Assembly (NCBI RefSeq): GCF_016907715.1
Contig: NZ_JAFBCM010000001.1
Span: forward strand, 7,913,420-7,977,419
DNA: 64,000 nucleotides
Direction of reading: 5' to 3'
From: Tenggerimyces flavus
GTDB taxonomy: Bacteria > Actinomycetota > Actinomycetes > Propionibacteriales > Actinopolymorphaceae
Program-made: the position numbers and the translations under genes
Shown: positions 1-64,000 of the stretch, in pieces
Numbering within the stretch: the stretch's first letter is position 1
Layout: each line of letters opens with the position of its first letter
The notes under the pieces: model-generated
The model's input: the letters and a program-made list of their open reading frames with translations, nothing else
Database searches by the model: none
What the model was told of the DNA's origin: nothing

Positions 1-1
1 C

Positions 2-760
2 CTCGCCAATGCGGCATTGGCGTCCCGCAAGGACGCGCGCGACGCGGTCGTGGCGGCGCGGAAGGCGTGGCCGGGCTGGACCGGCAAGACCGCGTACAAC
101 CGCGGCCAGGTCGTCTACCGGATCGCGGAGATGCTCGAGGGCCGGCGCTCGCAGTTCGTCGACGAGGTCGCGGCCGGCGAGGGTTCGTCGCGGGCGAAGG
201 CTGAACGTTCCGTCGACGAGGCGATCGATCGGCTGGTCTGGTACGCGGGCTGGGCGGACAAGATCGGGCAGGTGGTCGGCTCGACCAACCCGGTCGCCGG
301 CCCGTACTTCGACTTCTCGGTGCCCGAGTCGACCGGTGTCGTCGCGGTCGTCGCGCCGCAGGACTCCAGCCTGCTGGGGCTGATCTCCGTCGTGGCGCCG
401 GCGATCGTGACCGGCAACACCGTTGTCGTCCTCGCCGCCGAGGAACGCCCGCTGCCGGCGATCACGCTCGGCGAGGTGCTCGCGACCAGCGACCTGCCGG
501 GCGGCGTGGTCAACATCCTCACCGGCCGGGTGGCCGAGGTCGCGCCCTGGCTCGCCGGGCACATGGACGTGAACGCGATCGACCTCGTCGGCGTCGCCGA
601 TGCCGAACTGGGCAAGGAGCTCGAGCTCGCGGCGGCCGAGAACCTCAAGCGCGTGCTTCGCGTCCCCGACAAGGCACCGGACTGGTCCGCCGACCCGGGC
701 ATCGGCCGGCTGACCGCGTACCTCGAGACGAAGACGGTCTGGCACCCGATAGGCATCTAG
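2..760 (+). CDS. Aldehyde dehydrogenase family protein, 5' end outside the window, lacks catalytic region
   Basis: The 252 visible residues match the NAD-binding part of aldehyde dehydrogenases, starting near a typical residue 50 (KAWPGWTGKTAYNRGQVVYR) and running through a Rossmann-like stretch (STGVVAVVAPQDSS, ITLGEVLATSDLPGGVVNILTG). The frame stops at residue pattern HPIGI, before the place where the catalytic cysteine and the second half of a normal ~480-residue enzyme should be. The usual ELGGK loop is also changed (ELAAAENLKRVL). In actinobacteria a short, probably non-catalytic ALDH of this type often follows a full-length ALDH next to deoC; that neighbour would lie left of the window. 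Catalysis is unlikely; a partner or scaffolding role is inference. Confidence 0.8.
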   Translation, partial: LANAALASRKDARDAVVAARKAWPGWTGKTAYNRGQVVYRIAEMLEGRRSQFVDEVAAGEGSSRAKAERSVDEAIDRLVWYAGWADKIGQVVGSTNPVAGPYFDFSVPESTGVVAVVAPQDSSLLGLISVVAPAIVTGNTVVVLAAEERPLPAITLGEVLATSDLPGGVVNILTGRVAEVAPWLAGHMDVNAIDLVGVADAELGKELELAAAENLKRVLRVPDKAPDWSADPGIGRLTAYLETKTVWHPIGI

Positions 761-801
761 CCAGCCAGCCAGCCAGCTAGCTCCGTCCGGTCCGGCACCT
801 T

Positions 802-835
802 GGGCCAATGATCATGTTTACATGATCATTGGCCC
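802..835. repeat. Palindrome, repeat family A copy 1 (34 bp)
   Basis: Perfect 16-bp inverted repeat with a TT spacer (left arm 802-817, right arm 820-835), centred on ATGATCATGT/ACATGATCAT. A related element sits at 14185-14218. Similarity continues for about 60 bp on the right: both copies carry a GTGGG-rich, TACACC/GTACGCC and CCAGGTA segment. There is no T-run after the stem, so it does not look like an ordinary intrinsic terminator, although it lies just after the end of the ALDH gene. Confidence 0.8.
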
Positions 836-954
836 CTTTGCGTGGGGTGTACGCCAGGTAGAGGGGCCACTGGCCGTGTGAGGCGACCACCTGCAGCCCA
901 CGCCGTCCGGCGCCAACGTCCAGGCGGGCGGGGCGGGTGGCTAGGCTTCGGTGG

Positions 955-2145
955 GTGACAACGACCTTCGTCAACGAGCCGATCGTGCCGGTGGAGCTGA
1001 AGCTGCCGACGGGCACCGTGATGACCCTGTACCAGCCGGGCTGGCAGGCCGTCGACGACGGATCGGCCGCGTTCTTGGGCAAGGAAGGCAAGGTCTTCGC
1101 GTTCCCGGACCTGAGCACGCTGTCCCGGTTCGTGAAGTCCGACGCCGAGCACGACCTCACGGCGAGCCCGTACCTGTCCGGGGTGCAGGACTGGGACATC
1201 GACAAGTACGCCGAGGAACTGTGCGCGTACGACCTCAGTGCCCCGCCGGAGCTCGCGGACGGTCACCTCGAGGAGGAGGAGCAGGCGTCGCTCGGCTCGA
1301 CGCTGGCGCTGCTGCTCGACCTGCTCGACTACCAGGACATCCAGGATGAGCACGCCGACGCGTTGCGCGACGACCACGAGGTCGAGCACCTGGCGGCCGG
1401 TGAGCAGGCCGGCGGCCTGTTCAGCACCGAGAAGCGGCGGCAGCACGTCGTCGACCTGATGGGCGCGCACTGGGTGTGGTGCGTGAACGCGGTGACCAAG
1501 GGCATCGAGCAGGTGGACACCAGCTCGCTGCCGGGCTCGGCCGCGGCCTCGGGTTCGGGCGACAGCACCCCGATCGAGGACATCGTCGACGCGGTGACGG
1601 TGTGGTTCGCGTTCTCCGAGCAGGGTGCGTACACGCTGCGGACGACCACGTTGCACGAGGGCCGGCCGAACTACCTCGGCCGTTACTCCAGCGGCTCGAT
1701 GTCGCTGCTCGCCGCGACCGACGTCGACACGCTGCGCTCGGAGCTGGGTTCGGGGAAGGCGGGCACGCTGCCGGGCGTACGCCTGCCCGACGTGGACACG
1801 CGCCCGGACCTCTCGCTGACGCCGGCGGACGACTTCATCTTCGACCTGGTGGAGATCGCCGACTCGATCAGCCCGGCGCTGTCGGTCGAGCAGGCCGACC
1901 GCCTGGTGACCGCGTGGTCGGAGCTGTCCCGCCTCACCGCCTGGGGCAAGTGGGCCGACGTGGCCGCGCTGCTGGGTACGGAGTCGCCGGTCGGCCGGTT
2001 CATGGTCACGGTCGCGATCGACCGCGCCCAGGACCGCCCCGGCTCGGAGCAGGCATTGGGCTCGGCCGACACCAAGTCCGTGCAGGACGCCTGGAACCGC
2101 CTGGTCGAAGCGGTGTACGCCAAGGTCCACCTCATCGACGTCTGA
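955..2145 (+). CDS. Conserved hypothetical protein, 396 aa
   Basis: I do not recognise a named family. The protein is acidic and soluble, with no signal peptide or membrane helix. The N-terminal 90 residues look like a compact beta-rich domain (VPVELKLPTGTVMTLYQPGWQAV). A long helical, acidic middle follows, then a Ser/Gly-rich linker near residue 190 and a helical C-terminal half. The GTG at 955 is preferred to the upstream GTG at 937 because a TAGGCT hexamer (942-947) ends exactly 7 nt before it and there is no Shine-Dalgarno sequence. That is the leaderless arrangement seen for other genes here. It stands alone between a repeat-bearing intergenic region and convergent genes. Confidence 0.75.
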   Translation: MTTTFVNEPIVPVELKLPTGTVMTLYQPGWQAVDDGSAAFLGKEGKVFAFPDLSTLSRFVKSDAEHDLTASPYLSGVQDWDIDKYAEELCAYDLSAPPELADGHLEEEEQASLGSTLALLLDLLDYQDIQDEHADALRDDHEVEHLAAGEQAGGLFSTEKRRQHVVDLMGAHWVWCVNAVTKGIEQVDTSSLPGSAAASGSGDSTPIEDIVDAVTVWFAFSEQGAYTLRTTTLHEGRPNYLGRYSSGSMSLLAATDVDTLRSELGSGKAGTLPGVRLPDVDTRPDLSLTPADDFIFDLVEIADSISPALSVEQADRLVTAWSELSRLTAWGKWADVAALLGTESPVGRFMVTVAIDRAQDRPGSEQALGSADTKSVQDAWNRLVEAVYAKVHLIDV

Positions 2146-2157
2146 TCCTCAGCAGCC

Positions 2158-2700
2158 CTACGGACGCGTGTAGGTCAGGGCGAGGTTGCCTCGCGGGAAC
2201 GACTTCACGTCGACCAGCTTCAGCTTCGTGGACTGGGTGAACAGCGGGCTGCCGCTGCCGTGGGCGATGGGGTTGATCAGCAGGTGGTACTCGTCGACGA
2301 GATCGGCGCGAACGAGTGCTTGGGCGAACCGTACGCCACCGTGGGCGAGGATCGGGCCGCCGTCCTGCGCCTTCAGTGCCGCGATCTCGGTGGCGAGGTC
2401 TCCGGAGCAGACCGTGGTCTTCTCCCACGGGGTGTCGATCGGGCCGCGGGAGAAGACGACCTTCGGGATCCTGTTCATCGCGTCGGCCTCGGGGCCGTCG
2501 GTGTACGGCCAGTGCCCCGCCATCTCGCGGTACGCCTGGGCACCCATCGCGTGGACGCCGGCGCTGCCGAGGATGTCGGTCATGTGCGCGACGAACTCCT
2601 CGTCTTCGTCGTACTCCAGGAAGAAGTCTTCGGGCACGTTGGTTGGGGGTGCGGCGTAGCCGTCGAGGGACAGGCTGTTGCGGAGAATGAGAGAACGCAC
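2158..2700 (-). CDS. Dihydrofolate-reductase-like / RibD C-terminal domain reductase
   Basis: A 180-residue protein of the DHFR/RibD-C superfamily. It begins VRSLILRNSLSLDGYAA (the core strand plus the S-x-DGY motif). It contains an AYREMAGHWP segment and a central GGPILAHGGVRFAQALVRADLVDEYHL block, where the Gly-rich loop binds NADPH in the family. It ends INPIAHGSGSPLF, typical of the yyaP/YwjB group. The start is the GTG at 2698-2700, preceded by GAGGAG at 6 nt spacing; the longer open frame would overrun the neighbour. It follows the DUF899 gene by 32 bp and is probably cotranscribed. The substrate is unknown; such proteins are usually predicted NADPH-dependent reductases and are not true folate enzymes. 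Confidence 0.85.
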   Translation of the reverse strand: MRSLILRNSLSLDGYAAPPTNVPEDFFLEYDEDEEFVAHMTDILGSAGVHAMGAQAYREMAGHWPYTDGPEADAMNRIPKVVFSRGPIDTPWEKTTVCSGDLATEIAALKAQDGGPILAHGGVRFAQALVRADLVDEYHLLINPIAHGSGSPLFTQSTKLKLVDVKSFPRGNLALTYTRP

Positions 2701-2732
2701 GAGAAACTCCTCAGGAGAGGTGAGTGACGCCG

Positions 2733-3518
2733 TCAGTGGTCGTGGTCGTGCCGGCCGAGGGTCTTCTCGGGGGTGGCGCCGGGTCGCGTCCACTGCGGCA
2801 CGGGGCGGCTGGTCGGATCCCATCCGGCGCGTCCCTCGGCATCCGTACGCCAGTACCAGCAGGTGTCGCGCCCCTCGGGCCAGCCATCGGGGTTTTCCTC
2901 CCAGGCCTCGCGACGGCCGTACGGCGTCAGATCGAGCAGCCCGACGGAGCCGTCGGCGGGCTCGTTGCCCCGTGCCGTCGTGGAATAGGTGAGGAACGCA
3001 CGATCGCCGTCGCGCAGGTAACAGATGATGTGCCCCTCATCCGCGGCGATGGAGGCTTCCAGGCCACGGACCGAGTACCAGGGGTGGGTGTAGCCCATGA
3101 ACTCCAGGTAAGGAGGCACCTCTTCCCACCGGCCGGAGGTCAGGACACCGAACGAGACGCCGCGGGCGTTGAGGTAGACGGAGGCGTCCTTCATCTGCCA
3201 GACGTTGAACGTGCAGCCCTCGCACTGTCCCTGGTGTGGCGCGCCGTCGTGCCACATGGAGTGGTAGACCACGAGTTCGTCGCGCCCCTGGAACAGGTCC
3301 AGGAACGGGATCGGCCCGTCCGCTCCGACGACCTCGGCCGTCGCGTCGACCTCCACCATCGGCAGCCGCCGGCGGGCCGCGGCGATGGCGTCGCCCGCGC
3401 GGGTGTGAGCCTTCTCGCGGACCAGGAGCTCGGCACGGGCGGCCTGCCAGGTGGCCAGGTCGACCACCGGCGGGCGGCCGGGCAGAGCAAGAGTCGGGTC
3501 GATCGGTGCGGTCGTCAT
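2733..3518 (-). CDS. DUF899 family thioredoxin-like protein
   Basis: A 261-residue cytoplasmic protein with the DUF899 layout. The N-terminal helix contains EKAHTRAGDAIAAARRRLPMVEV, followed by the thioredoxin-like core with DLFQGRDELVVYHSMW. A conserved cysteine pair follows in GQCEGCTFNVWQM, with Y-x-EFMGYTHPWYS later. The C-terminus is His/Asp rich (HDHDH). The family is annotated as thioredoxin-fold with unknown substrate; the C-x-x-C pair fits a redox role. It is the first gene of a two-gene unit with the RibD-like reductase, so a redox-linked pair is plausible but is inference. The start ATG at 3516-3518 follows GGAGG. Confidence 0.85.
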   Translation of the reverse strand: MTTAPIDPTLALPGRPPVVDLATWQAARAELLVREKAHTRAGDAIAAARRRLPMVEVDATAEVVGADGPIPFLDLFQGRDELVVYHSMWHDGAPHQGQCEGCTFNVWQMKDASVYLNARGVSFGVLTSGRWEEVPPYLEFMGYTHPWYSVRGLEASIAADEGHIICYLRDGDRAFLTYSTTARGNEPADGSVGLLDLTPYGRREAWEENPDGWPEGRDTCWYWRTDAEGRAGWDPTSRPVPQWTRPGATPEKTLGRHDHDH

Positions 3519-3638
3519 GGCGTCCTCCGTGGAAGCTCATTGAGACGTGTTCGTGGGTGACTCACCCCCGCTACGAACACCGCTGCCGCGATCCGACAAC
3601 GAGCTCCCGAAACCTTTCCGAGGACTTCCCAGCAAAGC

Positions 3639-4187
3639 TCAGCGCGCGGGGTCGACGACTCCCAGGCGGGCGGCCATCAGGCCGCGGGCCTCGTGGATGC
3701 GCGCCTTGATCGTGCCCAATGGCGTGTCGAGCTGCTCGGCGATCTCGTTGTAGCTCAGCCCGCCGAGATCCCGCAGCACGAACGGGGACACCAGCTGGGG
3801 CTTGGAACGCTCCAAGGCCTCCAAAGCCTCCAGCAGGTCGATCCGCGACCCCGCGATCACGCTCGTCGTCCGCGGGTCCAGGCGCTCCGGCGGGTCCTCG
3901 GTCGTGTGCTCGTTGAACCGCCGCTTCAGCGACCGGTACGTCTGCCGCGCGCAGTTCGACGTCACGACGCCCAGCCAGGGCGCGAACCGCGCGGTCTCCC
4001 GCAGCGTTCCGATCTTCGTCGCCACCGTCACCAGAACGTCCTGCGCCGCCTCCTCCGCGTCCTCCCGGCAAGGCAGGAACCGCGAGCAGCGGCGCATCAC
4101 CTCGGGCCGGATGCGCGCCAAGAGCTCGTCCAGCGCCGCCTTCTCACCGGCAGCCGCCCGCCCCGCGAGCTCCTCCAAGCCTTCCAT
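3639..4187 (-). CDS. ECF-like RNA polymerase sigma factor
   Basis: 182 residues with two recognisable sigma modules. Region 2 (about residues 15-85) contains LARIRPEVMRRCSRFLPCREDAEEAAQDVLVTVATK, the helix that normally binds core polymerase and the -10 element. Region 4 (about 120-175) ends SYNEIAEQLDTPLGTIKARIHEARGLMAARL, a helix-turn-helix for the -35 element. The start at 4185-4187 is chosen because GGGGAGG lies about 6 nt upstream; the longer frame has a low-complexity leader. It is divergent from the adjacent kinase (91 bp between starts), which suggests joint regulation. No anti-sigma factor is next to it, so activity control, possibly through the kinase, is inference. Confidence 0.85.
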   Translation of the reverse strand: MEGLEELAGRAAAGEKAALDELLARIRPEVMRRCSRFLPCREDAEEAAQDVLVTVATKIGTLRETARFAPWLGVVTSNCARQTYRSLKRRFNEHTTEDPPERLDPRTTSVIAGSRIDLLEALEALERSKPQLVSPFVLRDLGGLSYNEIAEQLDTPLGTIKARIHEARGLMAARLGVVDPAR

Positions 4188-4278
4188 CGATGCCCTCCCC
4201 GCACTACCTCGCGTGACCATGCCTCCCGTTATCCGCGAGACTACTGTCTTACCGGTGGTCGAGCGAGAAAGGCCCACA

Positions 4279-5223
4279 ATGCAACGGGTCGGGCGGTACC
4301 GCCTCCTCGAGCGCATCGGGGTGGGCGCTTTCGCGACCGTGTGGGCCGCCCGCGACGACGAGCTCGACGTCTCCGTGGCCGTCAAGGTCCTCGCGGACAA
4401 CTGGACTCAGCGCGCCGACATCCGCGGCCGGTTCCTCAGCGAGGCAAGGATTCTGCGCAAGATCGACAACGAACGGATCGTCCGCGTCTTCGACATCGGC
4501 GAGCTCGAGGACGGCCGTCCGTACTTCGTCATGGACTATGCGGACAAGGGCTCGCTCGACCAGCGCATGGACGAGGGCACGATCCCGGTCGAGGAAGCCG
4601 TCGCTTACGGAATCCAGGCCGCCGAGGCCCTCTCCGTCCTGCACCAGCACGGCGTCGTCCACCGCGACGTGACCCCGGGCAACCTGCTGCTGCGCACCGA
4701 CCGGGACGGCAAGGTGCGGCTCGTGCTCGCTGACCTCGGCATGGCGAAAGCGCTTGCCGAGTCGTCCGGTCTCACCCAGGCGATGGGTACGCCGTCGTAC
4801 ATGGCGCCCGAGCAGGCCAGCGGGCACGGCTTCGACGCGCGGGCCGACGTCTACGCGGTCGGCGCGGTGACGTACGCGCTGCTCACCGGCAAGCCGCCGT
4901 TCGCCGCCACCTCGATGCTCGACGTCACGTCGCGCGGCCCGAACGTCCGGCCGATCTCGCTGTCCGCCGCCGGGCTGGACGCGCCGCGCGCCGTCGACCT
5001 GGTGCTGACCCGCGCGCTCTCGCACGACCCGGAGCAACGGTTCGAGTCCGCGACCGAGCTGGCCCGCGCGTTCCGTACCGCGATGAAGGGCATCCGCCCG
5101 GACCCGCCGCCGCGGCAGCGCAAGCGCACGGGTCGCGCCGTGCTCGGCTGGGTCGGACTTGCGCTCGGCGTCGTCGTGCTGTTCGCCGGCGCGTTCTACG
5201 CCGCGTACCGCATGGTCGGCTGA
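4279..5223 (+). CDS. Membrane Ser/Thr protein kinase without an extracellular domain
   Basis: A 314-residue Hanks-type kinase. Residues 7-270 form the kinase domain, with the glycine loop IGVGAFATV, ATP-binding lysine K36 (VAVKVL), helix-C glutamate E55 and the MAPEQ activation-segment end. Two catalytic motifs are unusual: the catalytic loop reads HRDVTPGN, with Thr where Lys normally sits, and the metal motif reads DLG. One membrane helix (about 288-308, LGWVGLALGVVVLFAGAFYA) is followed by only a few residues, so the sensor domain common in actinobacterial kinases is missing. The ATG at 4279 has AAAGG six bases upstream. The gene converges on an array of secreted paralogues that resemble such sensor domains. 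Probable role: membrane signalling. Confidence 0.85.
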   Translation: MQRVGRYRLLERIGVGAFATVWAARDDELDVSVAVKVLADNWTQRADIRGRFLSEARILRKIDNERIVRVFDIGELEDGRPYFVMDYADKGSLDQRMDEGTIPVEEAVAYGIQAAEALSVLHQHGVVHRDVTPGNLLLRTDRDGKVRLVLADLGMAKALAESSGLTQAMGTPSYMAPEQASGHGFDARADVYAVGAVTYALLTGKPPFAATSMLDVTSRGPNVRPISLSAAGLDAPRAVDLVLTRALSHDPEQRFESATELARAFRTAMKGIRPDPPPRQRKRTGRAVLGWVGLALGVVVLFAGAFYAAYRMVG

Positions 5224-5230
5224 GGCAGCC

Positions 5231-6010
5231 TCAGCCCGTCGCGTACGTGTCCATCGCGCGCTGCGCGGCCGGCTCCACCAGGTCGAGCTGGCCGTACCAG
5301 GCGAACGAGCCGACCATCACCGACCCGCCCTCGATGAACCGCTCCACGGCGTACCGGGTCGCGTCGAGCTCGCCGCGCTCGTCCGTGTAGGAGTAGCGGA
5401 ACGCGTAGCCGGTCTCCTCGACCTGCTCGCCGTCCGCGTTCCGCGTCATCCGCTTGAACGGCGAGATCCCGTAGCCCGTGAAGCCCCGCAGCCCCGAACG
5501 GATCTCTCGCTGCTTGTTCGCCGCCTCCTCGTTGTCGGCGCCGAAGTCGTCCACCCGGATGCGCAGGTTGAGGGTCCTGGTCGGGTCGAGGAAGTCGCGC
5601 CAGTACGCGGACTTCTCGATCGCGTCCCAGTCGACGGGCACGTCGACGGAGATCGTCGAGTCGCCGATCGCCACGTTGACGAACTCGGTGGGCGCCTTCG
5701 GCTCCGGCGGCTTCGTCGGCGTGGGATCGGGTGTGGGGGTCTTCGACGGCTTGGGCTTCGGGGTCTTGGTTTGTGTCGGAGTCGGAGTCGGACTCGGCGT
5801 TGGCGTGAGCGACGGCGTGGCGCTGGGGATGGGCGTACCGGCCGGCGTGGGCGACGGCTCCGTGGGCTCCGGACCGGCCGCGGCGGGCGGCGGCGTGGTG
5901 TGCAGCAGGCCCCAGGCGTCGAAGTTCGCCGCGGCGGCGCCCACCCCGGCCGTCGCACCGGTGACCAGCGCGACGCTGAGCACGATGGTCGCGACCCGGC
6001 GGCTAGGCAT
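5231..6010 (-). CDS. Secreted or membrane-anchored sensor-like paralogue 4
   Basis: 259 residues: an N-terminal signal or anchor helix (RRVATIVLSVALVTGATAGV), a long Pro/Thr linker (about 45-105, many TPTP and KPKP repeats), then a globular domain from about 110. That domain has the features shared by its three neighbours: V-D-V-P-x-D-W, W-R-D-F-x-DP, N-L-R-I-R, a GY/F turn, Y-x-F-R-Y-S, R-Y-A-V-E-R-F and a closing Q-L-D-L-V-E-P-A. The pattern resembles the extracellular domain of actinobacterial Ser/Thr kinases. The start overlaps the end of the preceding paralogue by 8 bp, so the array is translationally coupled. Function unknown; the link to the kinase is inference from fold pattern and position. 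Confidence 0.75.
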   Translation of the reverse strand: MPSRRVATIVLSVALVTGATAGVGAAAANFDAWGLLHTTPPPAAAGPEPTEPSPTPAGTPIPSATPSLTPTPSPTPTPTQTKTPKPKPSKTPTPDPTPTKPPEPKAPTEFVNVAIGDSTISVDVPVDWDAIEKSAYWRDFLDPTRTLNLRIRVDDFGADNEEAANKQREIRSGLRGFTGYGISPFKRMTRNADGEQVEETGYAFRYSYTDERGELDATRYAVERFIEGGSVMVGSFAWYGQLDLVEPAAQRAMDTYATG

Positions 6011-6701
6011 TGCCGTCGTCCACGATCGACTCGAGAGTGCGAAGCATCGCCGGCTCGACCAGGTCGAGCTGCCCGGCCCAGCCGAACCCTCCGACCATCG
6101 TGGACCCGTCGAGATACCACTCCACGCCGTACCGCACGCCTTCCTTCTCCTGCGAGGTGAACCGGAACTCGTAGTACGTGACGTCCTGCTCCCGCGACGT
6201 TCCCGCGTGCAGCCGCGTAGTGATCCGGTCGACACCCGGGCTGCGGAAGTCGGCGAGTTCGTCGCCCCGCTTGGCGAACGCGGCCTCGGCGGCCGCCTTC
6301 GCGTCGGCACCGACCTTGTCGAAGCGGATCCGCAGCCGGAGGTTCAGGGTCGGGTCCAGGAAGTCGTGCCACGTGTCGGACTGATCGACCTGCTTCCACC
6401 CGTCCGGTACGTCGACCTCGCGCCCGGATCGGCCGAGCCGCACGGTCTCGAACCGCGTCGGCTCCGCCGGCCCGGTCGCGACAGCGGTGGGCGAGGTGGG
6501 GTGCGGCGTCACGGTCACCGTGACGGTGGGGGTGGGAGTCGGCCCCTCCGTGAGCTCGGGCGTGGCCTCCGCCCGGGTCAGCCCGGCCAGCTTCAGCAGG
6601 CCCCAGGGGTCGACGCGGGACGCCGCGGCAGTACCGCCCGCTATCGCTCCCGTGAGCAACGCGGCGCTGAGCACCACGGCCGCGGCCCTCTTGCCCGGCA
6701 T
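6003..6701 (-). CDS. Secreted or membrane-anchored sensor-like paralogue 3
   Basis: 232 residues: signal or anchor helix (KRAAAVVLSAALLTGAIAGG), a short Thr/Pro linker rich in TVTVTVTP (about 50-75), and the shared C-terminal domain with VDVPDGWK, W-H-D-F-L-DP, LRLRIRF, an E-F-R-F-T segment, R-Y-G-V-E-W-Y, and Q-L-D-L-V-E-P-A. Compared with paralogue 4 the linker is shorter, and the domain lacks the extra insert near its middle. There is no lipobox cysteine, so it is either released after signal cleavage or held by the uncleaved helix. It is separated from paralogue 2 by a 295-bp stretch that holds a relic open frame. Confidence 0.75.
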   Translation of the reverse strand: MPGKRAAAVVLSAALLTGAIAGGTAAASRVDPWGLLKLAGLTRAEATPELTEGPTPTPTVTVTVTPHPTSPTAVATGPAEPTRFETVRLGRSGREVDVPDGWKQVDQSDTWHDFLDPTLNLRLRIRFDKVGADAKAAAEAAFAKRGDELADFRSPGVDRITTRLHAGTSREQDVTYYEFRFTSQEKEGVRYGVEWYLDGSTMVGGFGWAGQLDLVEPAMLRTLESIVDDGNA

Positions 6702-6760
6702 CCGTCCACCCCCTGTCCTACCTGGTCAGACGCTCGTTCTCGCCCGTACGTTGCCTGTGC

Positions 6761-6988
6761 TCACTTGTCGACCGGAAAGTCGGTGTAGGACTCGCCGCCG
6801 CCGCCATACGACTGGACGGTGGGATACCACTCGTCGGAGCGAGGGTCTTCTGCGGCTTGGGCGGCTTCGGGGACTCGGTCCACATCGGCGTCGGGGTCGG
6901 CCCGGCCGAGGGCGCGGTGGGTCGTCCGCGATGACGGTGCGGTCGTGACGCGAGGCAGCGGCGTCCCGACCGTCCTCCGCTTCGGCAT
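6761..6988 (-). pseudogene. Possible decayed fragment of the paralogue family (75 codons)
   Basis: A 75-codon open frame with a good ribosome-binding site (AGGGGGAGAG before the ATG) lies between two paralogues. It begins MPKRR like the others (MPSRR, MPGKR) but has no hydrophobic signal helix. Its end, SYGGGGESYTDFPVDK, vaguely resembles the start of the globular domain. In a neighbouring minus-strand frame the same DNA reads as a Pro/Lys/Thr linker (PMWTESPKPPKPQKTLAP), as in intact members. This suggests a paralogue that lost its signal, shifted frame and lost its C-terminal domain. It could also be a functional short peptide; the evidence is weak either way. Confidence 0.4.
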
Positions 6989-6996
6989 CTCTCCCC

Positions 6997-7770
6997 CTAC
7001 CCGCCGCCGCCCACGTACGTGTGGCTCGCGCGCTCGACGGCCGGCGCGACGAGGTCGAGCTGGTCCTCCCAGGCGTAGCCGCCGACCATGACGTTCCCGT
7101 CCAGGAAGTACCGCTCGACGCCGTACCGGGTGCCCTTCGTACCGACCCAGGAGAACCGGTATTCGATCCCCGTCCCCGGCTCCCCGAACTCGTCGAGCGT
7201 GAACTCCTTCCAGCCCAGCTCCCGGTAGCCCTTCGCCTTGCTGCGTTCCTCCCGAGCCTGGTTCGCGTACTCCTCGTCGCTCGAGGCCCACCGGTCGCCG
7301 CGGATCCGCAGCAGCAGGTTGTTGGTCGGGTCGCGGAAGTCCCGCCACTGGGTGCCCTTGCCCTCCACCGGCCAGTCCTTCGGCACCTCGACGCGACTGG
7401 TCGAGCCGCCTTCTCCGTTCGGACCCATGCCCGGCAGGCTGAAGTCGACCTCGACGTACGCGGTCGGCGCCACCGGCTTGGCCGCGGGCTCGGGTTCCTC
7501 GCTCGGGTCGGGCAAGGCGGGAACGGTGGGCTGGGGCGACGCGCTCGGCGGAGGCGGCGACGCGGCCGGCGGCGGAACGGACGGCGCCGGCACGCTTGGC
7601 GAGGACTTCGGGGACGCCTTCGGAGGCTCAGGTGCGTCCGGCGTACGGCTCGGGCCCGCCGCGAGCAGCCGCGGGAACTCGACGTTCCCGACCGCCGCGC
7701 TCACGCCCGCCGTCGCTCCGACCAGGACCGCCGCGCCGAGCACGATCACCACCACCCGTCTGCTGGGCAT
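6997..7770 (-). CDS. Secreted or membrane-anchored sensor-like paralogue 2
   Basis: 257 residues: signal or anchor helix (RRVVVIVLGAAVLVGATAGV), a Pro/Ser/Ala linker with PPPP and SPS repeats (about 40-105), then the shared domain: V-E-V-P-K-D-W, W-R-D-F-R-DP, LLLRIR, I-E-Y-R-F-S-W, T-R-Y-G-V-E-R-Y-F, and Q-L-D-L-V-A-P-A near the end. It starts 5 bp after the stop of paralogue 1, so the two are in one operon. The linker is the longest of the family and would let the domain reach through the cell wall if the helix stays in the membrane. Binding partner unknown. Confidence 0.75.
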   Translation of the reverse strand: MPSRRVVVIVLGAAVLVGATAGVSAAVGNVEFPRLLAAGPSRTPDAPEPPKASPKSSPSVPAPSVPPPAASPPPPSASPQPTVPALPDPSEEPEPAAKPVAPTAYVEVDFSLPGMGPNGEGGSTSRVEVPKDWPVEGKGTQWRDFRDPTNNLLLRIRGDRWASSDEEYANQAREERSKAKGYRELGWKEFTLDEFGEPGTGIEYRFSWVGTKGTRYGVERYFLDGNVMVGGYAWEDQLDLVAPAVERASHTYVGGGG

Positions 7771-7775
7771 GCCGC

Positions 7776-8411
7776 TCACCGTCTGGCCGTGTAGTCGAGA
7801 GTCCGGGTGGCCTCGTACATCGGCTCGGTGATCCGGTCCTCCTGGCCCTCCCAGTAGTAGCCACCGACGAGGAAGACCTTCTTCTCGCCGAAGAACGTCT
7901 CGATCACGTACCGGATCCGGCCCTTGTCGGTGTAGGAGTAGCGCACCTCGTACGTCGGCGGGAAGTCCGGCCCGAGGTCGACCCATTCCGAGCTGAGCAG
8001 CTGGTAGTTCGGCAGACCGGAGTTCTTCTCCTGATGGGCGGCCGCGGCCTCCTCCGGCGTCTTCTCCGGCAGGTCGGCGCGAATCCGCAGGTTGAGCTCC
8101 TCGGACGGGTCGTGGAAGTCGCGCCAGAGCTCGGCCTTGACCAGCTCGCGCCAGCCGTCGGGGATCTGGACGTCGACCGTTCCGCGCCCCGAGCCGTCGA
8201 GGTGCTTCCCGGTGAACGTGAACGCGACCGTCTGCAGCGGCGGCTCGACCTCGACGTACGAGGCGTCCTGCGCAGGCGGGGAGGAGAGGAACGGGATGCC
8301 GAGGGCGCCGAGCAGGTCGCGTACGCCGTACACCCCGCCGGAGACGCCGATGACGAGCCCGGACGCGAGCGCCGCGGCCAGCACGAGCACCACGACCCGC
8401 CTCGTCATCAT
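7776..8411 (-). CDS. Secreted or membrane-anchored sensor-like paralogue 1
   Basis: 211 residues, first gene of the paralogue operon. The signal or anchor helix (RRVVVLVLAAALASGLVIGV) is followed directly by a short spacer instead of a Pro-rich linker. The shared domain has VDVQIPDGWREL, W-R-D-F-H-DP, LNLRIR, Y-E-V-R-Y-S-Y, I-R-Y-V-I-E-T-F-F, and ends W-E-G-Q-E-D-R-I-T-E-P. It starts with two ATG codons at 8406-8411 behind GGGGAAGG. The absence of a linker separates it from its three relatives, so it may sit close to the membrane surface. The promoter must lie in 8412-8598, shared divergently with the PspC genes. Confidence 0.75.
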   Translation of the reverse strand: MMTRRVVVLVLAAALASGLVIGVSGGVYGVRDLLGALGIPFLSSPPAQDASYVEVEPPLQTVAFTFTGKHLDGSGRGTVDVQIPDGWRELVKAELWRDFHDPSEELNLRIRADLPEKTPEEAAAAHQEKNSGLPNYQLLSSEWVDLGPDFPPTYEVRYSYTDKGRIRYVIETFFGEKKVFLVGGYYWEGQEDRITEPMYEATRTLDYTARR

Positions 8412-8598
8412 CGCCTTCCCCCAGCTGCCACCTGCCGACGCCCTCTCCCCCGTACCTATCCCGATGCCTCGGCCCCCAGATTTGTTGCCCGTAGCTCAGG
8501 GGGACCCTTACTCACCCCTGGTTATAGGCACGATCGGGAGCGACCGGAGGGACTGAACCGTCCATCTGGTGACCGAAAGACAACGAAAGGATCTCATC

Positions 8599-8781
8599 AT
8601 GGCGAGCTTGGTGCGTCCCCGCCGCGACAAGGTGATCGCCGGTGTGTGCTCCGGGATCGCCCGCCGCTACGGCTGGTCACCGAACGCCGTTCGGCTGGCC
8701 TTCATCATTTCCTGCCTCCTGCCGGGACCGCAGGTACTGCTCTACATCGCGCTCTGGATCTTCATCCCGAAGGAGTCTTGA
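8599..8781 (+). CDS. PspC domain protein, tandem copy 1
   Basis: 60 residues forming a single PspC domain: VRPRRDKVIAGVCSGIARRYG (cytoplasmic part) and one membrane helix AFIISCLLPGPQVLLYIALWIFIP. PspC proteins in gram-positives act in envelope-stress sensing. The ATG at 8599 follows AAGGA with 8 nt spacing, so the longer frame starting upstream is not needed. The next gene starts 2 bp after its stop and codes for a near copy, indicating tandem duplication and one transcript. Confidence 0.9.
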   Translation: MASLVRPRRDKVIAGVCSGIARRYGWSPNAVRLAFIISCLLPGPQVLLYIALWIFIPKES

Positions 8782-8783
8782 TC

Positions 8784-8984
8784 ATGGCCTCGCTCAGCCG
8801 TCCCCGTCACGGCCGCGTCTTCGCCGGCGTGTGCGCCGGACTGGCGCACCGGTTCGGCATCTCGCCGCTGGCCGTACGGATCCTGTTCCTGCTGTCTTGC
8901 CTGCTGCCGGGACCGCAGATCCTGTTCTACCTGGCCGCGTGGGTGCTGATCCCGTCCGAGAACCGGATGCGCGCGGCCTACTGA
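8784..8984 (+). CDS. PspC domain protein, tandem copy 2
   Basis: 66 residues, closely matching the preceding gene: MASLSRPRHGRVFAGVCAGLAHRFG versus MASLVRPRRDKVIAGVCSGIARRYG, then the membrane helix ILFLLSCLLPGPQILFYLAAWVLIP. The segment C-L-L-P-G-P-Q is identical in both, which points to duplication. It starts 2 bp after copy 1. Its last 7 bp overlap the convergent HAAS gene on the other strand. Predicted single-pass envelope-stress protein. Confidence 0.9.
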   Translation: MASLSRPRHGRVFAGVCAGLAHRFGISPLAVRILFLLSCLLPGPQILFYLAAWVLIPSENRMRAAY

Positions 8985-9943
8985 CCCTCGGGAGTCTCGG
9001 GAGTCTTGGAAGTCAGCGTCAGGGAGGGCGCCACCGGTTTGATCACCGCGGTGAACGGAATCGTGGCGTCCTCCTTGCACTCGCCGAGCTCGTCGTAGGT
9101 GATCAGGGGCCGCGGGTACTGGTTGTCCAGCGCGAACTCGCCCGTCACGTTGCACGTCTCCCGCGCCAGCTCGATCGGCATCCCGTCCTGGTCGAACAGG
9201 TACACGTTCGGAAGCGGCTTGCCGTCCTGGTCGAACGCGTAGATGTTCATGATCGGCCCGCCGTTCGACCCGACCAGGTTGCCGTTGCTCGGCTCGGCAG
9301 CATGAGCCTCGTTGTAGTCCGGCAGTTGGACGTCCGCTCGATAGCCGAACGCGAGCACGCTCAGCCCGATCAGCGCCGCGATGTTCACCGGGACCAGCAG
9401 CAGCATCCATCGCCGGCCGCGCCTGTTCGCCATGACGCGCCCGAACCCGACCGACACGGCGATCGAGGCGAGGATGACCACGAGCCCCATCCAGCCGTCG
9501 TCGGTCCGGAGGCTCGGCAGCGGCGACATCGTCTGCTGGTCGGTGAAGCCCATCGACAACGCGAAGCCGAGCAGCCAGCCCCGCAGCACCCACCAGCCAA
9601 CGCGGACGGTCGGCCAGGACTCGTGCAGCCGCGACAGCCGCGGGTGCTCACGCAGCCGCTGGTAGCGGCTGGCCCACCTCCGGCGCAGGGTCGGCTTCCA
9701 CGGCGTACGGGTCGGCACCTCGAAGCCGGCCGCCGCGCGCAGCTCCCCCGCGTACACCTCGGGCAGCCCGAGCCGGTCGATCAGCGCGTGCTCGTCCACC
9801 CCTTCGGGGAACTCCGCGTTGATCTCGGCCAGATGGCCACGGAGGTCCTGGATCAGCTCCTCGACCTCGTCAGCCGGCAGGTCGGCCAGCGCGTCACGTA
9901 CCCGCAGTTCGTACGACACCAGGTCCACCCCGTACGTGTTCAT
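8978..9943 (-). CDS. HAAS domain membrane protein, PadR partner
   Basis: 321 residues. The N-terminal ~75 residues form a HAAS-type helical domain (YELRVRDALADLPADEVEELIQDLRGHLAEI, then LGLPEVYAGELRAAAG). Membrane helices follow at about 117-135, 150-168 and 178-198. The C-terminal ~110 residues are predicted outside the membrane, with a repeated motif FDQDGKPLPNVYLFDQDGMPI and two cysteines (ETCN, ELGEC). Its ATG overlaps the PadR stop (ATGA), the classic PadR-HAAS arrangement in which the regulator controls its membrane partner. The extracellular domain is larger than in most HAAS proteins. Confidence 0.8.
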   Translation of the reverse strand: MNTYGVDLVSYELRVRDALADLPADEVEELIQDLRGHLAEINAEFPEGVDEHALIDRLGLPEVYAGELRAAAGFEVPTRTPWKPTLRRRWASRYQRLREHPRLSRLHESWPTVRVGWWVLRGWLLGFALSMGFTDQQTMSPLPSLRTDDGWMGLVVILASIAVSVGFGRVMANRRGRRWMLLLVPVNIAALIGLSVLAFGYRADVQLPDYNEAHAAEPSNGNLVGSNGGPIMNIYAFDQDGKPLPNVYLFDQDGMPIELARETCNVTGEFALDNQYPRPLITYDELGECKEDATIPFTAVIKPVAPSLTLTSKTPETPEGQ

Positions 9944-10263
9944 CGATCCTCCGCAAGCAGGCCGCCCAGGGCGGCAGCGAACTCATGCCAGGTCTTCGTC
10001 GACTCCACCAACTGGTCCCGCCCCCGGGGGTTCAGGCTGTAGTACTTGCGGTGCGGGCCTTCGAGGCTGGGCTCGACGTACGACGTCAGCAGCCCCGCGT
10101 TGTAGAGGCGGCGCAAGGTCCCGTAGACGGACGCGTCCGCGACCTCGTCCAGGCCAGCGGCCCGGAGCCGGCGGAGCACGTCGTAGCCGTAACCGTCGGA
10201 CTCTCGAAGGACGGCGAGCACCGCCACATCGAGCACTCCCTTGAGGAGCTGGCTCTGATCCAC
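9940..10263 (-). CDS. PadR family transcriptional regulator
   Basis: 107 residues covering a full PadR winged helix: [32 protein letters not shown], then the recognition part [40 protein letters not shown], which is the diagnostic PadR motif (G-P-x-R-K-Y-Y). The short C-terminal helix for dimerisation is present. It starts with GTG at 10261-10263. It is translationally coupled to the HAAS gene, and a palindrome typical for the family lies 12 bp upstream of its start (10275-10293), so autoregulation is likely. Confidence 0.92.
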
Positions 10264-10274
10264 AGGCCGGACAC

Positions 10275-10293
10275 TACTACGTTAAGTGGAGTA
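10275..10293. promoter_or_regulatory. Putative PadR operator
   Basis: Sequence TACTACGTTAAGTGGAGTA has TACT/AGTA ends in inverted orientation around an AT-richer centre, similar to PadR boxes of the ATAC/GTAT type. It lies 12 bp before the PadR GTG and 63 bp before the adenosine deaminase ATG, so it could affect both divergent genes. No binding data; assignment is from position and symmetry. Confidence 0.5.
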
Positions 10294-10355
10294 CCGCACG
10301 CGTGGGAACGGCGGGGCGCCACACGCTCGGGCGGCTTCGGGAGGATGATCAGATC

Positions 10356-11471
10356 ATGACGTTGAGTCAGCAGGAGATCGCCCGAGCGCCCAAGGTGGTC
10401 CTGCACGACCATCTGGACGGTGGTTTGCGGCCTGCCACGGTCGTCGAGCTCGCCGCCGAGATCGGCCATCAGCTACCCAGCGCCGACGCCGCCTCGCTCG
10501 GCCGCTGGTTCCAGGAATCCTCCGACTCCGGTTCGCTCGAGCGCTACCTCGAGACGTTCGACCACACCGTCGCCGTGATGCAGCAGAAGGACGCGATCGC
10601 CAGGGTCGCCGCGGAGTGCGTCGAGGACCTCGCGAACGACGGTGTCGTCTACGCCGAGGTGCGGTATGCGCCGGAGCAGCACCTCGAGGGCGGGCTCACG
10701 CTGGGCGAGGTCGTCGAGGCAGTACGGGACGGCTTCGCGATCGGCGAGCGCCGCGCCGGGGCGGCCGGGCGCCAGATCGTGGTCCGCCAGCTGCTCACCG
10801 CGATGCGGCACGCCGCCCGGTCGATGGAGATCGCCGAGCTCGCCGTGCACTACCGCGACCAGGGCGTCGTCGGCTTCGACATCGCCGGCGCCGAGGCGGG
10901 CTACCCGCCCACCCGGCACATCGACGCGTTCGAGTACCTGCAGCGGGAGAACGCGCACTTCACGATCCACGCGGGCGAGGGGTTCGGGCTGCCCTCGATC
11001 TGGCAGGCGTTGCAGTGGTGCGGCGCCGACCGGCTCGGCCACGGCGTACGAATCATCGACGACATCGAGGTCGCGCCGGACGGCTCGGTGCAGCTCGGAC
11101 GGCTGGCGGCGTACGTTCGCGACAAGCGGGTCCCGTTGGAGATGTGCCCGACCTCGAACATCCAGACCGGCGCCGCGAAGTCGATCGAGGAGCATCCGAT
11201 CGGCCTGCTGACCCGGCTGCGGTTCCGGGTGACGGTCAACACCGACAACCGGTTGATGAGCGACACCTCGATGACCAAGGAGCTGCACCGGCTCTGCGAG
11301 GCGTTCGGGTACGGGCTGTCTGACCTGCAGTGGTTCGCGGTGAACGCGATGAAGAGCGCGTTCCTGCCGTTCGACCGGCGGCTCGCGTTGATCAACGACG
11401 TGATCAAGCCGGGGTACTCGGCGCTGACCGCGGAGCGCGCGTTCGCGCAGATGCAGACCGGACGGGCGTGA
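10356..11471 (+). CDS. add: Adenosine deaminase
   Basis: A 371-residue enzyme that deaminates adenosine and deoxyadenosine to inosine forms. Metal and catalytic motifs are visible: [13 protein letters not shown] (H-x-H), the general-acid region HAGEGFG (His and Glu), a LGHGVRI helix, and [14 protein letters not shown] with the metal aspartate. [11 protein letters not shown] and the C-terminal NAMKSAF complete the family pattern. Length matches bacterial Add. GGAGG lies about 11 nt before the ATG, a slightly long spacing. It stands away from the nucleoside operon at 19.8-26.7 kb but belongs to the same purine and pyrimidine salvage route. Confidence 0.95.
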
Positions 11472-11537
11472 CAACGGGCCCCACCGAGGCGCATGCTGGA
11501 GGGCGGGGAAGGGGCTCGTCTACGAGGAGGTCGCGGC

Positions 11538-11876
11538 GTGGCCTCGCCACGGATGTTCGACTGGCTCGGCCAGGCGATGCGTCGTGGGTCCGATCCCTCC
11601 GATCCGGACAAGGGCCCGAACGTTCCGGGCACACGTCCGCTCGAGGTGCTCGTGGAGGACCTGCGCCGCCTGGGCCGGGAGGGTGTGCGCGTCCAGACCG
11701 ATCAGCGCGTGGCCGCCCGCGCGTTCCATCTGCACGCGGCAGCGATGGCGTACGACGACACGCTGCTGCTCGCGGCGGACGCGCTGGGCGTCTCGACCGC
11801 CGCGCGGCCGCCGTTGTCGAACATCGCCCGGCTCGATCTCGAGGTCGAGCTGGCGCGGGCCGGTTTGCGCTGGTGA
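11538..11876 (+). CDS. Conserved hypothetical protein, 112 aa
   Basis: Small helical protein without signal or membrane segments. After a flexible N-terminus (about 35 residues) it contains RPLEVLVEDLRRLGREGVRV, then a helical pair ending LLLAADALGVSTAARPPLSNIARLDLEVELARAGLRW. The GTG at 11538 has AGGAGG at 8 nt spacing; the longer frame from 11493 lacks such a site. It lies 66 bp behind add in the same direction and may be on the same transcript. The family has no function known to me. Confidence 0.75.
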   Translation: MASPRMFDWLGQAMRRGSDPSDPDKGPNVPGTRPLEVLVEDLRRLGREGVRVQTDQRVAARAFHLHAAAMAYDDTLLLAADALGVSTAARPPLSNIARLDLEVELARAGLRW

Positions 11877-11883
11877 CGCCCAT

Positions 11884-12639
11884 CTAGAGGAGCGTGTTGC
11901 GGCCCCAGCCGTTGCGGAGCCGTACGGCTGCCACGACGGCGGCGACGGCCGCGAACGCGAGCAGGATCGCCGACGCCGCCAGCGTCGCTTTGCCGTCACC
12001 GTCGGTCGCGGACCGGAGCGCCTCCATCGCCCAGTAGCCCGGCCAGACGGGTGCGATCGCGCGAGCCCAGTCGGGCATCGCGGACAGGGGAACGAGCGCG
12101 CCGCTGAGGCCGGCGATGACCGTGGATCCGATGTCGACGACCGCGCTGAACTGAGCCATGCTCTTCACCGTCATCGCGATCGCGGCACCCAGGCAGAGGA
12201 TCGTGATCGCCCAGACGACGTTCGCGAACAGCAGCAGGCCGGGGCTCGCGATCCGCAGCCCGAGCACAGTCGCGCCGAGGGTGATGAGAATCGCCTGCTG
12301 GAGAAGGAGGAACGCGATGACGGGAATCGCCTTGCCCACAAGGAGTTCGTGCACACCCGCGGGCGTGGCGCGGAGCCGGTCGAGGGTGTTCCACCGGCGT
12401 TCGGTCAGGATCGAGGCGCCGACGATCGACATGCCGAGCAGGCTGAACATCACCAGGTAGCCGAGAACGACCTGCGTCGTTCCGCGCGCCCGATCGCCCA
12501 TGGCGGCGACGAAGAGCGGCTGAATCAGCAACACCAGCAGGACCGGCTGGGTCACGCGGCCGATGAGCGGGCCGGGGTCGCGGCCGAAGAGCGTGAAGTT
12601 GTTGACGACGAGCGGGAGTGTGCGCTCAAGGGGCGACAT
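11884..12639 (-). CDS. ABC-2 type exporter permease
   Basis: 251 residues with about six membrane helices. The ABC-2 signature region TERRWNTLDRLRATPAGVHELLVGKAI lies near residue 85-115, followed by FANVVWAITILCLGAAIA and the closing ALVPLSAMPDWARAIAPVWPGYWAMEAL, typical of drug or lipid exporters (DrrB-like). The ATG at 12637-12639 lies inside the 3' end of the ATPase gene, giving a 14-bp overlap and coupling. Controlled with the ATPase from the TetR-operator region. Substrate unknown; a drug or antibiotic efflux role is inferred from the TetR neighbour. Confidence 0.88.
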   Translation of the reverse strand: MSPLERTLPLVVNNFTLFGRDPGPLIGRVTQPVLLVLLIQPLFVAAMGDRARGTTQVVLGYLVMFSLLGMSIVGASILTERRWNTLDRLRATPAGVHELLVGKAIPVIAFLLLQQAILITLGATVLGLRIASPGLLLFANVVWAITILCLGAAIAMTVKSMAQFSAVVDIGSTVIAGLSGALVPLSAMPDWARAIAPVWPGYWAMEALRSATDGDGKATLAASAILLAFAAVAAVVAAVRLRNGWGRNTLL

Positions 12640-13480
12640 GGTCACCTTCCAGGGCGTGGTAGAGGTCGTCAAGCGAGGGTTGACGTACGTCGATCCCCTT
12701 GAGCGGAAGGCGTTGCGCCAGCAGCTCGGCGAGCGCGCCGGAGGGGTCTTTGGAGCGGATCACCCGTTCCTCGCCGTTCGTCAGCACGACCTGGACGTCG
12801 GTCGGGAGGCCGGCGAGGAGCTCCTGCTGGGTGCCGCGTGCGATGACTTTCCCCTTGCTGGCAACGGCGATCGTGGCGTCGAGGTCGGCGAGCTCGGGCA
12901 GGTAGTGCGTGGTGTAGCAGACCGCGGCGCCGTCCGCGGCGCACTGGCGGACGAGCTGGAGGAGCGCCCGCCTCGTCCCCGGATCGGCGCCGGCCGTCGG
13001 CTCGTCGAGCAGCAGCAGTCGTGGCCGGTGGATCAGCGCGGTGGCCGCCTGCGTACGGCGCTTCTGCCCGCCGGACAGGTAGCCGACCTGGCGGTCGATC
13101 ACCTCCTCCAGGCCCAATGCGGCGCTCGTCTCGTCGATCGCAGCGCTCATGCGTTTGCCACGCAGGCCCGCGAGGCCGGCGAACAGGCGGAGGTTCTCGC
13201 GGACGGTGAGCGAGATGTAGAGGCTGATCTCCTGGGGCGCGAGGCCGACCCGTTCGCGGACCTGGACCGACCGCGCGGCGGTATCGATGCCGTCGACTTT
13301 GACCGTCCCCGAGTCGGCCTTGGTGAGGCCGGCCACGATCTCGACGAACGTGGTCTTGCCGGCGCCGTTGTGGCCGACCAGCCCGACGATCTCGCCGGCG
13401 TCGATGCGCAGGTCGAACCCGTCGAGGGCCTGGACGTCGCCGAACCGCCTGCGGACGTCCCGTGCCTCGAGAACCGCCAT
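12626..13480 (-). CDS. ABC exporter ATP-binding protein
   Basis: 284 residues. The nucleotide-binding domain has Walker A GHNGAGKTT, Q-loop LAPQEIS, signature LSGGQKRR, Walker B LLLLDEPTAGADP and the H-loop TTHY. The C-terminal ~70 residues form the small extra domain of DrrA-type ATPases (TNGEERVIRS and the closing QPSLDDLYHALEG). It begins 54 bp from the divergent TetR gene; the shared region holds three operator-like repeats. Together with the overlapping permease it forms a two-gene exporter, probably induced by the TetR ligand. Confidence 0.93.
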   Translation of the reverse strand: MAVLEARDVRRRFGDVQALDGFDLRIDAGEIVGLVGHNGAGKTTFVEIVAGLTKADSGTVKVDGIDTAARSVQVRERVGLAPQEISLYISLTVRENLRLFAGLAGLRGKRMSAAIDETSAALGLEEVIDRQVGYLSGGQKRRTQAATALIHRPRLLLLDEPTAGADPGTRRALLQLVRQCAADGAAVCYTTHYLPELADLDATIAVASKGKVIARGTQQELLAGLPTDVQVVLTNGEERVIRSKDPSGALAELLAQRLPLKGIDVRQPSLDDLYHALEGDHVAP

Positions 13481-13495
13481 GTCACCAGCCTCTCT

Positions 13496-13530
13496 TACAC
13501 CGTATTTACACTGTATAGATCTACACTGTA
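13496..13530. promoter_or_regulatory. Triple TetR operator, overlapping the tetR promoter
   Basis: Three copies of the 9-bp palindrome TACACYGTA lie at 13496-13504 (TACACCGTA), 13507-13515 and 13522-13530 (both TACACTGTA), with start-to-start spacing of 11 and 15 bp. The third copy contains TACACT (13522-13527), which ends exactly 7 nt before the tetR GTG and so also fits a leaderless -10 element. Binding here would block both divergent genes. Confidence 0.65.
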
Positions 13531-13534
13531 AATC

Positions 13535-14170
13535 GTGACCGACGTCCGTGACAAGATCCTCGCCGCCGCCCTGGCGATCGCCGACGAGCGCGGCCTGGCC
13601 GCCGTGTCGATGCGCAGCGTGGCCGAACGGGTGGGCCTGAGCGCGATGGCGCTGTACCCGCACGTGTCGAGCAAGGAGGCGCTGCTGGACGGGGTGGTGG
13701 ACCTGCTGCTGGCCGAGCAGCTCCCGGTCCTCGCGGCGCTGCCCGCCGGCGCCGACCACTGGACCCGGCTGCGGGCGATGGCGCAGGGCGTACGGCAGCT
13801 GGCCCGACGGCATCCCAGCGCGTTCTCGCTGCTGCTCGCCCGCCCGTCGGTGACCGCCGACGCGGTGCGGGTCACCGACGGGGTGTACCAGGTGCTGGTG
13901 GACGCCGGGGTGCCGTCCGCCGACGTCGCGCGCGTGGAGCGCCTGGTGTCGACGTTCGCCCTGGGCTTCGCCGCGTCGGAGGTGAACGGCCGCTTCAGCA
14001 AGGGCACGCTGTCGTCCCGCGGCCGGCGAGCCCAGCTACCTGAGGACGCCATCCCCGCCCACTACCGCCTGGCCGAGCACCTGGACCAGCCCATCGACTG
14101 GGACGCCGAGTTCGAAGCCGACCTCGACGACCTCCAAGCGCTCGTCGAGGCCATCGCCACCCGCCCCTAG
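13535..14170 (+). CDS. TetR/AcrR family transcriptional regulator
   Basis: 211 residues. The N-terminal helix-turn-helix (about 5-50) reads KILAAALAIADERGLAAVSMRSVAERVGLSAMALYPHVSSKEALLDGVVD, where the recognition helix SAMALYPHVSSK is characteristic. The C-terminal domain (about 65-200) is of the TetR_C type that binds small hydrophobic ligands. It has no Shine-Dalgarno sequence; a TACACT hexamer 7 nt upstream of the GTG suggests leaderless transcription inside its own operator. It is divergent from the exporter and most likely represses it and itself. Confidence 0.92.
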   Translation: MTDVRDKILAAALAIADERGLAAVSMRSVAERVGLSAMALYPHVSSKEALLDGVVDLLLAEQLPVLAALPAGADHWTRLRAMAQGVRQLARRHPSAFSLLLARPSVTADAVRVTDGVYQVLVDAGVPSADVARVERLVSTFALGFAASEVNGRFSKGTLSSRGRRAQLPEDAIPAHYRLAEHLDQPIDWDAEFEADLDDLQALVEAIATRP

Positions 14171-14521
14171 CGCCTCCCCGAGGACGGCAAATGATCATGT
14201 TTACATGATCAATTGCCGCTCTACGTGGGATACACCGCGCGTAAGGCACCCACTCGCCAGGTAAAGCGGCATCCGGCCCCATCCGCCAGCACCGAAGGAC
14301 CCCACCACTCGAGGTAGCCGGTCGCTCGTGTGGTGGCAGCTTGGTGCCCCGTGGGGGAAATTAACAGTTCGTTCCTTGACGCCGGAATCGCCTGACCAGC
14401 AGTGTCGAAGCTGGGTTGCGGGGACCGTGGGATCCGTGACCAGACGCACGCACCATCCGTTCGTGGCCGCCCGCCCGCGCCCTCGGCGAGCGACCTGTCG
14501 CCCGAGGGAAGGAGCGTCACC
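14171..14521. other. 351-bp gene-free region before the cysteine-rich operon
   Basis: It holds repeat A copy 2 at 14185-14218 and the repeat-associated tail to about 14285, then ordinary-looking sequence with no convincing gene. The open frame that enters from 14402 has no ribosome-binding site and is disregarded in favour of a GTG at 14522. The AT-rich patch around 14350-14380 is the most likely place for the operon promoter, but I could not define -35/-10 boxes. Confidence 0.5.
14185..14218. repeat. Palindrome, repeat family A copy 2 (34 bp)
   Basis: 16-bp arms (14185-14200 and 14203-14218) with one mismatch around a TT spacer. The inner ten bases of each arm equal copy 1, while the outer six are different (CGGCAA instead of GGGCCA) yet remain complementary to their own partner. 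The following ~60 bp again contain GTGGG, TACACC and CCAGGTA segments as in copy 1. Confidence 0.8.
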
Positions 14522-14944
14522 GTGGCCTGTGGTCAGACGTATCTGTGGAGAGGCGAAACCACCTGGTTCTGCTGCGGTCCCGGCTGGGGACCGTGCGGCA
14601 GCGCGGGCGGCGGAGCCTGCGGCGGCTGTCGGTCGGACAGCATGCACGCGGCTTGGCCGAACCCGTACCAGTCCTGCTGGAACATCACCCGCCCCGACCA
14701 GTGCGGCGAGGGCGCGATCCCCCGTCGGGGTTGCGGCTCGGTGATGAACGTACGGCACCAGTGCGGCGCGACCGTGTGCGTCACGATCCGCGACTGCGGC
14801 CCGCGTACGCGCAGCTGGTGCGGCGAGCTCGCGTGCTGCAACGGCGAGTGCCGTTCGAACCGGATCTTCGACATGACGCCCGCCGCGTTCGCCGCGATCG
14901 GCAATCTCAACGCCGGCAAGGCGCCGGTCTGGATCTACGAGTAG
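14522..14944 (+). CDS. Cysteine-rich double-psi beta-barrel (RlpA/expansin-like) protein
   Basis: 140 residues with 16 cysteines, an even number that would allow eight disulfides. A Cys/Gly/Trp-rich N-terminal half (FCCGPGWGPCGSAGGGACGGC) is followed by a barrel-like part: CVTIRDCGPR, then RIFDMTPAAFAAIGNLNAGKAPVWIYE. These match the conserved D-x-GP and DLS-x-AAF-x-x-I motifs of RlpA/expansin barrels. There is no signal peptide, which is odd for a disulfide-rich protein. GTG at 14522 follows AAGGAG at 8 nt. It lies 17 bp upstream of a Tat-exported protein and is followed by a MauE gene, so co-export and disulfide formation outside the cell are plausible but inferred. Confidence 0.7.
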   Translation: MACGQTYLWRGETTWFCCGPGWGPCGSAGGGACGGCRSDSMHAAWPNPYQSCWNITRPDQCGEGAIPRRGCGSVMNVRHQCGATVCVTIRDCGPRTRSWCGELACCNGECRSNRIFDMTPAAFAAIGNLNAGKAPVWIYE

Positions 14945-14961
14945 GGACGGGGGATCCGACC

Positions 14962-15573
14962 ATGACCACAGCCAACATCGACCGCCGGAAGTTCCTCACC
15001 TCGGCCGCCGTCGGCGGGGCCACGATCGTCGGCGCGTCGGCGCTCGGCGGGCTGGACGCCGACGCGGCGTTCGCCGACCCGACCCCGTCGCTCGACCCCG
15101 CGATCTCCAAGTCCTCCTTCGCCGAGGGCGTCGTCCGCCAGGTCAAGGGCTCGCAGGTGCACGTGAAGGGCTCGTACGACAAGGACTACGTCCTCCAGCT
15201 CACGAACGCGACGAGCATCTGGAAGAGCCGCCCGACGACCGCGGCGGCGATCCTGGACGGCGACGGCCTGTACGCGCGCGGCATCCCGATGCCCGACGGC
15301 ACGATCGCCGTCGACGCGGTGTGGGTCAACATCGTCAACCTGTACTGCACGATCAAGGGCATCGGCACCGACAAGATCGACCTGGCGCACGGCCACCACG
15401 CGCTCGTCGGCCGCGTCACGAAGGGCATCACCACGGCGTCGTACCTGCACGGCGGCGCGATCACCGCGAACCTGTCCGGGCTGAAGATCGACCAGCCCGT
15501 CCAGGTGCTCGGGACCTGGCGGCCGGCGGACAACAGCGTGGAGATCGTCCGCATCTCCGTCGGCCACCACTGA
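14962..15573 (+). CDS. Tat-exported protein, DUF5666-like beta-rich domain
   Basis: 203 residues. The N-terminus is a twin-arginine signal: DRRKFLTSAAVGGATIVGAS, followed by a cleavage-like ALGG-x-DADAAFA region. The mature part (about 40-203) is beta-rich, with FAEGVVRQVKGSQVHVKG, a central LYARGIPMPDGTIAVDAVWVNI segment and GRVTKGITTAS near the end, similar to OB-fold/DUF5666-like repeats. It contains just one cysteine (NLYCTIKG). Position between a signal-less Cys-rich protein and a MauE homologue suggests it carries or binds the Cys-rich partner during Tat export, by analogy to methylamine dehydrogenase; this is inference. Confidence 0.75.
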   Translation: MTTANIDRRKFLTSAAVGGATIVGASALGGLDADAAFADPTPSLDPAISKSSFAEGVVRQVKGSQVHVKGSYDKDYVLQLTNATSIWKSRPTTAAAILDGDGLYARGIPMPDGTIAVDAVWVNIVNLYCTIKGIGTDKIDLAHGHHALVGRVTKGITTASYLHGGAITANLSGLKIDQPVQVLGTWRPADNSVEIVRISVGHH

Positions 15574-15583
15574 GGGGGTACGC

Positions 15584-16483
15584 ATGCTCTTGCTCGCTGA
15601 CCTCGCGCCGGTCCTGCTCGGCGGGCTGCTCGCGTGGACGGGTGCGGCCAAGCTGTTCGGTCGCACCACCCAGCAGCAGGCGGCGGACACGGCGCTGATG
15701 CGGATCCTGCACGACTCGGAGTGGGTCGTGCGTACGTTCCGCGCCCTCGGCGCTGTGGAACTCGTCGTCGCGCTGGGGTTGGTGGTGCTGCCGTTGTCGG
15801 TCGTCCCCGCTGTCGCTTCCGTTGCTCTGGGCGTCGGCTTCTTGGCGTACCTGGGGTGGGCGAAGGTGAACGCGCCGGACTCGTCGTGCGGCTGCACCGC
15901 GCGCAAGGAGGCGCCGATCACCTGGCGGGCGTTCGTCCGGGCTTCGCTGGTGGTGGTCGGCGGTGTTGTGGCTGTCTTCGCGTCGACCGCGTGGTGGTCC
16001 GCGGTGGCCGCCGCGCCGTTGGGCTCGGCTTTGGTCGTCGTGGCAGCCGTCGCGCTCGTGGGCACGATGTCGACGGACCTCGATCACCTGTGGCTGTTGC
16101 CGTTGCGTCGCTTGCGGCTTCGCCTGCTGGGCCATCCGCTGAGCTCGACAGCGGTGGCGAGCGGGCCGGTGCCGTACGACGCGTCGCTGGAACTGCTCGA
16201 GCTCAGCCAGGCGTGGGCAGCCTCGGCACCGGTTGTTCGTTCGTCGCTGTTGGAACACTGGGACGCCGACGGCTGGCGCATCCTCCGCTTCGCCGGCGCG
16301 TGGGAGGGACCGTCCGGTACACGGCCCGTCTCCGTGCTGTTCGCGATGGATGCGAACGCGTCGATCGACACGACCACGAACCCGCTCATCCGGGTCACGG
16401 TCGTGGACGACCAGACGAACGAGCTGCTCCCGGACGCGATCGACACCACCTCGCGCCCCCAACTCCCCGTCACCCCCGCCTGA
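15584..16483 (+). CDS. MauE/DoxX-type redox membrane protein
   Basis: 299 residues. The first ~165 residues hold about four or five membrane helices of the MauE type: LAPVLLGGLLAWTGAAKLFG, RALGAVELVVALGLVVLPL, VASVALGVGFLAYLGW, with a conserved cysteine pair in SSCGCTARKEAPITW just after, then two more helices. A soluble C-terminal part of about 110 residues is extra compared with minimal MauE. MauE is needed for disulfide formation and maturation of methylamine dehydrogenase; here no mau structural genes are near. It starts 10 bp after the Tat protein and closes the operon. Confidence 0.8.
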   Translation: MLLLADLAPVLLGGLLAWTGAAKLFGRTTQQQAADTALMRILHDSEWVVRTFRALGAVELVVALGLVVLPLSVVPAVASVALGVGFLAYLGWAKVNAPDSSCGCTARKEAPITWRAFVRASLVVVGGVVAVFASTAWWSAVAAAPLGSALVVVAAVALVGTMSTDLDHLWLLPLRRLRLRLLGHPLSSTAVASGPVPYDASLELLELSQAWAASAPVVRSSLLEHWDADGWRILRFAGAWEGPSGTRPVSVLFAMDANASIDTTTNPLIRVTVVDDQTNELLPDAIDTTSRPQLPVTPA

Positions 16484-16498
16484 CGTGTCCCCAACCGA

Positions 16499-16575
16499 CC
16501 GCACTTCCCTAACCCAACCGGGGTTTACCACGTGGCAATCGCCTCGAAAACCCCACTTCGGCTAGGGAAGTGCGG
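16499..16575. repeat. Structured repeat, family E copy 1 (77 bp)
   Basis: Perfect 13-bp arms (CCGCACTTCCCTA at 16499-16511, its complement at 16563-16575) enclose a 51-bp core with AACCGGGGTTT and CCACGTGGCAA and a second inner stem (CGGGGTTT pairing with AAACCCC). A related core is at 58936-58987. It sits between two convergent genes and could act as a bidirectional terminator, but there is no T-run and the core is conserved beyond what a terminator needs. Confidence 0.75.
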
Positions 16576-16596
16576 CGGGTTGTGGATGGTGTGGAT

Positions 16597-17808
16597 CTAG
16601 CGGGGCTTGGCGCGGTGGGCCTGGTAGGCGCGCATGGCGCGGTGCAAGCTGTGGTTGACAGGGCCGGGCAGCGTGAGCTCCCACTCCCCCAGCGTCTCGG
16701 CAACCTCGCCGCCGGTGCCCAACTTCCAGCGCAGCAAGCCGAAATCGCGCGACTCCGGGTCCAGCGGATCCTTGACGCCGCGCATGTCGTACACGTCCGC
16801 GCCGATCTCGTGGGCGATCTGCATCATCCGCCACTGCAGCGCGTTGCTCGGCTTCACGTCGCGGCGGTGGTTGGCGGACGCGCCGGTCTGGTACCAGACA
16901 CGCTTGCCCACGACGTTCATCGTGTGCGCCGCCAGGATCTCGCCGTCGTGGCGCGCGACGTACAGCCGCATCCGGCCGGGATACTCGCCGTTCAGCGCGT
17001 CGTACTGGCGTTGGTAATACTCCAGCGAGCGGTTGAGCTTGAACCCGTTCCGCTCCTCGGTCAGGCTCAACAGCTGATGGAACGCCGGCAGGTCCGACGC
17101 CGAGCCGAGCTCGATGGAGACGCCGGAGCGCATGGACTTCTTGATGTTGCGGCGCCACTCCTGGTTGAAGCCGGTCCACACCTCGTCCAGCGAGCGGCCG
17201 GCCAGCGGTACGAGAAACTGGAACCGCGGCTGCGCGTCCCCACCCTCGAGCCGCCCACCCTCGCGGCGGCGCCAGCCGAGAATGTTCAGGCGCTCGTAGA
17301 CAGCGTGGCCCAGCGGCTCGACCCGGTCGGCCAGCACGTCCCCGATCCGCAGGCCCGGCGCGGCGGCGGCCTTGAGCGTCGCGGCGTGCCAGCGCCGCAG
17401 CATCAGCGGCGGACCCATCCTGATCGCGAACGCCCCGGCGGAAGCGACGTGGTCGAGCAGCGGCGACAGCCACCGGTCGAGGTTGGGCTCCGACCAGTCG
17501 ATCACGGGGCCCTCGGGCAGGTACGCGAACGACCGCCCGACGCCGGGCAGCTTGCGGTAGAGCACGTGCGCGGTGCCCACGATGCGCCCGGACGGGTCGA
17601 CCCAGCCGAGCAGCTCCGAGTCCCAACCCAGCTTGACCTTCGCCCATGCGGGACATTGCAGGAAGCTCCGGTCCTCGACCGGTGCGTCCAGGTACGCGGA
17701 CACGCTGAGCCGCTGGACGACGAGCCGTGTGGGGCTCCGTACGGGCAGAGCAGCCTGCGTGGTCGCCGTCAACAATTCGTTCTCCCCAGCTGTCGAGCGC
17801 CCTCTCAT
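16597..17808 (-). CDS. FemX/FemAB-like peptidoglycan bridge aminoacyltransferase
   Basis: 403 residues with two GNAT-like halves. Recognisable parts are CPAWAKVKLGWDSELLGWVD, SFAYLPEGPVIDW, the central EVWTGFNQEWRRNIKKSMRSGVSIE, LLSLTEERNGFKLNRSLEYYQ, and GASANHRRDVKPSNALQWRMMQIAHEIGADVYDMRGV with the closing GLLRWKLGTGGEVAETLGEWEL. This is the FemX pattern of actinobacteria, enzymes that add the first bridge amino acid to lipid II from aminoacyl-tRNA. The start is uncertain: ATG at 17806-17808 is used, but a TTG at 17773-17775 has GGGGAG at ideal 6-nt spacing. Divergent from the ChbG-like gene. Confidence 0.87.
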   Translation of the reverse strand: MRGRSTAGENELLTATTQAALPVRSPTRLVVQRLSVSAYLDAPVEDRSFLQCPAWAKVKLGWDSELLGWVDPSGRIVGTAHVLYRKLPGVGRSFAYLPEGPVIDWSEPNLDRWLSPLLDHVASAGAFAIRMGPPLMLRRWHAATLKAAAAPGLRIGDVLADRVEPLGHAVYERLNILGWRRREGGRLEGGDAQPRFQFLVPLAGRSLDEVWTGFNQEWRRNIKKSMRSGVSIELGSASDLPAFHQLLSLTEERNGFKLNRSLEYYQRQYDALNGEYPGRMRLYVARHDGEILAAHTMNVVGKRVWYQTGASANHRRDVKPSNALQWRMMQIAHEIGADVYDMRGVKDPLDPESRDFGLLRWKLGTGGEVAETLGEWELTLPGPVNHSLHRAMRAYQAHRAKPR

Positions 17809-17874
17809 AGCTAAAGACGCCTCGACTACCCCCAAAGGTGGCAGCCGATTTTCTGGGCGGCCAGACTGGGCCAA

Positions 17875-18726
17875 ATGACCCGCCTCTCGAGTGAGCTTCT
17901 CGGCTTCGCGCCCGACGACCGCGTCCTGCTCGTGAACTGCGACGACTTCGGCATGCACGACGCGGTGAACCGAGGGATCATCGACGCTCTCGAGAACGGC
18001 ATCGCCAGCTCGTGCAGCCTGATGACCCCCTGCCCAGCGGCTGCTGACGCGATGACGTACCTCCGAGCGCGACCAGACGTGTCGTTCGGCATCCACTTCT
18101 CACTGATCCGCGACTCGGCGGAGTACTACTGGGAGCCACTGGCGGACGACGTACCGTCACTGCTCGATCCGGCTACGGGCGAGCTGTTCGTGGACTCGCC
18201 CGCGAACCGCCAGCGGCTGCTCGCCCAAGCGCGCCTCTCCGATGTCGAGCGGGAACTGCGCGCGCAGCTCCAGATCGTCCTCGACGCCGGCCTGAAGCCC
18301 ACCCACCTCGACTGGCACTGCCTCGCCGACGGAGGCCGCCCCGACATCCTGGCGCTCGCCGTGTCCCTAGCCGCGGAGCACGGCCTAGCAGCCCGGGTGT
18401 GGCTGGACGAAGGCCTCCGCCTCGCCCGAGCAGAGGGCAAGCCGGTGGTGGACCACGGCTTCCTGGACAGCTTCTCGCTAGAGCTGGACGACAAGTCGGC
18501 GACCTACGAACGACTGCTGCGATCGCTCAAGCCGGGCCTGACGGAGTGGGCAATCCACCCAGCGATTGGTACGGAGGAGTGGCAGGAGATCGAGCCTGGA
18601 GGCTGGAGAGTACGGCAGACGGACCACGACTTCCTGACGTCAGCACGAGCCAGAGAGGTACTCGACGAGGAGAGAATCAAGGGCATCGACTACCGACCAC
18701 TCCAACAAGCCTGGGCAAGCGCATAG
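17875..18726 (+). CDS. ChbG/YdjC-like carbohydrate deacetylase
   Basis: 283 residues of the ChbG/HpnK family. The metal and catalytic motifs are visible: LLVNCDDFGMHDAVNRGI (catalytic Asp pair), GIHFSL (first metal histidine), LKPTHLDWHC (second histidine region), and EWAIHPAIG near the end. The family removes acetyl groups from N-acetyl sugars such as diacetylchitobiose. The ATG at 17875 lacks a Shine-Dalgarno sequence; CAGACT (17862-17867) ends 7 nt before it, consistent with leaderless transcription. Divergent from the FemX gene; a joint cell-wall or amino-sugar role is only suggested by position. Confidence 0.88.
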   Translation: MTRLSSELLGFAPDDRVLLVNCDDFGMHDAVNRGIIDALENGIASSCSLMTPCPAAADAMTYLRARPDVSFGIHFSLIRDSAEYYWEPLADDVPSLLDPATGELFVDSPANRQRLLAQARLSDVERELRAQLQIVLDAGLKPTHLDWHCLADGGRPDILALAVSLAAEHGLAARVWLDEGLRLARAEGKPVVDHGFLDSFSLELDDKSATYERLLRSLKPGLTEWAIHPAIGTEEWQEIEPGGWRVRQTDHDFLTSARAREVLDEERIKGIDYRPLQQAWASA

Positions 18727-18927
18727 CCCCCACAAGCGACGCAAGCACGGCAACAGACCGGAACCGAAAGCAGGCCTGCCCCGGGTGACCAGGCCACACC
18801 CCGGCTTCATCCGAGCCACAAGAAGCAGAGGGCCCACAGGAGACGGCAACACCGCAGCAGACCTGGCCCGCAAGCAGGCCTGTCCCGGGACACCTGTTCC
18901 GGGGGGCGGGGCGGCGCGTTTGAAACT

Positions 18928-19040
18928 GGTGGCCGGGCCGGGGCGGGTCAAGGGCCGCAACGCGGTCGCGAAGCGACGCCTCTCCCCCTGCGCGAAGCGC
19001 CCCCGGAGAGGCGCCCTTGAGGCGCCCCGGACCGGCCACC
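18928..19040 (-). repeat. Structured repeat, family D copy 1 (about 113 bp)
   Basis: Outer 18-bp arms (18928-18945 and 19023-19040, one mismatch) enclose a core that, read on the minus strand, has GGCGCCTCTC, GGCGCTTCGCGC, GAGAGGCGTCGCTTCGCGA. The same core occurs on the plus strand at 26991-27043 with different but again self-complementary outer arms. Orientation is therefore opposite at the two ends of the nucleoside locus. Confidence 0.75.
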
Positions 19041-19148
19041 ACACTCGGACGCCGCCACAGACCCCGAGAGCACCAAACTCCCGGAGAGACCCTGTCGCAA
19101 CAGTGAAGAGCTGACCAAAGAAGAGCTCTCTCACGCCACGCCGGCGCG

Positions 19149-19250
19149 CAGCACCCCGCGCAATGAGGTGTGCGGCCATCAGCTCGGCTGTCGTTCGCGC
19201 AGGACCCCGCGCGATGAGGCGTGCGGTCATCGGCTCGGCTGTCCTCTGCG
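19149..19250. repeat. Tandem duplication, 2 x 51 bp
   Basis: Two adjacent 51-bp units (19149-19199, 19200-19250) differ at about nine positions. Both contain ACCCCGCGC, ATGAGG, GTGCGG and CTCGGCTGTC. No gene or spacer-repeat pattern; not a CRISPR array. Confidence 0.8.
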
Positions 19251-19327
19251 CAGCTCCACCTTGCGCGGCGGGCTGTCGGTGCGCGGAGTCGAGATCTCTA
19301 GCTGATGGGTCGCCTCGTGAGTTTATG

Positions 19328-19469
19328 GGCCGCCCTCAATGTCAAGGGCGCGTTCGCGTCTCGTGACAATCAGCTTGCGTGGTTGGTGTTGTTGCGTGGC
19401 TGGGGGCTGATTGCCACGAGATCAGGCCGTGGCCGGCCTGACCCTTGACATTGAGCCTCTCGGCGGCCC
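19328..19469. repeat. Long imperfect inverted repeat (about 142 bp)
   Basis: Left arm 19328-19373 and right arm about 19405-19469 pair in blocks: GGCCGCCCTC with the CGGCGGCC region, CTCAATGTCAAGGG (19335-19348) with CCCTTGACATTGAG (19442-19455), and TCTCGTG-x-CAATCAGC with GCTGATTG-x-CACGAGA. The right arm has a small insertion. The loop (19374-19404) is GT-rich. It could be a remnant of a transposable element or an RNA with a long stem. Confidence 0.7.
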
Positions 19470-19625
19470 GACGCAGGTCGTTAAGGGCAGGCTCCGCCTG
19501 CCCACCCGTGCCCCGCGGCGACCCGGCACGAGCAGCAGCGCTGAGATCCAAAGACGCTCAGCTTCACGCACTCACCTCCCGCGGCCACACCCCGGCCACC
19601 TCCAGCGGTGGCCGTCACCATTCTC

Positions 19626-19676
19626 GTTAGCGCGAAGAACATGAGCGCTATAGCGACCAAAAGTCTTCGCGCTAAC
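19626..19676. repeat. 51-bp palindrome, family C copy 1
   Basis: 13-bp arms GTTAGCGCGAAGA (19626-19638) and TCTTCGCGCTAAC (19664-19676) surround a 25-bp core containing AGCGCTATAGCGACC and AAAAG. Same size and core as copies at 19707-19757 and 28514-28564, with different arms. Confidence 0.85.
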
Positions 19677-19706
19677 CTCCGACCGCGGCCCGAGCCGGCG
19701 CCAGCG

Positions 19707-19757
19707 ATGATTGTGGAAACTATGGGCGCTATAGCGACCCAAAGTTTCCACAATCAT
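19707..19757. repeat. 51-bp palindrome, family C copy 2
   Basis: 13-bp arms ATGATTGTGGAAA (19707-19719) and TTTCCACAATCAT (19745-19757) around a 25-bp core with GGCGCTATAGCGACCC and AAAG. The arms share almost nothing with copy 1, yet pair perfectly. It lies 20 bp after the end of the thymidine phosphorylase gene; only 30 bp separate it from copy 1. Confidence 0.85.
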
Positions 19758-19776
19758 GCCGCTCCCTGTCGCGAGG

Positions 19777-21063
19777 TCAGCCGATCCGGTCGAGGACCAG
19801 CTTCGACTCCGGGCGCGAGCCCGCGGGGGCGATCTCGATCGCACCCACCAACGCGTCCATCGCGCGGGCGAAGCGCGAAGGGTCCTCGGCATGCAACGTC
19901 AACAACGGCTGGCCCGCCCGGACTTCAGCGCCCTGCTTTGCGTGGATCTCCACCCCAGCCGAAGCCGACACCGGGTCCTCCTTGCGCGCCCGACCAGCAC
20001 CCAGCCGCCAAGCGGCCACGCCCACCGCGTAAGCGTCCAGCTTGACCAGCACCCCAGAAGATGGCGCCAACACCGACTCCGTCTCCGGCGCCACCGGCAG
20101 CGCAGCTGACGGATCGCCGCCCTGCGCAACGATCATCCGCCGCCACACGTCCATCGCGCGCCCGTCCAACAGCGCGTCCGCTGGGTCGACCCCGTCCACC
20201 CCTGCGGCCGACAGCATCTCGCGCGCCAGCGTCACGGTCAGCGAGATCACGTCCGCCGGACCGCCGCCGGCCAGCACCTCCACGGACTCGCGCACCTCGA
20301 GCGCGTTCCCGGCAGTCAGACCCAAAGGCGTCGACATGTCGGTGAGGCACGCGACCGTACGTACGCCCGCCGCCGTCCCCAGCTCCACCATCGTCGCGGC
20401 CAGCGACCGCGCGTCGGCGACGTTCTTCATGAACGCGCCCGACCCGACCTTCACGTCGAGCACCAAAGCGCCCGTGCCCTCGGCGATCTTCTTGCACATG
20501 ATCGAGCTCGCGATCAATGGGATCGACTCCACGGTCCCCGTCACGTCCCGCAGCGCGTACAGCTTCTGGTCCGCCGGCGCCAACGACGACGTCGGCGCGC
20601 AAATCACCGCGCCCACGGAGCCAAGCTGCGACAAAACCTCGTCGAACGAGAGCGAAGCCCGCCACCCAGGAATCGCACCCAGCTTGTCCAAAGTCCCGCC
20701 AGTGTGCCCCAAGCCCCGGCCGGACAGCTGCGGCACAGCCACCCCGCAAGCGGCGACCAACGGCGCCAAGGGCAGCGTGATCTTGTCACCGACGCCACCG
20801 GTCGAGTGCTTGTCCGCGGTCGGCACTCCCAACGACGAGAAGTCCAGCCGTCCGCCCGTACGGATCATCGCGTCGGTCCACCGCGAGATCTCCCGAAACT
20901 CCATGCCCCGCAGCAGAATCGCCATCGCGAGCGAGGACATCTGCTCGTCAGCCACCACCGAACGCGTGTACGCGTCGACGACCCAGTCGATCTGCTCGTC
21001 GCTGAGCTCGCCGCCGTCTCGCTTCGCGCGGATCAGATCGACGACGTCGAAGCCCTCAGCCAT
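19777..21063 (-). CDS. deoA: Thymidine (pyrimidine-nucleoside) phosphorylase
   Basis: A 428-residue enzyme that splits thymidine or uridine with phosphate into base and (deoxy)ribose-1-phosphate. It starts FDVVDLIRAKRDGGELSDEQIDW, contains the phosphate-site motif DKHSTGGVGDKITLPLAPL, the PQLSGRGLGHTGGTLDKL signature, DVKVGSGAFMK and GNALEVRES, and ends with a biotinyl-like alpha/beta domain (VEIHAKQGAEVRAGQPLLTLHA). Start at 21061-21063, overlapping the end of cdd by 8 bp; the longer frame extends into cdd. Last gene of the nucleoside operon. Confidence 0.95.
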   Translation of the reverse strand: MAEGFDVVDLIRAKRDGGELSDEQIDWVVDAYTRSVVADEQMSSLAMAILLRGMEFREISRWTDAMIRTGGRLDFSSLGVPTADKHSTGGVGDKITLPLAPLVAACGVAVPQLSGRGLGHTGGTLDKLGAIPGWRASLSFDEVLSQLGSVGAVICAPTSSLAPADQKLYALRDVTGTVESIPLIASSIMCKKIAEGTGALVLDVKVGSGAFMKNVADARSLAATMVELGTAAGVRTVACLTDMSTPLGLTAGNALEVRESVEVLAGGGPADVISLTVTLAREMLSAAGVDGVDPADALLDGRAMDVWRRMIVAQGGDPSAALPVAPETESVLAPSSGVLVKLDAYAVGVAAWRLGAGRARKEDPVSASAGVEIHAKQGAEVRAGQPLLTLHAEDPSRFARAMDALVGAIEIAPAGSRPESKLVLDRIG

Positions 21064-21469
21064 GCCCCACAACTCCCCCCTCTTTTGACAGCAGAGTCTC
21101 TGGGCCAAATGCCTGCGGCAGCACCTCGTTCATCGAGAGCACACCCTCCGGCGTATCGACGAGCAACGCGGATCCGCCGTGCTCGTACAGCAACTGCCGG
21201 CAACGTCCGCACGGCATCAACAAAGCACCCTGCCCGTCGCAGCACGAGAACGCCACCAGCCGCCCGCCACCGCTCAGAGCCAAGGCCGACACCAGCCCGC
21301 ACTCCGCGCACAACGTCAAGCCGTACGAGGCATTCTCGACGTTGCAGCCCACCACGATCCGCCCATCGGAGACGAGCGCCGCCGCGCCCACCGGAAAGCG
21401 AGAGTACGGTACGTACGCATGCGTCATCGCCTCGCGCGCGGCAGCGCGCAGCGCTTCCCAATCCACCAT
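21056..21469 (-). CDS. cdd: Cytidine deaminase
   Basis: 137 residues, homotetrameric type. Substrate and zinc motifs: PYSRFPVGAAALVSDGRIVVGCNVENASYGLTLCAECGLVSALALSGG (the CAE element with the catalytic glutamate) and MPCGRCRQLLYEHGG (the PCxxC zinc pair). It converts cytidine and deoxycytidine to uridine forms, which the next enzyme, thymidine phosphorylase, can cleave. Start ATG at 21467-21469, 5 bp after the permease stop; the long upstream extension of this frame is only a shadow of the permease. Confidence 0.95.
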   Translation of the reverse strand: MVDWEALRAAAREAMTHAYVPYSRFPVGAAALVSDGRIVVGCNVENASYGLTLCAECGLVSALALSGGGRLVAFSCCDGQGALLMPCGRCRQLLYEHGGSALLVDTPEGVLSMNEVLPQAFGPETLLSKEGGVVGHG

Positions 21470-21474
21470 GAAGC

Positions 21475-22752
21475 TCAGCTTTTCACGTACGGTTCGCCGT
21501 CGGCCTTCGGCGCCCGCACCCTGCCGACCAGCCCGGCGACCGCGATGATCGTGGCGAGGTACGGCGCCATCAACAGCACGTCGCCCGGGATCGGCGTGTC
21601 GATGATCTGCAGCTGACTCTGCAGCTGCGTCGCGAACCCAAAGAACAGCGCCGCGAGCGTCGCACCGACCGGGTGCCACCGCCCCATGATCAACGCAGCG
21701 AGCGCGATGAAGCCGTTGCCTGCGGTCATGTCCTTGTTGAACGAGCCACCAAAGCCGACCGTGAAGAACGCGCCGCCGAGGCCCGCGAACACGCCACCCA
21801 GCAGCACCGCCTGGTACCGCACCCGCAGCACGTTGATGCCCACGGTGTCCGCCGCCCGCGGGTGCTCGCCCACGGCGCGAACGCGCAATCCCCAACGGGT
21901 CTTGAACAAAACGTACGTCACGATCGCGACCGCGGCGTACATCGCGTAGACCAGGATCGTCTGCCGGAACAGCACGTCGCCAATCACCGGGATGTCGGAC
22001 AGCAACGGGATCGGGATCGCCTGCAGCACGTCGGGGTTGTTGAACGCCGACGCATCGTCCTGCACGAACTGGTCGAACAGGAAGCCGGTGATGCCCGTCG
22101 CGAACACCACGAGCACGACGCCGAGCACGACCTGGTTGACCAGGTAGCGGATGCTGAACACCGCGAGCAGCGCGGCGATCAGAACCCCGCCGCCGATCGC
22201 GGCGATCATGCCGACGTACGCGTTGCCGAACACCGTCGCGAACACCGCCGCGGCGAACGCGCCGACGAGGAACTGGCCTTCGATCGCGACGTTGATGACG
22301 CCCGAGCGTTCGCACAGCACACCGGCCAACGCGCCCAGGATCAGCGGTGTCGCGAAGCTCATCGTGCCCTGGAACTGGTTGGTCAGCGGGAAGACCTTCC
22401 CCGACGCCGCCCAGCTCAGGAACGTGAAGATGAACGTGGTCGCGAGCAGCGCCCACAGCACCCAGGCCCAGCGGGCCGGCAGCTTCTGCAGGACGTAGAG
22501 CACCGCGACCGCGACGGCGACGACGGCGCCGATCCACGCGAGCGGCTGGGCGGGGAGGGCGAGGTTCAACGGAGTCTCGGCGAACTGACCGGACAGCCGG
22601 AACGTCACCGTTCCTGGTTTGGTGGTCACCGCGAGCACCACGGCGACCAACGCGACGAACCCCAGCAGCACGCCGTTGCGGTTGCGGCGCCGGCGGTCGG
22701 CGACGCTCTCGACGACGGGAGCGGGCTCGACCCTCTCGACGGTGGCAGTCAC
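21475..22752 (-). CDS. Nucleoside ABC transporter permease 2 (NupQ/YufQ-like)
   Basis: 425 residues, about ten membrane helices, BPD_transp_2 family. The N-terminus has a charged segment and two or three extra helices. The core holds the cytoplasmic contact motif LCERSGVINVAIEGQFLVGAFAAAVFA and GINVLRVRYQAVLLGGVFAGLGGAFFTVGFGGSFNKDMTAGNGFIALAALIMGRWHPVGA, typical for BMP-linked nucleoside transporters. The GTG at 22750-22752 overlaps the stop of permease 1 (GTGA). Works with the other permease, the double ATPase and the BMP lipoprotein. Confidence 0.93.
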   Translation of the reverse strand: MTATVERVEPAPVVESVADRRRRNRNGVLLGFVALVAVVLAVTTKPGTVTFRLSGQFAETPLNLALPAQPLAWIGAVVAVAVAVLYVLQKLPARWAWVLWALLATTFIFTFLSWAASGKVFPLTNQFQGTMSFATPLILGALAGVLCERSGVINVAIEGQFLVGAFAAAVFATVFGNAYVGMIAAIGGGVLIAALLAVFSIRYLVNQVVLGVVLVVFATGITGFLFDQFVQDDASAFNNPDVLQAIPIPLLSDIPVIGDVLFRQTILVYAMYAAVAIVTYVLFKTRWGLRVRAVGEHPRAADTVGINVLRVRYQAVLLGGVFAGLGGAFFTVGFGGSFNKDMTAGNGFIALAALIMGRWHPVGATLAALFFGFATQLQSQLQIIDTPIPGDVLLMAPYLATIIAVAGLVGRVRAPKADGEPYVKS

Positions 22753-23969
22753 GCGTTCCACCCCTTCGCCAGAACGGTTCCGCCCGCGCCCTGCGCGCGG
22801 ATCCGGAAGATCGCCCGCACCAGCGCGGGTGCGGCGATGAACAACACGATCGTCGCCTGCAGCACGGTCGTCAGCGTCAACGGGGTCTGCGTGGCGAGCT
22901 GCATCTGCAGGCCGCCGGCGCTCAGCGCGCCGAACAGCAGACCGGCGACGACCGTGCCTAACGGTGTCGCCCGCCCGAGCAGCGCGACCGTGATCGCGTC
23001 GAAGCCGACCGACCCGGCGATACCGTCGGTGAGCGGGAGATCGGTGCCGAGCACCTGCTGGACGCCGGCAAGACCGGCGAGGCCGCCGGCGATCAGCATC
23101 GCCAACGTGTACGAACGTCCGACGCTCATACCGGCCGTACGCGCAGCCTCCGGGTTGGCACCGACCGCACGCAGCTCGAAGCCGATCGTCGACCGGGACA
23201 GGATCCACCAGACGGCGACCGCGGCCAGGATCGCGACGAGGAAGCCGATATGCAGCCGCGTCCCCGGCACGTTCAAGAACTGTGCGCTGCTGTCGACGAC
23301 CGGGCTGATCGAGTCGTCCCGGCCGGGCCGCTGCAGAACGTCCGTCGTGAGCAACCACTGCAGCAGATAGAGGCCGACGTAGTTGAGCATGATCGTCGTG
23401 ATGACCTCGTGCGCGCCGGCTCGCGCCTTGAGGAAGCCGGCGATCGCGCCCCAGAGCGCGCCGCCGAGGATGCCCGCGACGACCGCGGCGATCACGTGCA
23501 GCACGATCGGCAGGTGCCAGGTGAAGCCGACCCAGCCGGCGCAGAGCGCGCCGACGATCAGCTGGCCCTGGGCGCCGATGTTGAACAGGCCGGCGCGGAA
23601 CGCGAGCGACACCGCGAGGCCGCCGCAGATCAGCGGCGAGGCCAGCGTGAGCGTCTCCGAGATCGGCCGCCAACCGCCCAGAGCCCCTTGCAGCAAGGCG
23701 AGATAGGCCTCGGAGACCGCGGTCCACGAGGCGATGAGCGCGTCTGCCGGCCGGGAGAAGAAGTACGTGAACGTCGGGAGCACGTTCTGGTCGCTGATGA
23801 TGATGAGCACCGCGCCGACGACCAGCGCGAGCAGGACGGCGGCGAGGCTGACGATCAGCTCTCGGACCCAGGAGAAGCGGGCGCTGCGTACGGGCGCGGG
23901 CGACGGTGACGGCGCCGGGGCGGGCGCCGGGGTCGGAGCCGGCGTGGCGTCCGGCGGCTGGTCGCTCAT
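22749..23969 (-). CDS. Nucleoside ABC transporter permease 1 (NupP/YufP-like)
   Basis: 406 residues. It begins with a Pro/Ala/Ser-rich tail (about 1-30, PAPTPAPAPAPSPSPAP) unusual for the family, then about nine helices. Family motifs: LICGGLAVSLAFRAGLFNIGAQGQLIVGAL, HEVITTIMLNYVGLYLLQWLL, ELRAVGANPEAARTAGMSVGRSYTLAMLIAGGLAGLAGV, and DAITVALLGRATPLGTVVAGLLFGAL. Start at 23967-23969 overlaps the ATPase stop (ATGA). Pairs with permease 2 to form the channel. Confidence 0.93.
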   Translation of the reverse strand: MSDQPPDATPAPTPAPAPAPSPSPAPVRSARFSWVRELIVSLAAVLLALVVGAVLIIISDQNVLPTFTYFFSRPADALIASWTAVSEAYLALLQGALGGWRPISETLTLASPLICGGLAVSLAFRAGLFNIGAQGQLIVGALCAGWVGFTWHLPIVLHVIAAVVAGILGGALWGAIAGFLKARAGAHEVITTIMLNYVGLYLLQWLLTTDVLQRPGRDDSISPVVDSSAQFLNVPGTRLHIGFLVAILAAVAVWWILSRSTIGFELRAVGANPEAARTAGMSVGRSYTLAMLIAGGLAGLAGVQQVLGTDLPLTDGIAGSVGFDAITVALLGRATPLGTVVAGLLFGALSAGGLQMQLATQTPLTLTTVLQATIVLFIAAPALVRAIFRIRAQGAGGTVLAKGWNA

Positions 23970-25519
23970 TCGACACTCCCCAACATCGTCGGGTGCTCCT
24001 CGGCCTCCTGTGCGGCCTCCTCCGGCGCGAACCCTGCCATCATCAAGCCCAGCTGGTCCCACGGGGTGTCGGGTCCGACGATGCCGACGATCCGGCCGCG
24101 GTACATCACCGCGATCCGGTCCGACAGCGCGAAGATCTCGTCGAACTCGGTCGACACCAGGATCACGGCCGTACCCTGGTCGCGTTCACGGACGAGCCGC
24201 TTGTGGACGAACTCGATCGACCCGACGTCCAGTCCGCGCGTCGGCTGGCTCGCGATCAACAGCTGCAGCGGCCGCGACAGCTCCCGCGCGAGCACGACCT
24301 TCTGCTGGTTACCGCCGGACAGCGAGCTCACCGGGGTCTCGATGGACTGCGTACGCACGTCGAACTCCTCGACGCGGTTGTCGGCGTTCTTGCGTACGGC
24401 AGCGGGCGAGATCGTGCCACCGCGGGAGAACGGGGCGCTGCGCACGAGGTCGAGGACGAGGTTCTCGGCGACCGAGAACGACCCGACGTACCCGTCGAGC
24501 GACCTGTCCTCCGGGACGTAGCCAATGCCGGCGTCGAGATGCTCGCGTGGTGTGAGCCCGGCGAGGTCGCGACCGCCGAGCCTGATCGCGCCCTTCGCCG
24601 GCGGCATCAGGCCGACGAGCGCCTGGACGAGCTCGCTCTGCCCGTTCCCCTGGACGCCGGCGATGCCGAGGATCTCGCCGCCGCGTACGTCGAACGAGAC
24701 ATCGTCGACGACCGCGTAGCCGTTCAGGTCGGCGATGGAGAGGTGGTCGACCTCGAGCTTCACGTCCTCCGGCGTCGCGGGCGCCTTGTCGACGACGAGC
24801 TGGACGGCCCGTCCGACCATCAGCTCGGCGAGCTCGGTCTCCGACGTCGTCGGTTCGACGGTCGCGATGACCTTGCCGCGCCGGATCACGGTGATCCGGT
24901 CGGCGATCGCCTTGACCTCTTTGAGTTTGTGGGTGATGAACACGATCGCGGTGCCGTTCGCCTTCAGCGAGCGCATCACCTCGATCAGCTCGTCGATCTC
25001 CTGCGGCGTGAGCACCGCGGTCGGCTCGTCGAGGATGAGGACCTTGGCCTCGTTCGCCAGCGCCTTGAGGATCTCGACACGCTGCTGGACGCCGACCGGG
25101 ATGTTCTCGATCTTCGCGGCCGGATCGACCGACAGGCCGTACTGCTCCGACAGGTTGCGGACGAGCTTGTCGGCGGCGGCTCGGTCGAGCAGGCCGAGGC
25201 CCTTGGTCTGCTCGCGGCCGAGCATGACGTTCTCGGCGACTGTGAAGACAGGAACGAGCATGAAGTGCTGGTGCACCATGCCGATTCCGGCGTTGATGGC
25301 CTCACGGGGTGAGGAGCAGGTGATCGCCTTGCCGTCGAGGGTGACCGTGCCCTCGTCGGGAGCGAGCAGGCCGTACAGCATGTTCATCAACGTGCTCTTG
25401 CCGGCGCCGTTCTCGCCCAGCAGGCAGTGGATCTCGCCTGGTTCGACGGTGAGGTCGATGTGGTCGTTGGCGACCAGGGCGCCGAATCGTTTGGTCAGAC
25501 CTCGGAGCTCGAGCGTCAT
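23966..25519 (-). CDS. Nucleoside ABC transporter ATPase with two nucleotide-binding domains (NupO/YufO-like)
   Basis: 517 residues, two tandem nucleotide-binding domains. The first (about 1-235) has Walker A GENGAGKST, VGVQQRVEILKAL as signature region, and Walker B VLILDEPTAVLTPQEIDEL. The second (about 255-500) has an altered Walker A (GVQGNGQSEL), signature LSGGNQQKVVLARELS, and a degenerate Walker B (LLIASQPTRGLDVGS) as usual in this sugar/nucleoside importer class. It follows the BMP gene after a 75-bp gap that holds a strong hairpin, and overlaps permease 1. Energises uptake of nucleosides. Confidence 0.93.
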   Translation of the reverse strand: MTLELRGLTKRFGALVANDHIDLTVEPGEIHCLLGENGAGKSTLMNMLYGLLAPDEGTVTLDGKAITCSSPREAINAGIGMVHQHFMLVPVFTVAENVMLGREQTKGLGLLDRAAADKLVRNLSEQYGLSVDPAAKIENIPVGVQQRVEILKALANEAKVLILDEPTAVLTPQEIDELIEVMRSLKANGTAIVFITHKLKEVKAIADRITVIRRGKVIATVEPTTSETELAELMVGRAVQLVVDKAPATPEDVKLEVDHLSIADLNGYAVVDDVSFDVRGGEILGIAGVQGNGQSELVQALVGLMPPAKGAIRLGGRDLAGLTPREHLDAGIGYVPEDRSLDGYVGSFSVAENLVLDLVRSAPFSRGGTISPAAVRKNADNRVEEFDVRTQSIETPVSSLSGGNQQKVVLARELSRPLQLLIASQPTRGLDVGSIEFVHKRLVRERDQGTAVILVSTEFDEIFALSDRIAVMYRGRIVGIVGPDTPWDQLGLMMAGFAPEEAAQEAEEHPTMLGSVE

Positions 25520-25544
25520 CCGTACCCCTTGCCCGTGAGTGCCC

Positions 25545-25580
25545 GGAGGAGGGGACCCATGCCCCGAGGTCCCCTCCTCC
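25545..25580 (-). terminator. Hairpin between BMP and the transporter genes (attenuator-like)
   Basis: Perfect 13-bp stem, GGAGGAGGGGACC (25545-25557) pairing with 25568-25580, with a 10-nt loop. No T-run follows on either strand. Its place, between the binding-protein gene and the ATPase gene of one operon, fits partial termination or mRNA 3'-end protection that keeps binding-protein mRNA more abundant than transporter mRNA. Confidence 0.65.
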
Positions 25581-25594
25581 GCGAACGTCGCGCC

Positions 25595-26737
25595 TTATGA
25601 CGCCTTCGGCTGGACCTTCGACTTCAGGGTGATCTTGCCGCCGATGATGTCCTGCTTCAGCTGGTCGATCTCGGACTTCAGCTCGGCTGGCACCTTGCTG
25701 TCGAACTCGTGGTACGGCGAGAGTCCGGTGCCCTCGTTCTCCAGCGTGCCGACGTACGGGGTGTTGTCGAACTTGTCCTCGTACGAGGTGGTGATGACGT
25801 CCTGCACGGCGATGTCCATGCCCTTGTAGACACTGGAGATCAGCACGGAGCAGTACTCCGGCGCACTGACGCAGCCGTCGGTGTCGACCCAGATCGCGTT
25901 GACCTTGCCGTTGCTGGCCTTGGCCGCCTGCAGCGCGCCGAGGCCGGCGGGACCGGCGACCGGGAACACGATGTCGGCGCCCTGGCTGATCAGGTTCTGC
26001 GCGGTGGTCTGGCCCTTGGCCTTGTTCTCGAAGTCAGCGGTGAACAGGCCCTTCTGGGTCGGCTCGTCCCAGCCCACGACCTTGACGGTCTTGCTCTTGG
26101 TCGTGTTGTAGTGCTGGACGCCCTCCCAGAACCCGTCCATGAAGATGGACACGGTCGGGATGTTGAGGCCGCCGAACGTACCGACGGTGCCGGACTGCGT
26201 CATGCCCGCGGCGAGGTAGCCCGCGAGGAAGCTCGACTCGGCGGTGTTGAACAGCAGGCCCTTGACGTTCGTCGGGATCGACGGGATGCCCAGCTTCTTG
26301 GTGTCGGTGACGTTGATGTCGTAGTCGACGATGCCGAACTTGATGTCCGCGTGCTCCGTCGCCGACAGCGCGGTCTGGTCACCGAGCTTGAAGCCGACGG
26401 TCACGATCACGTTGCACTTGGCGGTGACCATGCCGTTGACGTTGTTCGGGTAGTCGGTGTCGGACTGCGACTCCGCCTTGCCCTCCTCGATCCCCAGCGC
26501 CTTGACCGCGTCCTGCAGGCCCTTGTAGGAGGTCTGGTTGAACGACTTGTCGTCGAAGCCACCGGAGTCGGAGACCATGCAGGCCTTGAAGTCCTTCTTG
26601 GCGGGGTCCTGACTGGCCGTCCCCGTCGCACCGCCGCCGTCACTTCCAGGTGAGGTCTCCGGCGGCGGACTGCCGCATGCCGCCAGCGCAACCGCGGCCA
26701 CGCCAGCCACCGCGAGTCCCCACAGGTACTTCTTCAC
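25595..26737 (-). CDS. BMP family nucleoside-binding lipoprotein
   Basis: 380 residues. Lipoprotein signal KKYLWGLAVAGVAAVALAAC with the lipobox LAAC, then a Gly/Ser/Thr-rich tether, then the BMP/PnrA domain: ACMVSDSGGFDDKSFNQTSYKGL (the nucleoside-contact start), KCNVIVTVGFKLGDQT, SSFLAGYLAAGMTQSGTVGTFGG, GADIVFPVAGPAGLGALQAA and AIWVDTDG. This matches purine/pyrimidine nucleoside receptors of importers like Nup/Bmp. GAGGAGG precedes the ATG. It is the first gene of the operon with the ATPase, permeases, cdd and deoA, which identifies nucleosides as the likely cargo. Confidence 0.93.
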   Translation of the reverse strand: MKKYLWGLAVAGVAAVALAACGSPPPETSPGSDGGGATGTASQDPAKKDFKACMVSDSGGFDDKSFNQTSYKGLQDAVKALGIEEGKAESQSDTDYPNNVNGMVTAKCNVIVTVGFKLGDQTALSATEHADIKFGIVDYDINVTDTKKLGIPSIPTNVKGLLFNTAESSFLAGYLAAGMTQSGTVGTFGGLNIPTVSIFMDGFWEGVQHYNTTKSKTVKVVGWDEPTQKGLFTADFENKAKGQTTAQNLISQGADIVFPVAGPAGLGALQAAKASNGKVNAIWVDTDGCVSAPEYCSVLISSVYKGMDIAVQDVITTSYEDKFDNTPYVGTLENEGTGLSPYHEFDSKVPAELKSEIDQLKQDIIGGKITLKSKVQPKAS

Positions 26738-27193
26738 GAACGCCTCCTCGTGCCCCTATGTGTCTGACCGCACACGCGGCGTTGCCGCCATGCGGGCGCC
26801 CAGCGTTGCGCGTTTGGGTGACTATAGGACCGGAAGCGGTCGCGGCGTTGTGGTACCTGTGGATCGCGCCCGTCCTGTTACCTGTCGGTAACGATCCCCG
26901 GGCCTTCGCGGGCTGTTTGGCGACGTGCTCCTGCGCCGGAACTCCGCCTCGTCATCTCGTCCGCCATGGTCCGGTCGCGGCTGAGCGAGTCAAGGGCGCC
27001 TCTCTAGGTGGCGCTTCGCGCGGGAGAGAGGCGTCGCTTCGCGATCTTCGACCGTTGACTAGCTCCACCGCGACCGGAAAGGCGCATGGACGAGATCGAC
27101 GTGGCGCCTGATCGACTCCCAGCCAACTCCCTGGCGACACCACTGCCCCACGACCAGCTCGGCAACGACCGTTGGCACGAGGCGCTGGGCGGG
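26738..27193. other. 456-bp intergenic region with promoter side of the nucleoside operon and repeat D copy 2
   Basis: The part next to 26738 must hold the minus-strand promoter of the BMP operon; I could not fix its boxes. The part 26970-27078 is the family D structured repeat. The open frames that cross the region have no gene-like character. Confidence 0.6.
26970..27078 (+). repeat. Structured repeat, family D copy 2 (about 109 bp)
   Basis: Outer arms TCCGGTCGCGG (26970-26980) and CCGCGACCGGA (27068-27078), second stem AGTCAA/TTGACT, and the core 26991-27043 with GGCGCCTCTC, GGCGCTTCGCGC and GAGAGGCGTCGCTTCGCGA, as in copy 1 but on the opposite strand. The outer arm sequence differs from copy 1 but is again self-complementary. 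Confidence 0.75.
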
Positions 27194-28417
27194 TTAGACG
27201 ACCGCGTCGTGCCAGGCGTTGCCGCCCAGCAGGGCGGCGGCGACCATCAGGCGTACGCCGACGCCGATGGCGTGCTCGTCGATGTCGAACGTGCCCTGGT
27301 GCAGGTCACCGCCCGGGTGGCTGCCCGGGCTGCGGACGCCGAGGCGGGCGAGGGCGCCGGGGACTTCGGTGAGGTACCAGGCGAAGTCCTCGCCGCCGAG
27401 GCTCTGGTCGGTCGTCGTGATCGCCGAACGTCCCAGCATCGACTCCGCCGCGTCGTGCAGCATCGCGGTGGCGACGGGATCGTTCACGACCGGCGGGACG
27501 CCGCGGTGCACGTCGACGTCGATCTCCACGCCGTACGGGCGCACGATCTCCTTCGCGAGCTCCGGCACGATCTCGGCGCTGGTTTCCCAGGCGTCGCGGT
27601 CGAGGCACCGGAGCGTGCCCTCGGCCTCGCCCTCCATCGGGATCGCGTTCGCGGCGGCTCCGGCGTGGATCCGCCCCCAGACCATGGTGAGGCCGGCGCG
27701 CGGGTCGACCCTGCGCGAGAGGGCGGCGGGGAGCTGGCTGACGAGTGTGCTCAGCGCGTGCACGAGGTCGGCGGACAGGTGTGGCCGTGCCGTGTGCCCG
27801 CCAGGCCCGGTGAGCCGTACGTGCACCCGGTCGGCCGCGGCGGTGATCGGGCCGCTCCGCAGCCCGACCTGGCCCGCTTCGAGCTTGGGGTCGCAGTGCA
27901 GGCAGTAGATCTGGTCGACGCCCTCGAGCCCGCCGGCCGCCATCACGTCGAGCGCGCCGCCGGGGATGAGCTCCTCGGCGGGCTGGAAGATCAGCCGTAC
28001 GCCGTGCGGAAGCTTGCCCTGGGCCTGCAGCTCGGCGAGCACGAGCCCGGCACCGAGCACGACCGTGGTGTGCACGTCGTGCCCGCAGGCGTGGCAGACC
28101 CCGTTGCGGGTCGAACGGTACGGAACGCCCTTCTCGTCGGCGACGCGCAGCGCGTCCAGGTCAGCCCGCAGCCCGACCCGCGTCGTGCGGTCGGTCGCGT
28201 TGCCGTCCAGGTCGGCGATCAGGCCGGTACCCACAGGAAGATGTCTGGGCTGCAGACCCGCCTCGATGAGTCGCTCGGACACGACGCGGGTCGTACGGAA
28301 CTCCTCCCGCCCCGGCTCAGGGTGCGCATGCAGGTCACGCCGGAACAGCACCAGCTCGTCAACGTACGTCTTGACGAGCCGATCGACGTCGGCGACCAGT
28401 TCAGAATGGAGGGGCAC
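27194..28417 (-). CDS. M20 family metal-dependent amidohydrolase/carboxypeptidase
   Basis: 407 residues of the M20D group (hippurate hydrolase/N-acyl amino acid amidohydrolase type). Motifs: LFRRDLHAHPEPGREEF, VGLRADLDALRV, GVCHACGHDVHTTVVLGAG (metal Cys/His/Asp), RLIFQPAEELIPGGALDVMAAGGLEGVD (catalytic Glu pair), GPGGHTARP in the lid domain, and SLGGEDFAWYL near the end. It would cleave an acyl or amide bond of an N-acyl amino acid. No Shine-Dalgarno; a GACAAT hexamer ends 7 nt before the GTG, so it is probably leaderless. No functional neighbours. Confidence 0.9.
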   Translation of the reverse strand: MPLHSELVADVDRLVKTYVDELVLFRRDLHAHPEPGREEFRTTRVVSERLIEAGLQPRHLPVGTGLIADLDGNATDRTTRVGLRADLDALRVADEKGVPYRSTRNGVCHACGHDVHTTVVLGAGLVLAELQAQGKLPHGVRLIFQPAEELIPGGALDVMAAGGLEGVDQIYCLHCDPKLEAGQVGLRSGPITAAADRVHVRLTGPGGHTARPHLSADLVHALSTLVSQLPAALSRRVDPRAGLTMVWGRIHAGAAANAIPMEGEAEGTLRCLDRDAWETSAEIVPELAKEIVRPYGVEIDVDVHRGVPPVVNDPVATAMLHDAAESMLGRSAITTTDQSLGGEDFAWYLTEVPGALARLGVRSPGSHPGGDLHQGTFDIDEHAIGVGVRLMVAAALLGGNAWHDAVV

Positions 28418-28513
28418 CCGATCAATTGTCCACGCCCCCCGTGATATAGACGCGAGGACCCCTACAAACGGTCACCTTCACTACCCTCCGTAACCACCAC
28501 AGGGGTCGCCGGA

Positions 28514-28564
28514 GTTAGCCCGAAGACTTTTCGTTGCTATAGCGCTAATTATCTTCGGCCTATC
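28514..28564. repeat. 51-bp palindrome, family C copy 3
   Basis: 13-bp arms GTTAGCCCGAAGA (28514-28526) and TCTTCGGCCTATC (28552-28564; two mismatches) around a 25-bp core which, on the reverse strand, reads AGCGCTATAGCAACGAAAAG at its conserved end. Identical total length to copies 1 and 2. It lies in the divergent region between the M20 and AbiEi/DUF559 genes. Confidence 0.8.
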
Positions 28565-28607
28565 TGTTTTCCACAGATTTCGCCTCGAGCGGCCATGTGG
28601 GTGGCGG

Positions 28608-29555
28608 ATGCCCGATCGTCGAACGATGTACGAACTCGTCAGGCGCCAGGCCGGCGTGGTGCGCATCGACCAGCTGCTCGCCGCGGGAATCACCCGAGCC
28701 CAGATCCGAGCTCACGTGGCCGCTCGGCGCTGGCAACGCATCCACCCTCGCGTCCATGCGCTCTTCACCGGCCCACTGCCACGGGCGGCCGAGCTGTGGG
28801 CGGCAGTGCTCTACGCGGGCTCGGGAGCCGTGCTCAGCTTTGAGTCGGCTGCAGAGGTCTGGGGACTCAACGAGCGCACCGTTGGCCCGGTCCACGTCAC
28901 CATCCCGAGTACGCGACGGGTGACGCCCCAAGCAGGGCTGCGCATCCACACCGCAGAGGGGCTAGAAGCAGCAAGACATCCCACGAAGAGGCCGCCAGTG
29001 ACCAGGGTGGAGGACACGGTGATCGACCTGATCGACAAAGCAAAGAACCTCGAAGAGGTCATGACCTGGATCACCCGAGCCTGCCAACGAAGGCGAACCA
29101 CCCCCGATCGCCTCCATGCCGCCTTGAACGCCCGCCCCCGCCAAGCCTGGCGCGACCTCACAGCGAAAGTCCTGGCCGAGGTCGAAGACGGAGCAGAATC
29201 CCCGCTCGAGCTCGAATACGTAAGACGCGTCGAACGCCCCCACAACCTGCCGTCAGCAGCACGCCAACGGAAGATCGCAACCGGCCATTGGGTCGATGCG
29301 ATCTACGAGAACTACCGACTGATCGTGGAGCTCGATGGGCGGCTGGGCCACATCGAGGAAGGAGTGTTCCGCGATCACAAGAGAGACAACAGGTCGACCG
29401 AGCGTGGCTTCGCCACGCTCAGATTTGGATGGAGTGACGTGATGGGGAACACCTGCTCCATAGCGGAGCAGGTGATGAGTGCGCTGCGAAGGAACGGTTG
29501 GCGAAGCGAGTCGAAGAAGTGCGGAGCGGGATGCCAGCTGGCGAGAGCGGCCTAA
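28608..29555 (+). CDS. AbiEi-like winged-helix plus DUF559/Vsr-like endonuclease-fold protein
   Basis: 315 residues (a start at the second ATG, 28626, is also possible). The N-terminal part has the AbiEi-type winged helix: ELVRRQAGVVRIDQLLAAGITRAQIRAHVAARRWQRIHPRVHAL. The middle carries the AbiEi-like VLSFESAAEVWGL and P-x-VHVTIPSTRR. The C-terminus has a DUF559 nuclease-like core: ESPLELEYVRRVE, HWVDAIYENYRLIVELDGRLGH, and F-R-DHKRDN (PD-(D/E)xK type Glu, Asp, Glu-x-Asp). Such proteins are common in actinobacteria in many copies. There is no toxin gene next to it, so a toxin-antitoxin role is not supported. Its end overlaps the convergent glycosyltransferase by 4 bp. Confidence 0.85.
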   Translation: MPDRRTMYELVRRQAGVVRIDQLLAAGITRAQIRAHVAARRWQRIHPRVHALFTGPLPRAAELWAAVLYAGSGAVLSFESAAEVWGLNERTVGPVHVTIPSTRRVTPQAGLRIHTAEGLEAARHPTKRPPVTRVEDTVIDLIDKAKNLEEVMTWITRACQRRRTTPDRLHAALNARPRQAWRDLTAKVLAEVEDGAESPLELEYVRRVERPHNLPSAARQRKIATGHWVDAIYENYRLIVELDGRLGHIEEGVFRDHKRDNRSTERGFATLRFGWSDVMGNTCSIAEQVMSALRRNGWRSESKKCGAGCQLARAA

Positions 29556-30673
29556 GCCACCACGCCCAAAGCGTCTTCCCGCACCGCAGCATGCACATCG
29601 AGCATCGCGGAAACCGTAGCGCTCCACGGATACCGTTCAGCCTGCTCCCGAGCAGCCAACCGCCGCTCACCAGCCGGCCGCGACAACACATCCCGCACAG
29701 CTGAAGCCAAGGCCGAAGGCACCGGCGCGGCGAACGCCCCGGACAAGGACGTCACCAACTCCCGCCCACCCCCACGGTCCGCCGTCACCACCGGCGTCCC
29801 GCAGGCCTGAGCCTCCAAGATGGCCAGCCCAAAAGTCTCGCAAGGCGAAACAGACAACGCCACGTCAGAAGAAGCAATGTGCGAAGCGAGAACCCGCCGA
29901 TCAGCGATGTACGGATGAAAGATGATCGGCGCATCCCCCGCCAGAGCCATCAGCTCAGCGCGATCCGGCCCGTCCCCGTACACGTCCATCGTGAACGCGA
30001 ACCCCTGCCGATGCAAAGCCACCGCAGTCAAGATCGCCAAGTCAGGCCGCTTCTCGAATGACAGCCGCCCCACATGGATCAACCGAGGCACGACCCCAGA
30101 TGACCCCGAGAACCGAGAAGGATGGAACGTCGAAAGGTCAACTCCCAAAGGAATCCGGTGCACCGGCCGAGTCCCCACGCGGTTGAACTCCTCCTCAGCG
30201 TACGAAGAGGTCACCACCACCGAGTCGAACATCCGCAGCAACAGCCGGTTGACAGTGTCCACACCAGCCACCCGACCGGCGTCCCATCGAATCCGCTGCT
30301 CCAGATGGGAGTCCAGCCGTTCGTGCGACAACAACACCGACCCAGCAGAGTTCTTCCGAGCCCATCGAGCGGCAGCGATCATCGTCGTCTTGTCCGACAC
30401 CTCGACCGACGACGGCCGCAGCTGGTCGAGCACGTCCAGCACCCGCCAGGGCTCGAGCACCATCCGGTACCCGCTCTTCTTCATCAGCGGCGCGCGGAAC
30501 GTCACCGTCGTACCCGACGAGTCCGCGACCCAGGAGTCCTCCGGTCCGGGTACGAGCAGGAAGCGCTCGTGTCCCGCCGCCAGATAACCCGTCCCGAGCG
30601 CGTTCACCGCCGTACGAAGGCCGCCCGACGAAGGCCCGAAGAAGTTCGCCAGCTGGGCGATCCGCATCGGCAT
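29552..30673 (-). CDS. GT4 family glycosyltransferase
   Basis: 373 residues, GT-B fold. N-terminal acceptor domain starts MRIAQLANFFGPSSGGLRTAVNAL and holds SHERLDSHLEQRI. C-terminal donor domain has HVGRLSFEKRPDLAI, VYGDGPDRAEL, and the donor-binding SPCETFGLAILEAQACGTPVVTADRGGGRELV (the E-x7-E motif). This is the retaining mannosyl/glucosyl transferase type that uses nucleotide sugars on lipid or small-molecule acceptors. It starts one base into the stop of the upstream glycosyltransferase, so both are translated together and may act in sequence on one acceptor. Confidence 0.88.
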   Translation of the reverse strand: MPMRIAQLANFFGPSSGGLRTAVNALGTGYLAAGHERFLLVPGPEDSWVADSSGTTVTFRAPLMKKSGYRMVLEPWRVLDVLDQLRPSSVEVSDKTTMIAAARWARKNSAGSVLLSHERLDSHLEQRIRWDAGRVAGVDTVNRLLLRMFDSVVVTSSYAEEEFNRVGTRPVHRIPLGVDLSTFHPSRFSGSSGVVPRLIHVGRLSFEKRPDLAILTAVALHRQGFAFTMDVYGDGPDRAELMALAGDAPIIFHPYIADRRVLASHIASSDVALSVSPCETFGLAILEAQACGTPVVTADRGGGRELVTSLSGAFAAPVPSALASAVRDVLSRPAGERRLAAREQAERYPWSATVSAMLDVHAAVREDALGVVA

Positions 30674-31812
30674 CAGGCCGCCACCGTGTCACGGCTCGCG
30701 GCCGGCCGCATCACAGCGCGGTAGTGGACGTTCACCAACTGGTCGATGATCCGCTCCCAGCCTCGTTCCAGCACAGACATCCGAGCCGCCTGCCCCATCG
30801 CGCGCCGCAGCACCGGATTCTCTGCCAACGTCTGTACGCCGGCGCGCAGTTCCGCGACCCCCACCGCAGACTCGGCCGGGTCGAACAGGAACCCCGTCTC
30901 CCCCGGCGTCACCAGGTCGAGCAGTCCGCCAGCCCCGGGCGCCACCACCGGCACCCCGCTCGCCAGCGCCTCCTGAGCCGCCTGGCAGAACGTCTCGTGC
31001 GCACCGGTGTGAACGAACACGTCCAGCGAAGCCACGGCTGCGGCCAACTCCGCGCCGTGCAACATGCCCAACGACACGCTCGACGGCGCCAGCCGGCGCA
31101 CCTCCTCCAGCTCCGGCCCGTCGCCCACGATCACCAGCCGCGTGCCCGGCAGGTCCGCGAGATGCCGCAGCAGATGGACGCGCTTCTCCATCGCCACCCG
31201 CCCGACGTACCCCACGAGCACCTCACCGTTCGGCGCGAGAGAAGCCCGCAACGCCGGAGACCGCCGGGACGGGCGGAACTGCCGCAGGTCGACGCCGCGC
31301 TGCCAGAGGTGGACCCGGGGAACGCGGATCGCCGAGAGCTGCGCGGCCGCCGCGGACGAGGGCGCGAGCGTCCGCCCGGCGCGGCTGTACAGGCGGCGGG
31401 TCCAGGCCCAGACCGTACGGTCGATGCCGACGAGCCCGTACTGATGACCGAATCCCACGATGTCCGTCTGGTAGATCGCGACAGTAGGAATGCCGAGCCG
31501 CTCGGCCGCGCGCAGCCCCGACATGCCGACGACGATCGGCGACGCGAGGTGCACGACATCGGGAGCGAACTCGGTGATCGCGCGCCGTACCGAGGCGTCA
31601 GGTAGCCCCAACGGCAGATCGCGATAGATCGGGAACGGGAAGCTCCGGACTCGCACCACAGGGATGGAGCCGTACGTCGTCTCGCCTGGCCCCGGCGCGA
31701 TGATCAGCGCCTCGTGCCCACGAGCGACGAGCTGATCCACCAGATGTCGAACGGAGTTCGCGACACCGTTGACCTGGGGGAGGAAGGACTCCGCGACCAC
31801 GGCTACTCGCAC
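30673..31812 (-). CDS. GT4 family glycosyltransferase (GDP-mannose-type, MgtA/PimB-like)
   Basis: 379 residues. It begins VRVAVVAESFLPQVNGVANSVRHLVDQLVARGHEALIIAPGPG, the classic N-terminus of actinobacterial alpha-mannosyltransferases acting on phosphatidylinositol or glucuronic-acid diacylglycerol. It continues VHLASPIVVGMSGLRAAERLGIPTVAIYQTD, and in the donor domain LVGYVGRVAMEKRVHLLRHL, LVIVGDGPELEEVRRL, and HTGAHETFCQAAQEALASGVPVVAPGAGG. The start is the GTG at 31810-31812. Membrane glycolipid synthesis is the best guess; which lipid cannot be told from sequence alone. Confidence 0.87.
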   Translation of the reverse strand: MRVAVVAESFLPQVNGVANSVRHLVDQLVARGHEALIIAPGPGETTYGSIPVVRVRSFPFPIYRDLPLGLPDASVRRAITEFAPDVVHLASPIVVGMSGLRAAERLGIPTVAIYQTDIVGFGHQYGLVGIDRTVWAWTRRLYSRAGRTLAPSSAAAAQLSAIRVPRVHLWQRGVDLRQFRPSRRSPALRASLAPNGEVLVGYVGRVAMEKRVHLLRHLADLPGTRLVIVGDGPELEEVRRLAPSSVSLGMLHGAELAAAVASLDVFVHTGAHETFCQAAQEALASGVPVVAPGAGGLLDLVTPGETGFLFDPAESAVGVAELRAGVQTLAENPVLRRAMGQAARMSVLERGWERIIDQLVNVHYRAVMRPAASRDTVAA

Positions 31813-32019
31813 ATTTCTTGACTTTCGGTGTCGTAGATGAACGAACGGCACACCCCGAGTTGCGCGTCGGCGAGCAATACTCTGCCATCTGGTCACGGCC
31901 TCGGATCGCTCAGTTTCACTCCGTTGCGATCCGCCGAGAAGCCGCAGCAGCAACCCGCTTCTTCGACGATCCGAGCCGTGAGTAACTACGCGGAGTGCAC
32001 CAAGTCGTACGCTGACGGC

Positions 32020-33606
32020 GTGACCTCCCCCGAGTCCGAGTCCGGGCTTCCGATCAAGCCCGTCTACGATCCCGCCGACCTTACCGGCTGGGACCCTCAA
32101 ACGCGTCTCGGAGCACCCGGGGAGTACCCGTACACCCGCGGCGTCTACCCGTCCATGTACACCGGACGCCCCTGGACCATGCGCCAGTACGCCGGCTTCG
32201 GCACCGCGGTCGAGTCCAACCGCCGCTACCACCAGCTGATCGACGCCGGCACGAACGGCCTGTCCGTCGCGTTCGACCTGCCGACCCAGATGGGGTACGA
32301 CTCCGACGCGCACCTCGTGCACGGCGAGGTCGGCAAGGTCGGCGTCGCGATCGACTCGCTGGACGACATGCGGATCCTGTTCGACGGCATCCCGCTCGGC
32401 CAGGTCTCGACGTCGATGACGATCAACGCCCCCGCCGCGCTCCTCCTCCTGCTCTACCAAATCGTCGCCGAGGAGCAGGGCGTCGCGCCGCGGGAGTTGA
32501 CCGGGACGATCCAGAACGACGTCCTCAAGGAGTACATCGCGCGCGGCACGTACATCTACCCACCAGCGCAGTCGCTCCGGCTGATCTCCGACATCTTCTC
32601 GTACTGCAAGGCAGAACTCCCGAAGTTCAACACGATCTCGATCTCCGGCTACCACATGGCGGAGGCCGGGGCGACGCCCGTGCAGGAGATCGCGTTCACG
32701 TTGGCGAACGGGCGCGAGTACGTCCGCGCCGCGCTCGACGCGGGGCTGGATGTCGACGAGTTCGCGCCGCGGCTCTCGTTCTTCTTCGTGGCAAGGACGA
32801 CACTGCTCGAGGAGATCGCGAAGTTCCGTGCCGCGCGGCGGATCTGGGCGTCGGTGATGCGGGACGAGTTCGGCGCGAAGAACCCGAAGTCGTGGATGCT
32901 GCGGTTCCACACGCAGACCGCGGGCGTGCAGCTGACGGCGCAGCAACCGGAGGTCAACCTCGTTCGCGTCGCCGTGCAGGGTCTCGCCGCGGTGCTTGGC
33001 GGAACGCAGTCGTTGCACACGAACTCCTACGACGAGGCGATCGCGTTGCCGACCGAGAAGGCGGCTCGGCTGGCGCTGCGAACGCAACAGGTGTTGGCGT
33101 TCGAGACCGACGTGACGAAGACTGTCGATCCGTTCGCGGGCTCCTACGCGGTCGAGTCGATGACCGACGAGGTCGAGAGCGCGGCGCTGGAGCTGATGGC
33201 TTCGGTCGAGGGGTACGGCGGTGCAGTAGCCGCGATCGAGAAGGGCTTCCAGAAGTCGGAGATCGAACGATCGGCGTACGGCGTCGCGCGTGAGATCGAC
33301 TCCGGCGAGCGGATCGTCGTCGGCATGAACAAGTACGCGCTCGCCGAGGAGGACCCGTACGAGCCGCTGCGCGTCGACCCGGCGATCGAGGAGACCCAAC
33401 GCGCACGCCTGGCGGGGCTGCGGGCCGAACGCGATGGCGAGGAGGTCCAGCGCTGCCTCGCCGCGCTGCAGGACGCCGCGCGCGGCGGCGACAACGTGCT
33501 GTACCCGATGAAGTCCGCGCTCGCCGCGCTGGCGACCGTCGGCGAAGTCTGCGACGCGTTGCGCGAGGTGTGGGGCGTCTACACGCCGCCGGACACGTTC
33601 TACTAG
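32020..33606 (+). CDS. Methylmalonyl-CoA-mutase-family large subunit (no B12 domain)
   Basis: 528 residues forming the TIM-barrel substrate domain of B12-dependent acyl-CoA mutases: [71 protein letters not shown], and [39 protein letters not shown]. Counting from the family, the equivalents of Tyr89 (RQYAGF) and Arg207 (KEYIAR) of methylmalonyl-CoA mutase are kept, which favours a carboxylated acyl-CoA over isobutyryl-CoA. There is no C-terminal cobalamin domain, so a separate B12-binding subunit is needed; none is nearby. GTG at 32020 chosen: TACGCT (32008-32013) ends 6 nt before it. Confidence 0.9.
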
Positions 33607-33647
33607 CGGGACTCGTGGGGGTTGACGAGCCCGATAGCTTGGCCCGC

Positions 33648-34322
33648 ATGGGGAAACCGGTCGTCGCCGTCGCTGCCGCTCTTGTCGTTCTCTGCAGCCT
33701 CTTCAGTCCCGGAGTCGCCATGGCTGACACGGCCGAGCCCAGCTCCGGCGGAGCACTCGTTCGCTGCGAGTACATCCCGACGCCGGACAAGCCGGCCGCC
33801 AAGCCCGTCAGGCCGCCGTTCCCCTGGACGCTCGCGCGCGGCACGGTGACCGTCACGCTGCACACCAACCACGGCAAGGTCGTGATGGAGCTCGACCGCG
33901 CCGGCGCGCCGTGCGCGGTGCACAATCTCGCGCACCTGGCGTGGAGCCGCTTCTACCACGACACCCAGTGCTGGCGGCTGACCGACTACGAGCGCCTCGG
34001 CGTCCTGCAGTGCGGCGACATCTTCGCAGCGGAGATCGGCGGGCCTGGCTACCGGTTCGCCGACGAGCTGACCGGTGCGGAGACGTACCCGCGCGGGACG
34101 GTCGCGATGGGCAACCAGGGGCCGGATACGAACGGCAGCCAGTTCTTCCTCGTGCACTCGCAGGCGCTGATCCCGCCGGCCTACACGGTGCTCGGGCGCG
34201 TCACGCACGGCATGGACGTGCTCGACAAGATCGCGGCGGGCGGCATCATCCCCGGTGCGAACGAGCACGACGGCGAGCCCCGTCTGCCGGTGCACATCAA
34301 CCGCGCGGCCGTCCGCTACTGA
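33648..34322 (+). CDS. Secreted cyclophilin-type peptidyl-prolyl isomerase
   Basis: 224 residues. Signal peptide GKPVVAVAAALVVLCSLFSPGVAMA, then a short linker and a cyclophilin domain (about 60-220): LHTNHGKVVMELDRAGAP, FYHDTQCWRLTDYERLGVLQCGD, RGTVAMGNQGPDTNGSQFFLVHS, and YTVLGRVTHGMDVLDKI. The core active-site F-F and Q residues in GSQFFL are kept; the first arginine/phenylalanine region (usually FHRV) reads QCWRL. Likely assists folding outside the membrane. Leaderless: TAGCTT (33635-33640) ends 7 nt before the ATG and no Shine-Dalgarno is present. Confidence 0.92.
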   Translation: MGKPVVAVAAALVVLCSLFSPGVAMADTAEPSSGGALVRCEYIPTPDKPAAKPVRPPFPWTLARGTVTVTLHTNHGKVVMELDRAGAPCAVHNLAHLAWSRFYHDTQCWRLTDYERLGVLQCGDIFAAEIGGPGYRFADELTGAETYPRGTVAMGNQGPDTNGSQFFLVHSQALIPPAYTVLGRVTHGMDVLDKIAAGGIIPGANEHDGEPRLPVHINRAAVRY

Positions 34323-34326
34323 GCTG

Positions 34327-35130
34327 TCACCTGCGCGTCGCGCGGACCACCATCACCTTGCGGTGTGAGGGATTGAGCTCGTCGTCGGTGTAGTCGCCGG
34401 TCACCTCGACCTGCTCGAAGCCGGCGATCCGCACCATCCACAGCAGCTCGTTGCGGAAGTACCAGCGACCCTGCCCGGTGCGGACCTCGGTACGGACGAG
34501 TCTGTCGTCCTCGTACAGCTCGTACTTCCGTTCCTCCTCATACACCTGCTCGACCGGGTCGAGTCCGGTGTCGCGGTTCGAGATCACGAGCCGACGGCCG
34601 TCCGGCAGGGACTTCTCGGCCTTGAACTCCCACGGGCCCGGGAAGGTCGGAAGCTCCTCGGCGGAGTAGTCGTAGGGGAAGAGGAAAAGGTTGAACACGA
34701 GCACGCCGCCCGGGTCGAGCTGCGCATGGCAACGACGCAGAGTCTCCAACGCCTGTTCGCGATCCATCACGCAGACGAAGCTGCCGCACGGGACGTAGAT
34801 CGTGCGGAACGTGCCCGGAACGTCGAGCTCCTGCATCGGCTGCTCGTAGACCTCCGGCTCCAGACCGGCCGCCTCCGCGTCGCGCCGCAGCATCGCCAGC
34901 ATGTCGCCGGAGATGTCGCTGCCGGCGACGTCGAGGCCGGCCCGCAGGTACGCGAGCAACAGCCGGCCCGCCCCGCAGCCCAGCTCGAGCGCGCGGCCGT
35001 TCTGGCTCTCGATGACCCGCTGGAAGTACTCCTGGTCCTCCCGCGGATCGGTGTCGGAGATCGCTCCCCAGTGCTCGGCAGCGAGACCGAGATAGAGGTC
35101 GCGTTCGTCGTAGCTCTTCACGCTGGTCAT
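34327..35130 (-). CDS. Class I SAM-dependent methyltransferase
   Basis: 267 residues. SAM-binding motif I ALELGCGAGRLLLAYLRAG, acidic motif II VAGSDISGDMLAML, and motif IV-like TIYVPCGSFVCVMDREQALETLRRC, followed by LDPGGVLVFNLFLFPYDYSAEEL. The C-terminal part (RDTGLDPVEQVYEEERKYELYEDDRLVRTEV) is typical of small-molecule methyltransferases with a beta-rich cap. It starts 4 bp after the PLP decarboxylase stop, so the pair is one operon. An N- or O-methylation of the decarboxylase product (an amine) is the natural inference; substrate unknown. Confidence 0.88.
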   Translation of the reverse strand: MTSVKSYDERDLYLGLAAEHWGAISDTDPREDQEYFQRVIESQNGRALELGCGAGRLLLAYLRAGLDVAGSDISGDMLAMLRRDAEAAGLEPEVYEQPMQELDVPGTFRTIYVPCGSFVCVMDREQALETLRRCHAQLDPGGVLVFNLFLFPYDYSAEELPTFPGPWEFKAEKSLPDGRRLVISNRDTGLDPVEQVYEEERKYELYEDDRLVRTEVRTGQGRWYFRNELLWMVRIAGFEQVEVTGDYTDDELNPSHRKVMVVRATRR

Positions 35131-35134
35131 GGTG

Positions 35135-36496
35135 CTATGAAACCTGCTCTCGGATCAGTTCCAACGCCTCGTCCACGCGTGCTTTGCCCGTTCGGAAGCT
35201 CAGCACGCACATTCGGGCAACCAACTCGCCATGGATCCGCGTCGACGACAACGCCACGCGCCCAGAGGCGTTCACCCTGTCCAGCAAGGCCTTCGTCTCG
35301 ACAGCGGTGCGGCACTTGAACACGATGACGGACAGATCCGGCACCTGCTGGACCGACAACGACGGCATCGACGACAGCGACTTGTAGACGTACTCGGCGA
35401 GGTCCAGCTTCTCGTCCAGCGCCGCCCGGAACGCGCCGACTCCGTGCAGGTGCAGCGGCAACCACATGCGCAGGCCGCGGAACTCGCGGGTCAGCTCCGG
35501 GCCGTAGTCGGAGAAGTCGGGCAGCGACGCACCCCGGAGGTCCGCAAGGTAGTGCGCCGAGGCCAGCGACGAGCCCTCCCGAACGAGCAGACATCCCGTG
35601 CCGAACGGCAGGAACATGCTCTTGTGCGGATCGAGCGCCAACGAGTCCGCACGTTCGATGCCGTCCATCCGTTGCCTGCCGCGCGAGGTGAGGTGGAAGA
35701 ACCCGCCGTACGCGGCGTCGACGTGCAGCCACAACCCGTTGACCGAGGCCACATCCGCCAACGCTGGAAGGGGATCGATCGTCCCCGTGTTCGTCGTTCC
35801 CGCCGACGCCGTCACGAAGAACGGGACCATGCCGGCCTCGCGATCCCGCTGAATCGCTTCCTGCAGGGCGAACGGATCCATCCGCAGCTCGGAGTCGACC
35901 GGCACCATCCGTACCGCCTGGTCCGGGAAGCCCGCCAGCTTCGCGGCCTTCGCCGTGGCGTGGTGGGTCTGCGAGGTGACATAGAGCGTGCCGTTGAGGA
36001 AGTTCGCGGGCAGCATCGCGGCGCGGGCGGTGATGACAGCCGAGAGCGTGGCCATCGAGCCGCCGGTGGTGAGGACTCCGGCCGTCGACGCGGGGAACGA
36101 GAACAGGTCGCGCAGCCAGCTCAGGACGTCCAGCTCCATCGCCACGAGGGCAGGCGCGGGTGCGGCCTGGCCGGTGTAGCGGTTGATCGCGTTCGCCACG
36201 AGGTCGGCGATCGCGGCGCTGACGAGCCCGCCGCCCGGTGTGTACGCGAGCGCTCCGGGGCTGGCGCTGTTGATGCCCTTGGCTGCGGCGCGATCGACCA
36301 GCCGGAGCAGCTCGTCCAGCGGGCGACCGTACTCCGGTGGCTCGCGTCGCAGCGCGGGATCGTCCAGCAGCTCGGTCAACCCGTGGTCGTCGAGCACGGG
36401 CGCGTTCGGGAGTCGGTCGACGAAGTCCGCGACGTAGTCTGTTGCCGTCGCGAGAGCGGCTCGAAGCTCGTCGCCGGTGAGGTCCAGGGGCGCCAT
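35135..36496 (-). CDS. Group II PLP-dependent amino acid decarboxylase
   Basis: 453 residues of the aromatic amino acid/glutamate decarboxylase fold. N-terminal swap domain with PNAPVLDDHGLTELLDD; GVLTTGGSMATLSAVITAR (PLP phosphate contact), YVTSQTHHATAKAAKLAGF (ring-stacking histidine), TASAGTTNTGTIDPL, WLHVDAAYGGFFHL (Asp contacting the PLP nitrogen and following Ala/Tyr), and LDPHKSMFLPFGTGCLLV with the Schiff-base lysine. Removes CO2 from an L-amino acid to give an amine. Cotranscribed with the methyltransferase 4 bp downstream. Substrate not deducible; an aromatic amino acid is likely by family. Confidence 0.9.
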   Translation of the reverse strand: MAPLDLTGDELRAALATATDYVADFVDRLPNAPVLDDHGLTELLDDPALRREPPEYGRPLDELLRLVDRAAAKGINSASPGALAYTPGGGLVSAAIADLVANAINRYTGQAAPAPALVAMELDVLSWLRDLFSFPASTAGVLTTGGSMATLSAVITARAAMLPANFLNGTLYVTSQTHHATAKAAKLAGFPDQAVRMVPVDSELRMDPFALQEAIQRDREAGMVPFFVTASAGTTNTGTIDPLPALADVASVNGLWLHVDAAYGGFFHLTSRGRQRMDGIERADSLALDPHKSMFLPFGTGCLLVREGSSLASAHYLADLRGASLPDFSDYGPELTREFRGLRMWLPLHLHGVGAFRAALDEKLDLAEYVYKSLSSMPSLSVQQVPDLSVIVFKCRTAVETKALLDRVNASGRVALSSTRIHGELVARMCVLSFRTGKARVDEALELIREQVS

Positions 36497-36567
36497 GTCT
36501 TCGTTTGTAGATCGCTCGGCTCGCGCCTACATCGGCGTTGGTTGCCTAGATCTGTTCGGGACCTTGC

Positions 36568-37440
36568 CTATTTCCCGACGCCGACCCGATCGGCGAGTCC
36601 CATCGCGTCGAACGGGGCGCGCACCTTCGCGTCGTTGTCGAAGTACACGAACACGTCGCGCGGTTGGCGTTTCGCCTTGTCTTTCGACAGAGTCTTGCCA
36701 TCTGTGGGGGTCTGGCCGCTCGCCCACCTGGTGACCTTGGCCGCCCAGCGGTCGAGTGCCTGGTTGTCGTAGCCGCTGACATACAGCTGGTCGGCGCCAT
36801 GCAATCTGACGTAGACGAAGTCGTTCGCGGTCACGTCGTCGACCATCGGCCACTTCCCCGCGGTGTCGGCGCAGACGAGCGCGATGTCGTGCTCGCGCAG
36901 GAGGTCGACGAACTCCTCGTTCTCGTACGAGCTGTGCCTGACCTCGAGGGCGTGCCGAATCGGCCTGTGCTCGTCGGTGCTGAGGTAGGCGCGGTCGTTC
37001 ATGCGTTCCTCGTGCTGCTTGGCGAGCTCGACCGCCGCGTCGGTCGTGCGCGGGAGCAGCTCGAAGAACGCGCTGAGTCTGTCCTTGTCGTACCCGAGCG
37101 TCGGCGGCAGCTGCCAGAGGATCGGGCCGAGTTTCTCCTTCAGAGCAAGGACTCCCGAGGCGAAGAAGTTGGCGAGCGGGCCGTCGACGTCCGCGAGCTT
37201 CTTCATCTGGGTAATGAACCGCGGGCCTTTGAGCGAGAAGACGAAGTCGTCCGGCGTCTCGTTGTACCAGCGCTCGAACGAGCTCGGCAGCTGGAGCGCG
37301 TAGAACGATCCGTTGATCTCGATCGAGCTGAGCTTGCTGGACGCGTACTCGAGCTCGCGCTTCTGCGGCAGTCCTTCCGGATAGAACACCTTCCGCCACG
37401 GCGGATAGTTCCAGCCGGAGATGCCGACGCGAATCGTCAT
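36568..37440 (-). CDS. DUF72 family protein
   Basis: 290 residues, TIM-barrel DUF72 (YecE family). Motifs: RVGISGWNYPPWRKVFYPEGLPQKRELEYASSKLSSIEINGSFYALQ, DFVFSLKGPRFITQMKKLAD, LGPILWQLPPTL, ALEVRHSSYENEEFVDLLREHDIALVCADTAGKWP, and VYVRLHGADQLY, closing with VFVYFDNDAKVRAPFDA. Biochemical role of the family is not established; structural resemblance to metal-dependent TIM-barrel nucleases/isomerases has been suggested. GGGG lies 6 nt before the ATG. Stands alone. Confidence 0.93.
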   Translation of the reverse strand: MTIRVGISGWNYPPWRKVFYPEGLPQKRELEYASSKLSSIEINGSFYALQLPSSFERWYNETPDDFVFSLKGPRFITQMKKLADVDGPLANFFASGVLALKEKLGPILWQLPPTLGYDKDRLSAFFELLPRTTDAAVELAKQHEERMNDRAYLSTDEHRPIRHALEVRHSSYENEEFVDLLREHDIALVCADTAGKWPMVDDVTANDFVYVRLHGADQLYVSGYDNQALDRWAAKVTRWASGQTPTDGKTLSKDKAKRQPRDVFVYFDNDAKVRAPFDAMGLADRVGVGK

Positions 37441-37508
37441 GTTATCCCCACATTGGAGCGATCCGGCTCGCTCAGTTTCGCCGCACGCCACGGCCTGTCG
37501 GGGCGGCT

Positions 37509-38492
37509 TCACGATGGACTGTTGGGGCTTCCTCGACGAGCCGGATCGCTCGGTGAAGGGAAATCCAGGTGGTTGCCGCCGGAGATCACGACGACCGTGG
37601 TGTCGCCCTCGCCAGGGACGTACGCCTTGCTGAGCAGGGAGGCGAACGCCGTGGCGCCGCCCGGCTCGGCGAGCAGGCGGCAGCGTTCCCACAGGAACTT
37701 CCGCGCGGCGATGATCGCCTCGTCGGTGACGAGGAACGAGCGCGCGTGGTGTGACGTCGCGACCGCGTACGGGATGGCGCCGGCCCTCGGCGCGGCCATG
37801 CTGTCGGAGGCGACTCCTCCGAGCGTGGTCTCGACCGGCTCTCCGGCTTCGAGGGCGGCGTGCATCGTGGGGCAGAGCTCGGGCTCGACGATGTGCACCT
37901 GTGCGGCGTCGCCGACGCCGAGCGCCGTGCCCGCATACAGGCCGCCACCGCCGCAGGAGACCAGCACGGCCGTGGCTTCGGGGACCTGCTCGACGAGCTC
38001 CTGGCCGAGCGTCGACGCGCCGGCGACGACGGACGTCATGTCGTACGCGTGGATCTGGAGGACGTCCCGTTCGGCTGCCCATTCCTTGCTGGCGATGAGG
38101 GCTTCCGGGTAGTAGCCGTCGATCAGGTGGACGTCGGCGCCGTACGAACGCACCCTGTCAACCTTGGCTTGCGGAGACGTCTTCGGGACGAAGATCTGGG
38201 CCTTGACGCCGACCTCTCTCGCGGCCCAGGCGACGGCCGCGCCGTGGTTGCCGCCCGAGGCGGCGACGACACCGTCCGGCGGGACCTCGGTGGACAAGAG
38301 CGTGTTGAGGGCGCCGCGGGTCTTGAAGACGCCGACGTGCTGGAGGAGCTCGAGTTTGAGGAGGACGCTGCCTTGGACGCCGACCTCTTGGCCGTCGAGC
38401 TCGAGGATCGGGGTCCGCCTGATGCGGCCGCGGAGGCGTTCGGCGGCGGCCTTCAGCTCGGCGGCGTCGGGGACTCGGAGTGGGATCGTCAC
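37509..38492 (-). CDS. Serine/threonine dehydratase-type PLP enzyme
   Basis: 327 residues, fold-type II PLP enzyme. PLP lysine in LELLQHVGVFKTRGALNTLL, AASGGNHGAAVAWAAREVGVKAQIFVPKTSPQAKVDRVRSYGADVHLIDG, the phosphate-binding glycine loop VLVSCGGGGLYAG, and the closing VVVISGGNHLDF. No C-terminal regulatory ACT domain, so it is a catabolic rather than biosynthetic type; substrates could be serine, threonine or another hydroxyamino acid. The GTG at 38490-38492 overlaps the stop of the LysR gene (GTGA), so the regulator and enzyme are coupled. Confidence 0.9.
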   Translation of the reverse strand: MTIPLRVPDAAELKAAAERLRGRIRRTPILELDGQEVGVQGSVLLKLELLQHVGVFKTRGALNTLLSTEVPPDGVVAASGGNHGAAVAWAAREVGVKAQIFVPKTSPQAKVDRVRSYGADVHLIDGYYPEALIASKEWAAERDVLQIHAYDMTSVVAGASTLGQELVEQVPEATAVLVSCGGGGLYAGTALGVGDAAQVHIVEPELCPTMHAALEAGEPVETTLGGVASDSMAAPRAGAIPYAVATSHHARSFLVTDEAIIAARKFLWERCRLLAEPGGATAFASLLSKAYVPGEGDTTVVVISGGNHLDFPSPSDPARRGSPNSPS

Positions 38493-39430
38493 GCTTCTAC
38501 GCTGCCACGGCCCGCGAACAGCGCCAACGGGCGGGCCTTGATCGCGAACTCGCGGAATGTTCTCGCGGCGGGTGCGAGGGGTACGTCCGCGGCCCAGACC
38601 AGGCCGATCGCGCGCTTGGCGGCGGGGATCAGGTTGAGCTCGACCACCTCCGGCAGCTTGGGTCGCGCGGGCGGGAGGATCGCTACGCCGAGGCCGGCGC
38701 CGACCAGGCCGCGGACGGTGTCGACCTCCTCGCCCTCGAACGCGAGGGTGGGGGCGAAGCCGGCGTGCTCGCAGAGGGCGTCGGTGATCTGGCGGAGGCC
38801 GTACCCGTGCTTCATGCCGACGAACTGCTCCTCGGCCACCTCTTCGAGCCTGGCCCGCTTCCTGGTGGCGAGGCGGTGCTTGGTGGGGACCGTGAGGACG
38901 AGGGGCTGCTCGTACAGGACGGTGGACTCGAGGCCGGGTTCTTCGACGGGGACCGGCGCCGTGAGGGCCAGGTCCATCTCGCCGGCGTGGATGCGTCTGA
39001 GCATGGTCTCGTGCGAGCCCTGAGCGAGGTTGAAGCGGACGGTGGGGTGGCTGGCGCGGAACTTTCGGAGGAGTTCCGGGACCTCGTGCGCGCCGGTGCT
39101 GTGCAGGAACGTGAAAGCGACCTGGCCTCGTTCGGGATCGGCCTCTTCGAGCGCAGCGCGGCAGCCTGCCTCGAGGGCGGACATCGCCCGTTCGGACGCT
39201 TGGGCGAGGACCTCGCCGACCCGCGTGAGCCTTATGCCGCGGCCGTGCCGGACGACGACGGGGGCACCGAGAGTTTCGCTCAGCCCGGCCAGCCACCGAC
39301 TGACCGTCGGCTGCGGCATGTCCAACCGCTCCGCCGCCCGCGTGACATGCCGCTCGACCGCGATCGCCTCGAGCAAAGCCAACCGCGGCGCCAACGCCGC
39401 CGCCAACTCGGCGGCTTCGGAGCTCTCCAT
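38489..39430 (-). CDS. LysR family transcriptional regulator
   Basis: 313 residues. N-terminal helix-turn-helix: LALLEAIAVERHVTRAAERLDMPQPTVSRWLAGLSETLGAPVVVRHGRGIRLTRVGEVLAQ. C-terminal periplasmic-binding-like effector domain with VAFTFLHSTGAHEVPELLRKFRASHPTVRFNLAQGSHETMLRRIHAGEMDLALT and LVLTVPTKHRLA. Start at 39428-39430 with a GGA motif upstream; an alternative ATG is at 39443-39445. Unusually for LysR genes it is upstream and in the same direction as its probable target (the dehydratase), not divergent. Confidence 0.9.
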   Translation of the reverse strand: MESSEAAELAAALAPRLALLEAIAVERHVTRAAERLDMPQPTVSRWLAGLSETLGAPVVVRHGRGIRLTRVGEVLAQASERAMSALEAGCRAALEEADPERGQVAFTFLHSTGAHEVPELLRKFRASHPTVRFNLAQGSHETMLRRIHAGEMDLALTAPVPVEEPGLESTVLYEQPLVLTVPTKHRLATRKRARLEEVAEEQFVGMKHGYGLRQITDALCEHAGFAPTLAFEGEEVDTVRGLVGAGLGVAILPPARPKLPEVVELNLIPAAKRAIGLVWAADVPLAPAARTFREFAIKARPLALFAGRGSVEA

Positions 39431-39483
39431 GCCTCGTCCATTCATTCGCCGATGTATCGATCCCGCCCCTATCATGCTGGATT

Positions 39484-39885
39484 GTGACGGCAAAGGCGTT
39501 CGTCGAGCGGTTCATCGAGGCGCAGCGGGCGTTCGGCTCCGCACGCCCCTTGCTGCCGACCGCCGTCGTCGGCGCGTGGCGAGACGTCGTGGACGAGTGC
39601 GAGCGCGGCTATGCGATGAGCATCTACGAGTACGACAACGACCTCGACGCGGCTGCTGATCGAATGCCTCCTGCACGACGAGCGGCTGGCGGCGATGCTC
39701 GAGCTGGGCTGGGTCCGGGCGGAGGTTGAGGAGCTCGATCGCCGCTTCAGGGAGCTCTTGCTCCCCGTTCTCCTCCCCCATCGCTCCCGGACCACTGGTG
39801 GGCCGCGCACCCGCCACGGCGGGGTGGAGCGGAACTGGCCGCGGACCTCCGGAGCACCTACGGCATCGAGATCGTCGACGTCTGA
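39484..39885 (+). pseudogene. Hypothetical gene with two compensating frameshifts (about 134 codons)
   Basis: Frame 1 from the GTG at 39484 reads MTAKAFVERFIEAQRAFGSA and goes on to ERGYAMSIYEYDNDLD (about 39640). A second frame then continues sensibly as LLIECLLHDERLAAMLELGWVRAEVEELDRRFRELL (to about 39755). The first frame resumes with PDHWWAAHPPRRGG and ends GIEIVDV at the TGA 39883-39885. Each switch makes the protein-like character continue, so this looks like one ~134-residue gene with a one-base loss and a one-base gain (or sequencing errors). Function unknown; it ends 5 bp from the convergent carboxypeptidase gene. Confidence 0.6.
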
Positions 39886-39889
39886 CCGT

Positions 39890-41164
39890 TCACTCCTTGC
39901 GGCGCTTGGTCTGCAGGTAGGAGCGGACGCGCAGGCTGGTCAGGATCACGAACATCAGCAGCGCGGCCCAGATCCACAGTGGGATGCGGCCGAGTTGGGC
40001 GACCACGTTGATGCTCGGCTGCTGCGTCGGGTCCGGCGCCGCCACGGTCACGTCCGGCGTACCGGACGGGCTGGTCGAGGCGGCCGACCGAGAGCCGGAC
40101 GGGCTGCGCGAGCGGCTCGCGGTCTGAGCCGCGGCGGCGCGGGTCACGTCGTCGGCGGACACGAGCCGGCCGACGGGCTCGGCTTTGCCGACCGACGCGA
40201 AGCCCCAGTCGAACAGCGCCGCGACCTTCTCCCAGGACGGCTTGGGGGTGCGCATGACGCTGACGAGGATGCGATGCCCGTTCCGCTCGGCGACGCCGAC
40301 GAGGGTGTTGCGCGCGAGCGTGGTGAAGCCGTTCTTCACGCCGTACGCGCCCTTGTAGTGGGAGAGCAGCTTGTTGCCGTTCTGGATCTGGTACGTCTGG
40401 CCGGGCTTGCCGGGCCACTGGAGTTTCGGTGTCCGGATGTACTTGCGGAAGTCCGCCCGCGCCAGGCCTTCCCGCGCGAACAGGGCGAGGTCGTACGCGG
40501 AGCTCCACTGGGCCGGCTCGTCCAGGCCGCTGGTGTTGACGACGTACGTGTCGAACGCGCCGAGCCGTTCGGCCTCGCGGTTCATCAGGCCGACGGTCTT
40601 CGGCAACCCGCCGGCCGCGTTGCCCAGAGCGCTGGCGGCGTCGTTCCCGGACGGCAGGAACAGGCCGTAGAAGAGCTGGTCGATCGTGTACTTGCTGCCC
40701 ACCTGCAGTCCGACGCGGCTGCCCTCGATGTTCGCGTCGGCGGCGGTGGCCACGTACGTCGCCCGCTTGTCCAGACGCGGGAGCAGCGTCACCGCGGTCA
40801 GGATCTTGAGCGTGCTCGCCGGCTTCATCAGCGAGTGCGCGTTCTTGGCCGCGAGGATGTCGCCGGTGTCCAGGTCGGCGACGACGAACGACTCGACGTG
40901 CACGGGCGGGAGCTTGGGCTGCGCGTCGTGGTCGACGACGACGCCGTGCTGGCCGAGCTGCGCGCCGCCGACGAAGCCCTCGAACGGGCTGGCCGGATTC
41001 GGCCTCGCTGTCGGCGCGGTGAACGTCGGAGTCGGAGTCGGGGTCGGGGCACTGCTCGCCGGCAACGGAATTGCGAGGAGCCCGAAGATCGAGCCGGCGA
41101 ACACAGCTGCTGCGGCCGTCGCTCGCGCCATCGCGACACGACGGGTTCCGGGGAGCCATCGCAT
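39890..41164 (-). CDS. D-alanyl-D-alanine carboxypeptidase (PBP5-like, DacA type)
   Basis: 424 residues. N-terminal signal or anchor (about 12-35), a Thr/Pro linker (TPTPTPTFTAPTA), catalytic domain with SxxK in MKPASTLKILTAVTL (Ser/Lys), SGN in FLPSGNDAASALGNAAGG, and KNG in GAYGVKNGFTTLARNTLVG in place of the usual KTG. A Ser/Arg/Pro-rich linker (about 335-375) leads to a C-terminal membrane helix LWIWAALLMFVILTSLRVRSYL. It trims the terminal D-Ala from peptidoglycan pentapeptides outside the membrane. The C-terminal anchor helix is typical of actinobacterial members. Confidence 0.92.
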   Translation of the reverse strand: MRWLPGTRRVAMARATAAAAVFAGSIFGLLAIPLPASSAPTPTPTPTFTAPTARPNPASPFEGFVGGAQLGQHGVVVDHDAQPKLPPVHVESFVVADLDTGDILAAKNAHSLMKPASTLKILTAVTLLPRLDKRATYVATAADANIEGSRVGLQVGSKYTIDQLFYGLFLPSGNDAASALGNAAGGLPKTVGLMNREAERLGAFDTYVVNTSGLDEPAQWSSAYDLALFAREGLARADFRKYIRTPKLQWPGKPGQTYQIQNGNKLLSHYKGAYGVKNGFTTLARNTLVGVAERNGHRILVSVMRTPKPSWEKVAALFDWGFASVGKAEPVGRLVSADDVTRAAAAQTASRSRSPSGSRSAASTSPSGTPDVTVAAPDPTQQPSINVVAQLGRIPLWIWAALLMFVILTSLRVRSYLQTKRRKE

Positions 41165-41209
41165 GGTGCGGAACAGGGTAGCGGTCCTGGCTGGTAACGC
41201 ATCTCGGAC

Positions 41210-42421
41210 TCAGCGTTTGGCGGTGAGCACCAGAATCACGACCGCACAGAGTCCCAGCCACGCCGCGTCGAGCGCGACGAGACCGTTCCACCCGACGTTC
41301 CCGTACGCGGCGGTGCCGGTCGTGCCGAGCACGCTGCTGCCGAGGTAGTAGGCGGTGAGGTAGAGGCCGGAGGCTTGCCCGCGCGCTGTTGCTGGGGCTT
41401 GCGCGCCGACCCAGCCGGAGGCGGTTGCGTGCGCGGCGAAGAACCCGGCGGTCATCACCGCGAGCCCGGCGAGCACGATCGCGACGTTGCTCGAGACCGT
41501 GGCGCCGACTCCGACGATGGTGACCGCCAACGTCCCGAACAGGACCTCTTTGCGCCCGTACCGGTCCGCCAACCTTCCAGCAGTCGTCGAAGACAGCCCA
41601 CCGATCGCGTACGCGAGAAACACCAGCGAAGCGATCGCGGGCGACAAGCCGATCGGCGGCTCAGCCAACCTGAAGCCCACGGCGTTGTAGACGGCCACGA
41701 ACCCACCCATGAGCAGCGCGGCAGTGACGTACTGAGCTAGGAGCGTCCTGTCCGTGAGGGCGGCCCGCATCCCCCTGCCGAGCTGCGACCTCTCCACCCG
41801 CCGAACCCCACCCCGCGGCATGGCGACGAGCAGAACGCCAGCGCATACAGCGCCCAGCACTCCGACGGCCAGGACGGCACCCCGCCACCCGAAGAAATCC
41901 GAAGCAGTCCCGGAGAGCAGCCGCCCCACCAACCCACCAACCGAGTTGCCTGCGATGAGCACCCCAATCGCCGCCCCCACCCCCCGCTGCCCCACCTCCT
42001 CGGCGAGATAGGCCATGGCGACAGCCGGAATCCCCGCAATCGCGAGCCCCTGCACAGCACGCAGGACCAGCAACACCTCGTAGGAGGGAGCCACCGCGAT
42101 CAACAACCCCACACCAGCAGCCACGACAACACCGGTCACCAAAACCGGCCGTCGCCCCACAACCTCCGAAACCATCGCCGCCGGCAACACCCCCAACGCC
42201 AGCGCACCGGTGGCGACGCTCACCGACCAAGAAGCCGCACCAGGATCGAGGCCCCACTCCCCCGCAAGCTGTGGCAGCAGCGGCTGTGTGACGTACAGAA
42301 GCGCGTAGGCAGCAATCCCCGCGGCCACCACCGACGCGGTCACCCTCCCGAACCGCGTCCGCTCCTTCGCAGCCGCCTCGCTCACCGTCACCCTGCCAAC
42401 GCTAGGCAGAGCAGTAGTCAT
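41210..42421 (-). CDS. MFS transporter (YnfM/arabinose-efflux type)
   Basis: 403 residues, 12 predicted helices. Motifs: VAAGIAAYALLYVTQPLLPQLAGEWGLDPGAASWSVSVATGALALG near the N-terminus; the loop 2-3 signature VSEVVGRRPVLVTG; helix 4 motif RAVQGLAIAGIPAVAMAYLAEEV; and the second-half GRLADRYGRKEVLFGTL. The YQ-P-L-L-P loop is typical of the YnfM group, drug/metabolite efflux by proton exchange. Part of the gene (41737-42260) has codon use with more C-ending runs on the plus strand, without breaking the frame. Cargo unknown. Confidence 0.9.
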   Translation of the reverse strand: MTTALPSVGRVTVSEAAAKERTRFGRVTASVVAAGIAAYALLYVTQPLLPQLAGEWGLDPGAASWSVSVATGALALGVLPAAMVSEVVGRRPVLVTGVVVAAGVGLLIAVAPSYEVLLVLRAVQGLAIAGIPAVAMAYLAEEVGQRGVGAAIGVLIAGNSVGGLVGRLLSGTASDFFGWRGAVLAVGVLGAVCAGVLLVAMPRGGVRRVERSQLGRGMRAALTDRTLLAQYVTAALLMGGFVAVYNAVGFRLAEPPIGLSPAIASLVFLAYAIGGLSSTTAGRLADRYGRKEVLFGTLAVTIVGVGATVSSNVAIVLAGLAVMTAGFFAAHATASGWVGAQAPATARGQASGLYLTAYYLGSSVLGTTGTAAYGNVGWNGLVALDAAWLGLCAVVILVLTAKR

Positions 42422-42522
42422 ACGTCCAATACGCCATCATTCGTTGACTGATTCATTCACGCATGATTGGCCCTGGTCGAATAACCATCGCGACCAATGG
42501 CCCTAGGAAGGCTTGAATACCC

Positions 42523-42885
42523 TCATCCTCTATCTCCACCGCTTCGCAAGTAGATCTCTATTTCCTCGAGAATCTCGTGGACCAAAGCACCCACACTCGG
42601 ATCGGACGCCCTCGCCTCAAGCTCCGATATCGCACCAGGGCCAAGCCTTCTGTGAATCCTGGCAATGTGACTGAGGCAGATGATCGCCACTGATCGCAGG
42701 TCGACGTCATCGTGGTCCAACAGCGCAAGGCAGAGCTCCTGCACCATTCTCCAGTCGTCGCTGTGCATAGCGAGCCCAACGAGCTCGCGCCCAGCGGACC
42801 CCCACTCTCCCGCATCGATGGCACTACGGAAGATCCCAAAGTCTCCCTCGGGCGGTTCCACGTACCGGCCGACTGAGTCGTTCAC
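42523..42885 (-). CDS. Small HEAT-repeat-like protein, resembles orphan immunity proteins
   Basis: 120 residues, all helical and acidic. Repeat-like helices are visible: FRSAIDAGEWGSAGRELVGLAMHSDDWRMVQELCLALLDHDDVDLRSVAIICLSHIARIHRRLGPGAISELEARASDPSVGALVHEILEEIEIYL. This is the pattern of small HEAT-like proteins found beside contact-dependent or polymorphic toxins as immunity proteins. No toxin gene is nearby. The gene has clearly lower GC than its surroundings, pointing to recent acquisition. GTG start without obvious ribosome-binding site. Function assignment is weak. Confidence 0.7.
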   Translation of the reverse strand: MNDSVGRYVEPPEGDFGIFRSAIDAGEWGSAGRELVGLAMHSDDWRMVQELCLALLDHDDVDLRSVAIICLSHIARIHRRLGPGAISELEARASDPSVGALVHEILEEIEIYLRSGGDRG

Positions 42886-42924
42886 TCTTCGATGGTCTTT
42901 CCTGCAGTCCTCACAAGGCCAGCT

Positions 42925-43959
42925 CTAGCGTGGGGCGTTGAGCACGTGCAGGACCGCGGGGCGTTCGTTCCAGCCGATGTCGCCCGTGACTGCGTACAGG
43001 CGGCGGCCGGTGGGTGACCAGGTCAGCGCGCGATGGAAGAGGTCGTCGCCCAGCTCGACGACGCCGGTCGGGGTGCCGTCGGTGCGGAAGAAGAACAGGT
43101 CGGGATCGCAGCAGGAGAACGATCCGGAGGCGAGGAGGCGCCCGTCGGGAGAAGCGTCGACGGCATTGGGGAACGCGCGCGTCGGGAGGACTCGTCGGAC
43201 GCTGAGGTCGTTGGTCGCGAACTCGACGATCCCGTACGGCCAGGCCGACGTGCTGTACGCGGTTGAGCCATCGCTACTGATTGCCAGGTCCGTCAGGGCC
43301 TCTCCCAGGGAACCGTGGTCGCTCTTGCGCAAGCGCGTCAACCCGCCATCCGGATCGCTCGCGTAGAGATAGATGTCGCCTGGCGTAGCCACCGTCTCAC
43401 TGACGAGCAAGACGTTCGCTCCACTCGTCGGCGCGTTGAGGAGCGGCACACCGAGGACCGCGGGAGCTATGAGCGGGAGCCGTGGCGGCGACGACGGGTG
43501 GTCGAGGTCGATGAGACCCACGTTGCCCTCGTAGCCATGTCGCGAGCAGTTGTAGCCGAAGTACAGCCTCCGCTTCGACAGCGCGAGGGATCCAGGGCAC
43601 GTGTCGCCGGTGTCGTAGCGGGCGCGTTCCTCGAGTGACTGCGTGTCGAACGCCGCGATCCCGCCGCCATGCAAGGCGACGTAGAGGAGGCGGCGGTCGG
43701 CGCTGAGTTGGAGATCGGTGGGTCCAGGCAGGTTGCGGATCTCGCCGAGGATCGAGCCGGTCGGACGGGCGACGACGATGGAGGTCGAGGTCTCGCCGCC
43801 GCTGATGAAGATGCGGGTGTTCGTTGCGACGATGTCGCCGAAGGTGTTGAACGGCAGTTCGGTCTGGGTGTTGGCTGCCTGGGCGGCTGGGGCCGCGGTG
43901 GCGATGAGGGTGGCGGCGAGCGTAGCTCCGGCCAGGGTTCGGACAGTCTTGCGCAGCAT
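42925..43959 (-). CDS. Secreted beta-propeller protein
   Basis: 344 residues. Signal peptide RKTVRTLAGATLAATLIATAAPAAQAAN; the rest is a repeated four-strand pattern as in YVTN/WD-like propellers: PTDLQLSADRRLLYVALHGGGIAAFDTQSL, SLALSKRRLYFGYN, LTDLAISSDGSTAYSTSAWPYGIVEF, NAVDASPDGRLLASGSF, ALTWSPTGRRLYAVTGDIG. Two cysteines near CPGSLALS and SFSCCDP may bond. ATG at 43957-43959 behind GGGGGG. Probably an extracellular binding or scaffold protein; no enzyme motif seen. Confidence 0.82.
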   Translation of the reverse strand: MLRKTVRTLAGATLAATLIATAAPAAQAANTQTELPFNTFGDIVATNTRIFISGGETSTSIVVARPTGSILGEIRNLPGPTDLQLSADRRLLYVALHGGGIAAFDTQSLEERARYDTGDTCPGSLALSKRRLYFGYNCSRHGYEGNVGLIDLDHPSSPPRLPLIAPAVLGVPLLNAPTSGANVLLVSETVATPGDIYLYASDPDGGLTRLRKSDHGSLGEALTDLAISSDGSTAYSTSAWPYGIVEFATNDLSVRRVLPTRAFPNAVDASPDGRLLASGSFSCCDPDLFFFRTDGTPTGVVELGDDLFHRALTWSPTGRRLYAVTGDIGWNERPAVLHVLNAPR

Positions 43960-44033
43960 GGCGATCCCCCCACAGGATGCTGGACACAACGGGGTCACTA
44001 TGCACCAGCGGGGGCGTTGAGCGCCAGAGGCTG

Positions 44034-45044
44034 CTACGTACGCCGGCTGCGGCGAGTGGCGAGGACGCCGACTGCGGCGACGGCGGCGAATCGCTCGGCG
44101 AGCTTGCGCTTCTTGGGTTCGAGTTCAGGCTCTTCGGTCGATTCTTCAGGCAGGGTTGCGGTTGCGGCCCAGGACGCGCCCAACACGACCAGGCGGGCGA
44201 AGTAGTTGATCCAGACCAGCAGGGCGATCATGATCGCGAACGCTCCGTACAGCGGGTTGCCGGTCACGTTGCCGATCACCAAGCCCGCAAGCTGTTTGAG
44301 GATCTCGAAGCCCACCGCAGCAATCAGCGCTCCCTGCCAGACGGACCGCGTGGGCGCGTTGTGCTTGGGCAGCAGGCGGTACATGGTGAAGAAGAGCAAC
44401 GTGCTCGCGGCAATCCCTACTGCCATGGCGACGATGGTCAGCAGCGTGCCCATGCCCGGGACCCCGGACAGGCCGATCCACCCGATCACCGTGTCCGTGA
44501 AGCCCGTCACCGCCGTTCCCAACGTCACCGACAGCACGAGCACCAGCCCGATCACGCCGAGCACGATCAGGTCGAAGAGCTTGCCCAGAAGGAAGTTTCG
44601 CCCCTCCTCGGCCACCACGTCGAACACCGACTGCAGCGACGTACGCAAGGCCGAGATCCAACCCAGCCCCGAATACAGCAACCCCACAAGGCCAATCAGC
44701 CCCACCGACCCACGCCGCGACGCTATGGCCGCGACGTTGATCTGGCCGGACGCGTCGCCGATCATGCCCGGAAAGATCGACGACAATGCCGACTCGACGG
44801 CCGCATCCGCCCCCGGCACGTACGCCACCACATAACCCACGACGGCGAAGGCCAGTGCGATGATCGGGAAGAACGACAGGAAGCCGAAGTACGTCACCGC
44901 TGCGGCGAGCTGACTGCCCAGCCGGTCGCCGTAGTGCGACCCGGCGCGCACCGCGTGATCGACCACCGGCCAACGCGCCTTCACCCGCTCGAAGGTGTCA
45001 AGTGCCCGTTGCTTCAGCCGCTGCACGTTCATGATCAAAGCCAT
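44034..45044 (-). CDS. YihY/BrkB family inner membrane protein
   Basis: 336 residues with six helices: AAAVTYFGFLSFFPIIALAFAVVGYVV, VGLIGLVGLLYSGLGWISALRTSLQSVF (the YihY signature with SALR), LFDLIVLGVIGLVLVLSVTLG, and GVGFEILKQLAGLVIGN-like segment near ALIAAVGFEILKQLAGLVIGNVTGNPLYGAFAIMIALLVWINYFARLVVLGASW. The C-terminus is charged. Family members were once called RNase BN in error; their function is unclear, possibly lipid export. Last gene of the trpS group, 18 bp after the 2H phosphoesterase. Confidence 0.92.
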   Translation of the reverse strand: MALIMNVQRLKQRALDTFERVKARWPVVDHAVRAGSHYGDRLGSQLAAAVTYFGFLSFFPIIALAFAVVGYVVAYVPGADAAVESALSSIFPGMIGDASGQINVAAIASRRGSVGLIGLVGLLYSGLGWISALRTSLQSVFDVVAEEGRNFLLGKLFDLIVLGVIGLVLVLSVTLGTAVTGFTDTVIGWIGLSGVPGMGTLLTIVAMAVGIAASTLLFFTMYRLLPKHNAPTRSVWQGALIAAVGFEILKQLAGLVIGNVTGNPLYGAFAIMIALLVWINYFARLVVLGASWAATATLPEESTEEPELEPKKRKLAERFAAVAAVGVLATRRSRRT

Positions 45045-45062
45045 ACCCGGACGTTCGGGTGA

Positions 45063-45623
45063 TTACGCCCGCAGCGCCTGAGCCTCGTGTCTCGGCAAGG
45101 GTCCCGGCAACGGCCCACCGAGGGCGAAGTCCCGCTGCGGCCGCCACACCGAGTCAGCCCCGTGCTCGAACAACGAGAACGTCTGCACGTCGAACGCGCA
45201 CTCGTACCCGTCCAACGCCTCGTACGCCCGGTCCAGCACGTGGTCCGGCAGATCGTGCGCGATCGTCACGTGCGGGTGGTACGGGAACGCCAAGTCCCGC
45301 GCCAACGGCCCCGTCCGCACCCGGTTCGCCAGCACCTCACAGGAAGAGATGCCCTCCGACACCGCCACGAACACCACCGGCGACACCGGCCGGAACGTCG
45401 CCGTCCCGCGCAGCCGCATCGTGAACGGCCGGTACGACTCCGCCACCGCCAGCAGATGCCGCTCGATCGCGTCGAGCGAGTCCTCCGGCACCCGCGTCGG
45501 CGGCAGCAGGGTCACGTGGGTCGGGATCCCGTCCGCCAGCGGGTCCCCCAACGTGGCCCGCCATCGCTGCAACTCCCCGCCATAGGGCTCGGGGATAGCG
45601 ATCGCTACGCCGATGGTTCGCAC
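45063..45623 (-). CDS. 2H phosphoesterase (2'-5' RNA ligase family)
   Basis: 186 residues with the two His motifs of 2H phosphoesterases: IPTHVTLLPP (H-x-T) and FPYHPHVTIAHDL (H-x-T), plus SPVVFVAVSEG and the strand RLRGTATFRPV. This family opens cyclic phosphates or joins RNA ends; in most actinobacteria the substrate is unknown. Start GTG at 45621-45623 is chosen; a TTG at 45630-45632 is an alternative. It lies 14 bp after trpS, so the two are cotranscribed. Confidence 0.9.
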   Translation of the reverse strand: MRTIGVAIAIPEPYGGELQRWRATLGDPLADGIPTHVTLLPPTRVPEDSLDAIERHLLAVAESYRPFTMRLRGTATFRPVSPVVFVAVSEGISSCEVLANRVRTGPLARDLAFPYHPHVTIAHDLPDHVLDRAYEALDGYECAFDVQTFSLFEHGADSVWRPQRDFALGGPLPGPLPRHEAQALRA

Positions 45624-45637
45624 GCGAGGCAACCCGC

Positions 45638-48132
<2,495 letters not shown>

Positions 48133-48254
48133 AGGGCAGTCACCGGGAGGGGAGAGCAGCGGGGCTTCGATGTCGGCCCGGACTGCAGCCTTCGTCCATC
48201 CATCCAGCGTAACTACCCCCGCGCGACACCGCCGTACCCCACCGCCCCTGCGCG

Positions 48255-48329
48255 GTGATCATGTACGTGATCATGAAGCGAAACAGGCGTATGGGACGGC
48301 CCCGGCTTCATGATCACGTACATGATCAC
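48255..48329. repeat. Inverted repeat, family B copy 1 (75 bp)
   Basis: Perfect 25-bp arms (48255-48279 and 48305-48329; GTGATCATGTACGTGATCA and its complement) around a 25-bp core with AAAC, GCGTAT and GGAC. It lies in the divergent region between the CNNM gene and galT. A related element is at 61674-61747 with an A in place of a T in one arm and the matching change in the other. Confidence 0.85.
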
Positions 48330-48376
48330 GCCGGGGGCCAGGGTGAGTGCAGGGTGCCCGGCTAGGGTTCGTCTCG

Positions 48377-49453
<1,077 letters not shown>

Positions 49454-49456
<3 letters not shown>

Positions 49457-49650
49457 GCCGTGCCTCTTAACTATCGCCTGGCGCGCGACACCTCGCATCC
49501 CGCCTGGCCGCGGTCCAGTTCGTCACCCATAGGAGAAGCTATGAATTCCTTCTGCACCACGCCCAGCCGGGCGCGCTCTGTGAATTTCCTTTGGGCCGCG
49601 CGCCATCGCGCTACGCGCGATGACCAGCGCTACTTAAGAGGCACGGCCTA
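49454..49650. mobile_element. MITE-like element inserted between galT and galE
   Basis: Terminal inverted repeats GGCCGTGCCTCTTAA (49456-49470) and TTAAGAGGCACGGCC (49634-49648) are exact and enclose about 163 bp without a transposase frame. The element is bordered on both sides by CTAG with TA as the possible duplicated target (49454-49455 and 49649-49650), the pattern of IS630/Tc1-type insertions. Removing it would rejoin galT to galE so that a GGGAGGTG motif at the galT end stands 6 nt before the galE ATG. In the present state the right terminal repeat supplies AAGAGG before the galE start. Confidence 0.75.
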
Positions 49651-49651
49651 G

Positions 49652-50608
49652 ATGAAGGTGCTCGTGACCGGAGGCGCCGGCTACATCGGCAGCATCGTCG
49701 GGGCCCTGCTGATCAAGGCCGGCCACGACGTGACCGTGCTCGACGACGTCTCGACCGGGCACGCCGAGAATGTCCCCGACGGGGCCACGTTCGTCCAAGG
49801 CCGCATCCAGGACGCGGCGAACGTGCTCGACAACAGCTTCGACGGCGTGCTCCACTTCGCCGCCAAGTCCCTCGTCGGCGAGTCCGTCGCCAAGCCCGAC
49901 CTGTACTGGCGCAACAACGTCGCCGGCACGCTCGACCTGCTCGACGCGCTGCGCAAGCACGGCATCAAGCGGATCGTCTTCTCCTCCACCGCCGCGACGT
50001 ACGGCGCCCCGGAGACGATGCCAATCACCGAGACCACACCGCCGCAGCCGACGAACCCGTACGGTGCCTCGAAGCTCGCGGTCGACCAGATGCTCACCGG
50101 CGAGGCGGCCGCGTACGACCTCGCCGCGGTCAGCCTGCGCTACTTCAACGTGGCTGGCGCGTTCGAACGGTACGGCGAGAAGCACGACCCCGAGACGCAC
50201 CTCATCCCCAACCTGCTCGAGGTCGCGGCGGGCACGCGGGAGAGCGCGCAGCTGTTCGGCACCGACTACCCGACGCCCGACGGGACCGCCGTACGCGACT
50301 ACCTGCACGTCGTCGACCTCGCCGACGCCCACCTGCGCGCGCTCGAGGCCGCGAAGCCCGGGCAACACCTGATCTGCAACCTCGGCACGGGCACCGGCTA
50401 CTCCGTCCGCGAGGTGCTGGACGCCGTACGCAAGGTCACCGGCCACCCGATCCCCGTGGTCGAAAGCCCCCGCAGGGCTGGCGATCCGCCCTCGCTCGTG
50501 GCTTCGAACGAACGTGCGCGCGAGGTCCTCGGCTGGGTTCCGGAGCGCGACCTCGACGCGATGGTCGCCGACGCGTGGGCGTTCCGGCAGAAGGGCAGCA
50601 CCGCATGA
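49652..50608 (+). CDS. galE: UDP-glucose 4-epimerase
   Basis: 318 residues, short-chain dehydrogenase fold. NAD-binding GGAGYIG at the N-terminus (MKVLVTGGAGYIGSIVGALL), FDGVLHFAAKSLVGESVAKP, the Ser/Thr of IVFSSTAATYGAPE, the catalytic YGASK in PTNPYGASKLAVDQML, and the substrate motif VSLRYFNVAGAFERYGEKHDPETHLIPNLLEVA. Interconverts UDP-galactose and UDP-glucose. The start ATG comes 10 nt after AAGAGG, which belongs to the terminal repeat of the inserted element. Overlaps galK by 4 bp. Confidence 0.94.
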   Translation: MKVLVTGGAGYIGSIVGALLIKAGHDVTVLDDVSTGHAENVPDGATFVQGRIQDAANVLDNSFDGVLHFAAKSLVGESVAKPDLYWRNNVAGTLDLLDALRKHGIKRIVFSSTAATYGAPETMPITETTPPQPTNPYGASKLAVDQMLTGEAAAYDLAAVSLRYFNVAGAFERYGEKHDPETHLIPNLLEVAAGTRESAQLFGTDYPTPDGTAVRDYLHVVDLADAHLRALEAAKPGQHLICNLGTGTGYSVREVLDAVRKVTGHPIPVVESPRRAGDPPSLVASNERAREVLGWVPERDLDAMVADAWAFRQKGSTA

Positions 50609-51699
50609 CCTCCGGCCAGTGGGCGGCCCCCGGCCGCGTCAACCTGATCGGTGAGCACACCGACTACACCGACGGCTTCGTGCTGCCGCTGGCGTTGCCG
50701 CAACGCGCGGTCGCCACCGCGTCGACCCGCGACGACGGCCTGCTGCGAATCGCGTCCGAGCAGGAACCCGAGACCGTGGAGACCGAGGTCGCGAAGCTGG
50801 CGCCCGGCGCGGTCGAGGGCTGGGCGTCGTACGTCGCCGGCGTCGTCTGGTCGCTCCGCGAGGCCGGCCACGAGGTCGGCGGGATGGACCTCACGATCGA
50901 CGGCAACGTGCCGCTCGGCGCCGGCCTGTCGTCGTCCGCCGCGCTCGAGTGCGCGACCGCGTTGGCGGCCGTTGACCTGTACGCGTTGACGATCGAGCGT
51001 CCCACGCTGGCGCGCATCGCGCAGCGCGCGGAGAACGACTTCGTCTGCGTGCCGTGCGGGATCATGGACCAGTCCGCGTCGCTGCTGTGCGCCGAGGACA
51101 ACCTGCTGTTCCTCGACACCCGCGACCTGTCGACCGAGCAGGTCCCGTTCAAGCTTGCCGCGGAATCCCTTGCCCTGTTGGTGATCGACACCAAGGCTCC
51201 GCACGCGCTCGTCGACGGCGAGTACGCCGCGCGCCGCCGTACCTGCGAGGAGGCGACCGCCGTCCTCGGCCTGCCGGCGCTCCGCGACGTGACCGATCTC
51301 GACGCAGCCCTGGCAGCCCTCGACGACGAGATCATGCGCAAGCGCGTACGCCACGTCGTCACCGAGAACGCCCGCGTGTTGGAGACTGTCGACCTGCTGC
51401 GCGCCGGGCGGGTCCGCGACATCGGGCCGTTGATGACCGCGTCGCACGAGTCCCTGCGTACCGACTTCGAGGTCACGGTGCCCGAGCTCGACGTGGCCGT
51501 CGAGGCCGCGCTCGCGGCCGGCGCGTACGGGGCGCGGATGACCGGCGGCGGGTTCGGCGGCTGCGTGATCGCACTGATCGACGCGAGCGCGGATTCTGAC
51601 GTGCTGGCAGCCGTCACGCGAGCGTACGGTGAACGAGGCTTCACCGCCCCGACCTCGTTCGTCGCGACCGCCTCGGCTGGCGCACATCGCTTGGCGTAA
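50605..51699 (+). CDS. galK: Galactokinase
   Basis: 364 residues of the GHMP kinase family. Substrate motif APGRVNLIGEHTDYTDGFVLPLAL, ATP loop PLGAGLSSSAALECATALA, FVCVPCGIMDQSASLL, and motif 3 GARMTGGGFGGCVIALIDA. Phosphorylates galactose at C1, the entry step of the Leloir pathway. ATG at 50605 overlaps the galE stop (ATGA). With galT and galE it makes a complete operon; no dedicated galactose transporter or regulator is next to it. Confidence 0.95.
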   Translation: MTSGQWAAPGRVNLIGEHTDYTDGFVLPLALPQRAVATASTRDDGLLRIASEQEPETVETEVAKLAPGAVEGWASYVAGVVWSLREAGHEVGGMDLTIDGNVPLGAGLSSSAALECATALAAVDLYALTIERPTLARIAQRAENDFVCVPCGIMDQSASLLCAEDNLLFLDTRDLSTEQVPFKLAAESLALLVIDTKAPHALVDGEYAARRRTCEEATAVLGLPALRDVTDLDAALAALDDEIMRKRVRHVVTENARVLETVDLLRAGRVRDIGPLMTASHESLRTDFEVTVPELDVAVEAALAAGAYGARMTGGGFGGCVIALIDASADSDVLAAVTRAYGERGFTAPTSFVATASAGAHRLA

Positions 51700-51772
51700 C
51701 GGAAGCTGAACGATTGGTGAGGTGTTCGCGCGCCCGCTTCGCACGGTGGAATCGACCACTCACACTGGAAGC

Positions 51773-53374
51773 GTGGCCACGACGCTGGATCGCACGATCA
51801 CCGCGACGGCGCCTAGCTCACGGGGATGGCATGACCTGACAGTGGGCGCGGGTGAGCCGCTAGTCCGACGTTTCCTCAAAACCGACCCGTCGCAGGCCGA
51901 TGCGGGCGGCCGAGCCGAGCCGCTGCTCGCGTTCGCGCACCTGTCCGATCTACATGTCTGCGACCACCAATCGCCAGCGCGGGTGGAGTTCTGCGATCGG
52001 TACGCCGACCCGGACTCGCCGTACCGCGGGCAGGTCGACTCCCTCGGCGCGTACCGGCCGCAGGAGCTGATGACCACGCACGTGCTCGACGCGGCGGTCC
52101 GTTCGGTCAACTCGCTGGCGGCCGGCGCCCCGGTGACGGGGATGCCGCTGGGCTTCGCGATCGCGACCGGCGACCTGGTGGACAACGCGCAGGCGAACGA
52201 GGTCGCGTGGTATCTCGCCTTGCTGGACGGCGGATCCGTGACTCCGGACTCCGGCGATCGGCGCCGGTACGAGGGCGTCGCCGACTTCGCGCGCTACGAC
52301 GTTCGCTACTGGCACCCCGAGGGCTCGCCGGACGGGTTCGCCGAGGACCTGCCGCGTTCGCTCTACGGGTATCCGGTCGTCCCCGGCCTACTGGATGCGG
52401 TGCGGTCGCCGTTCGCCGCGGCGGGCTTGGTCGTTCCGTGGCTCGCGGTGTACGGCAACCACGACGCGCACCTGCAGGGCATGGCCCGCTCGACGCGTGT
52501 GGTGCGGGCACTCGCGACGTTGGGGACGAAGCTGATCGAGATCCCCGCCGGCCTGGACCCGGCTGCGATCTCGAAGGGTGACAGCCACATCGATCTCGGG
52601 AAGATCCTTGCCCTGTTGCGTTCCAAGCGTCGTCGCGTCACGCGGGACGCCGAGCGGCGGCTGCTGTCGCGACCGGAGTTCGTGGCCGCTCACTTCGCCT
52701 CGCAGGGGAAGCCCGAGGGGCACGGCTTCTCGACGACGAACAAGGAGCAGGGGACGGCGTACTACCGGTACGACTCCGGGCTCGCGTCGGTGCTGGTGCT
52801 GGACACGGTCAACGAGCACGGCGGATACGACGGCTCGCTGGACCGCGGGCAGCTGCGCTGGCTGATGGCCGAGCTCGCGGCAGCGCAGGCGGAGCGGCGG
52901 TACGTGGTGGTCGCCTCGCACCACACGTTGGACACGCTGACGAACGGGCAGGCGCCGGCCAAGTCCGCGGCGCATCGCGTGCTGGGGCCCGAGATCCTGC
53001 GGCTGCTGCAGTCGTACTCCTGCGTGGTGCTGTGGGTGAACGGGCACACGCACACGTGCACGGTGCAGCCGCACGACTCGTTGTGGGAGATCACCAGCCC
53101 GTCGTTGGTGGACTGGCCGCAGCAGGGGCGGTCGATCGAGCTGGTGCGCAACGGGAACGGGACGTTGTCGGCGTACTCGGTGATGGTCGACCACGACGGC
53201 GACGCCGCCTGGTCGGGTGGGATCTCGTCGCCCGGGGAGCTGGCCTCGCTGTCGCGGGCGCTGTCGGCGAACGACTGGCAGGTGCGCGCGAACAGCCCGT
53301 CGGAGAGCGCGCGGCGTGGGACTGTCCTGGATCGGAACGTCGAGCTCGTCCTCCCCGACCCCTTCGCCAGCTGA
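51773..53374 (+). CDS. Metallophosphoesterase (TIGR03767-type)
   Basis: 533 residues. It starts ATTLDRTITATAPSSRGWHDLTVGAGEPL, like the N-terminus of TIGR03767 proteins. Metal ligands of the calcineurin fold are visible: FAHLSDLHVCDHQSPARVEF (D-x-H), IATGDLVDNAQ (GD), AVYGNHDAHLQGM (GNHD), VVASHHTLDTL (H) and VLWVNGHTHTCTV (GHxH). A large insertion lies between these. No signal peptide is evident. GTG at 51773 is used; 51722 is possible. Substrate unknown; likely a phosphodiester. It ends in front of the family G hairpin. Confidence 0.85.
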   Translation: MATTLDRTITATAPSSRGWHDLTVGAGEPLVRRFLKTDPSQADAGGRAEPLLAFAHLSDLHVCDHQSPARVEFCDRYADPDSPYRGQVDSLGAYRPQELMTTHVLDAAVRSVNSLAAGAPVTGMPLGFAIATGDLVDNAQANEVAWYLALLDGGSVTPDSGDRRRYEGVADFARYDVRYWHPEGSPDGFAEDLPRSLYGYPVVPGLLDAVRSPFAAAGLVVPWLAVYGNHDAHLQGMARSTRVVRALATLGTKLIEIPAGLDPAAISKGDSHIDLGKILALLRSKRRRVTRDAERRLLSRPEFVAAHFASQGKPEGHGFSTTNKEQGTAYYRYDSGLASVLVLDTVNEHGGYDGSLDRGQLRWLMAELAAAQAERRYVVVASHHTLDTLTNGQAPAKSAAHRVLGPEILRLLQSYSCVVLWVNGHTHTCTVQPHDSLWEITSPSLVDWPQQGRSIELVRNGNGTLSAYSVMVDHDGDAAWSGGISSPGELASLSRALSANDWQVRANSPSESARRGTVLDRNVELVLPDPFAS

Positions 53375-53376
53375 CC

Positions 53377-53437
53377 GGTTTGGATGAAGGGCACCTTCAT
53401 TCAATAGGTTCGAATGAAGGTGCCCTTCATTCAAACC
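53377..53437. repeat. Long hairpin, 26-bp arms (family G)
   Basis: Arms 53377-53402 and 53412-53437, one mismatch, loop AATAGGTTC. Each arm contains the inner palindrome GAAGGGCACCTTC, so it can fold in more than one way. It sits 3 bp after the metallophosphoesterase stop and could end its transcript, but no T-run follows and the next gene is in the same direction. Confidence 0.75.
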
Positions 53438-53457
53438 CAACCGCTAGCGTGGGCGGC

Positions 53458-54309
53458 ATGGTGAGCGTCCCTGACAGCGTGCTGGTGCACGAGCATGTCC
53501 TCGTCGACTTCGGCGGCGTTGCGAACCCCGGTACGTACGATGCCGACGAGGTCTTCGCGGTGGCGAAGCCCAAGCTGGACGAGGCGTACGCGCTGGGGTG
53601 CCGGCGGTTGCAGGAGTGCACGCCGAGGTATCTAGCTCGCGATCCGCTGCTCTTGCGGCGAATGGCGGACGCGACGGGGATCGAGATCTGGACGAACACC
53701 GGCATCTATGGTGCCGCCGACCGGATCGCGGTGCCGGACTACGCGTGGACCGAGTCGGCCGAGTCGCTGGCGAAGCGGTTCATCGCCGAGCACACCGACG
53801 GGCTGCCGAGGTTCGTCAAGACGGCAGTACGGGACGGCGACCTCGAGGAGCTCGACCGCAAGCTCGTTCGCGCCGCCGCGCTCACGGCGTTGGAGACGGG
53901 GATGACGGTCGCGTCGCACACCACGACGGGGCGGGCGGCGGTGCAGCAGCTCGAGGTCTTCGCGGAGGTCGGTGTGCCGGCGGAGAAGTTCGTGTGGGTG
54001 CACGCGCAGGCCGAGCCGGACGCCTCGTTCCACGAGCAGGTCGCCCGGGCTGGCGCGTGGGTGGAGATCGATGGGCTGCTCTCCGATGAGATCTCGTGGC
54101 AACAGACCTGCGTCGAACGCCTCGCCGGCGCCGGTCTGCTGGGGCGAACGCTGGTGGCGAACGACTCCGGCTGGTACCACGTCAGCGAACCCGGCGGCGG
54201 GAACTACGTGGGCTACGGCCGCCTGTACGAGGAGCTGCTCCCCGCGTTGGATCCCGCCTGGCACCAGGCCCTGATGGTCGACAACCCGCGCACCGCGTTC
54301 GGCGCCTAG
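53458..54309 (+). CDS. Phosphotriesterase-family (PLL-like) amidohydrolase-fold enzyme
   Basis: 283 residues. Metal-binding motifs of the phosphotriesterase family are visible: VLVHEHVLVDFGG (H-x-H), RFVKTAVRDG with a lysine in the place normally carbamylated, MTVASHTTTGRAAVQQ (His), VWVHAQAEPD (His), and TLVANDSGWY (Asp). Length fits the lactonase-like branch more than true organophosphate hydrolases. Leaderless: TAGCGT (53445-53450) ends 7 nt before the ATG. The gene overlaps by 4 bp the convergent amidohydrolase of the catabolic locus, so it may act on a lactone or related intermediate; this is inference. Confidence 0.85.
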   Translation: MVSVPDSVLVHEHVLVDFGGVANPGTYDADEVFAVAKPKLDEAYALGCRRLQECTPRYLARDPLLLRRMADATGIEIWTNTGIYGAADRIAVPDYAWTESAESLAKRFIAEHTDGLPRFVKTAVRDGDLEELDRKLVRAAALTALETGMTVASHTTTGRAAVQQLEVFAEVGVPAEKFVWVHAQAEPDASFHEQVARAGAWVEIDGLLSDEISWQQTCVERLAGAGLLGRTLVANDSGWYHVSEPGGGNYVGYGRLYEELLPALDPAWHQALMVDNPRTAFGA

Positions 54310-55115
54310 AGTCGATACCAGTGGGTGGCGGTGGCGCCGAGGACGTTGGGGTCGTGGCTGACCGCTGAGGCGAGCTCGGTCCAGGACTCGACGTACCCGC
54401 GGCGCAGCAGGATCACTGGCCAGTTGCTCGCGAGCATGCAGCGTTCGGTACCGAACGTCGACACCGCGTGCTCGACGCACGGCGCCAGCTCGTCGCCCGA
54501 CCACTCCCATGAGGTCAGCACGTCCAGGCCGACGGACACCTTGAGCGCGACGTTCGGGTACGAGGCCAGCCGGTCGAGCCGCGCCGTCCACCCATCCCAG
54601 GTTCCCGATCCCAGCGGCGGCCGGGCGAGGTGGCACACGACGATCCGCAACGACGGCAGCCGTTCGGCCACCGCGCACACCTGAGCCGCCTGCTCGTCGG
54701 AAAGCACCACAACGTCCCAGGTCAACGAACGGGCGGCAAGCTCCCGAAGCACGTCGAGAGTGTCCGAGTTCGTCAACCAAGCAAGGGGATTCCGCCCGAT
54801 CAGGAACCGCACACCCCGAAAGGACGCGTCGAACCGGCCCAGCTCAGCCAGAGCGGTCGGCGGGTCGTTCAGCGGCAGCCAAGCGACGACGCCGGCGACG
54901 AACGGCGACGTCGCGTACTCGCGCAGACGCACGTTCTCGGCCTGCTCGTCCACGTGCTCGACCAGCACCGTCGTGTCGACACCGGCCTCCGCCATCAACG
55001 GCGCCAGCTCAGCTGACTCGAAGTCGCGCTCCAGCTCAGGAGTGTCCGCCGGTCGCCACGACTGATGCTGCGCCCCAGCCCGCCAGAAGTGATGATGCGC
55101 GTCAACGATGGGCAT
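54306..55115 (-). CDS. Amidohydrolase 2 family protein (lactonase-like TIM barrel)
   Basis: 269 residues. Starts PIVDAHHHFWRAGAQHQSWRP (HxH metal motif), then GVDTTVLVEHVDEQAENVRL, FVAGVVAWLPLNDPP, FRGVRFLIG, LRIVVCHLARPPLG (His), YPNVALKVSVGLDVL and MLASNWPVILLRRG (catalytic Asp replaced by Asn in SNWP, where the family usually has SDWP). Relatives include L-fuconolactonase and L-rhamnonolactonase. The Asn substitution may lower metal binding. ATG at 55113-55115 overlaps the dehydrogenase gene by 14 bp; the first two genes of this minus-strand operon are RraA and the dehydrogenase. Confidence 0.87.
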   Translation of the reverse strand: MPIVDAHHHFWRAGAQHQSWRPADTPELERDFESAELAPLMAEAGVDTTVLVEHVDEQAENVRLREYATSPFVAGVVAWLPLNDPPTALAELGRFDASFRGVRFLIGRNPLAWLTNSDTLDVLRELAARSLTWDVVVLSDEQAAQVCAVAERLPSLRIVVCHLARPPLGSGTWDGWTARLDRLASYPNVALKVSVGLDVLTSWEWSGDELAPCVEHAVSTFGTERCMLASNWPVILLRRGYVESWTELASAVSHDPNVLGATATHWYRL

Positions 55116-55935
55116 GGCGCTCCACGGTCTCGGCCAGCGTCTGCGCGAGCAACCCGGCGAGCGGCACCGAGACGTCCGCCGAACGAGCGGCCGCAACGAT
55201 CTCCCACAAGTCCTTGCTCCATGGGCGGAACGGCACCGCGGTCCCCGCCGCGTCGTACGCCGCCGCCACCTCGTCGAAGAACCCCCAGTGCTGCGAGACC
55301 CACGAGGAGCCGGTGCTCGTCGACGCCACCGTGAGCACGTTCTCCACCGAGACGTCGTACGAAGCGGCGAGCGACAGCGCCTCGTGCGTACCGGCGAGCG
55401 CCGCGAACATCATCAGCTGGTTCGCCAACTTCGCCGCCGCCCCGGAACCGGGAGCGCCGACGTGCACAACGTCCGAAGCCACGTCGTCAAGGTAGCCTTG
55501 CGCGAGCTCCAGAGATCCTGCCGACGCCCCGGCCATCACGGTCAAGGAGCCAGCGCGAGCACGCTCGAACCCACCCGACACCGGCGCATCGACGAACGCC
55601 ACCCCACGCGAAGCGGCGAGCTCGCCGAGCGAACGAGCCGTCGCCGGCAGCACCGTACTGTGCACCACCACAACGCCGCCATCGGGCACCGAAGCGAGCA
55701 GATCCTCGTCCAGCAAGAGAGTTCGGACCGCGTCGTCGTCCGGTACGGCCAACGCCAGCACCGAGGACGCCAAGTCCCCGACGCCAGACGCGGCGACACC
55801 GCCGCCAGCGACAAGCGCGTCGACCTGCGAGGCGCGCGGGTCGTACCCCGTCACCGACCACCCGGCGTCGACGAGCGCCAAGGCCATCGGCAACCCGAGG
55901 TTGCCGAGGCCGGCGAACCCAACAGTCTTGCTCAC
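55102..55935 (-). CDS. Beta-hydroxyacid dehydrogenase (HIBADH/GarR-like)
   Basis: 277 residues. NAD(P)-binding GFAGLGNLGLPMALALVDAGWSVTGYD; the catalytic region FVDAPVSGGFERARAGSLTVMAGA; the cofactor/substrate lysine segment GSGAAAKLANQLMMFAALAGTHEALSLA; and the terminal PFRPWSKDLWEIVAAARSADVSVPL (with K of the KD motif). Oxidises a 3-hydroxyacid or reduces a semialdehyde such as tartronate semialdehyde. Its ATG overlaps the RraA stop (ATGA). With RraA and the two lactonase-like enzymes, it suggests an aldonate or sugar-acid pathway. Confidence 0.9.
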   Translation of the reverse strand: MSKTVGFAGLGNLGLPMALALVDAGWSVTGYDPRASQVDALVAGGGVAASGVGDLASSVLALAVPDDDAVRTLLLDEDLLASVPDGGVVVVHSTVLPATARSLGELAASRGVAFVDAPVSGGFERARAGSLTVMAGASAGSLELAQGYLDDVASDVVHVGAPGSGAAAKLANQLMMFAALAGTHEALSLAASYDVSVENVLTVASTSTGSSWVSQHWGFFDEVAAAYDAAGTAVPFRPWSKDLWEIVAAARSADVSVPLAGLLAQTLAETVERHAHR

Positions 55936-56669
55936 AGGGCCGAGTAGTAGGCCTCGACCGACTCGATGTCGATCGTCGGGTCGTCCGGCAACCCGAGCTT
56001 GTCGTACACCTTCTTCCGCGCGTGCATGTCCGCGATCAACACCGCACGAGCGTGCAGGGCGACCTCCTCGGCTACCTCGAGAGGTACGACGATCACGCCG
56101 TCGTCGTCCGCGCCGACGATGTCACCCGGCCGTACCTGCACGCCCCCGCACCCGATCGTGCCCTGGACCTCCACGAGCTGGATGCGGCCGGGGATGATCG
56201 TCCGGCCGCGCGCCGCCGCACAGACCGGCGTCTTCTGCAATGCGATCTCCGCGGTGTCGCGGCAGAAGCCGTCGGTAACGATGCCCGCTGCGCCGTTCGC
56301 GTGCGTCGCCATCGCGTTCATCGAACCCCAGAAGCCGACCTCGCGCGCGCCGCCACCGTCGGTCACGACGACCGCGCCGGCTTCGAGCTCGGGCATGCGG
56401 ACGTTGCCCACCTCGGCGAACCAGATCCGGTGCGCCTCGACGATGTCCTGCGTGGTGTCGAGCTTCCACATCGGGCGGTTCGACGGTACGCAGCGCTGGG
56501 TCACCGCCGGCCCCCAGAACTTCATGCCCAGCCAGATCGGCCTGACGTCGCGGGACATCAACCCGATGTCGAAATACCCGATTCCGTCCATCGCGTCGGC
56601 GACGTCCACGACACGAAGGTGTTTGTAGAGGGCGGCGAGCTGGCCGGTTTCGGAAACCGTGGTCGACAT
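55932..56669 (-). CDS. RraA family protein (HMG/CHA aldolase or decarboxylase-like)
   Basis: 245 residues. RraA-like fold: LRVVDVADAMDGIGYFDIGLMSRDVRPIWLGMKFWGPAVTQ, then GAVVVTDGGGAREVGFWGSMNAMATHANGAAGIVTDGFCRDT (the pocket that in 4-hydroxy-4-methyl-2-oxoglutarate aldolase binds pyruvate and magnesium), and GCGGVQVRPGDIVGADDDGVIVVPLEVAEEV (acidic metal residues near D-x-D-G). The gene context argues for a catabolic aldolase or decarboxylase, not for the RNase E inhibitor role of E. coli RraA. First gene of the minus-strand operon, divergent from GntR. Confidence 0.88.
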   Translation of the reverse strand: MSTTVSETGQLAALYKHLRVVDVADAMDGIGYFDIGLMSRDVRPIWLGMKFWGPAVTQRCVPSNRPMWKLDTTQDIVEAHRIWFAEVGNVRMPELEAGAVVVTDGGGAREVGFWGSMNAMATHANGAAGIVTDGFCRDTAEIALQKTPVCAAARGRTIIPGRIQLVEVQGTIGCGGVQVRPGDIVGADDDGVIVVPLEVAEEVALHARAVLIADMHARKKVYDKLGLPDDPTIDIESVEAYYSAL

Positions 56670-56753
56670 GCAGATCTCCTTAGCAAAGGAGCCGAATGGA
56701 CTTTGGCCGTGTCTGGCTATGAGCCTTGCTGACAGGCTAAGCAGCGTGCTCTA

Positions 56754-56763
56754 TTGTCTACAA
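56754..56763. promoter_or_regulatory. Putative FadR-type GntR operator
   Basis: TTGTCTACAA is an exact palindrome-like match to the TNGT-N-ACNA pattern of FadR-subfamily GntR regulators. It lies 65 bp before the gntR ATG and 85 bp before the RraA start, in the divergent promoter region, so one site could control both sides. Prediction from family pattern only. Confidence 0.55.
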
Positions 56764-56827
56764 GAGTCAATAGACGGACTGTCCAATCCGGTCAACCCAA
56801 TCCGGTCAACACTGCGCAAGGACCTCG

Positions 56828-57502
56828 ATGTCGCCCGACCGTCTCGAACCTCAAAGCCTCGTCGCGCTGGCGACCGACGCCATCCGCGCGATGATCCTCG
56901 AGGGCGAGCTGGGCCCGGGCGACCGGCTGCGCGAGGAGCAGCTCGCCGAACGACTCGGCATCAGCCGGCCGCCCCTTCGCGAGGCTCTCCGCCTGCTGGA
57001 GCGCGAGGGGCTCGTCGTCGCGACGCCCCGCCGCGGCGTCGCGGTCACGGAGCTGTCGGACCAGGACGTACGCGAGATCCTCACGCTGCGCTCGGCGTTG
57101 GAACGGCTCGCGGTCGAGCTCGGCGTCCCCGTCACCGACGAGGAACGACTTGAGGACTGCCGCAAAGCCCTTGCGGAGATGGAGAAAAGCGCTCGTGACG
57201 AGGACCGCGCCGGCCTCGTCGAGCGCGGGTATGCGTTCCACAGCTCGATCGTCGCGCTCGCGGGACATCGCCGACTGCTGGCGCTCTACCACTCGTTGCA
57301 CGACCAGCTGCTGCTCTGCATGGCGATGAATCTCTATGCCCGCGAGAACTTCTACGAAGATCTTCTGACGCACGTCGAGCGCCACCGACAGCTGCTCGAG
57401 GTCATCGAGGCGGGCGATCCCGACGCCGTCCTGGAGGCCCTGGCGGCGCACGGCGAACGCTCGTTCACCAAGCACGCAAGAAAGCAGGACCCTCCAGAGT
57501 AG
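56828..57502 (+). CDS. GntR family (FadR/FCD type) transcriptional regulator
   Basis: 224 residues. N-terminal winged helix (about 8-75): LVALATDAIRAMILEGELGPGDRLREEQLAERLGISRPPLREALRLLEREGLVVATPRRGVAV. C-terminal FCD ligand domain (about 80-215), with metal or ligand histidines in RGYAFHSSIVALAGHRRLL and HVERHRQLLEVIEAGD. It should sense a carboxylic acid intermediate. Divergent from rraA and upstream of the transporter genes in the same direction, it likely controls the whole locus. Confidence 0.92.
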   Translation: MSPDRLEPQSLVALATDAIRAMILEGELGPGDRLREEQLAERLGISRPPLREALRLLEREGLVVATPRRGVAVTELSDQDVREILTLRSALERLAVELGVPVTDEERLEDCRKALAEMEKSARDEDRAGLVERGYAFHSSIVALAGHRRLLALYHSLHDQLLLCMAMNLYARENFYEDLLTHVERHRQLLEVIEAGDPDAVLEALAAHGERSFTKHARKQDPPE

Positions 57503-57523
57503 AACCGGTGAAAGGGGTCGATC

Positions 57524-58888
57524 GTGAACCAGAGGCACCTCACCCGTCGCCAGCTCCTCGGCGCTGCTTCGACCGCCGCGATCGTCAGCGCGTGCTCGCC
57601 GTTCGGCGGCCGCGACACCAGCGGTGACGCTGGCGGGAGCGGCGGAGAGACGAAGACGATCAGGTTCATCACCCCAGCCGACCTCGGGCTGGAGCGCGAG
57701 CTCTACACCGGCTTCCTGAAGGACTTCGAGTCGGCGAACTCGGGGACGAAGGTCACGGTGACGTTCGAGGCCTGGGACGACTACATGACCAAGCTTCCGA
57801 CGTTGCTCGCCGGCGGGGCGATCCCGGACCTGATCCACCAGCACATGAGCATCGTGCAGGACTACGGGCAACGTGGCGCACTACTTGACCTTGCTCCGTT
57901 GATGAAACGGGACAACGTCGACCGGGAGGCGTTCGTCCCAGAGTTGTTCGACGCGTTCGCTGACGGCGAGAAGGTGTACGGGATTCCCAAGGACTGCGCG
58001 GCCTGGGGCGTCTACTACAACAAGGGGCTGTTCGACAAGGCCGGCGTGGAGTACCCGGCGGACGACTGGACGATGGAGCAGTTCCAACAGACCGTACGCG
58101 ATCTGACGGTGGACAAGGCCGGGCGGTCACCGGGCGACGCGGGCTTCGATCCACGCAGCATCAAGCAGTGGGGCTTGAACTGGCTCGCGCCGACGCCGAC
58201 CGAGTCGGAGAACTCGCGCGGCTTCGTACGCGCGTTCGGCGGCGACTGGTACGACGAGGCGTACCAGGCGACGTTGATCGACCAGCCGCCGGCGCACGCC
58301 CAGTTCGAGATGTTCCGGCGGATGCGCTGCGTGGATGGGAGTACGCCGTCGCCGTCGCAGGAGCTCGGCCAGGGCGACCCGTTCCGGGCGGGGCTGACCG
58401 CGATGACGGTCGCGTTCCACAACGCGGACTTCTTCCTGCGCGAGGAGAAGGCGAAGTTCGACTGGGGCGTGACGTACCTGCCGTCCGGGCCGGGTGGGCA
58501 GTTCGTCCCGGTGGGCTGCAGCGGCTGGGCGATCGCGGCGGACGCGAAGAACCCCGAGGGCGCGTGGACGTTGATCAAGCACCTGACCAGCCCGGAGGTG
58601 CAGACGAAGATCGCGGCGCAGAAGCGGTGGGGACCGTCGGTACGCGCTGCGATGGACCAGCTGGTGCGTACGGACCCGAAGGACGGATTCGTCAAGGTGC
58701 ACGTGGATCCGATGCGCGGGAAGAGCGACCGCGAGGTGATCACGTTCAAGTTCCCGGCGAACCAGTCGCGGATCCAGCAGGCGTACGCGGCGAACTTCGA
58801 CCCGATCTGGACCACGTGCTCCACCGACGACGTGGCGGGCGCGGCGCAGAAGACCAAGCAGGCAGTGGACACCGTCCTGGCCAGCTGA
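57524..58888 (+). CDS. Sugar ABC transporter substrate-binding lipoprotein (Tat type)
   Basis: 454 residues. N-terminal TRRQLLGAASTAAIVSAC: twin-arginine signal followed by a lipobox (VSAC), so export is by Tat and the protein is lipid-anchored. The mature part is a family 1 solute-binding protein: VTVTFEAWDDYMTKLPTLLAGGAIPDLIH, EKVYGIPKDCAAWGVYYNKGLFDKAGVEYP, LNWLAPTPTESENSRGFVRAFGG and GCSGWAIAADAKNPEGAWTLIKHLTSPEVQTKIA. Ligand is probably a sugar, sugar acid or oligosaccharide. GTG at 57524 with AAAGGGG upstream, 21 bp after gntR. Confidence 0.92.
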   Translation: MNQRHLTRRQLLGAASTAAIVSACSPFGGRDTSGDAGGSGGETKTIRFITPADLGLERELYTGFLKDFESANSGTKVTVTFEAWDDYMTKLPTLLAGGAIPDLIHQHMSIVQDYGQRGALLDLAPLMKRDNVDREAFVPELFDAFADGEKVYGIPKDCAAWGVYYNKGLFDKAGVEYPADDWTMEQFQQTVRDLTVDKAGRSPGDAGFDPRSIKQWGLNWLAPTPTESENSRGFVRAFGGDWYDEAYQATLIDQPPAHAQFEMFRRMRCVDGSTPSPSQELGQGDPFRAGLTAMTVAFHNADFFLREEKAKFDWGVTYLPSGPGGQFVPVGCSGWAIAADAKNPEGAWTLIKHLTSPEVQTKIAAQKRWGPSVRAAMDQLVRTDPKDGFVKVHVDPMRGKSDREVITFKFPANQSRIQQAYAANFDPIWTTCSTDDVAGAAQKTKQAVDTVLAS

Positions 58889-58922
58889 GGCTTCTCGCCA
58901 TGGACCAGCGCTCCACACACCT

Positions 58923-59000
58923 CCGCACTTCACCCACCGAACCGGGGTTCTCCAACGTGGCAACAGCGCTCCGACCCCCACCTCGGTGGGTAAAGTCGCG
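58923..59000. repeat. Structured repeat, family E copy 2 (78 bp)
   Basis: Core 58936-58987 shares AACCGGGGTT, CCAACGTGGCAA and CCCCCACCTCGG with copy 1 (16512-16562); outer arms (CCGCACTTCACCC at 58923-58935 with GGGTAAAGTCGCG at 58988-59000) pair less perfectly (about 9 of 13). It separates the substrate-binding gene from the permease genes of one operon. Confidence 0.7.
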
Positions 59001-59018
59001 CCACCTGGGGATGACGCG

Positions 59019-59966
59019 ATGAGCGTCGACACGGTGGCGAGGACGCGGCGGCGGGCGAACGTCCGGCGGAGGATGCCGCGGCATCGGGTGCGGGAGGCGA
59101 TCGACGGCTACCTGTTCATCGCGCCGTGGCTGGTCGGGTTCGTGTTCCTGGTGTCGGGGCCGATGATCGCGTCGCTGCTGATGTCGTTCACCGAGTGGGA
59201 CCTGCTGTCCTCGCCGCGGTGGATCGGGCTGGCGAACTTCCAGCAGCTGTTCTCCGACCCGCTTGTCGGAAAGTCCTTGTACAACACGGCGTTCTTCACG
59301 TTCTTCAGCGTGCCGCTGAACCTCGCGGCGGCGCTGGGGGCGGCGCTGCTGCTCAACCTGCGGATCCGCGGACGGTCCGTCTTCCGTACGGCGTTCTACC
59401 TGCCGGCGATCATGCCGGCGGTGGCGAACGCGATCCTGTGGTTCTGGATCCTCAATCCCGAGGTGGGCTTGGCGAATCTGCTGCTGCGGCGGTTCGGGTT
59501 GCCGGAGCTGCGCTGGCTGGAGGACCCAGCGACGGCGAAGCCCGCGTTCATCCTGATGACGATGTGGGGCATCGGCAACTCGATGGTGATCTTCCTTGCC
59601 GGGCTGCAGGGGGTGCCGCAGTCGCTGTACGACGCGGCGCTGGTCGACGGGGCCGGCGCGTGGCAGCGGTTCCGGGCGGTGACGCTGCCGATGCTGTCGC
59701 CGGTGATCTTGTTCAACCTGGTGTTGGGGATCATCGGGTCGTTCCAGATCTTCACCAGCGCGTACCTGCTGACCCAGGATGGCGGGCCGGAGCAGTCGAC
59801 GCTGTTCTCCGTTCTGTACCTGTACCGGTTGGGGTTCGAGCAGTTCCGGATGGGCTACGCGTCGGCGTACGCGTGGCTGCTGTTCCTCGTGATCATGGTG
59901 TTCTCGCTGGTGCAGCTCGGGATGTCGCGGCGCTGGGTGTACTACGAGGGCGGTGACCAGCGATGA
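59019..59966 (+). CDS. Sugar ABC transporter permease (MalF-like)
   Basis: 315 residues, six helices in the MalF/UgpA type: YLFIAPWLVGFVFLVSGPMIASLLMSFTEWDLLSSPRWIGLANFQQLF, GRSVFRTAFYLPAIMPAVANAILWFWILNPEVGLANLL, and the ATPase-contact EAA loop SLYDAALVDGAGAWQRFRAVTLPMLSPVILFNLVLGIIGSF. The N-terminus has a very basic stretch (RTRRRANVRRRMPRHRVRE). ATG at 59019 with GGGG upstream. No ATPase gene follows, so it probably shares a general MsiK-type ATPase encoded elsewhere. Confidence 0.92.
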   Translation: MSVDTVARTRRRANVRRRMPRHRVREAIDGYLFIAPWLVGFVFLVSGPMIASLLMSFTEWDLLSSPRWIGLANFQQLFSDPLVGKSLYNTAFFTFFSVPLNLAAALGAALLLNLRIRGRSVFRTAFYLPAIMPAVANAILWFWILNPEVGLANLLLRRFGLPELRWLEDPATAKPAFILMTMWGIGNSMVIFLAGLQGVPQSLYDAALVDGAGAWQRFRAVTLPMLSPVILFNLVLGIIGSFQIFTSAYLLTQDGGPEQSTLFSVLYLYRLGFEQFRMGYASAYAWLLFLVIMVFSLVQLGMSRRWVYYEGGDQR

Positions 59967-60793
59967 TCGCTCTTGTCAAGCGGGGCTTGCTGTACGTCTT
60001 CATGGCCGCGTTGGGGATCGTGTTCCTGACGCCGATGCTGTGGCTGGCGTCGACCTCCTTGAAGGAGCAGGGGCAGGTCTTCGCGTACCCACCGGTGTTC
60101 GTGCCGGATCCGGTCCGATTCGCCAACTACCTCGACGCGTTCGCGCGGGCGCCGCTGTTCGTGTGGCTGACGAACACGATCACGATCACTGTCTTCGCGC
60201 TGATCGGGACGTTGTTGACGTGCTCGTTGGTGGCGTACGGTTTTGCCCGGCTTCGGTTTCCGGGGCGGAACGTGCTGTTCGTGCTGTTGCTGTCGACGAT
60301 GATGCTGCCGGACGTGGTGACGCTGGTGCCGCAGTTCGTGCTGTTCAAGTCGCTGGGCTGGGTGGACACGTTCCTGCCGCTGATCGTGCCTTCGTTCCTC
60401 GGCGGGGGCGCGTTCAACATCTTCCTGGTGCGGCAGTTCTACCTGACGATCCCGCGCGACTTCGACGAGGCAGCGCGACTGGACGGCGCGTCGAACTGGC
60501 GGATCTGGTGGCACATCATCCTGCCGTTGTCGCGTCCGGTGCTGATCGCGGTGGGGATCTTCTCCTTCGTCTTCCACTGGAACGACTTCCTGGCGCCGCT
60601 GATCTACCTGCAGTCGGAGGGCAACAAGACGCTGGCGCTGGGGTTGCGGGCGTTCATCAGTCCGACGGACGCGTCGTGGAACATCTCGATGGCGGCGTCG
60701 ATGTTCCTGGTGATCCCGGTGCTTCTGGTGTTCTTCGTCGCGCAACGCTCGTTCATCCGCGGCGTGGTGATGACCGGGATCCAGGGGCGTTAG
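59963..60793 (+). CDS. Sugar ABC transporter permease (MalG-like)
   Basis: 276 residues, six helices. Family features: GLLYVFMAALGIVFLTPMLWLASTSLKEQGQVFAYPPVFVPDPVRFANYLDAF, LLTCSLVAYGFARLRFPGRNVLFVLLLSTMMLPDVVTLVPQFVLF, the EAA loop DFDEAARLDGASNWRIWWHIILPLSRPVLIAVGIFSFVFHWNDFLAPL, and the closing RSFIRGVVMTGIQG. Starts inside the stop of the first permease (ATGA). Its end overlaps the convergent membrane-protein gene by 4 bp. Confidence 0.93.
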   Translation: MIALVKRGLLYVFMAALGIVFLTPMLWLASTSLKEQGQVFAYPPVFVPDPVRFANYLDAFARAPLFVWLTNTITITVFALIGTLLTCSLVAYGFARLRFPGRNVLFVLLLSTMMLPDVVTLVPQFVLFKSLGWVDTFLPLIVPSFLGGGAFNIFLVRQFYLTIPRDFDEAARLDGASNWRIWWHIILPLSRPVLIAVGIFSFVFHWNDFLAPLIYLQSEGNKTLALGLRAFISPTDASWNISMAASMFLVIPVLLVFFVAQRSFIRGVVMTGIQGR

Positions 60794-61353
60794 CGCACGA
60801 TTCCGGCGATGATCAGGGCCACACCGACGGGGATGTCGACGACGGCGCAGAGCTCGGACCAGTTGCGGCTGACGATCTTGTTACGTACGTAATGGAACGC
60901 GTCCCACAGTCCGTGTGTGAGCCAGCCGACGCCGGCGATGACGACGCCGAGGTTGCTGTCGACGACGAAGGCAGCGATGGTGAGGCCGCCGAAGAAGATC
61001 ATGCCGACGGTCTCGACGGTGAACCAGTAGCGGTCCTGGGCCCGGCCGACGACGATGGCCCAGAGCCAGGCGGCGACGAGGACGACGGTCATGACGAGGG
61101 CGCCTTCGAGCTTCAGGATGAACGCCAGGGCGCCGACCACGATCGTTCCGCCGAACATCAGGAACGCGGCCATCGGCCTGCCGGTCGCCCACGTGGCGGG
61201 GTAGATCGCCATCATCGCGGCGACGCCCGGGGTCAGGTCGACGCCGCCCTTGGTCGCGACGATGCCCGCGATGGCGGCGGCCGCGAGAATGAGCCCGACA
61301 GCGCTCGGCCACCGATCGACCAGCCTGGCCCCGGTCGTCGTCTCGTTCACCAT
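60790..61353 (-). CDS. Polytopic membrane protein, 187 aa
   Basis: Six predicted helices: WPSAVGLILAAAAIAGIVAT, VAAMMAIYPATWATG, AAFLMFGGTIVVGALAFIL, LVMTVVLVAAWLWAIVV, FTVETVGMIFFGGLTIAAFVV, and the final VVDIPVGVALIIAGIV. Polar residues in LTHGLWDAFHYVRNKIVSR resemble DUF308-like or small integral proteins, but I cannot name a family. ATG at 61351-61353 (no good Shine-Dalgarno). Confidence 0.75.
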   Translation of the reverse strand: MVNETTTGARLVDRWPSAVGLILAAAAIAGIVATKGGVDLTPGVAAMMAIYPATWATGRPMAAFLMFGGTIVVGALAFILKLEGALVMTVVLVAAWLWAIVVGRAQDRYWFTVETVGMIFFGGLTIAAFVVDSNLGVVIAGVGWLTHGLWDAFHYVRNKIVSRNWSELCAVVDIPVGVALIIAGIVR

Positions 61354-61545
61354 GATCACCACCCTGCCAGCCCCGCTCTGCCTTCCTTTGGCGCGGACGA
61401 GCGGCTCATCCGGATCCATGCGAAACCTGTCCGCCCACCAGGGATCCCCGGCTGCCCTGCGGCGTGCCCCGCTGTTCGCGATGGGGTCGGGGGCACCCTT
61501 GTCCGAACCTCCTCGAGCGAGGGGACCCTCCGCCCTTCGCGAAAG

Positions 61546-61595
61546 TGTGGGGTTCTGGTCGCGACACGCCGGCGTGTCGCGACCAGAACCCCACA
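61546..61595. repeat. Perfect 50-bp palindrome without spacer
   Basis: The 25 bases 61546-61570 (TGTGGGGTTCTGGTCGCGAC...) are the exact reverse complement of 61571-61595, centred on GCC|GGC. Three AAA/TTT-like bases outside extend symmetry imperfectly. Such an exact long palindrome would be expected to decay or be cleaved during replication unless recent or protected. Confidence 0.9.
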
Positions 61596-61673
61596 GTTTG
61601 ATGGGACGTGGTGGATGGGCTGGGCTATGGGACCAGGGTGCCCCTCACCCCAACCCTCGGCGCGACCTGGCCA

Positions 61674-61747
61674 TGATCATGAACGTGATCATGAAGGCAA
61701 ACCCTGCGTATACGACCAGTTCGGCTTCATGATCACGTTCATGATCA
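61674..61747. repeat. Inverted repeat, family B copy 2 (74 bp)
   Basis: 23-bp arms (61674-61696 and 61725-61747) around a 28-bp core with AAAC, GCGTAT and GACC. Compared with copy 1 the arm has TGAACG in place of TGTACG, and the partner arm carries the matching change. Confidence 0.85.
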
Positions 61748-61852
61748 CGGGCGTCGAGGGCTCGGCGGTGACGACGAGCGTGTCATCGAGGACCACGAGC
61801 CTCATCCTCGCAGGTCTTGCACCCCCGAACCTAGCTTGCTAGCATCCTAGCC

Positions 61853-62014
61853 ATGGTCGACTCAGACAAGGTGCAGTTCAACATCTACCTGTCCCGGGAG
61901 CTCGTGACGCGCGTCAAGCACCAGGCGATCGACGAGGACGAGCGGTCGTTGAGCTCGTTCGTCGAACGGATCCTGCAGAGCTATCTCGACAACACCAAGG
62001 AGGCGAGCCGATGA
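61853..62014 (+). CDS. Ribbon-helix-helix (CopG/Arc-like) small protein
   Basis: A 53-residue gene not covered by longer open frames. It reads MVDSDKVQFNIYLSRELVTR and goes on VKHQAIDEDERSLSSFVERILQSYLDNT. This is the ribbon-helix-helix pattern: a beta strand (QFNIYLS), then two helices with the S-L-S-x-F-V-x-x-I core. The TGA overlaps the ATG of the VOC gene (ATGA), so they are translated together. Leaderless: TAGCAT (61840-61845) ends 7 nt before the ATG. It probably binds DNA and regulates its own operon; partnership with a VOC protein rather than a ParE/MazF toxin is notable. Confidence 0.8.
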   Translation: MVDSDKVQFNIYLSRELVTRVKHQAIDEDERSLSSFVERILQSYLDNTKEASR

Positions 62015-62370
62015 TCACCCCAGCGCCGATTCGGTTCACGGCGAACGTCGCGGCGATGCGCGAGTTCTTCGAGCTGCTTGGCTTCAAGTCCCACATCATC
62101 TCCGAGGTCGGGCCGGACTGGGTCTCGATGCGCGGCGACGTCGGGATCATGTCGCTGCATGCCGCGGACTACGAGAAGAGCGACGTCGTCTTCGACACCG
62201 ACGAGGATATGGAGAACCTGCAGAAGCGCCTGCACGACGCGGGATTCTCCGATGCGCGCATCGTGGACGAGGCGTTCGGGCGGCGGCTCGACGTCAGCGA
62301 CCCGCAGGGCGAGAACGTCATGATCTTCGAGCGCATGAAGGACACCTACGGCTATCGCGTCGTCGAGTAG
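62011..62370 (+). CDS. VOC superfamily (glyoxalase/bleomycin-resistance-like) protein
   Basis: 119 residues, one vicinal-oxygen-chelate domain: PIRFTANVAAMREFFELLGFKSHIISEVGPDWVSMRGDVGIMSLHAADY (first beta-alpha-beta unit), ENLQKRLHDAGFSDARIVDEAFGRRLDVSDPQGENVMIFERM (second). The typical metal ligands are only partly seen (His in SLHAAD, Glu in IFERM), so it may be a binding protein rather than an enzyme. It overlaps the upstream ribbon-helix-helix gene by 4 bp. Confidence 0.88.
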   Translation: MITPAPIRFTANVAAMREFFELLGFKSHIISEVGPDWVSMRGDVGIMSLHAADYEKSDVVFDTDEDMENLQKRLHDAGFSDARIVDEAFGRRLDVSDPQGENVMIFERMKDTYGYRVVE

Positions 62371-62430
62371 GGGCTCAGTCCGGGATGTCCCTAGTAGGCG
62401 GGCCGAGGCCGCGCGCCTACCTTCGCGAGC

Positions 62431-63426
62431 ATGAAGGCGATCGTTCAGGATCGGTACGGCTCCCCTGACGTCCTGACATTCTCAGACGTCGACGAGCCGG
62501 TACCCGCGGCGAACGAGGTGCTCGTGCGGGTGCGCGCGTCCTCGGTGAACGCGTACGACTGGCATCTCATGCGAGGCGATCCCGCGCTCGCGCGGCTGGC
62601 GTCTCCGGCCGTGTTCGGGCTCCGCGCGCCGAAGCGACGGATCCGCGGCCGCGACGTCGCGGGGATCGTCGAGGCAGTGGGCGCGAACGTCACGCAGTGG
62701 AAGCCCGGCGACGAGGTGTACTGCGACGTCGGCGACGCGAACGGAGCCTTCGCCGAGTATGTCTGCGCCCCCGAGAACCTGGTCGCGACGAAGCCGGCGA
62801 ACCTGACGTTCGAGCAGGCGGCGGCCGTACCCATCGCGGCGAACACCGCGTTGATCGGGCTACGCGATGTCGCGAACGTCCAGATTGGCCAACGCCTGTT
62901 GATCAACGGAGCTACCGGCGGCGTGGGAACGTACGCCGTGCAGCTCGGCAAGGCGTTCGGCGCGCACGTCACGGCGGTGTGCCGTACCCGCAACGTCGAG
63001 CTCGTCAGATCGCTCGGCGCGGACCACGTCGTCGACTACACCCACGAGGACTTCGCCAAGACCCGGCAGCGGTACGACATCGTGCTCGACCTGGTCGGCA
63101 ACCGCTCGTTGACAACACTCCGGAGCGTGGCGACACCCGAGGCCGCGGTCGTGCTGTCCGGCGGTGGCACGTCGAAGGGCGGATCGTTGGTCGGCCCGAT
63201 GGGGCTGTTCCTGTGGGCGAAGCTGTCCGCGCGGTTCGTTCCCCAACGCCTGTTGGAGATCACCGTCGCGCCGAGCGGCGAAAGCCTGGCGGAGTTGCGG
63301 GAGCTGATCGAGGCGGGCCGGGTCACGCCGGCGATCGATCGCCAGTACTCGTTGAGCGAAGTCCCGGACGCGATCCGCTACGTGGAGAACGAACACGCGC
63401 GAGCGAAGGTCGTCATCTCGGTGTGA
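62431..63426 (+). CDS. NAD(P)-dependent alcohol dehydrogenase / quinone-oxidoreductase-type MDR enzyme
   Basis: 331 residues, zinc-free medium-chain reductase: [119 protein letters not shown], the nucleotide motif [29 protein letters not shown], and [19 protein letters not shown]. No structural or catalytic zinc cysteines. Likely reduces quinones or enones. Leaderless: TACCTT (62418-62423) ends 7 nt before the ATG. Its end overlaps the convergent FGE-like gene by 14 bp. Confidence 0.92.
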
Positions 63427-64000
63427 ACGCGCAGCGGAAACCGAGGTTGCCCGTCGAGCTGTCCGGTGTGTTGGAGGTACGGGCGGCGACGCGGTAGCGG
63501 TTGCAGTACGACTCGTGGCAGAGATAGCTGCCGCCGCGCATCACCCGAGACGTGCCGTCAACCGGGCCTTGCGGGTCGATCCGAGTAGGCCCGCTCTCCT
63601 CCACATGCCAGTCCGCACTGAACCAGTCCATGCACCACTCCCACACGTTGCCAGCGACCTCGTAGAGGCCGAAGTCGTTGGGACCAAAGGACTTCACAGC
63701 CGCCGTGCCGACGTGTCCGTCGTCCTCGGTGTTGGACCGAGGGAACTCGCCCTGCCAGATGTTGCACCGCCACCGGCCCCGCGGCGTGAGCTCGTCGCCC
63801 CAGGCGAACCGAGCCTGGTCCAGCCCGCCGCGGGCCGCATACTCCCACTCGGCCTCGGTCGGCAGCCGCTTCCCGGCCCACGTCGCGTAGAGCAGCGCAT
63901 CGGTCCAGGACACGTGCACGACAGGGTGTTGCGGCCGGGTCGTGACCGACGAGCCCGGCCCCTCCGGCGACCACCAGGTGGCGCCACGAACGGGCCGCCA
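63413..64000 (-). CDS. Formylglycine-generating enzyme (SUMF1) family protein, 5' end outside the window
   Basis: 195 visible residues, C-terminal part of the FGE/SUMF1 fold. It begins [18 protein letters not shown], then [102 protein letters not shown]. The cysteine pair in CHESYC corresponds to the redox or copper-binding cysteines of true formylglycine-generating enzymes, so it may mature sulfatases; no sulfatase gene is visible in the window. The gene continues beyond position 64000. Confidence 0.9.

Follow-up and report, generated by a model that had tools for sequence, protein, structure and literature searches.

Dispersed REP-like palindromes, some of them beside AbiEi-DUF559 genes, in Tenggerimyces flavus and related actinobacteria

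The Neisseria mosaic repeats NIME/dRS3 are short inverted repeats inside intergenic mosaics, where we know of no nuclease gene. Vsr-like (EDxHD) homing endonucleases have a nuclease fold and spread by cutting and repair; EDxHD is reportedly named as a homing family in one paper. REP elements are explained through RAYT tyrosine transposases and carry a terminal tag, GTAG or CGTC (PMC3733652). AbiEi is described (PMC7319586) as bending DNA and binding a pair of 23-bp inverted repeats separated by 3 bp (49 bp in all).

The palindromes analysed here come from a 64,000-nucleotide stretch of the T. flavus genome (the window) and from related genomes. Like NIME/dRS3 they are short, inverted and intergenic, but they differ in sequence and size. 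The likeness to Vsr-like homing endonucleases would lie in the kind of nuclease fold and in the idea of spread by cutting and repair, whereas introns, inteins and a cleaved target site are not in evidence here. With REP/RAYT (PMC2817692, PMC3733652) they share dispersed extragenic palindromes, per-genome subfamilies, occurrence in pairs, and a protein gene set between palindromes similar to those elsewhere in the same genome; they differ in length (about 50-56 bp here, 20-40 bp in REP) and in the protein, which is AbiEi-DUF559 here and a Y1 tyrosine transposase there. With AbiEi, they share an AbiEi-like protein region and the operator size given in PMC7319586; however, the protein here has an added DUF559 domain, palindromes are found at the end of the gene as well and at places remote from any gene of this kind, and the downstream neighbour of the window gene is a glycosyltransferase gene, not one for the AbiEii (DUF1814) toxin.

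Three copies had been predicted in the window, each consisting of a 13-bp arm, a 25-bp core and a 13-bp arm (51 bp), and both this layout and the positions were correct. The core AGCGCTATAGCG, with at most one mismatch, has three occurrences in the window, where 0.15 would be expected. In the extent given by covariance model R2, copy 1 lies at 19624..19678 (51-bp version 19626-19676; 58.5 bits) and copy 2 at 19705..19759 (19707-19757; 70.4 bits), both on the plus strand. Their arms pair at 13/13 positions each; copy 3, on the minus strand at 28512..28566 (28514-28564; 48.0 bits), is an imperfect palindrome with 11/13 pairs. Copy 1 is a solo hairpin partnered by copy 2, which starts 81 bp after it and belongs to the other arm subfamily. 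Their arms had been said to share nothing, yet 6/15 left and 8/15 right bases are common in the covariance-model register; judged from these alignments, they are diverged relatives, not unrelated. The convergent neighbours of this pair are a YdjC-like gene (17875..18726, plus strand) and a pyrimidine nucleoside phosphorylase gene (19777..21063, minus strand), the 3' end of which is 17 bp from the end of copy 2. Copy 3 has a divergent M20 peptidase gene (27194..28417, minus strand) on one side and, on the other, an AbiEi-DUF559 gene (28608..29555, plus strand; 315 aa), whose start codon is 41 bp downstream of the hairpin. The leader between hairpin and gene contains TCCACAG (28570..28576, plus strand). 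The window gene has a hairpin upstream only, a downstream hairpin not being found. We think that this adjacency of copy 3 and the gene, absent from the original prediction, is the key to the family.

Further copies exist in the window genome, G000: 14 matches of GCGCTATAGCRAC, and 26 hairpins by covariance model. Palindromes match both strands, and each distinct place was counted once; place 6367201 (E 3.24) was left out of later counts. Seven genomes together yielded 140 hairpins, one of which was classed as gene-overlapping. By covariance model the family is present in 6/8 genomes of the same taxonomic family and is patchy in the class (19/394 genomes). The exact core GCGCTATAGCGACC was found only in the window genome among the eight, and an exact-core search of GTDB r220 contigs, from which the own genome was possibly left out, returned just two stray matches (L028, L029). 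Rfam gave no match at gathering score in the window and, at L110 2900-4250, four matches that were all under their gathering scores. Paired hairpins show fixed spacing, 74 bp in six pairs (G002, G004) and 72 bp in four pairs (G000). The best reading of these data is a dispersed REP-like family of inverted repeats, roughly 50-56 bp long, in actinobacteria.

The protein encoded beside copy 3 was compared with four others in an alignment of five. All five match PADLOC AbiEi models (best 1.3e-27; window protein 2.1e-27, residues 5-178) and Pfam AbiEi_4 at E 0.01 or less, the window protein scoring 21.8 bits, under the cut-off of 25. DUF559, listed by Pfam as of unknown function, which we take to be a PD-(D/E)XK/Vsr-like nuclease domain, is matched in 3/5 and missed in two at E 0.01; in the window protein it covers residues 219-293 with 33.2 bits against a cut-off of 20.6. 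All five proteins carry D230, E241, D243, H248 and the RD..RDN residues without variation, the first four presumably being the PD-(D/E)XK/Vsr-like nuclease motif. The conserved acidic residues and the DUF559 family match would place the domain among PD-(D/E)XK/Vsr-like nucleases. A profile match to 3hrl was obtained (E 0.004), NCBIfam gave no match to the window protein, and its structure model from single sequence reached pLDDT 36.8, too low to be of use. The protein looks like a single chain in which an AbiEi-like DNA-binding region is joined to a DUF559 nuclease-like domain.

Every AbiEi-DUF559 gene in the DNA analysed lies beside a hairpin; often there is one at each end, with the stop codon in the downstream hairpin. 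Seven distinct places were found among 210 sources (1.64 Mb, mostly selected for hairpins, so that genes far from hairpins would escape); five are independent, as one orthologous locus is common to G002, G005 and G006. In all seven a hairpin stands no more than 100 bp from the matched domain, while the chance that a random 930-bp interval in 170 hairpin loci lies within 100 bp of a hairpin is 0.027, and 0.0003 for both sides. Full hairpins flank the gene on both sides in L110, L178, L263 and L271 (L254 is the same place as L271); both are within 100 bp in the first three, and the upstream hairpin of L271 is 436 bp from a partial domain. L095, with a weak second hairpin of 15.5 bits, and L112, with half a hairpin upstream by eye, probably have hairpins on both sides too. 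In 5/5 testable cases the gene has its stop codon within the downstream hairpin, at the very edge in L271 and L095; these cases include the weak hairpin of L095, but neither the G005 copy, which is frameshifted, nor that of the window, which has no downstream hairpin. TCCACAG was seen, on one strand or the other, in the hairpin-to-gene leader of 6/7 units; solo hairpins lack it (near 3/199, at a background of 1.2%). Unit hairpins are closest to the solo hairpins of their own genome in 5/7 genomes (rank 1 of 13; the others rank 3 and 5). At the locus shared by G002 and G006, where dN/dS between the two genes is 0.19, G004 carries a single hairpin at the corresponding place and nothing recognisable of the gene. 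No genome showed more than one copy, hairpin-rich G004 showed none in the loci examined, and the G249 match is limited to profile positions 184-295. Searches by tblastn gave no match in plasmids and one partial match in phages, and none was found in the viral contigs searched. Hairpins were also seen to bracket other genes, in L303 and L319.

The arms were then considered as pairs. The expectation that their complementarity exceeds chance was borne out, with changes on both sides in 8/22 pairs of a first 14-copy alignment and in 21/25 pairs of a 59-copy alignment; the covariation score of the latter was 0.402, compared with 0.180 for shuffles and at most 0.115 for slid controls. Many hairpin sites are orthologous across species, and there the arms turn over with pairing kept. 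Between-group comparisons of species gave compensated double changes in 43/464 cells against 5.3 expected under independence of the sides, a count from 41 one-to-one ortholog pairs that share loci and are non-independent. The groups follow mean protein identity (G004 and G005, 94.8%; G002 and G006, 93.6%; other pairs 90.8-92.6%). Type II arms read GGTGGG in 16/18 cases in G004 and 14/14 in G005, GCTGGG in 18/20 in G006, and are mixed, mostly GCTGGG, in G002; the group-specific sequence is also found at orthologous sites. The arms thus appear to be homogenised within groups of species, which we counted in favour of a palindrome-plus-nuclease reading. Among thirteen hairpins inspected most had both arms from the same subfamily, the sole clear chimera being hairpin 3486308 (G000), with the left arm of one subfamily and the right arm of another.

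Taken together, we lean towards a family of REP-like palindromes whose partner, in place of the REP transposase, is an AbiEi-DUF559 nuclease, the role of the nuclease being inferred. Each arm would serve as one of two inverted half-sites for binding by the AbiEi part, the nuclease part would cut at the palindrome, either as such or extruded as a hairpin, and repair templated by another copy would spread and homogenise the palindromes. Copies 1 and 2, like other solo hairpins, could be non-autonomous copies or, alternatively, what remains after recombination between flanking hairpins has removed the gene. Points that speak against this reading are the choice of loci for their hairpins, the single gene copy per genome, the one-sided hairpin of the window gene, the frameshift in G005 and the short G249 match, the domain matches that are weak or missed, the lack of a clean insertion among the sites compared, the absence of the leader motif from solo hairpins, and the bracketing of other genes in L303 and L319. 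A stronger form of the reading, which we put forward tentatively, is a palindrome-homing element, in which an AbiEi-derived inverted-repeat binder fused to a Vsr-like nuclease would recognise and cut palindromes of about 50 bp and repair would copy the palindrome, at times as palindrome-gene-palindrome, into the cut. Among the open-access titles and abstract openings searched, none describes palindromes paired with AbiEi-DUF559, which is weak evidence.

It is also possible, if unlikely, that the hairpins are bidirectional terminators or mRNA 3'-end hairpins under selection on RNA structure. Intergenic regions with a hairpin were convergent in 60, co-directional in 41 and divergent in 12 cases (n = 113), against 34, 207 and 116 for hairpin-free regions of at least 60 bp in the same loci; these counts rest on a home-made gene finder that missed the gene at 28608, so that divergent copy 3 was counted as co-directional. 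Hairpins also lay within 60 bp of a 3' end in 74/203 cases, compared with 10/75 on 5' sides, and the conserved orthologous positions and pairing likewise fit terminators. However, TTTT followed the hairpins in only 2/105 downstream stretches, so the T tract of an intrinsic terminator is lacking, and on the sense strand of co-directional genes G-U and A-C mismatches were equal (32 and 32), a comparison made without a positive control. Terminators, moreover, require no common sequence, nor would they be expected on both sides of one gene family. Nor is the hairpin always kept at orthologous sites of related species. Among 19 further orthologous loci, 10 of them in G004, R2 at E ≤ 0.1 gave one weak match (L246, G002) and none in the 10 G004 loci. 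In the 14/19 alignments inspected, the hairpin was lost together with flanking bases at L235, L237, L240, L250, L251 and L247, a remnant of one arm was retained at L234, and another palindrome stood in its place at L241; alignment across the site was too poor to read at L233, L239, L242 and L249. None of the readable alignments shows a hairpin cleanly gained at an empty site, and the readable missing sites look like losses. By eye, L240 retains a separate non-repeat hairpin although the repeat is gone. Eleven G005 hairpins have no strict G004 ortholog, although for one of them (5655653) a G004 hairpin (2327507) lies next to the same gene; the coding segments beside them have a G004 match in 11/11 cases.

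We consider it improbable that the palindromes are operators of an AbiEi-type regulon, unrelated to mobility. AbiEi autoregulates via inverted repeats in its promoter (PMC7319586), and the position of hairpin 3 ahead of the start codon agrees with this, but the second hairpin of a unit lies at the gene stop, and hairpin regions are mostly convergent (60/113), where no promoter is expected. For the upstream hairpin alone, an operator role may still be true.

Less probable again are neutral quasi-palindromes that have no protein of their own and owe the renewal of their arms to template switching during replication. Such switching is able to give rise to hairpins and to preserve them (PMC8794818), and compensated double changes exceed expectation (the above 43, and 8 against 1.0). 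When loops of the 41 pairs were aligned, a few fitted better inverted, by up to 12 against 2, but overall the same orientation was better in 28, the inverted in 8 and 5 were ties, so loop inversion is not decisive. The original prediction had proposed selection on structure or renewal of one arm from the other; pairing is indeed kept while sequence changes, and renewal from the other arm is compatible with the data at most. Its statement that the repeat does not decay is not general, as all 15 outer pairs are intact in only 1/26 hairpins of the window genome (range 8-15), and these mostly imperfect arms speak against efficient renewal. Template switching also leaves the sequence shared between copies, the group-wide arm changes, the gene association and the convergent bias unexplained; it may contribute as one mutational step.

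Classical REP elements mobilised by a RAYT (Y1 tyrosine transposase), suggested by dispersed extragenic palindromes, fixed-spacing pairs and genome-specific subfamilies, are highly improbable and were rejected, as Y1_Tnp (PF01797) is unmatched in 6/8 genomes of the taxonomic family, including hairpin-rich G000, G002, G004, G005 and G006, G003 has seven Y1 matches (counted as stretches, some seeming to fall on one gene) but one hairpin place, and a hairpin occurs in just 1/10 Y1 loci, about 1.4 kb off and on one side, so that in none is the Y1 gene bracketed.

If palindromes and an AbiEi-nuclease fusion do act together, they would be a second solution, independent of RAYT, and through this pairing some DUF559 proteins would gain a definite function. 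Palindrome homing, if true, would drive the spread of the palindromes, the concerted evolution of arms across a genome and the renewal of arms with no transposase involved; AbiEi antitoxins and some DUF559 genes would then be related to a protein of a selfish element. The family offers a natural case of concerted turnover of paired arms, in which selection and arm-to-arm copying can be directly tested against each other.

Each of the three window palindromes, at 19626-19676, 19707-19757 and 28514-28564, has the 51-bp layout of 13 + 25 + 13 that was originally noted, and core matches with at most one mismatch number three in the window against 0.15 expected. The self-pairing described for the arms held in full for copies 1 and 2 (13/13 paired), while in copy 3, which is reversed, it reached 11/13. 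The arms of copies 1 and 2 had also been said to share nothing; 6/15 bases on the left and 8/15 on the right are identical. As predicted, the window's genome, a single contig of 8.5 Mb, holds further copies: 14 were found with the pattern GCGCTATAGCRAC, and 26 hairpins with two covariance models, R1 and R2, the latter built from 59 hairpins. These 26 carry a few arm subfamilies around the common core, and arms from separate subfamilies are divergent forms of each other; one hairpin, at 3486308, combines arms from two subfamilies. The suggestion that the copies do not decay was not borne out in general, imperfect arms being the majority in this genome, with 8-15 of the 15 outer pairs intact per hairpin. 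Four pairs of hairpins are spaced by exactly 72 bp, and copies 1 and 2 by 81 bp. Six hairpin pairs with a period of exactly 74 bp (L106, L107, L108, L196, L209 and L210, loci fetched from compared genomes) have an 18-bp linker of variable sequence, the period being about seven helical turns.

Complementarity of the arms exceeds chance. Two-sided changes were found at 8/22 pairs in a first alignment from the window's genome and at 21/25 pairs in the 59-copy alignment, in which 81.1% of cells were paired compared with 67.2% in shuffled and at most 43.7% in slid controls. With R1, related copies had already been detected in a second genus within the taxonomic family, and R2 at E 1e-4 gave at least 24 matches (both strands) in each of six of the eight family genomes; at E 1e-3 it found one hairpin place in G003 and none in G007. 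Outside the taxonomic family, R2 hairpins are rare in the order (10/196 genomes and 5/29 genera in total) and patchy in the class (19/394 genomes, 13/138 genera, under stricter filters than in the order search). One distant copy, in L255, is by eye a perfect 56-bp palindrome. The window also contains long near-perfect palindromes of other families (802-835, 48260-48324, 53377-53437, 61542-61599 and 61679-61742), that at 53377-53437 beginning 3 bp past a gene end.

The 140 hairpins of seven genomes lie between convergent (78), co-directional (45) or divergent (15) genes, with one at a contig edge and one overlapping a gene. Intergenic regions that hold a hairpin (60 convergent, 41 co-directional, 12 divergent) are strongly skewed to convergent pairs relative to those without one (34, 207 and 116). 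A ~0.9-kb mosaic repeat (window 18727-19625) occupies the convergent gap before hairpin 1, and its part at ~18800-19090 matched ~40 places in the genome, with 40 of 178 candidates scored. Elsewhere in the window, at 14642-14944, a short cysteine-rich ORF adjoins a gene with a Tat-like leader (by eye, from the ORF list).

A terminator of the usual type was considered and rejected. TTTT follows the hairpin in 2/105 cases, and G-U mismatches on the sense strand equal A-C mismatches (32 each). At one orthologous site G004 lacks ~90 bp including the hairpin, which is present in G002, G005, G006 and G001; at another G004 site the family hairpin is missing and a separate, non-repeat hairpin is retained (by eye). 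A RAYT as mover was likewise rejected, Y1 transposases having no match in six of the eight family genomes.

Many hairpins occupy orthologous sites. Between species, 58 hairpin pairs in 18 clusters have both flanks matched, and one cluster extends to G001, with 68-79% protein identity in the flanking genes. Pairing is retained at orthologous sites despite sequence change: compensated double changes occupy 43/464 cells between species groups (5.3 expected) and 8/192 between the closest species (1.0 expected), both counts from non-independent pairs that share loci. At one position of type II arms, GGTGGG is found in 16/18 copies in G004 and 14/14 in G005, as against GCTGGG in 18/20 in G006 and in most in G002, a split that agrees with protein identities; the locus at 1110572 has GGTGGG in all four species. 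Similarity is only slightly higher between orthologs (0.782) than between paralogs of one genome (0.637-0.754). We interpret this pattern as either concerted evolution or a common change of recognition. In the fetched loci, a separate 16-bp palindrome, TTCTTCCGCGGAAGAA, was counted 21 times for G002, 5 for G004 and 9 for G006, sometimes at hairpin sites, and not once for G005, G000, G001 and G003.

The centre is even in 98/140 hairpins, and in 36 of these 98 the central hexamer is a stop codon on both strands, compared with 0/98 at each of six shifted positions, a weak control since the shifted stretches differ in composition. Such stops fit a palindrome acting as a source of stop codons for incoming reading frames.

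In G002 and G006, ~1 kb between two hairpins encodes the family of a window gene, 28608..29555 (+), whose 315-aa product is an AbiEi-DUF559 protein and whose start lies 41 bp from copy 3. Profile searches of stop-to-stop ORFs in the fetched loci, together with tblastn over 210 sources (1.64 Mb), placed the gene family at seven distinct places: the window, L095 (G001), L110 (G002), L112 (G005), L178 (G006), L263 (G371) and L254/L271 (one place in G249). Since the places in G002, G005 and G006 correspond to a single orthologous locus, five are independent; the loci searched were selected for hairpins, and gene copies may also lie away from them. Within these hairpin-selected loci, a hairpin lies at most 100 bp from the matched domain at 7/7 places; an interval of 930 bp placed at random in the 170 loci that bear hairpins would have one that close with probability 0.027, and on both sides with probability 0.0003. 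Full hairpins lie within 100 bp on both sides in L110, L178 and L263. L271 has hairpins 27 bp downstream and 436 bp upstream of a partial domain, the second hairpin of L095 is weak (15.5 bits), and L112 has an upstream half hairpin by eye that the covariance model did not report; no downstream hairpin was found for the window gene. The stop codon falls inside the downstream hairpin in 5/5 testable cases (loop in L110 and L178, arm in L263, hairpin edge in L271 and L095), and TCCACAG is present in the leader of 6/7 units. At the locus shared by G002, G005 and G006, G004, the closest species to G005, has one hairpin and no gene. Different small genes stand between two hairpins ~1.1 kb apart in L319 (5179-6374) and L303 (2925-4086), without a match to AbiEi-DUF559, and L315:4372-4923, ~245 bp from a hairpin, encodes a product that is AbiEi-like by eye and has no AbiEi-DUF559 profile match.

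Each of the five aligned proteins has a match to AbiEi models and, at E <=0.01, to AbiEi_4; three match DUF559, and NCBIfam gave no match for the protein. In the PDB the profile hit two AbiEi-type structures, 9hlo and 6y8q (E 0.001-0.002), as well as 3hrl (E 0.004), which is endonuclease-like. The motif residues expected in the nuclease part are invariant in the aligned members, and dN/dS between the G002 and G006 genes is 0.19 over 324 codons. AbiEi is reported to bind a pair of 23-bp inverted repeats separated by 3 bp and to bend the DNA (PMC7319586); the resulting 49-bp layout is compatible with the 50-56-bp palindromes here.

We favour, with moderate confidence because the gene survey covers hairpin-selected loci, a mechanism in which the AbiEi part would bind the palindrome and the nuclease part would cut it. 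Other copies may then serve as repair templates, by which the palindromes would spread and be homogenised, and recombination between flanking hairpins would leave solo hairpins.
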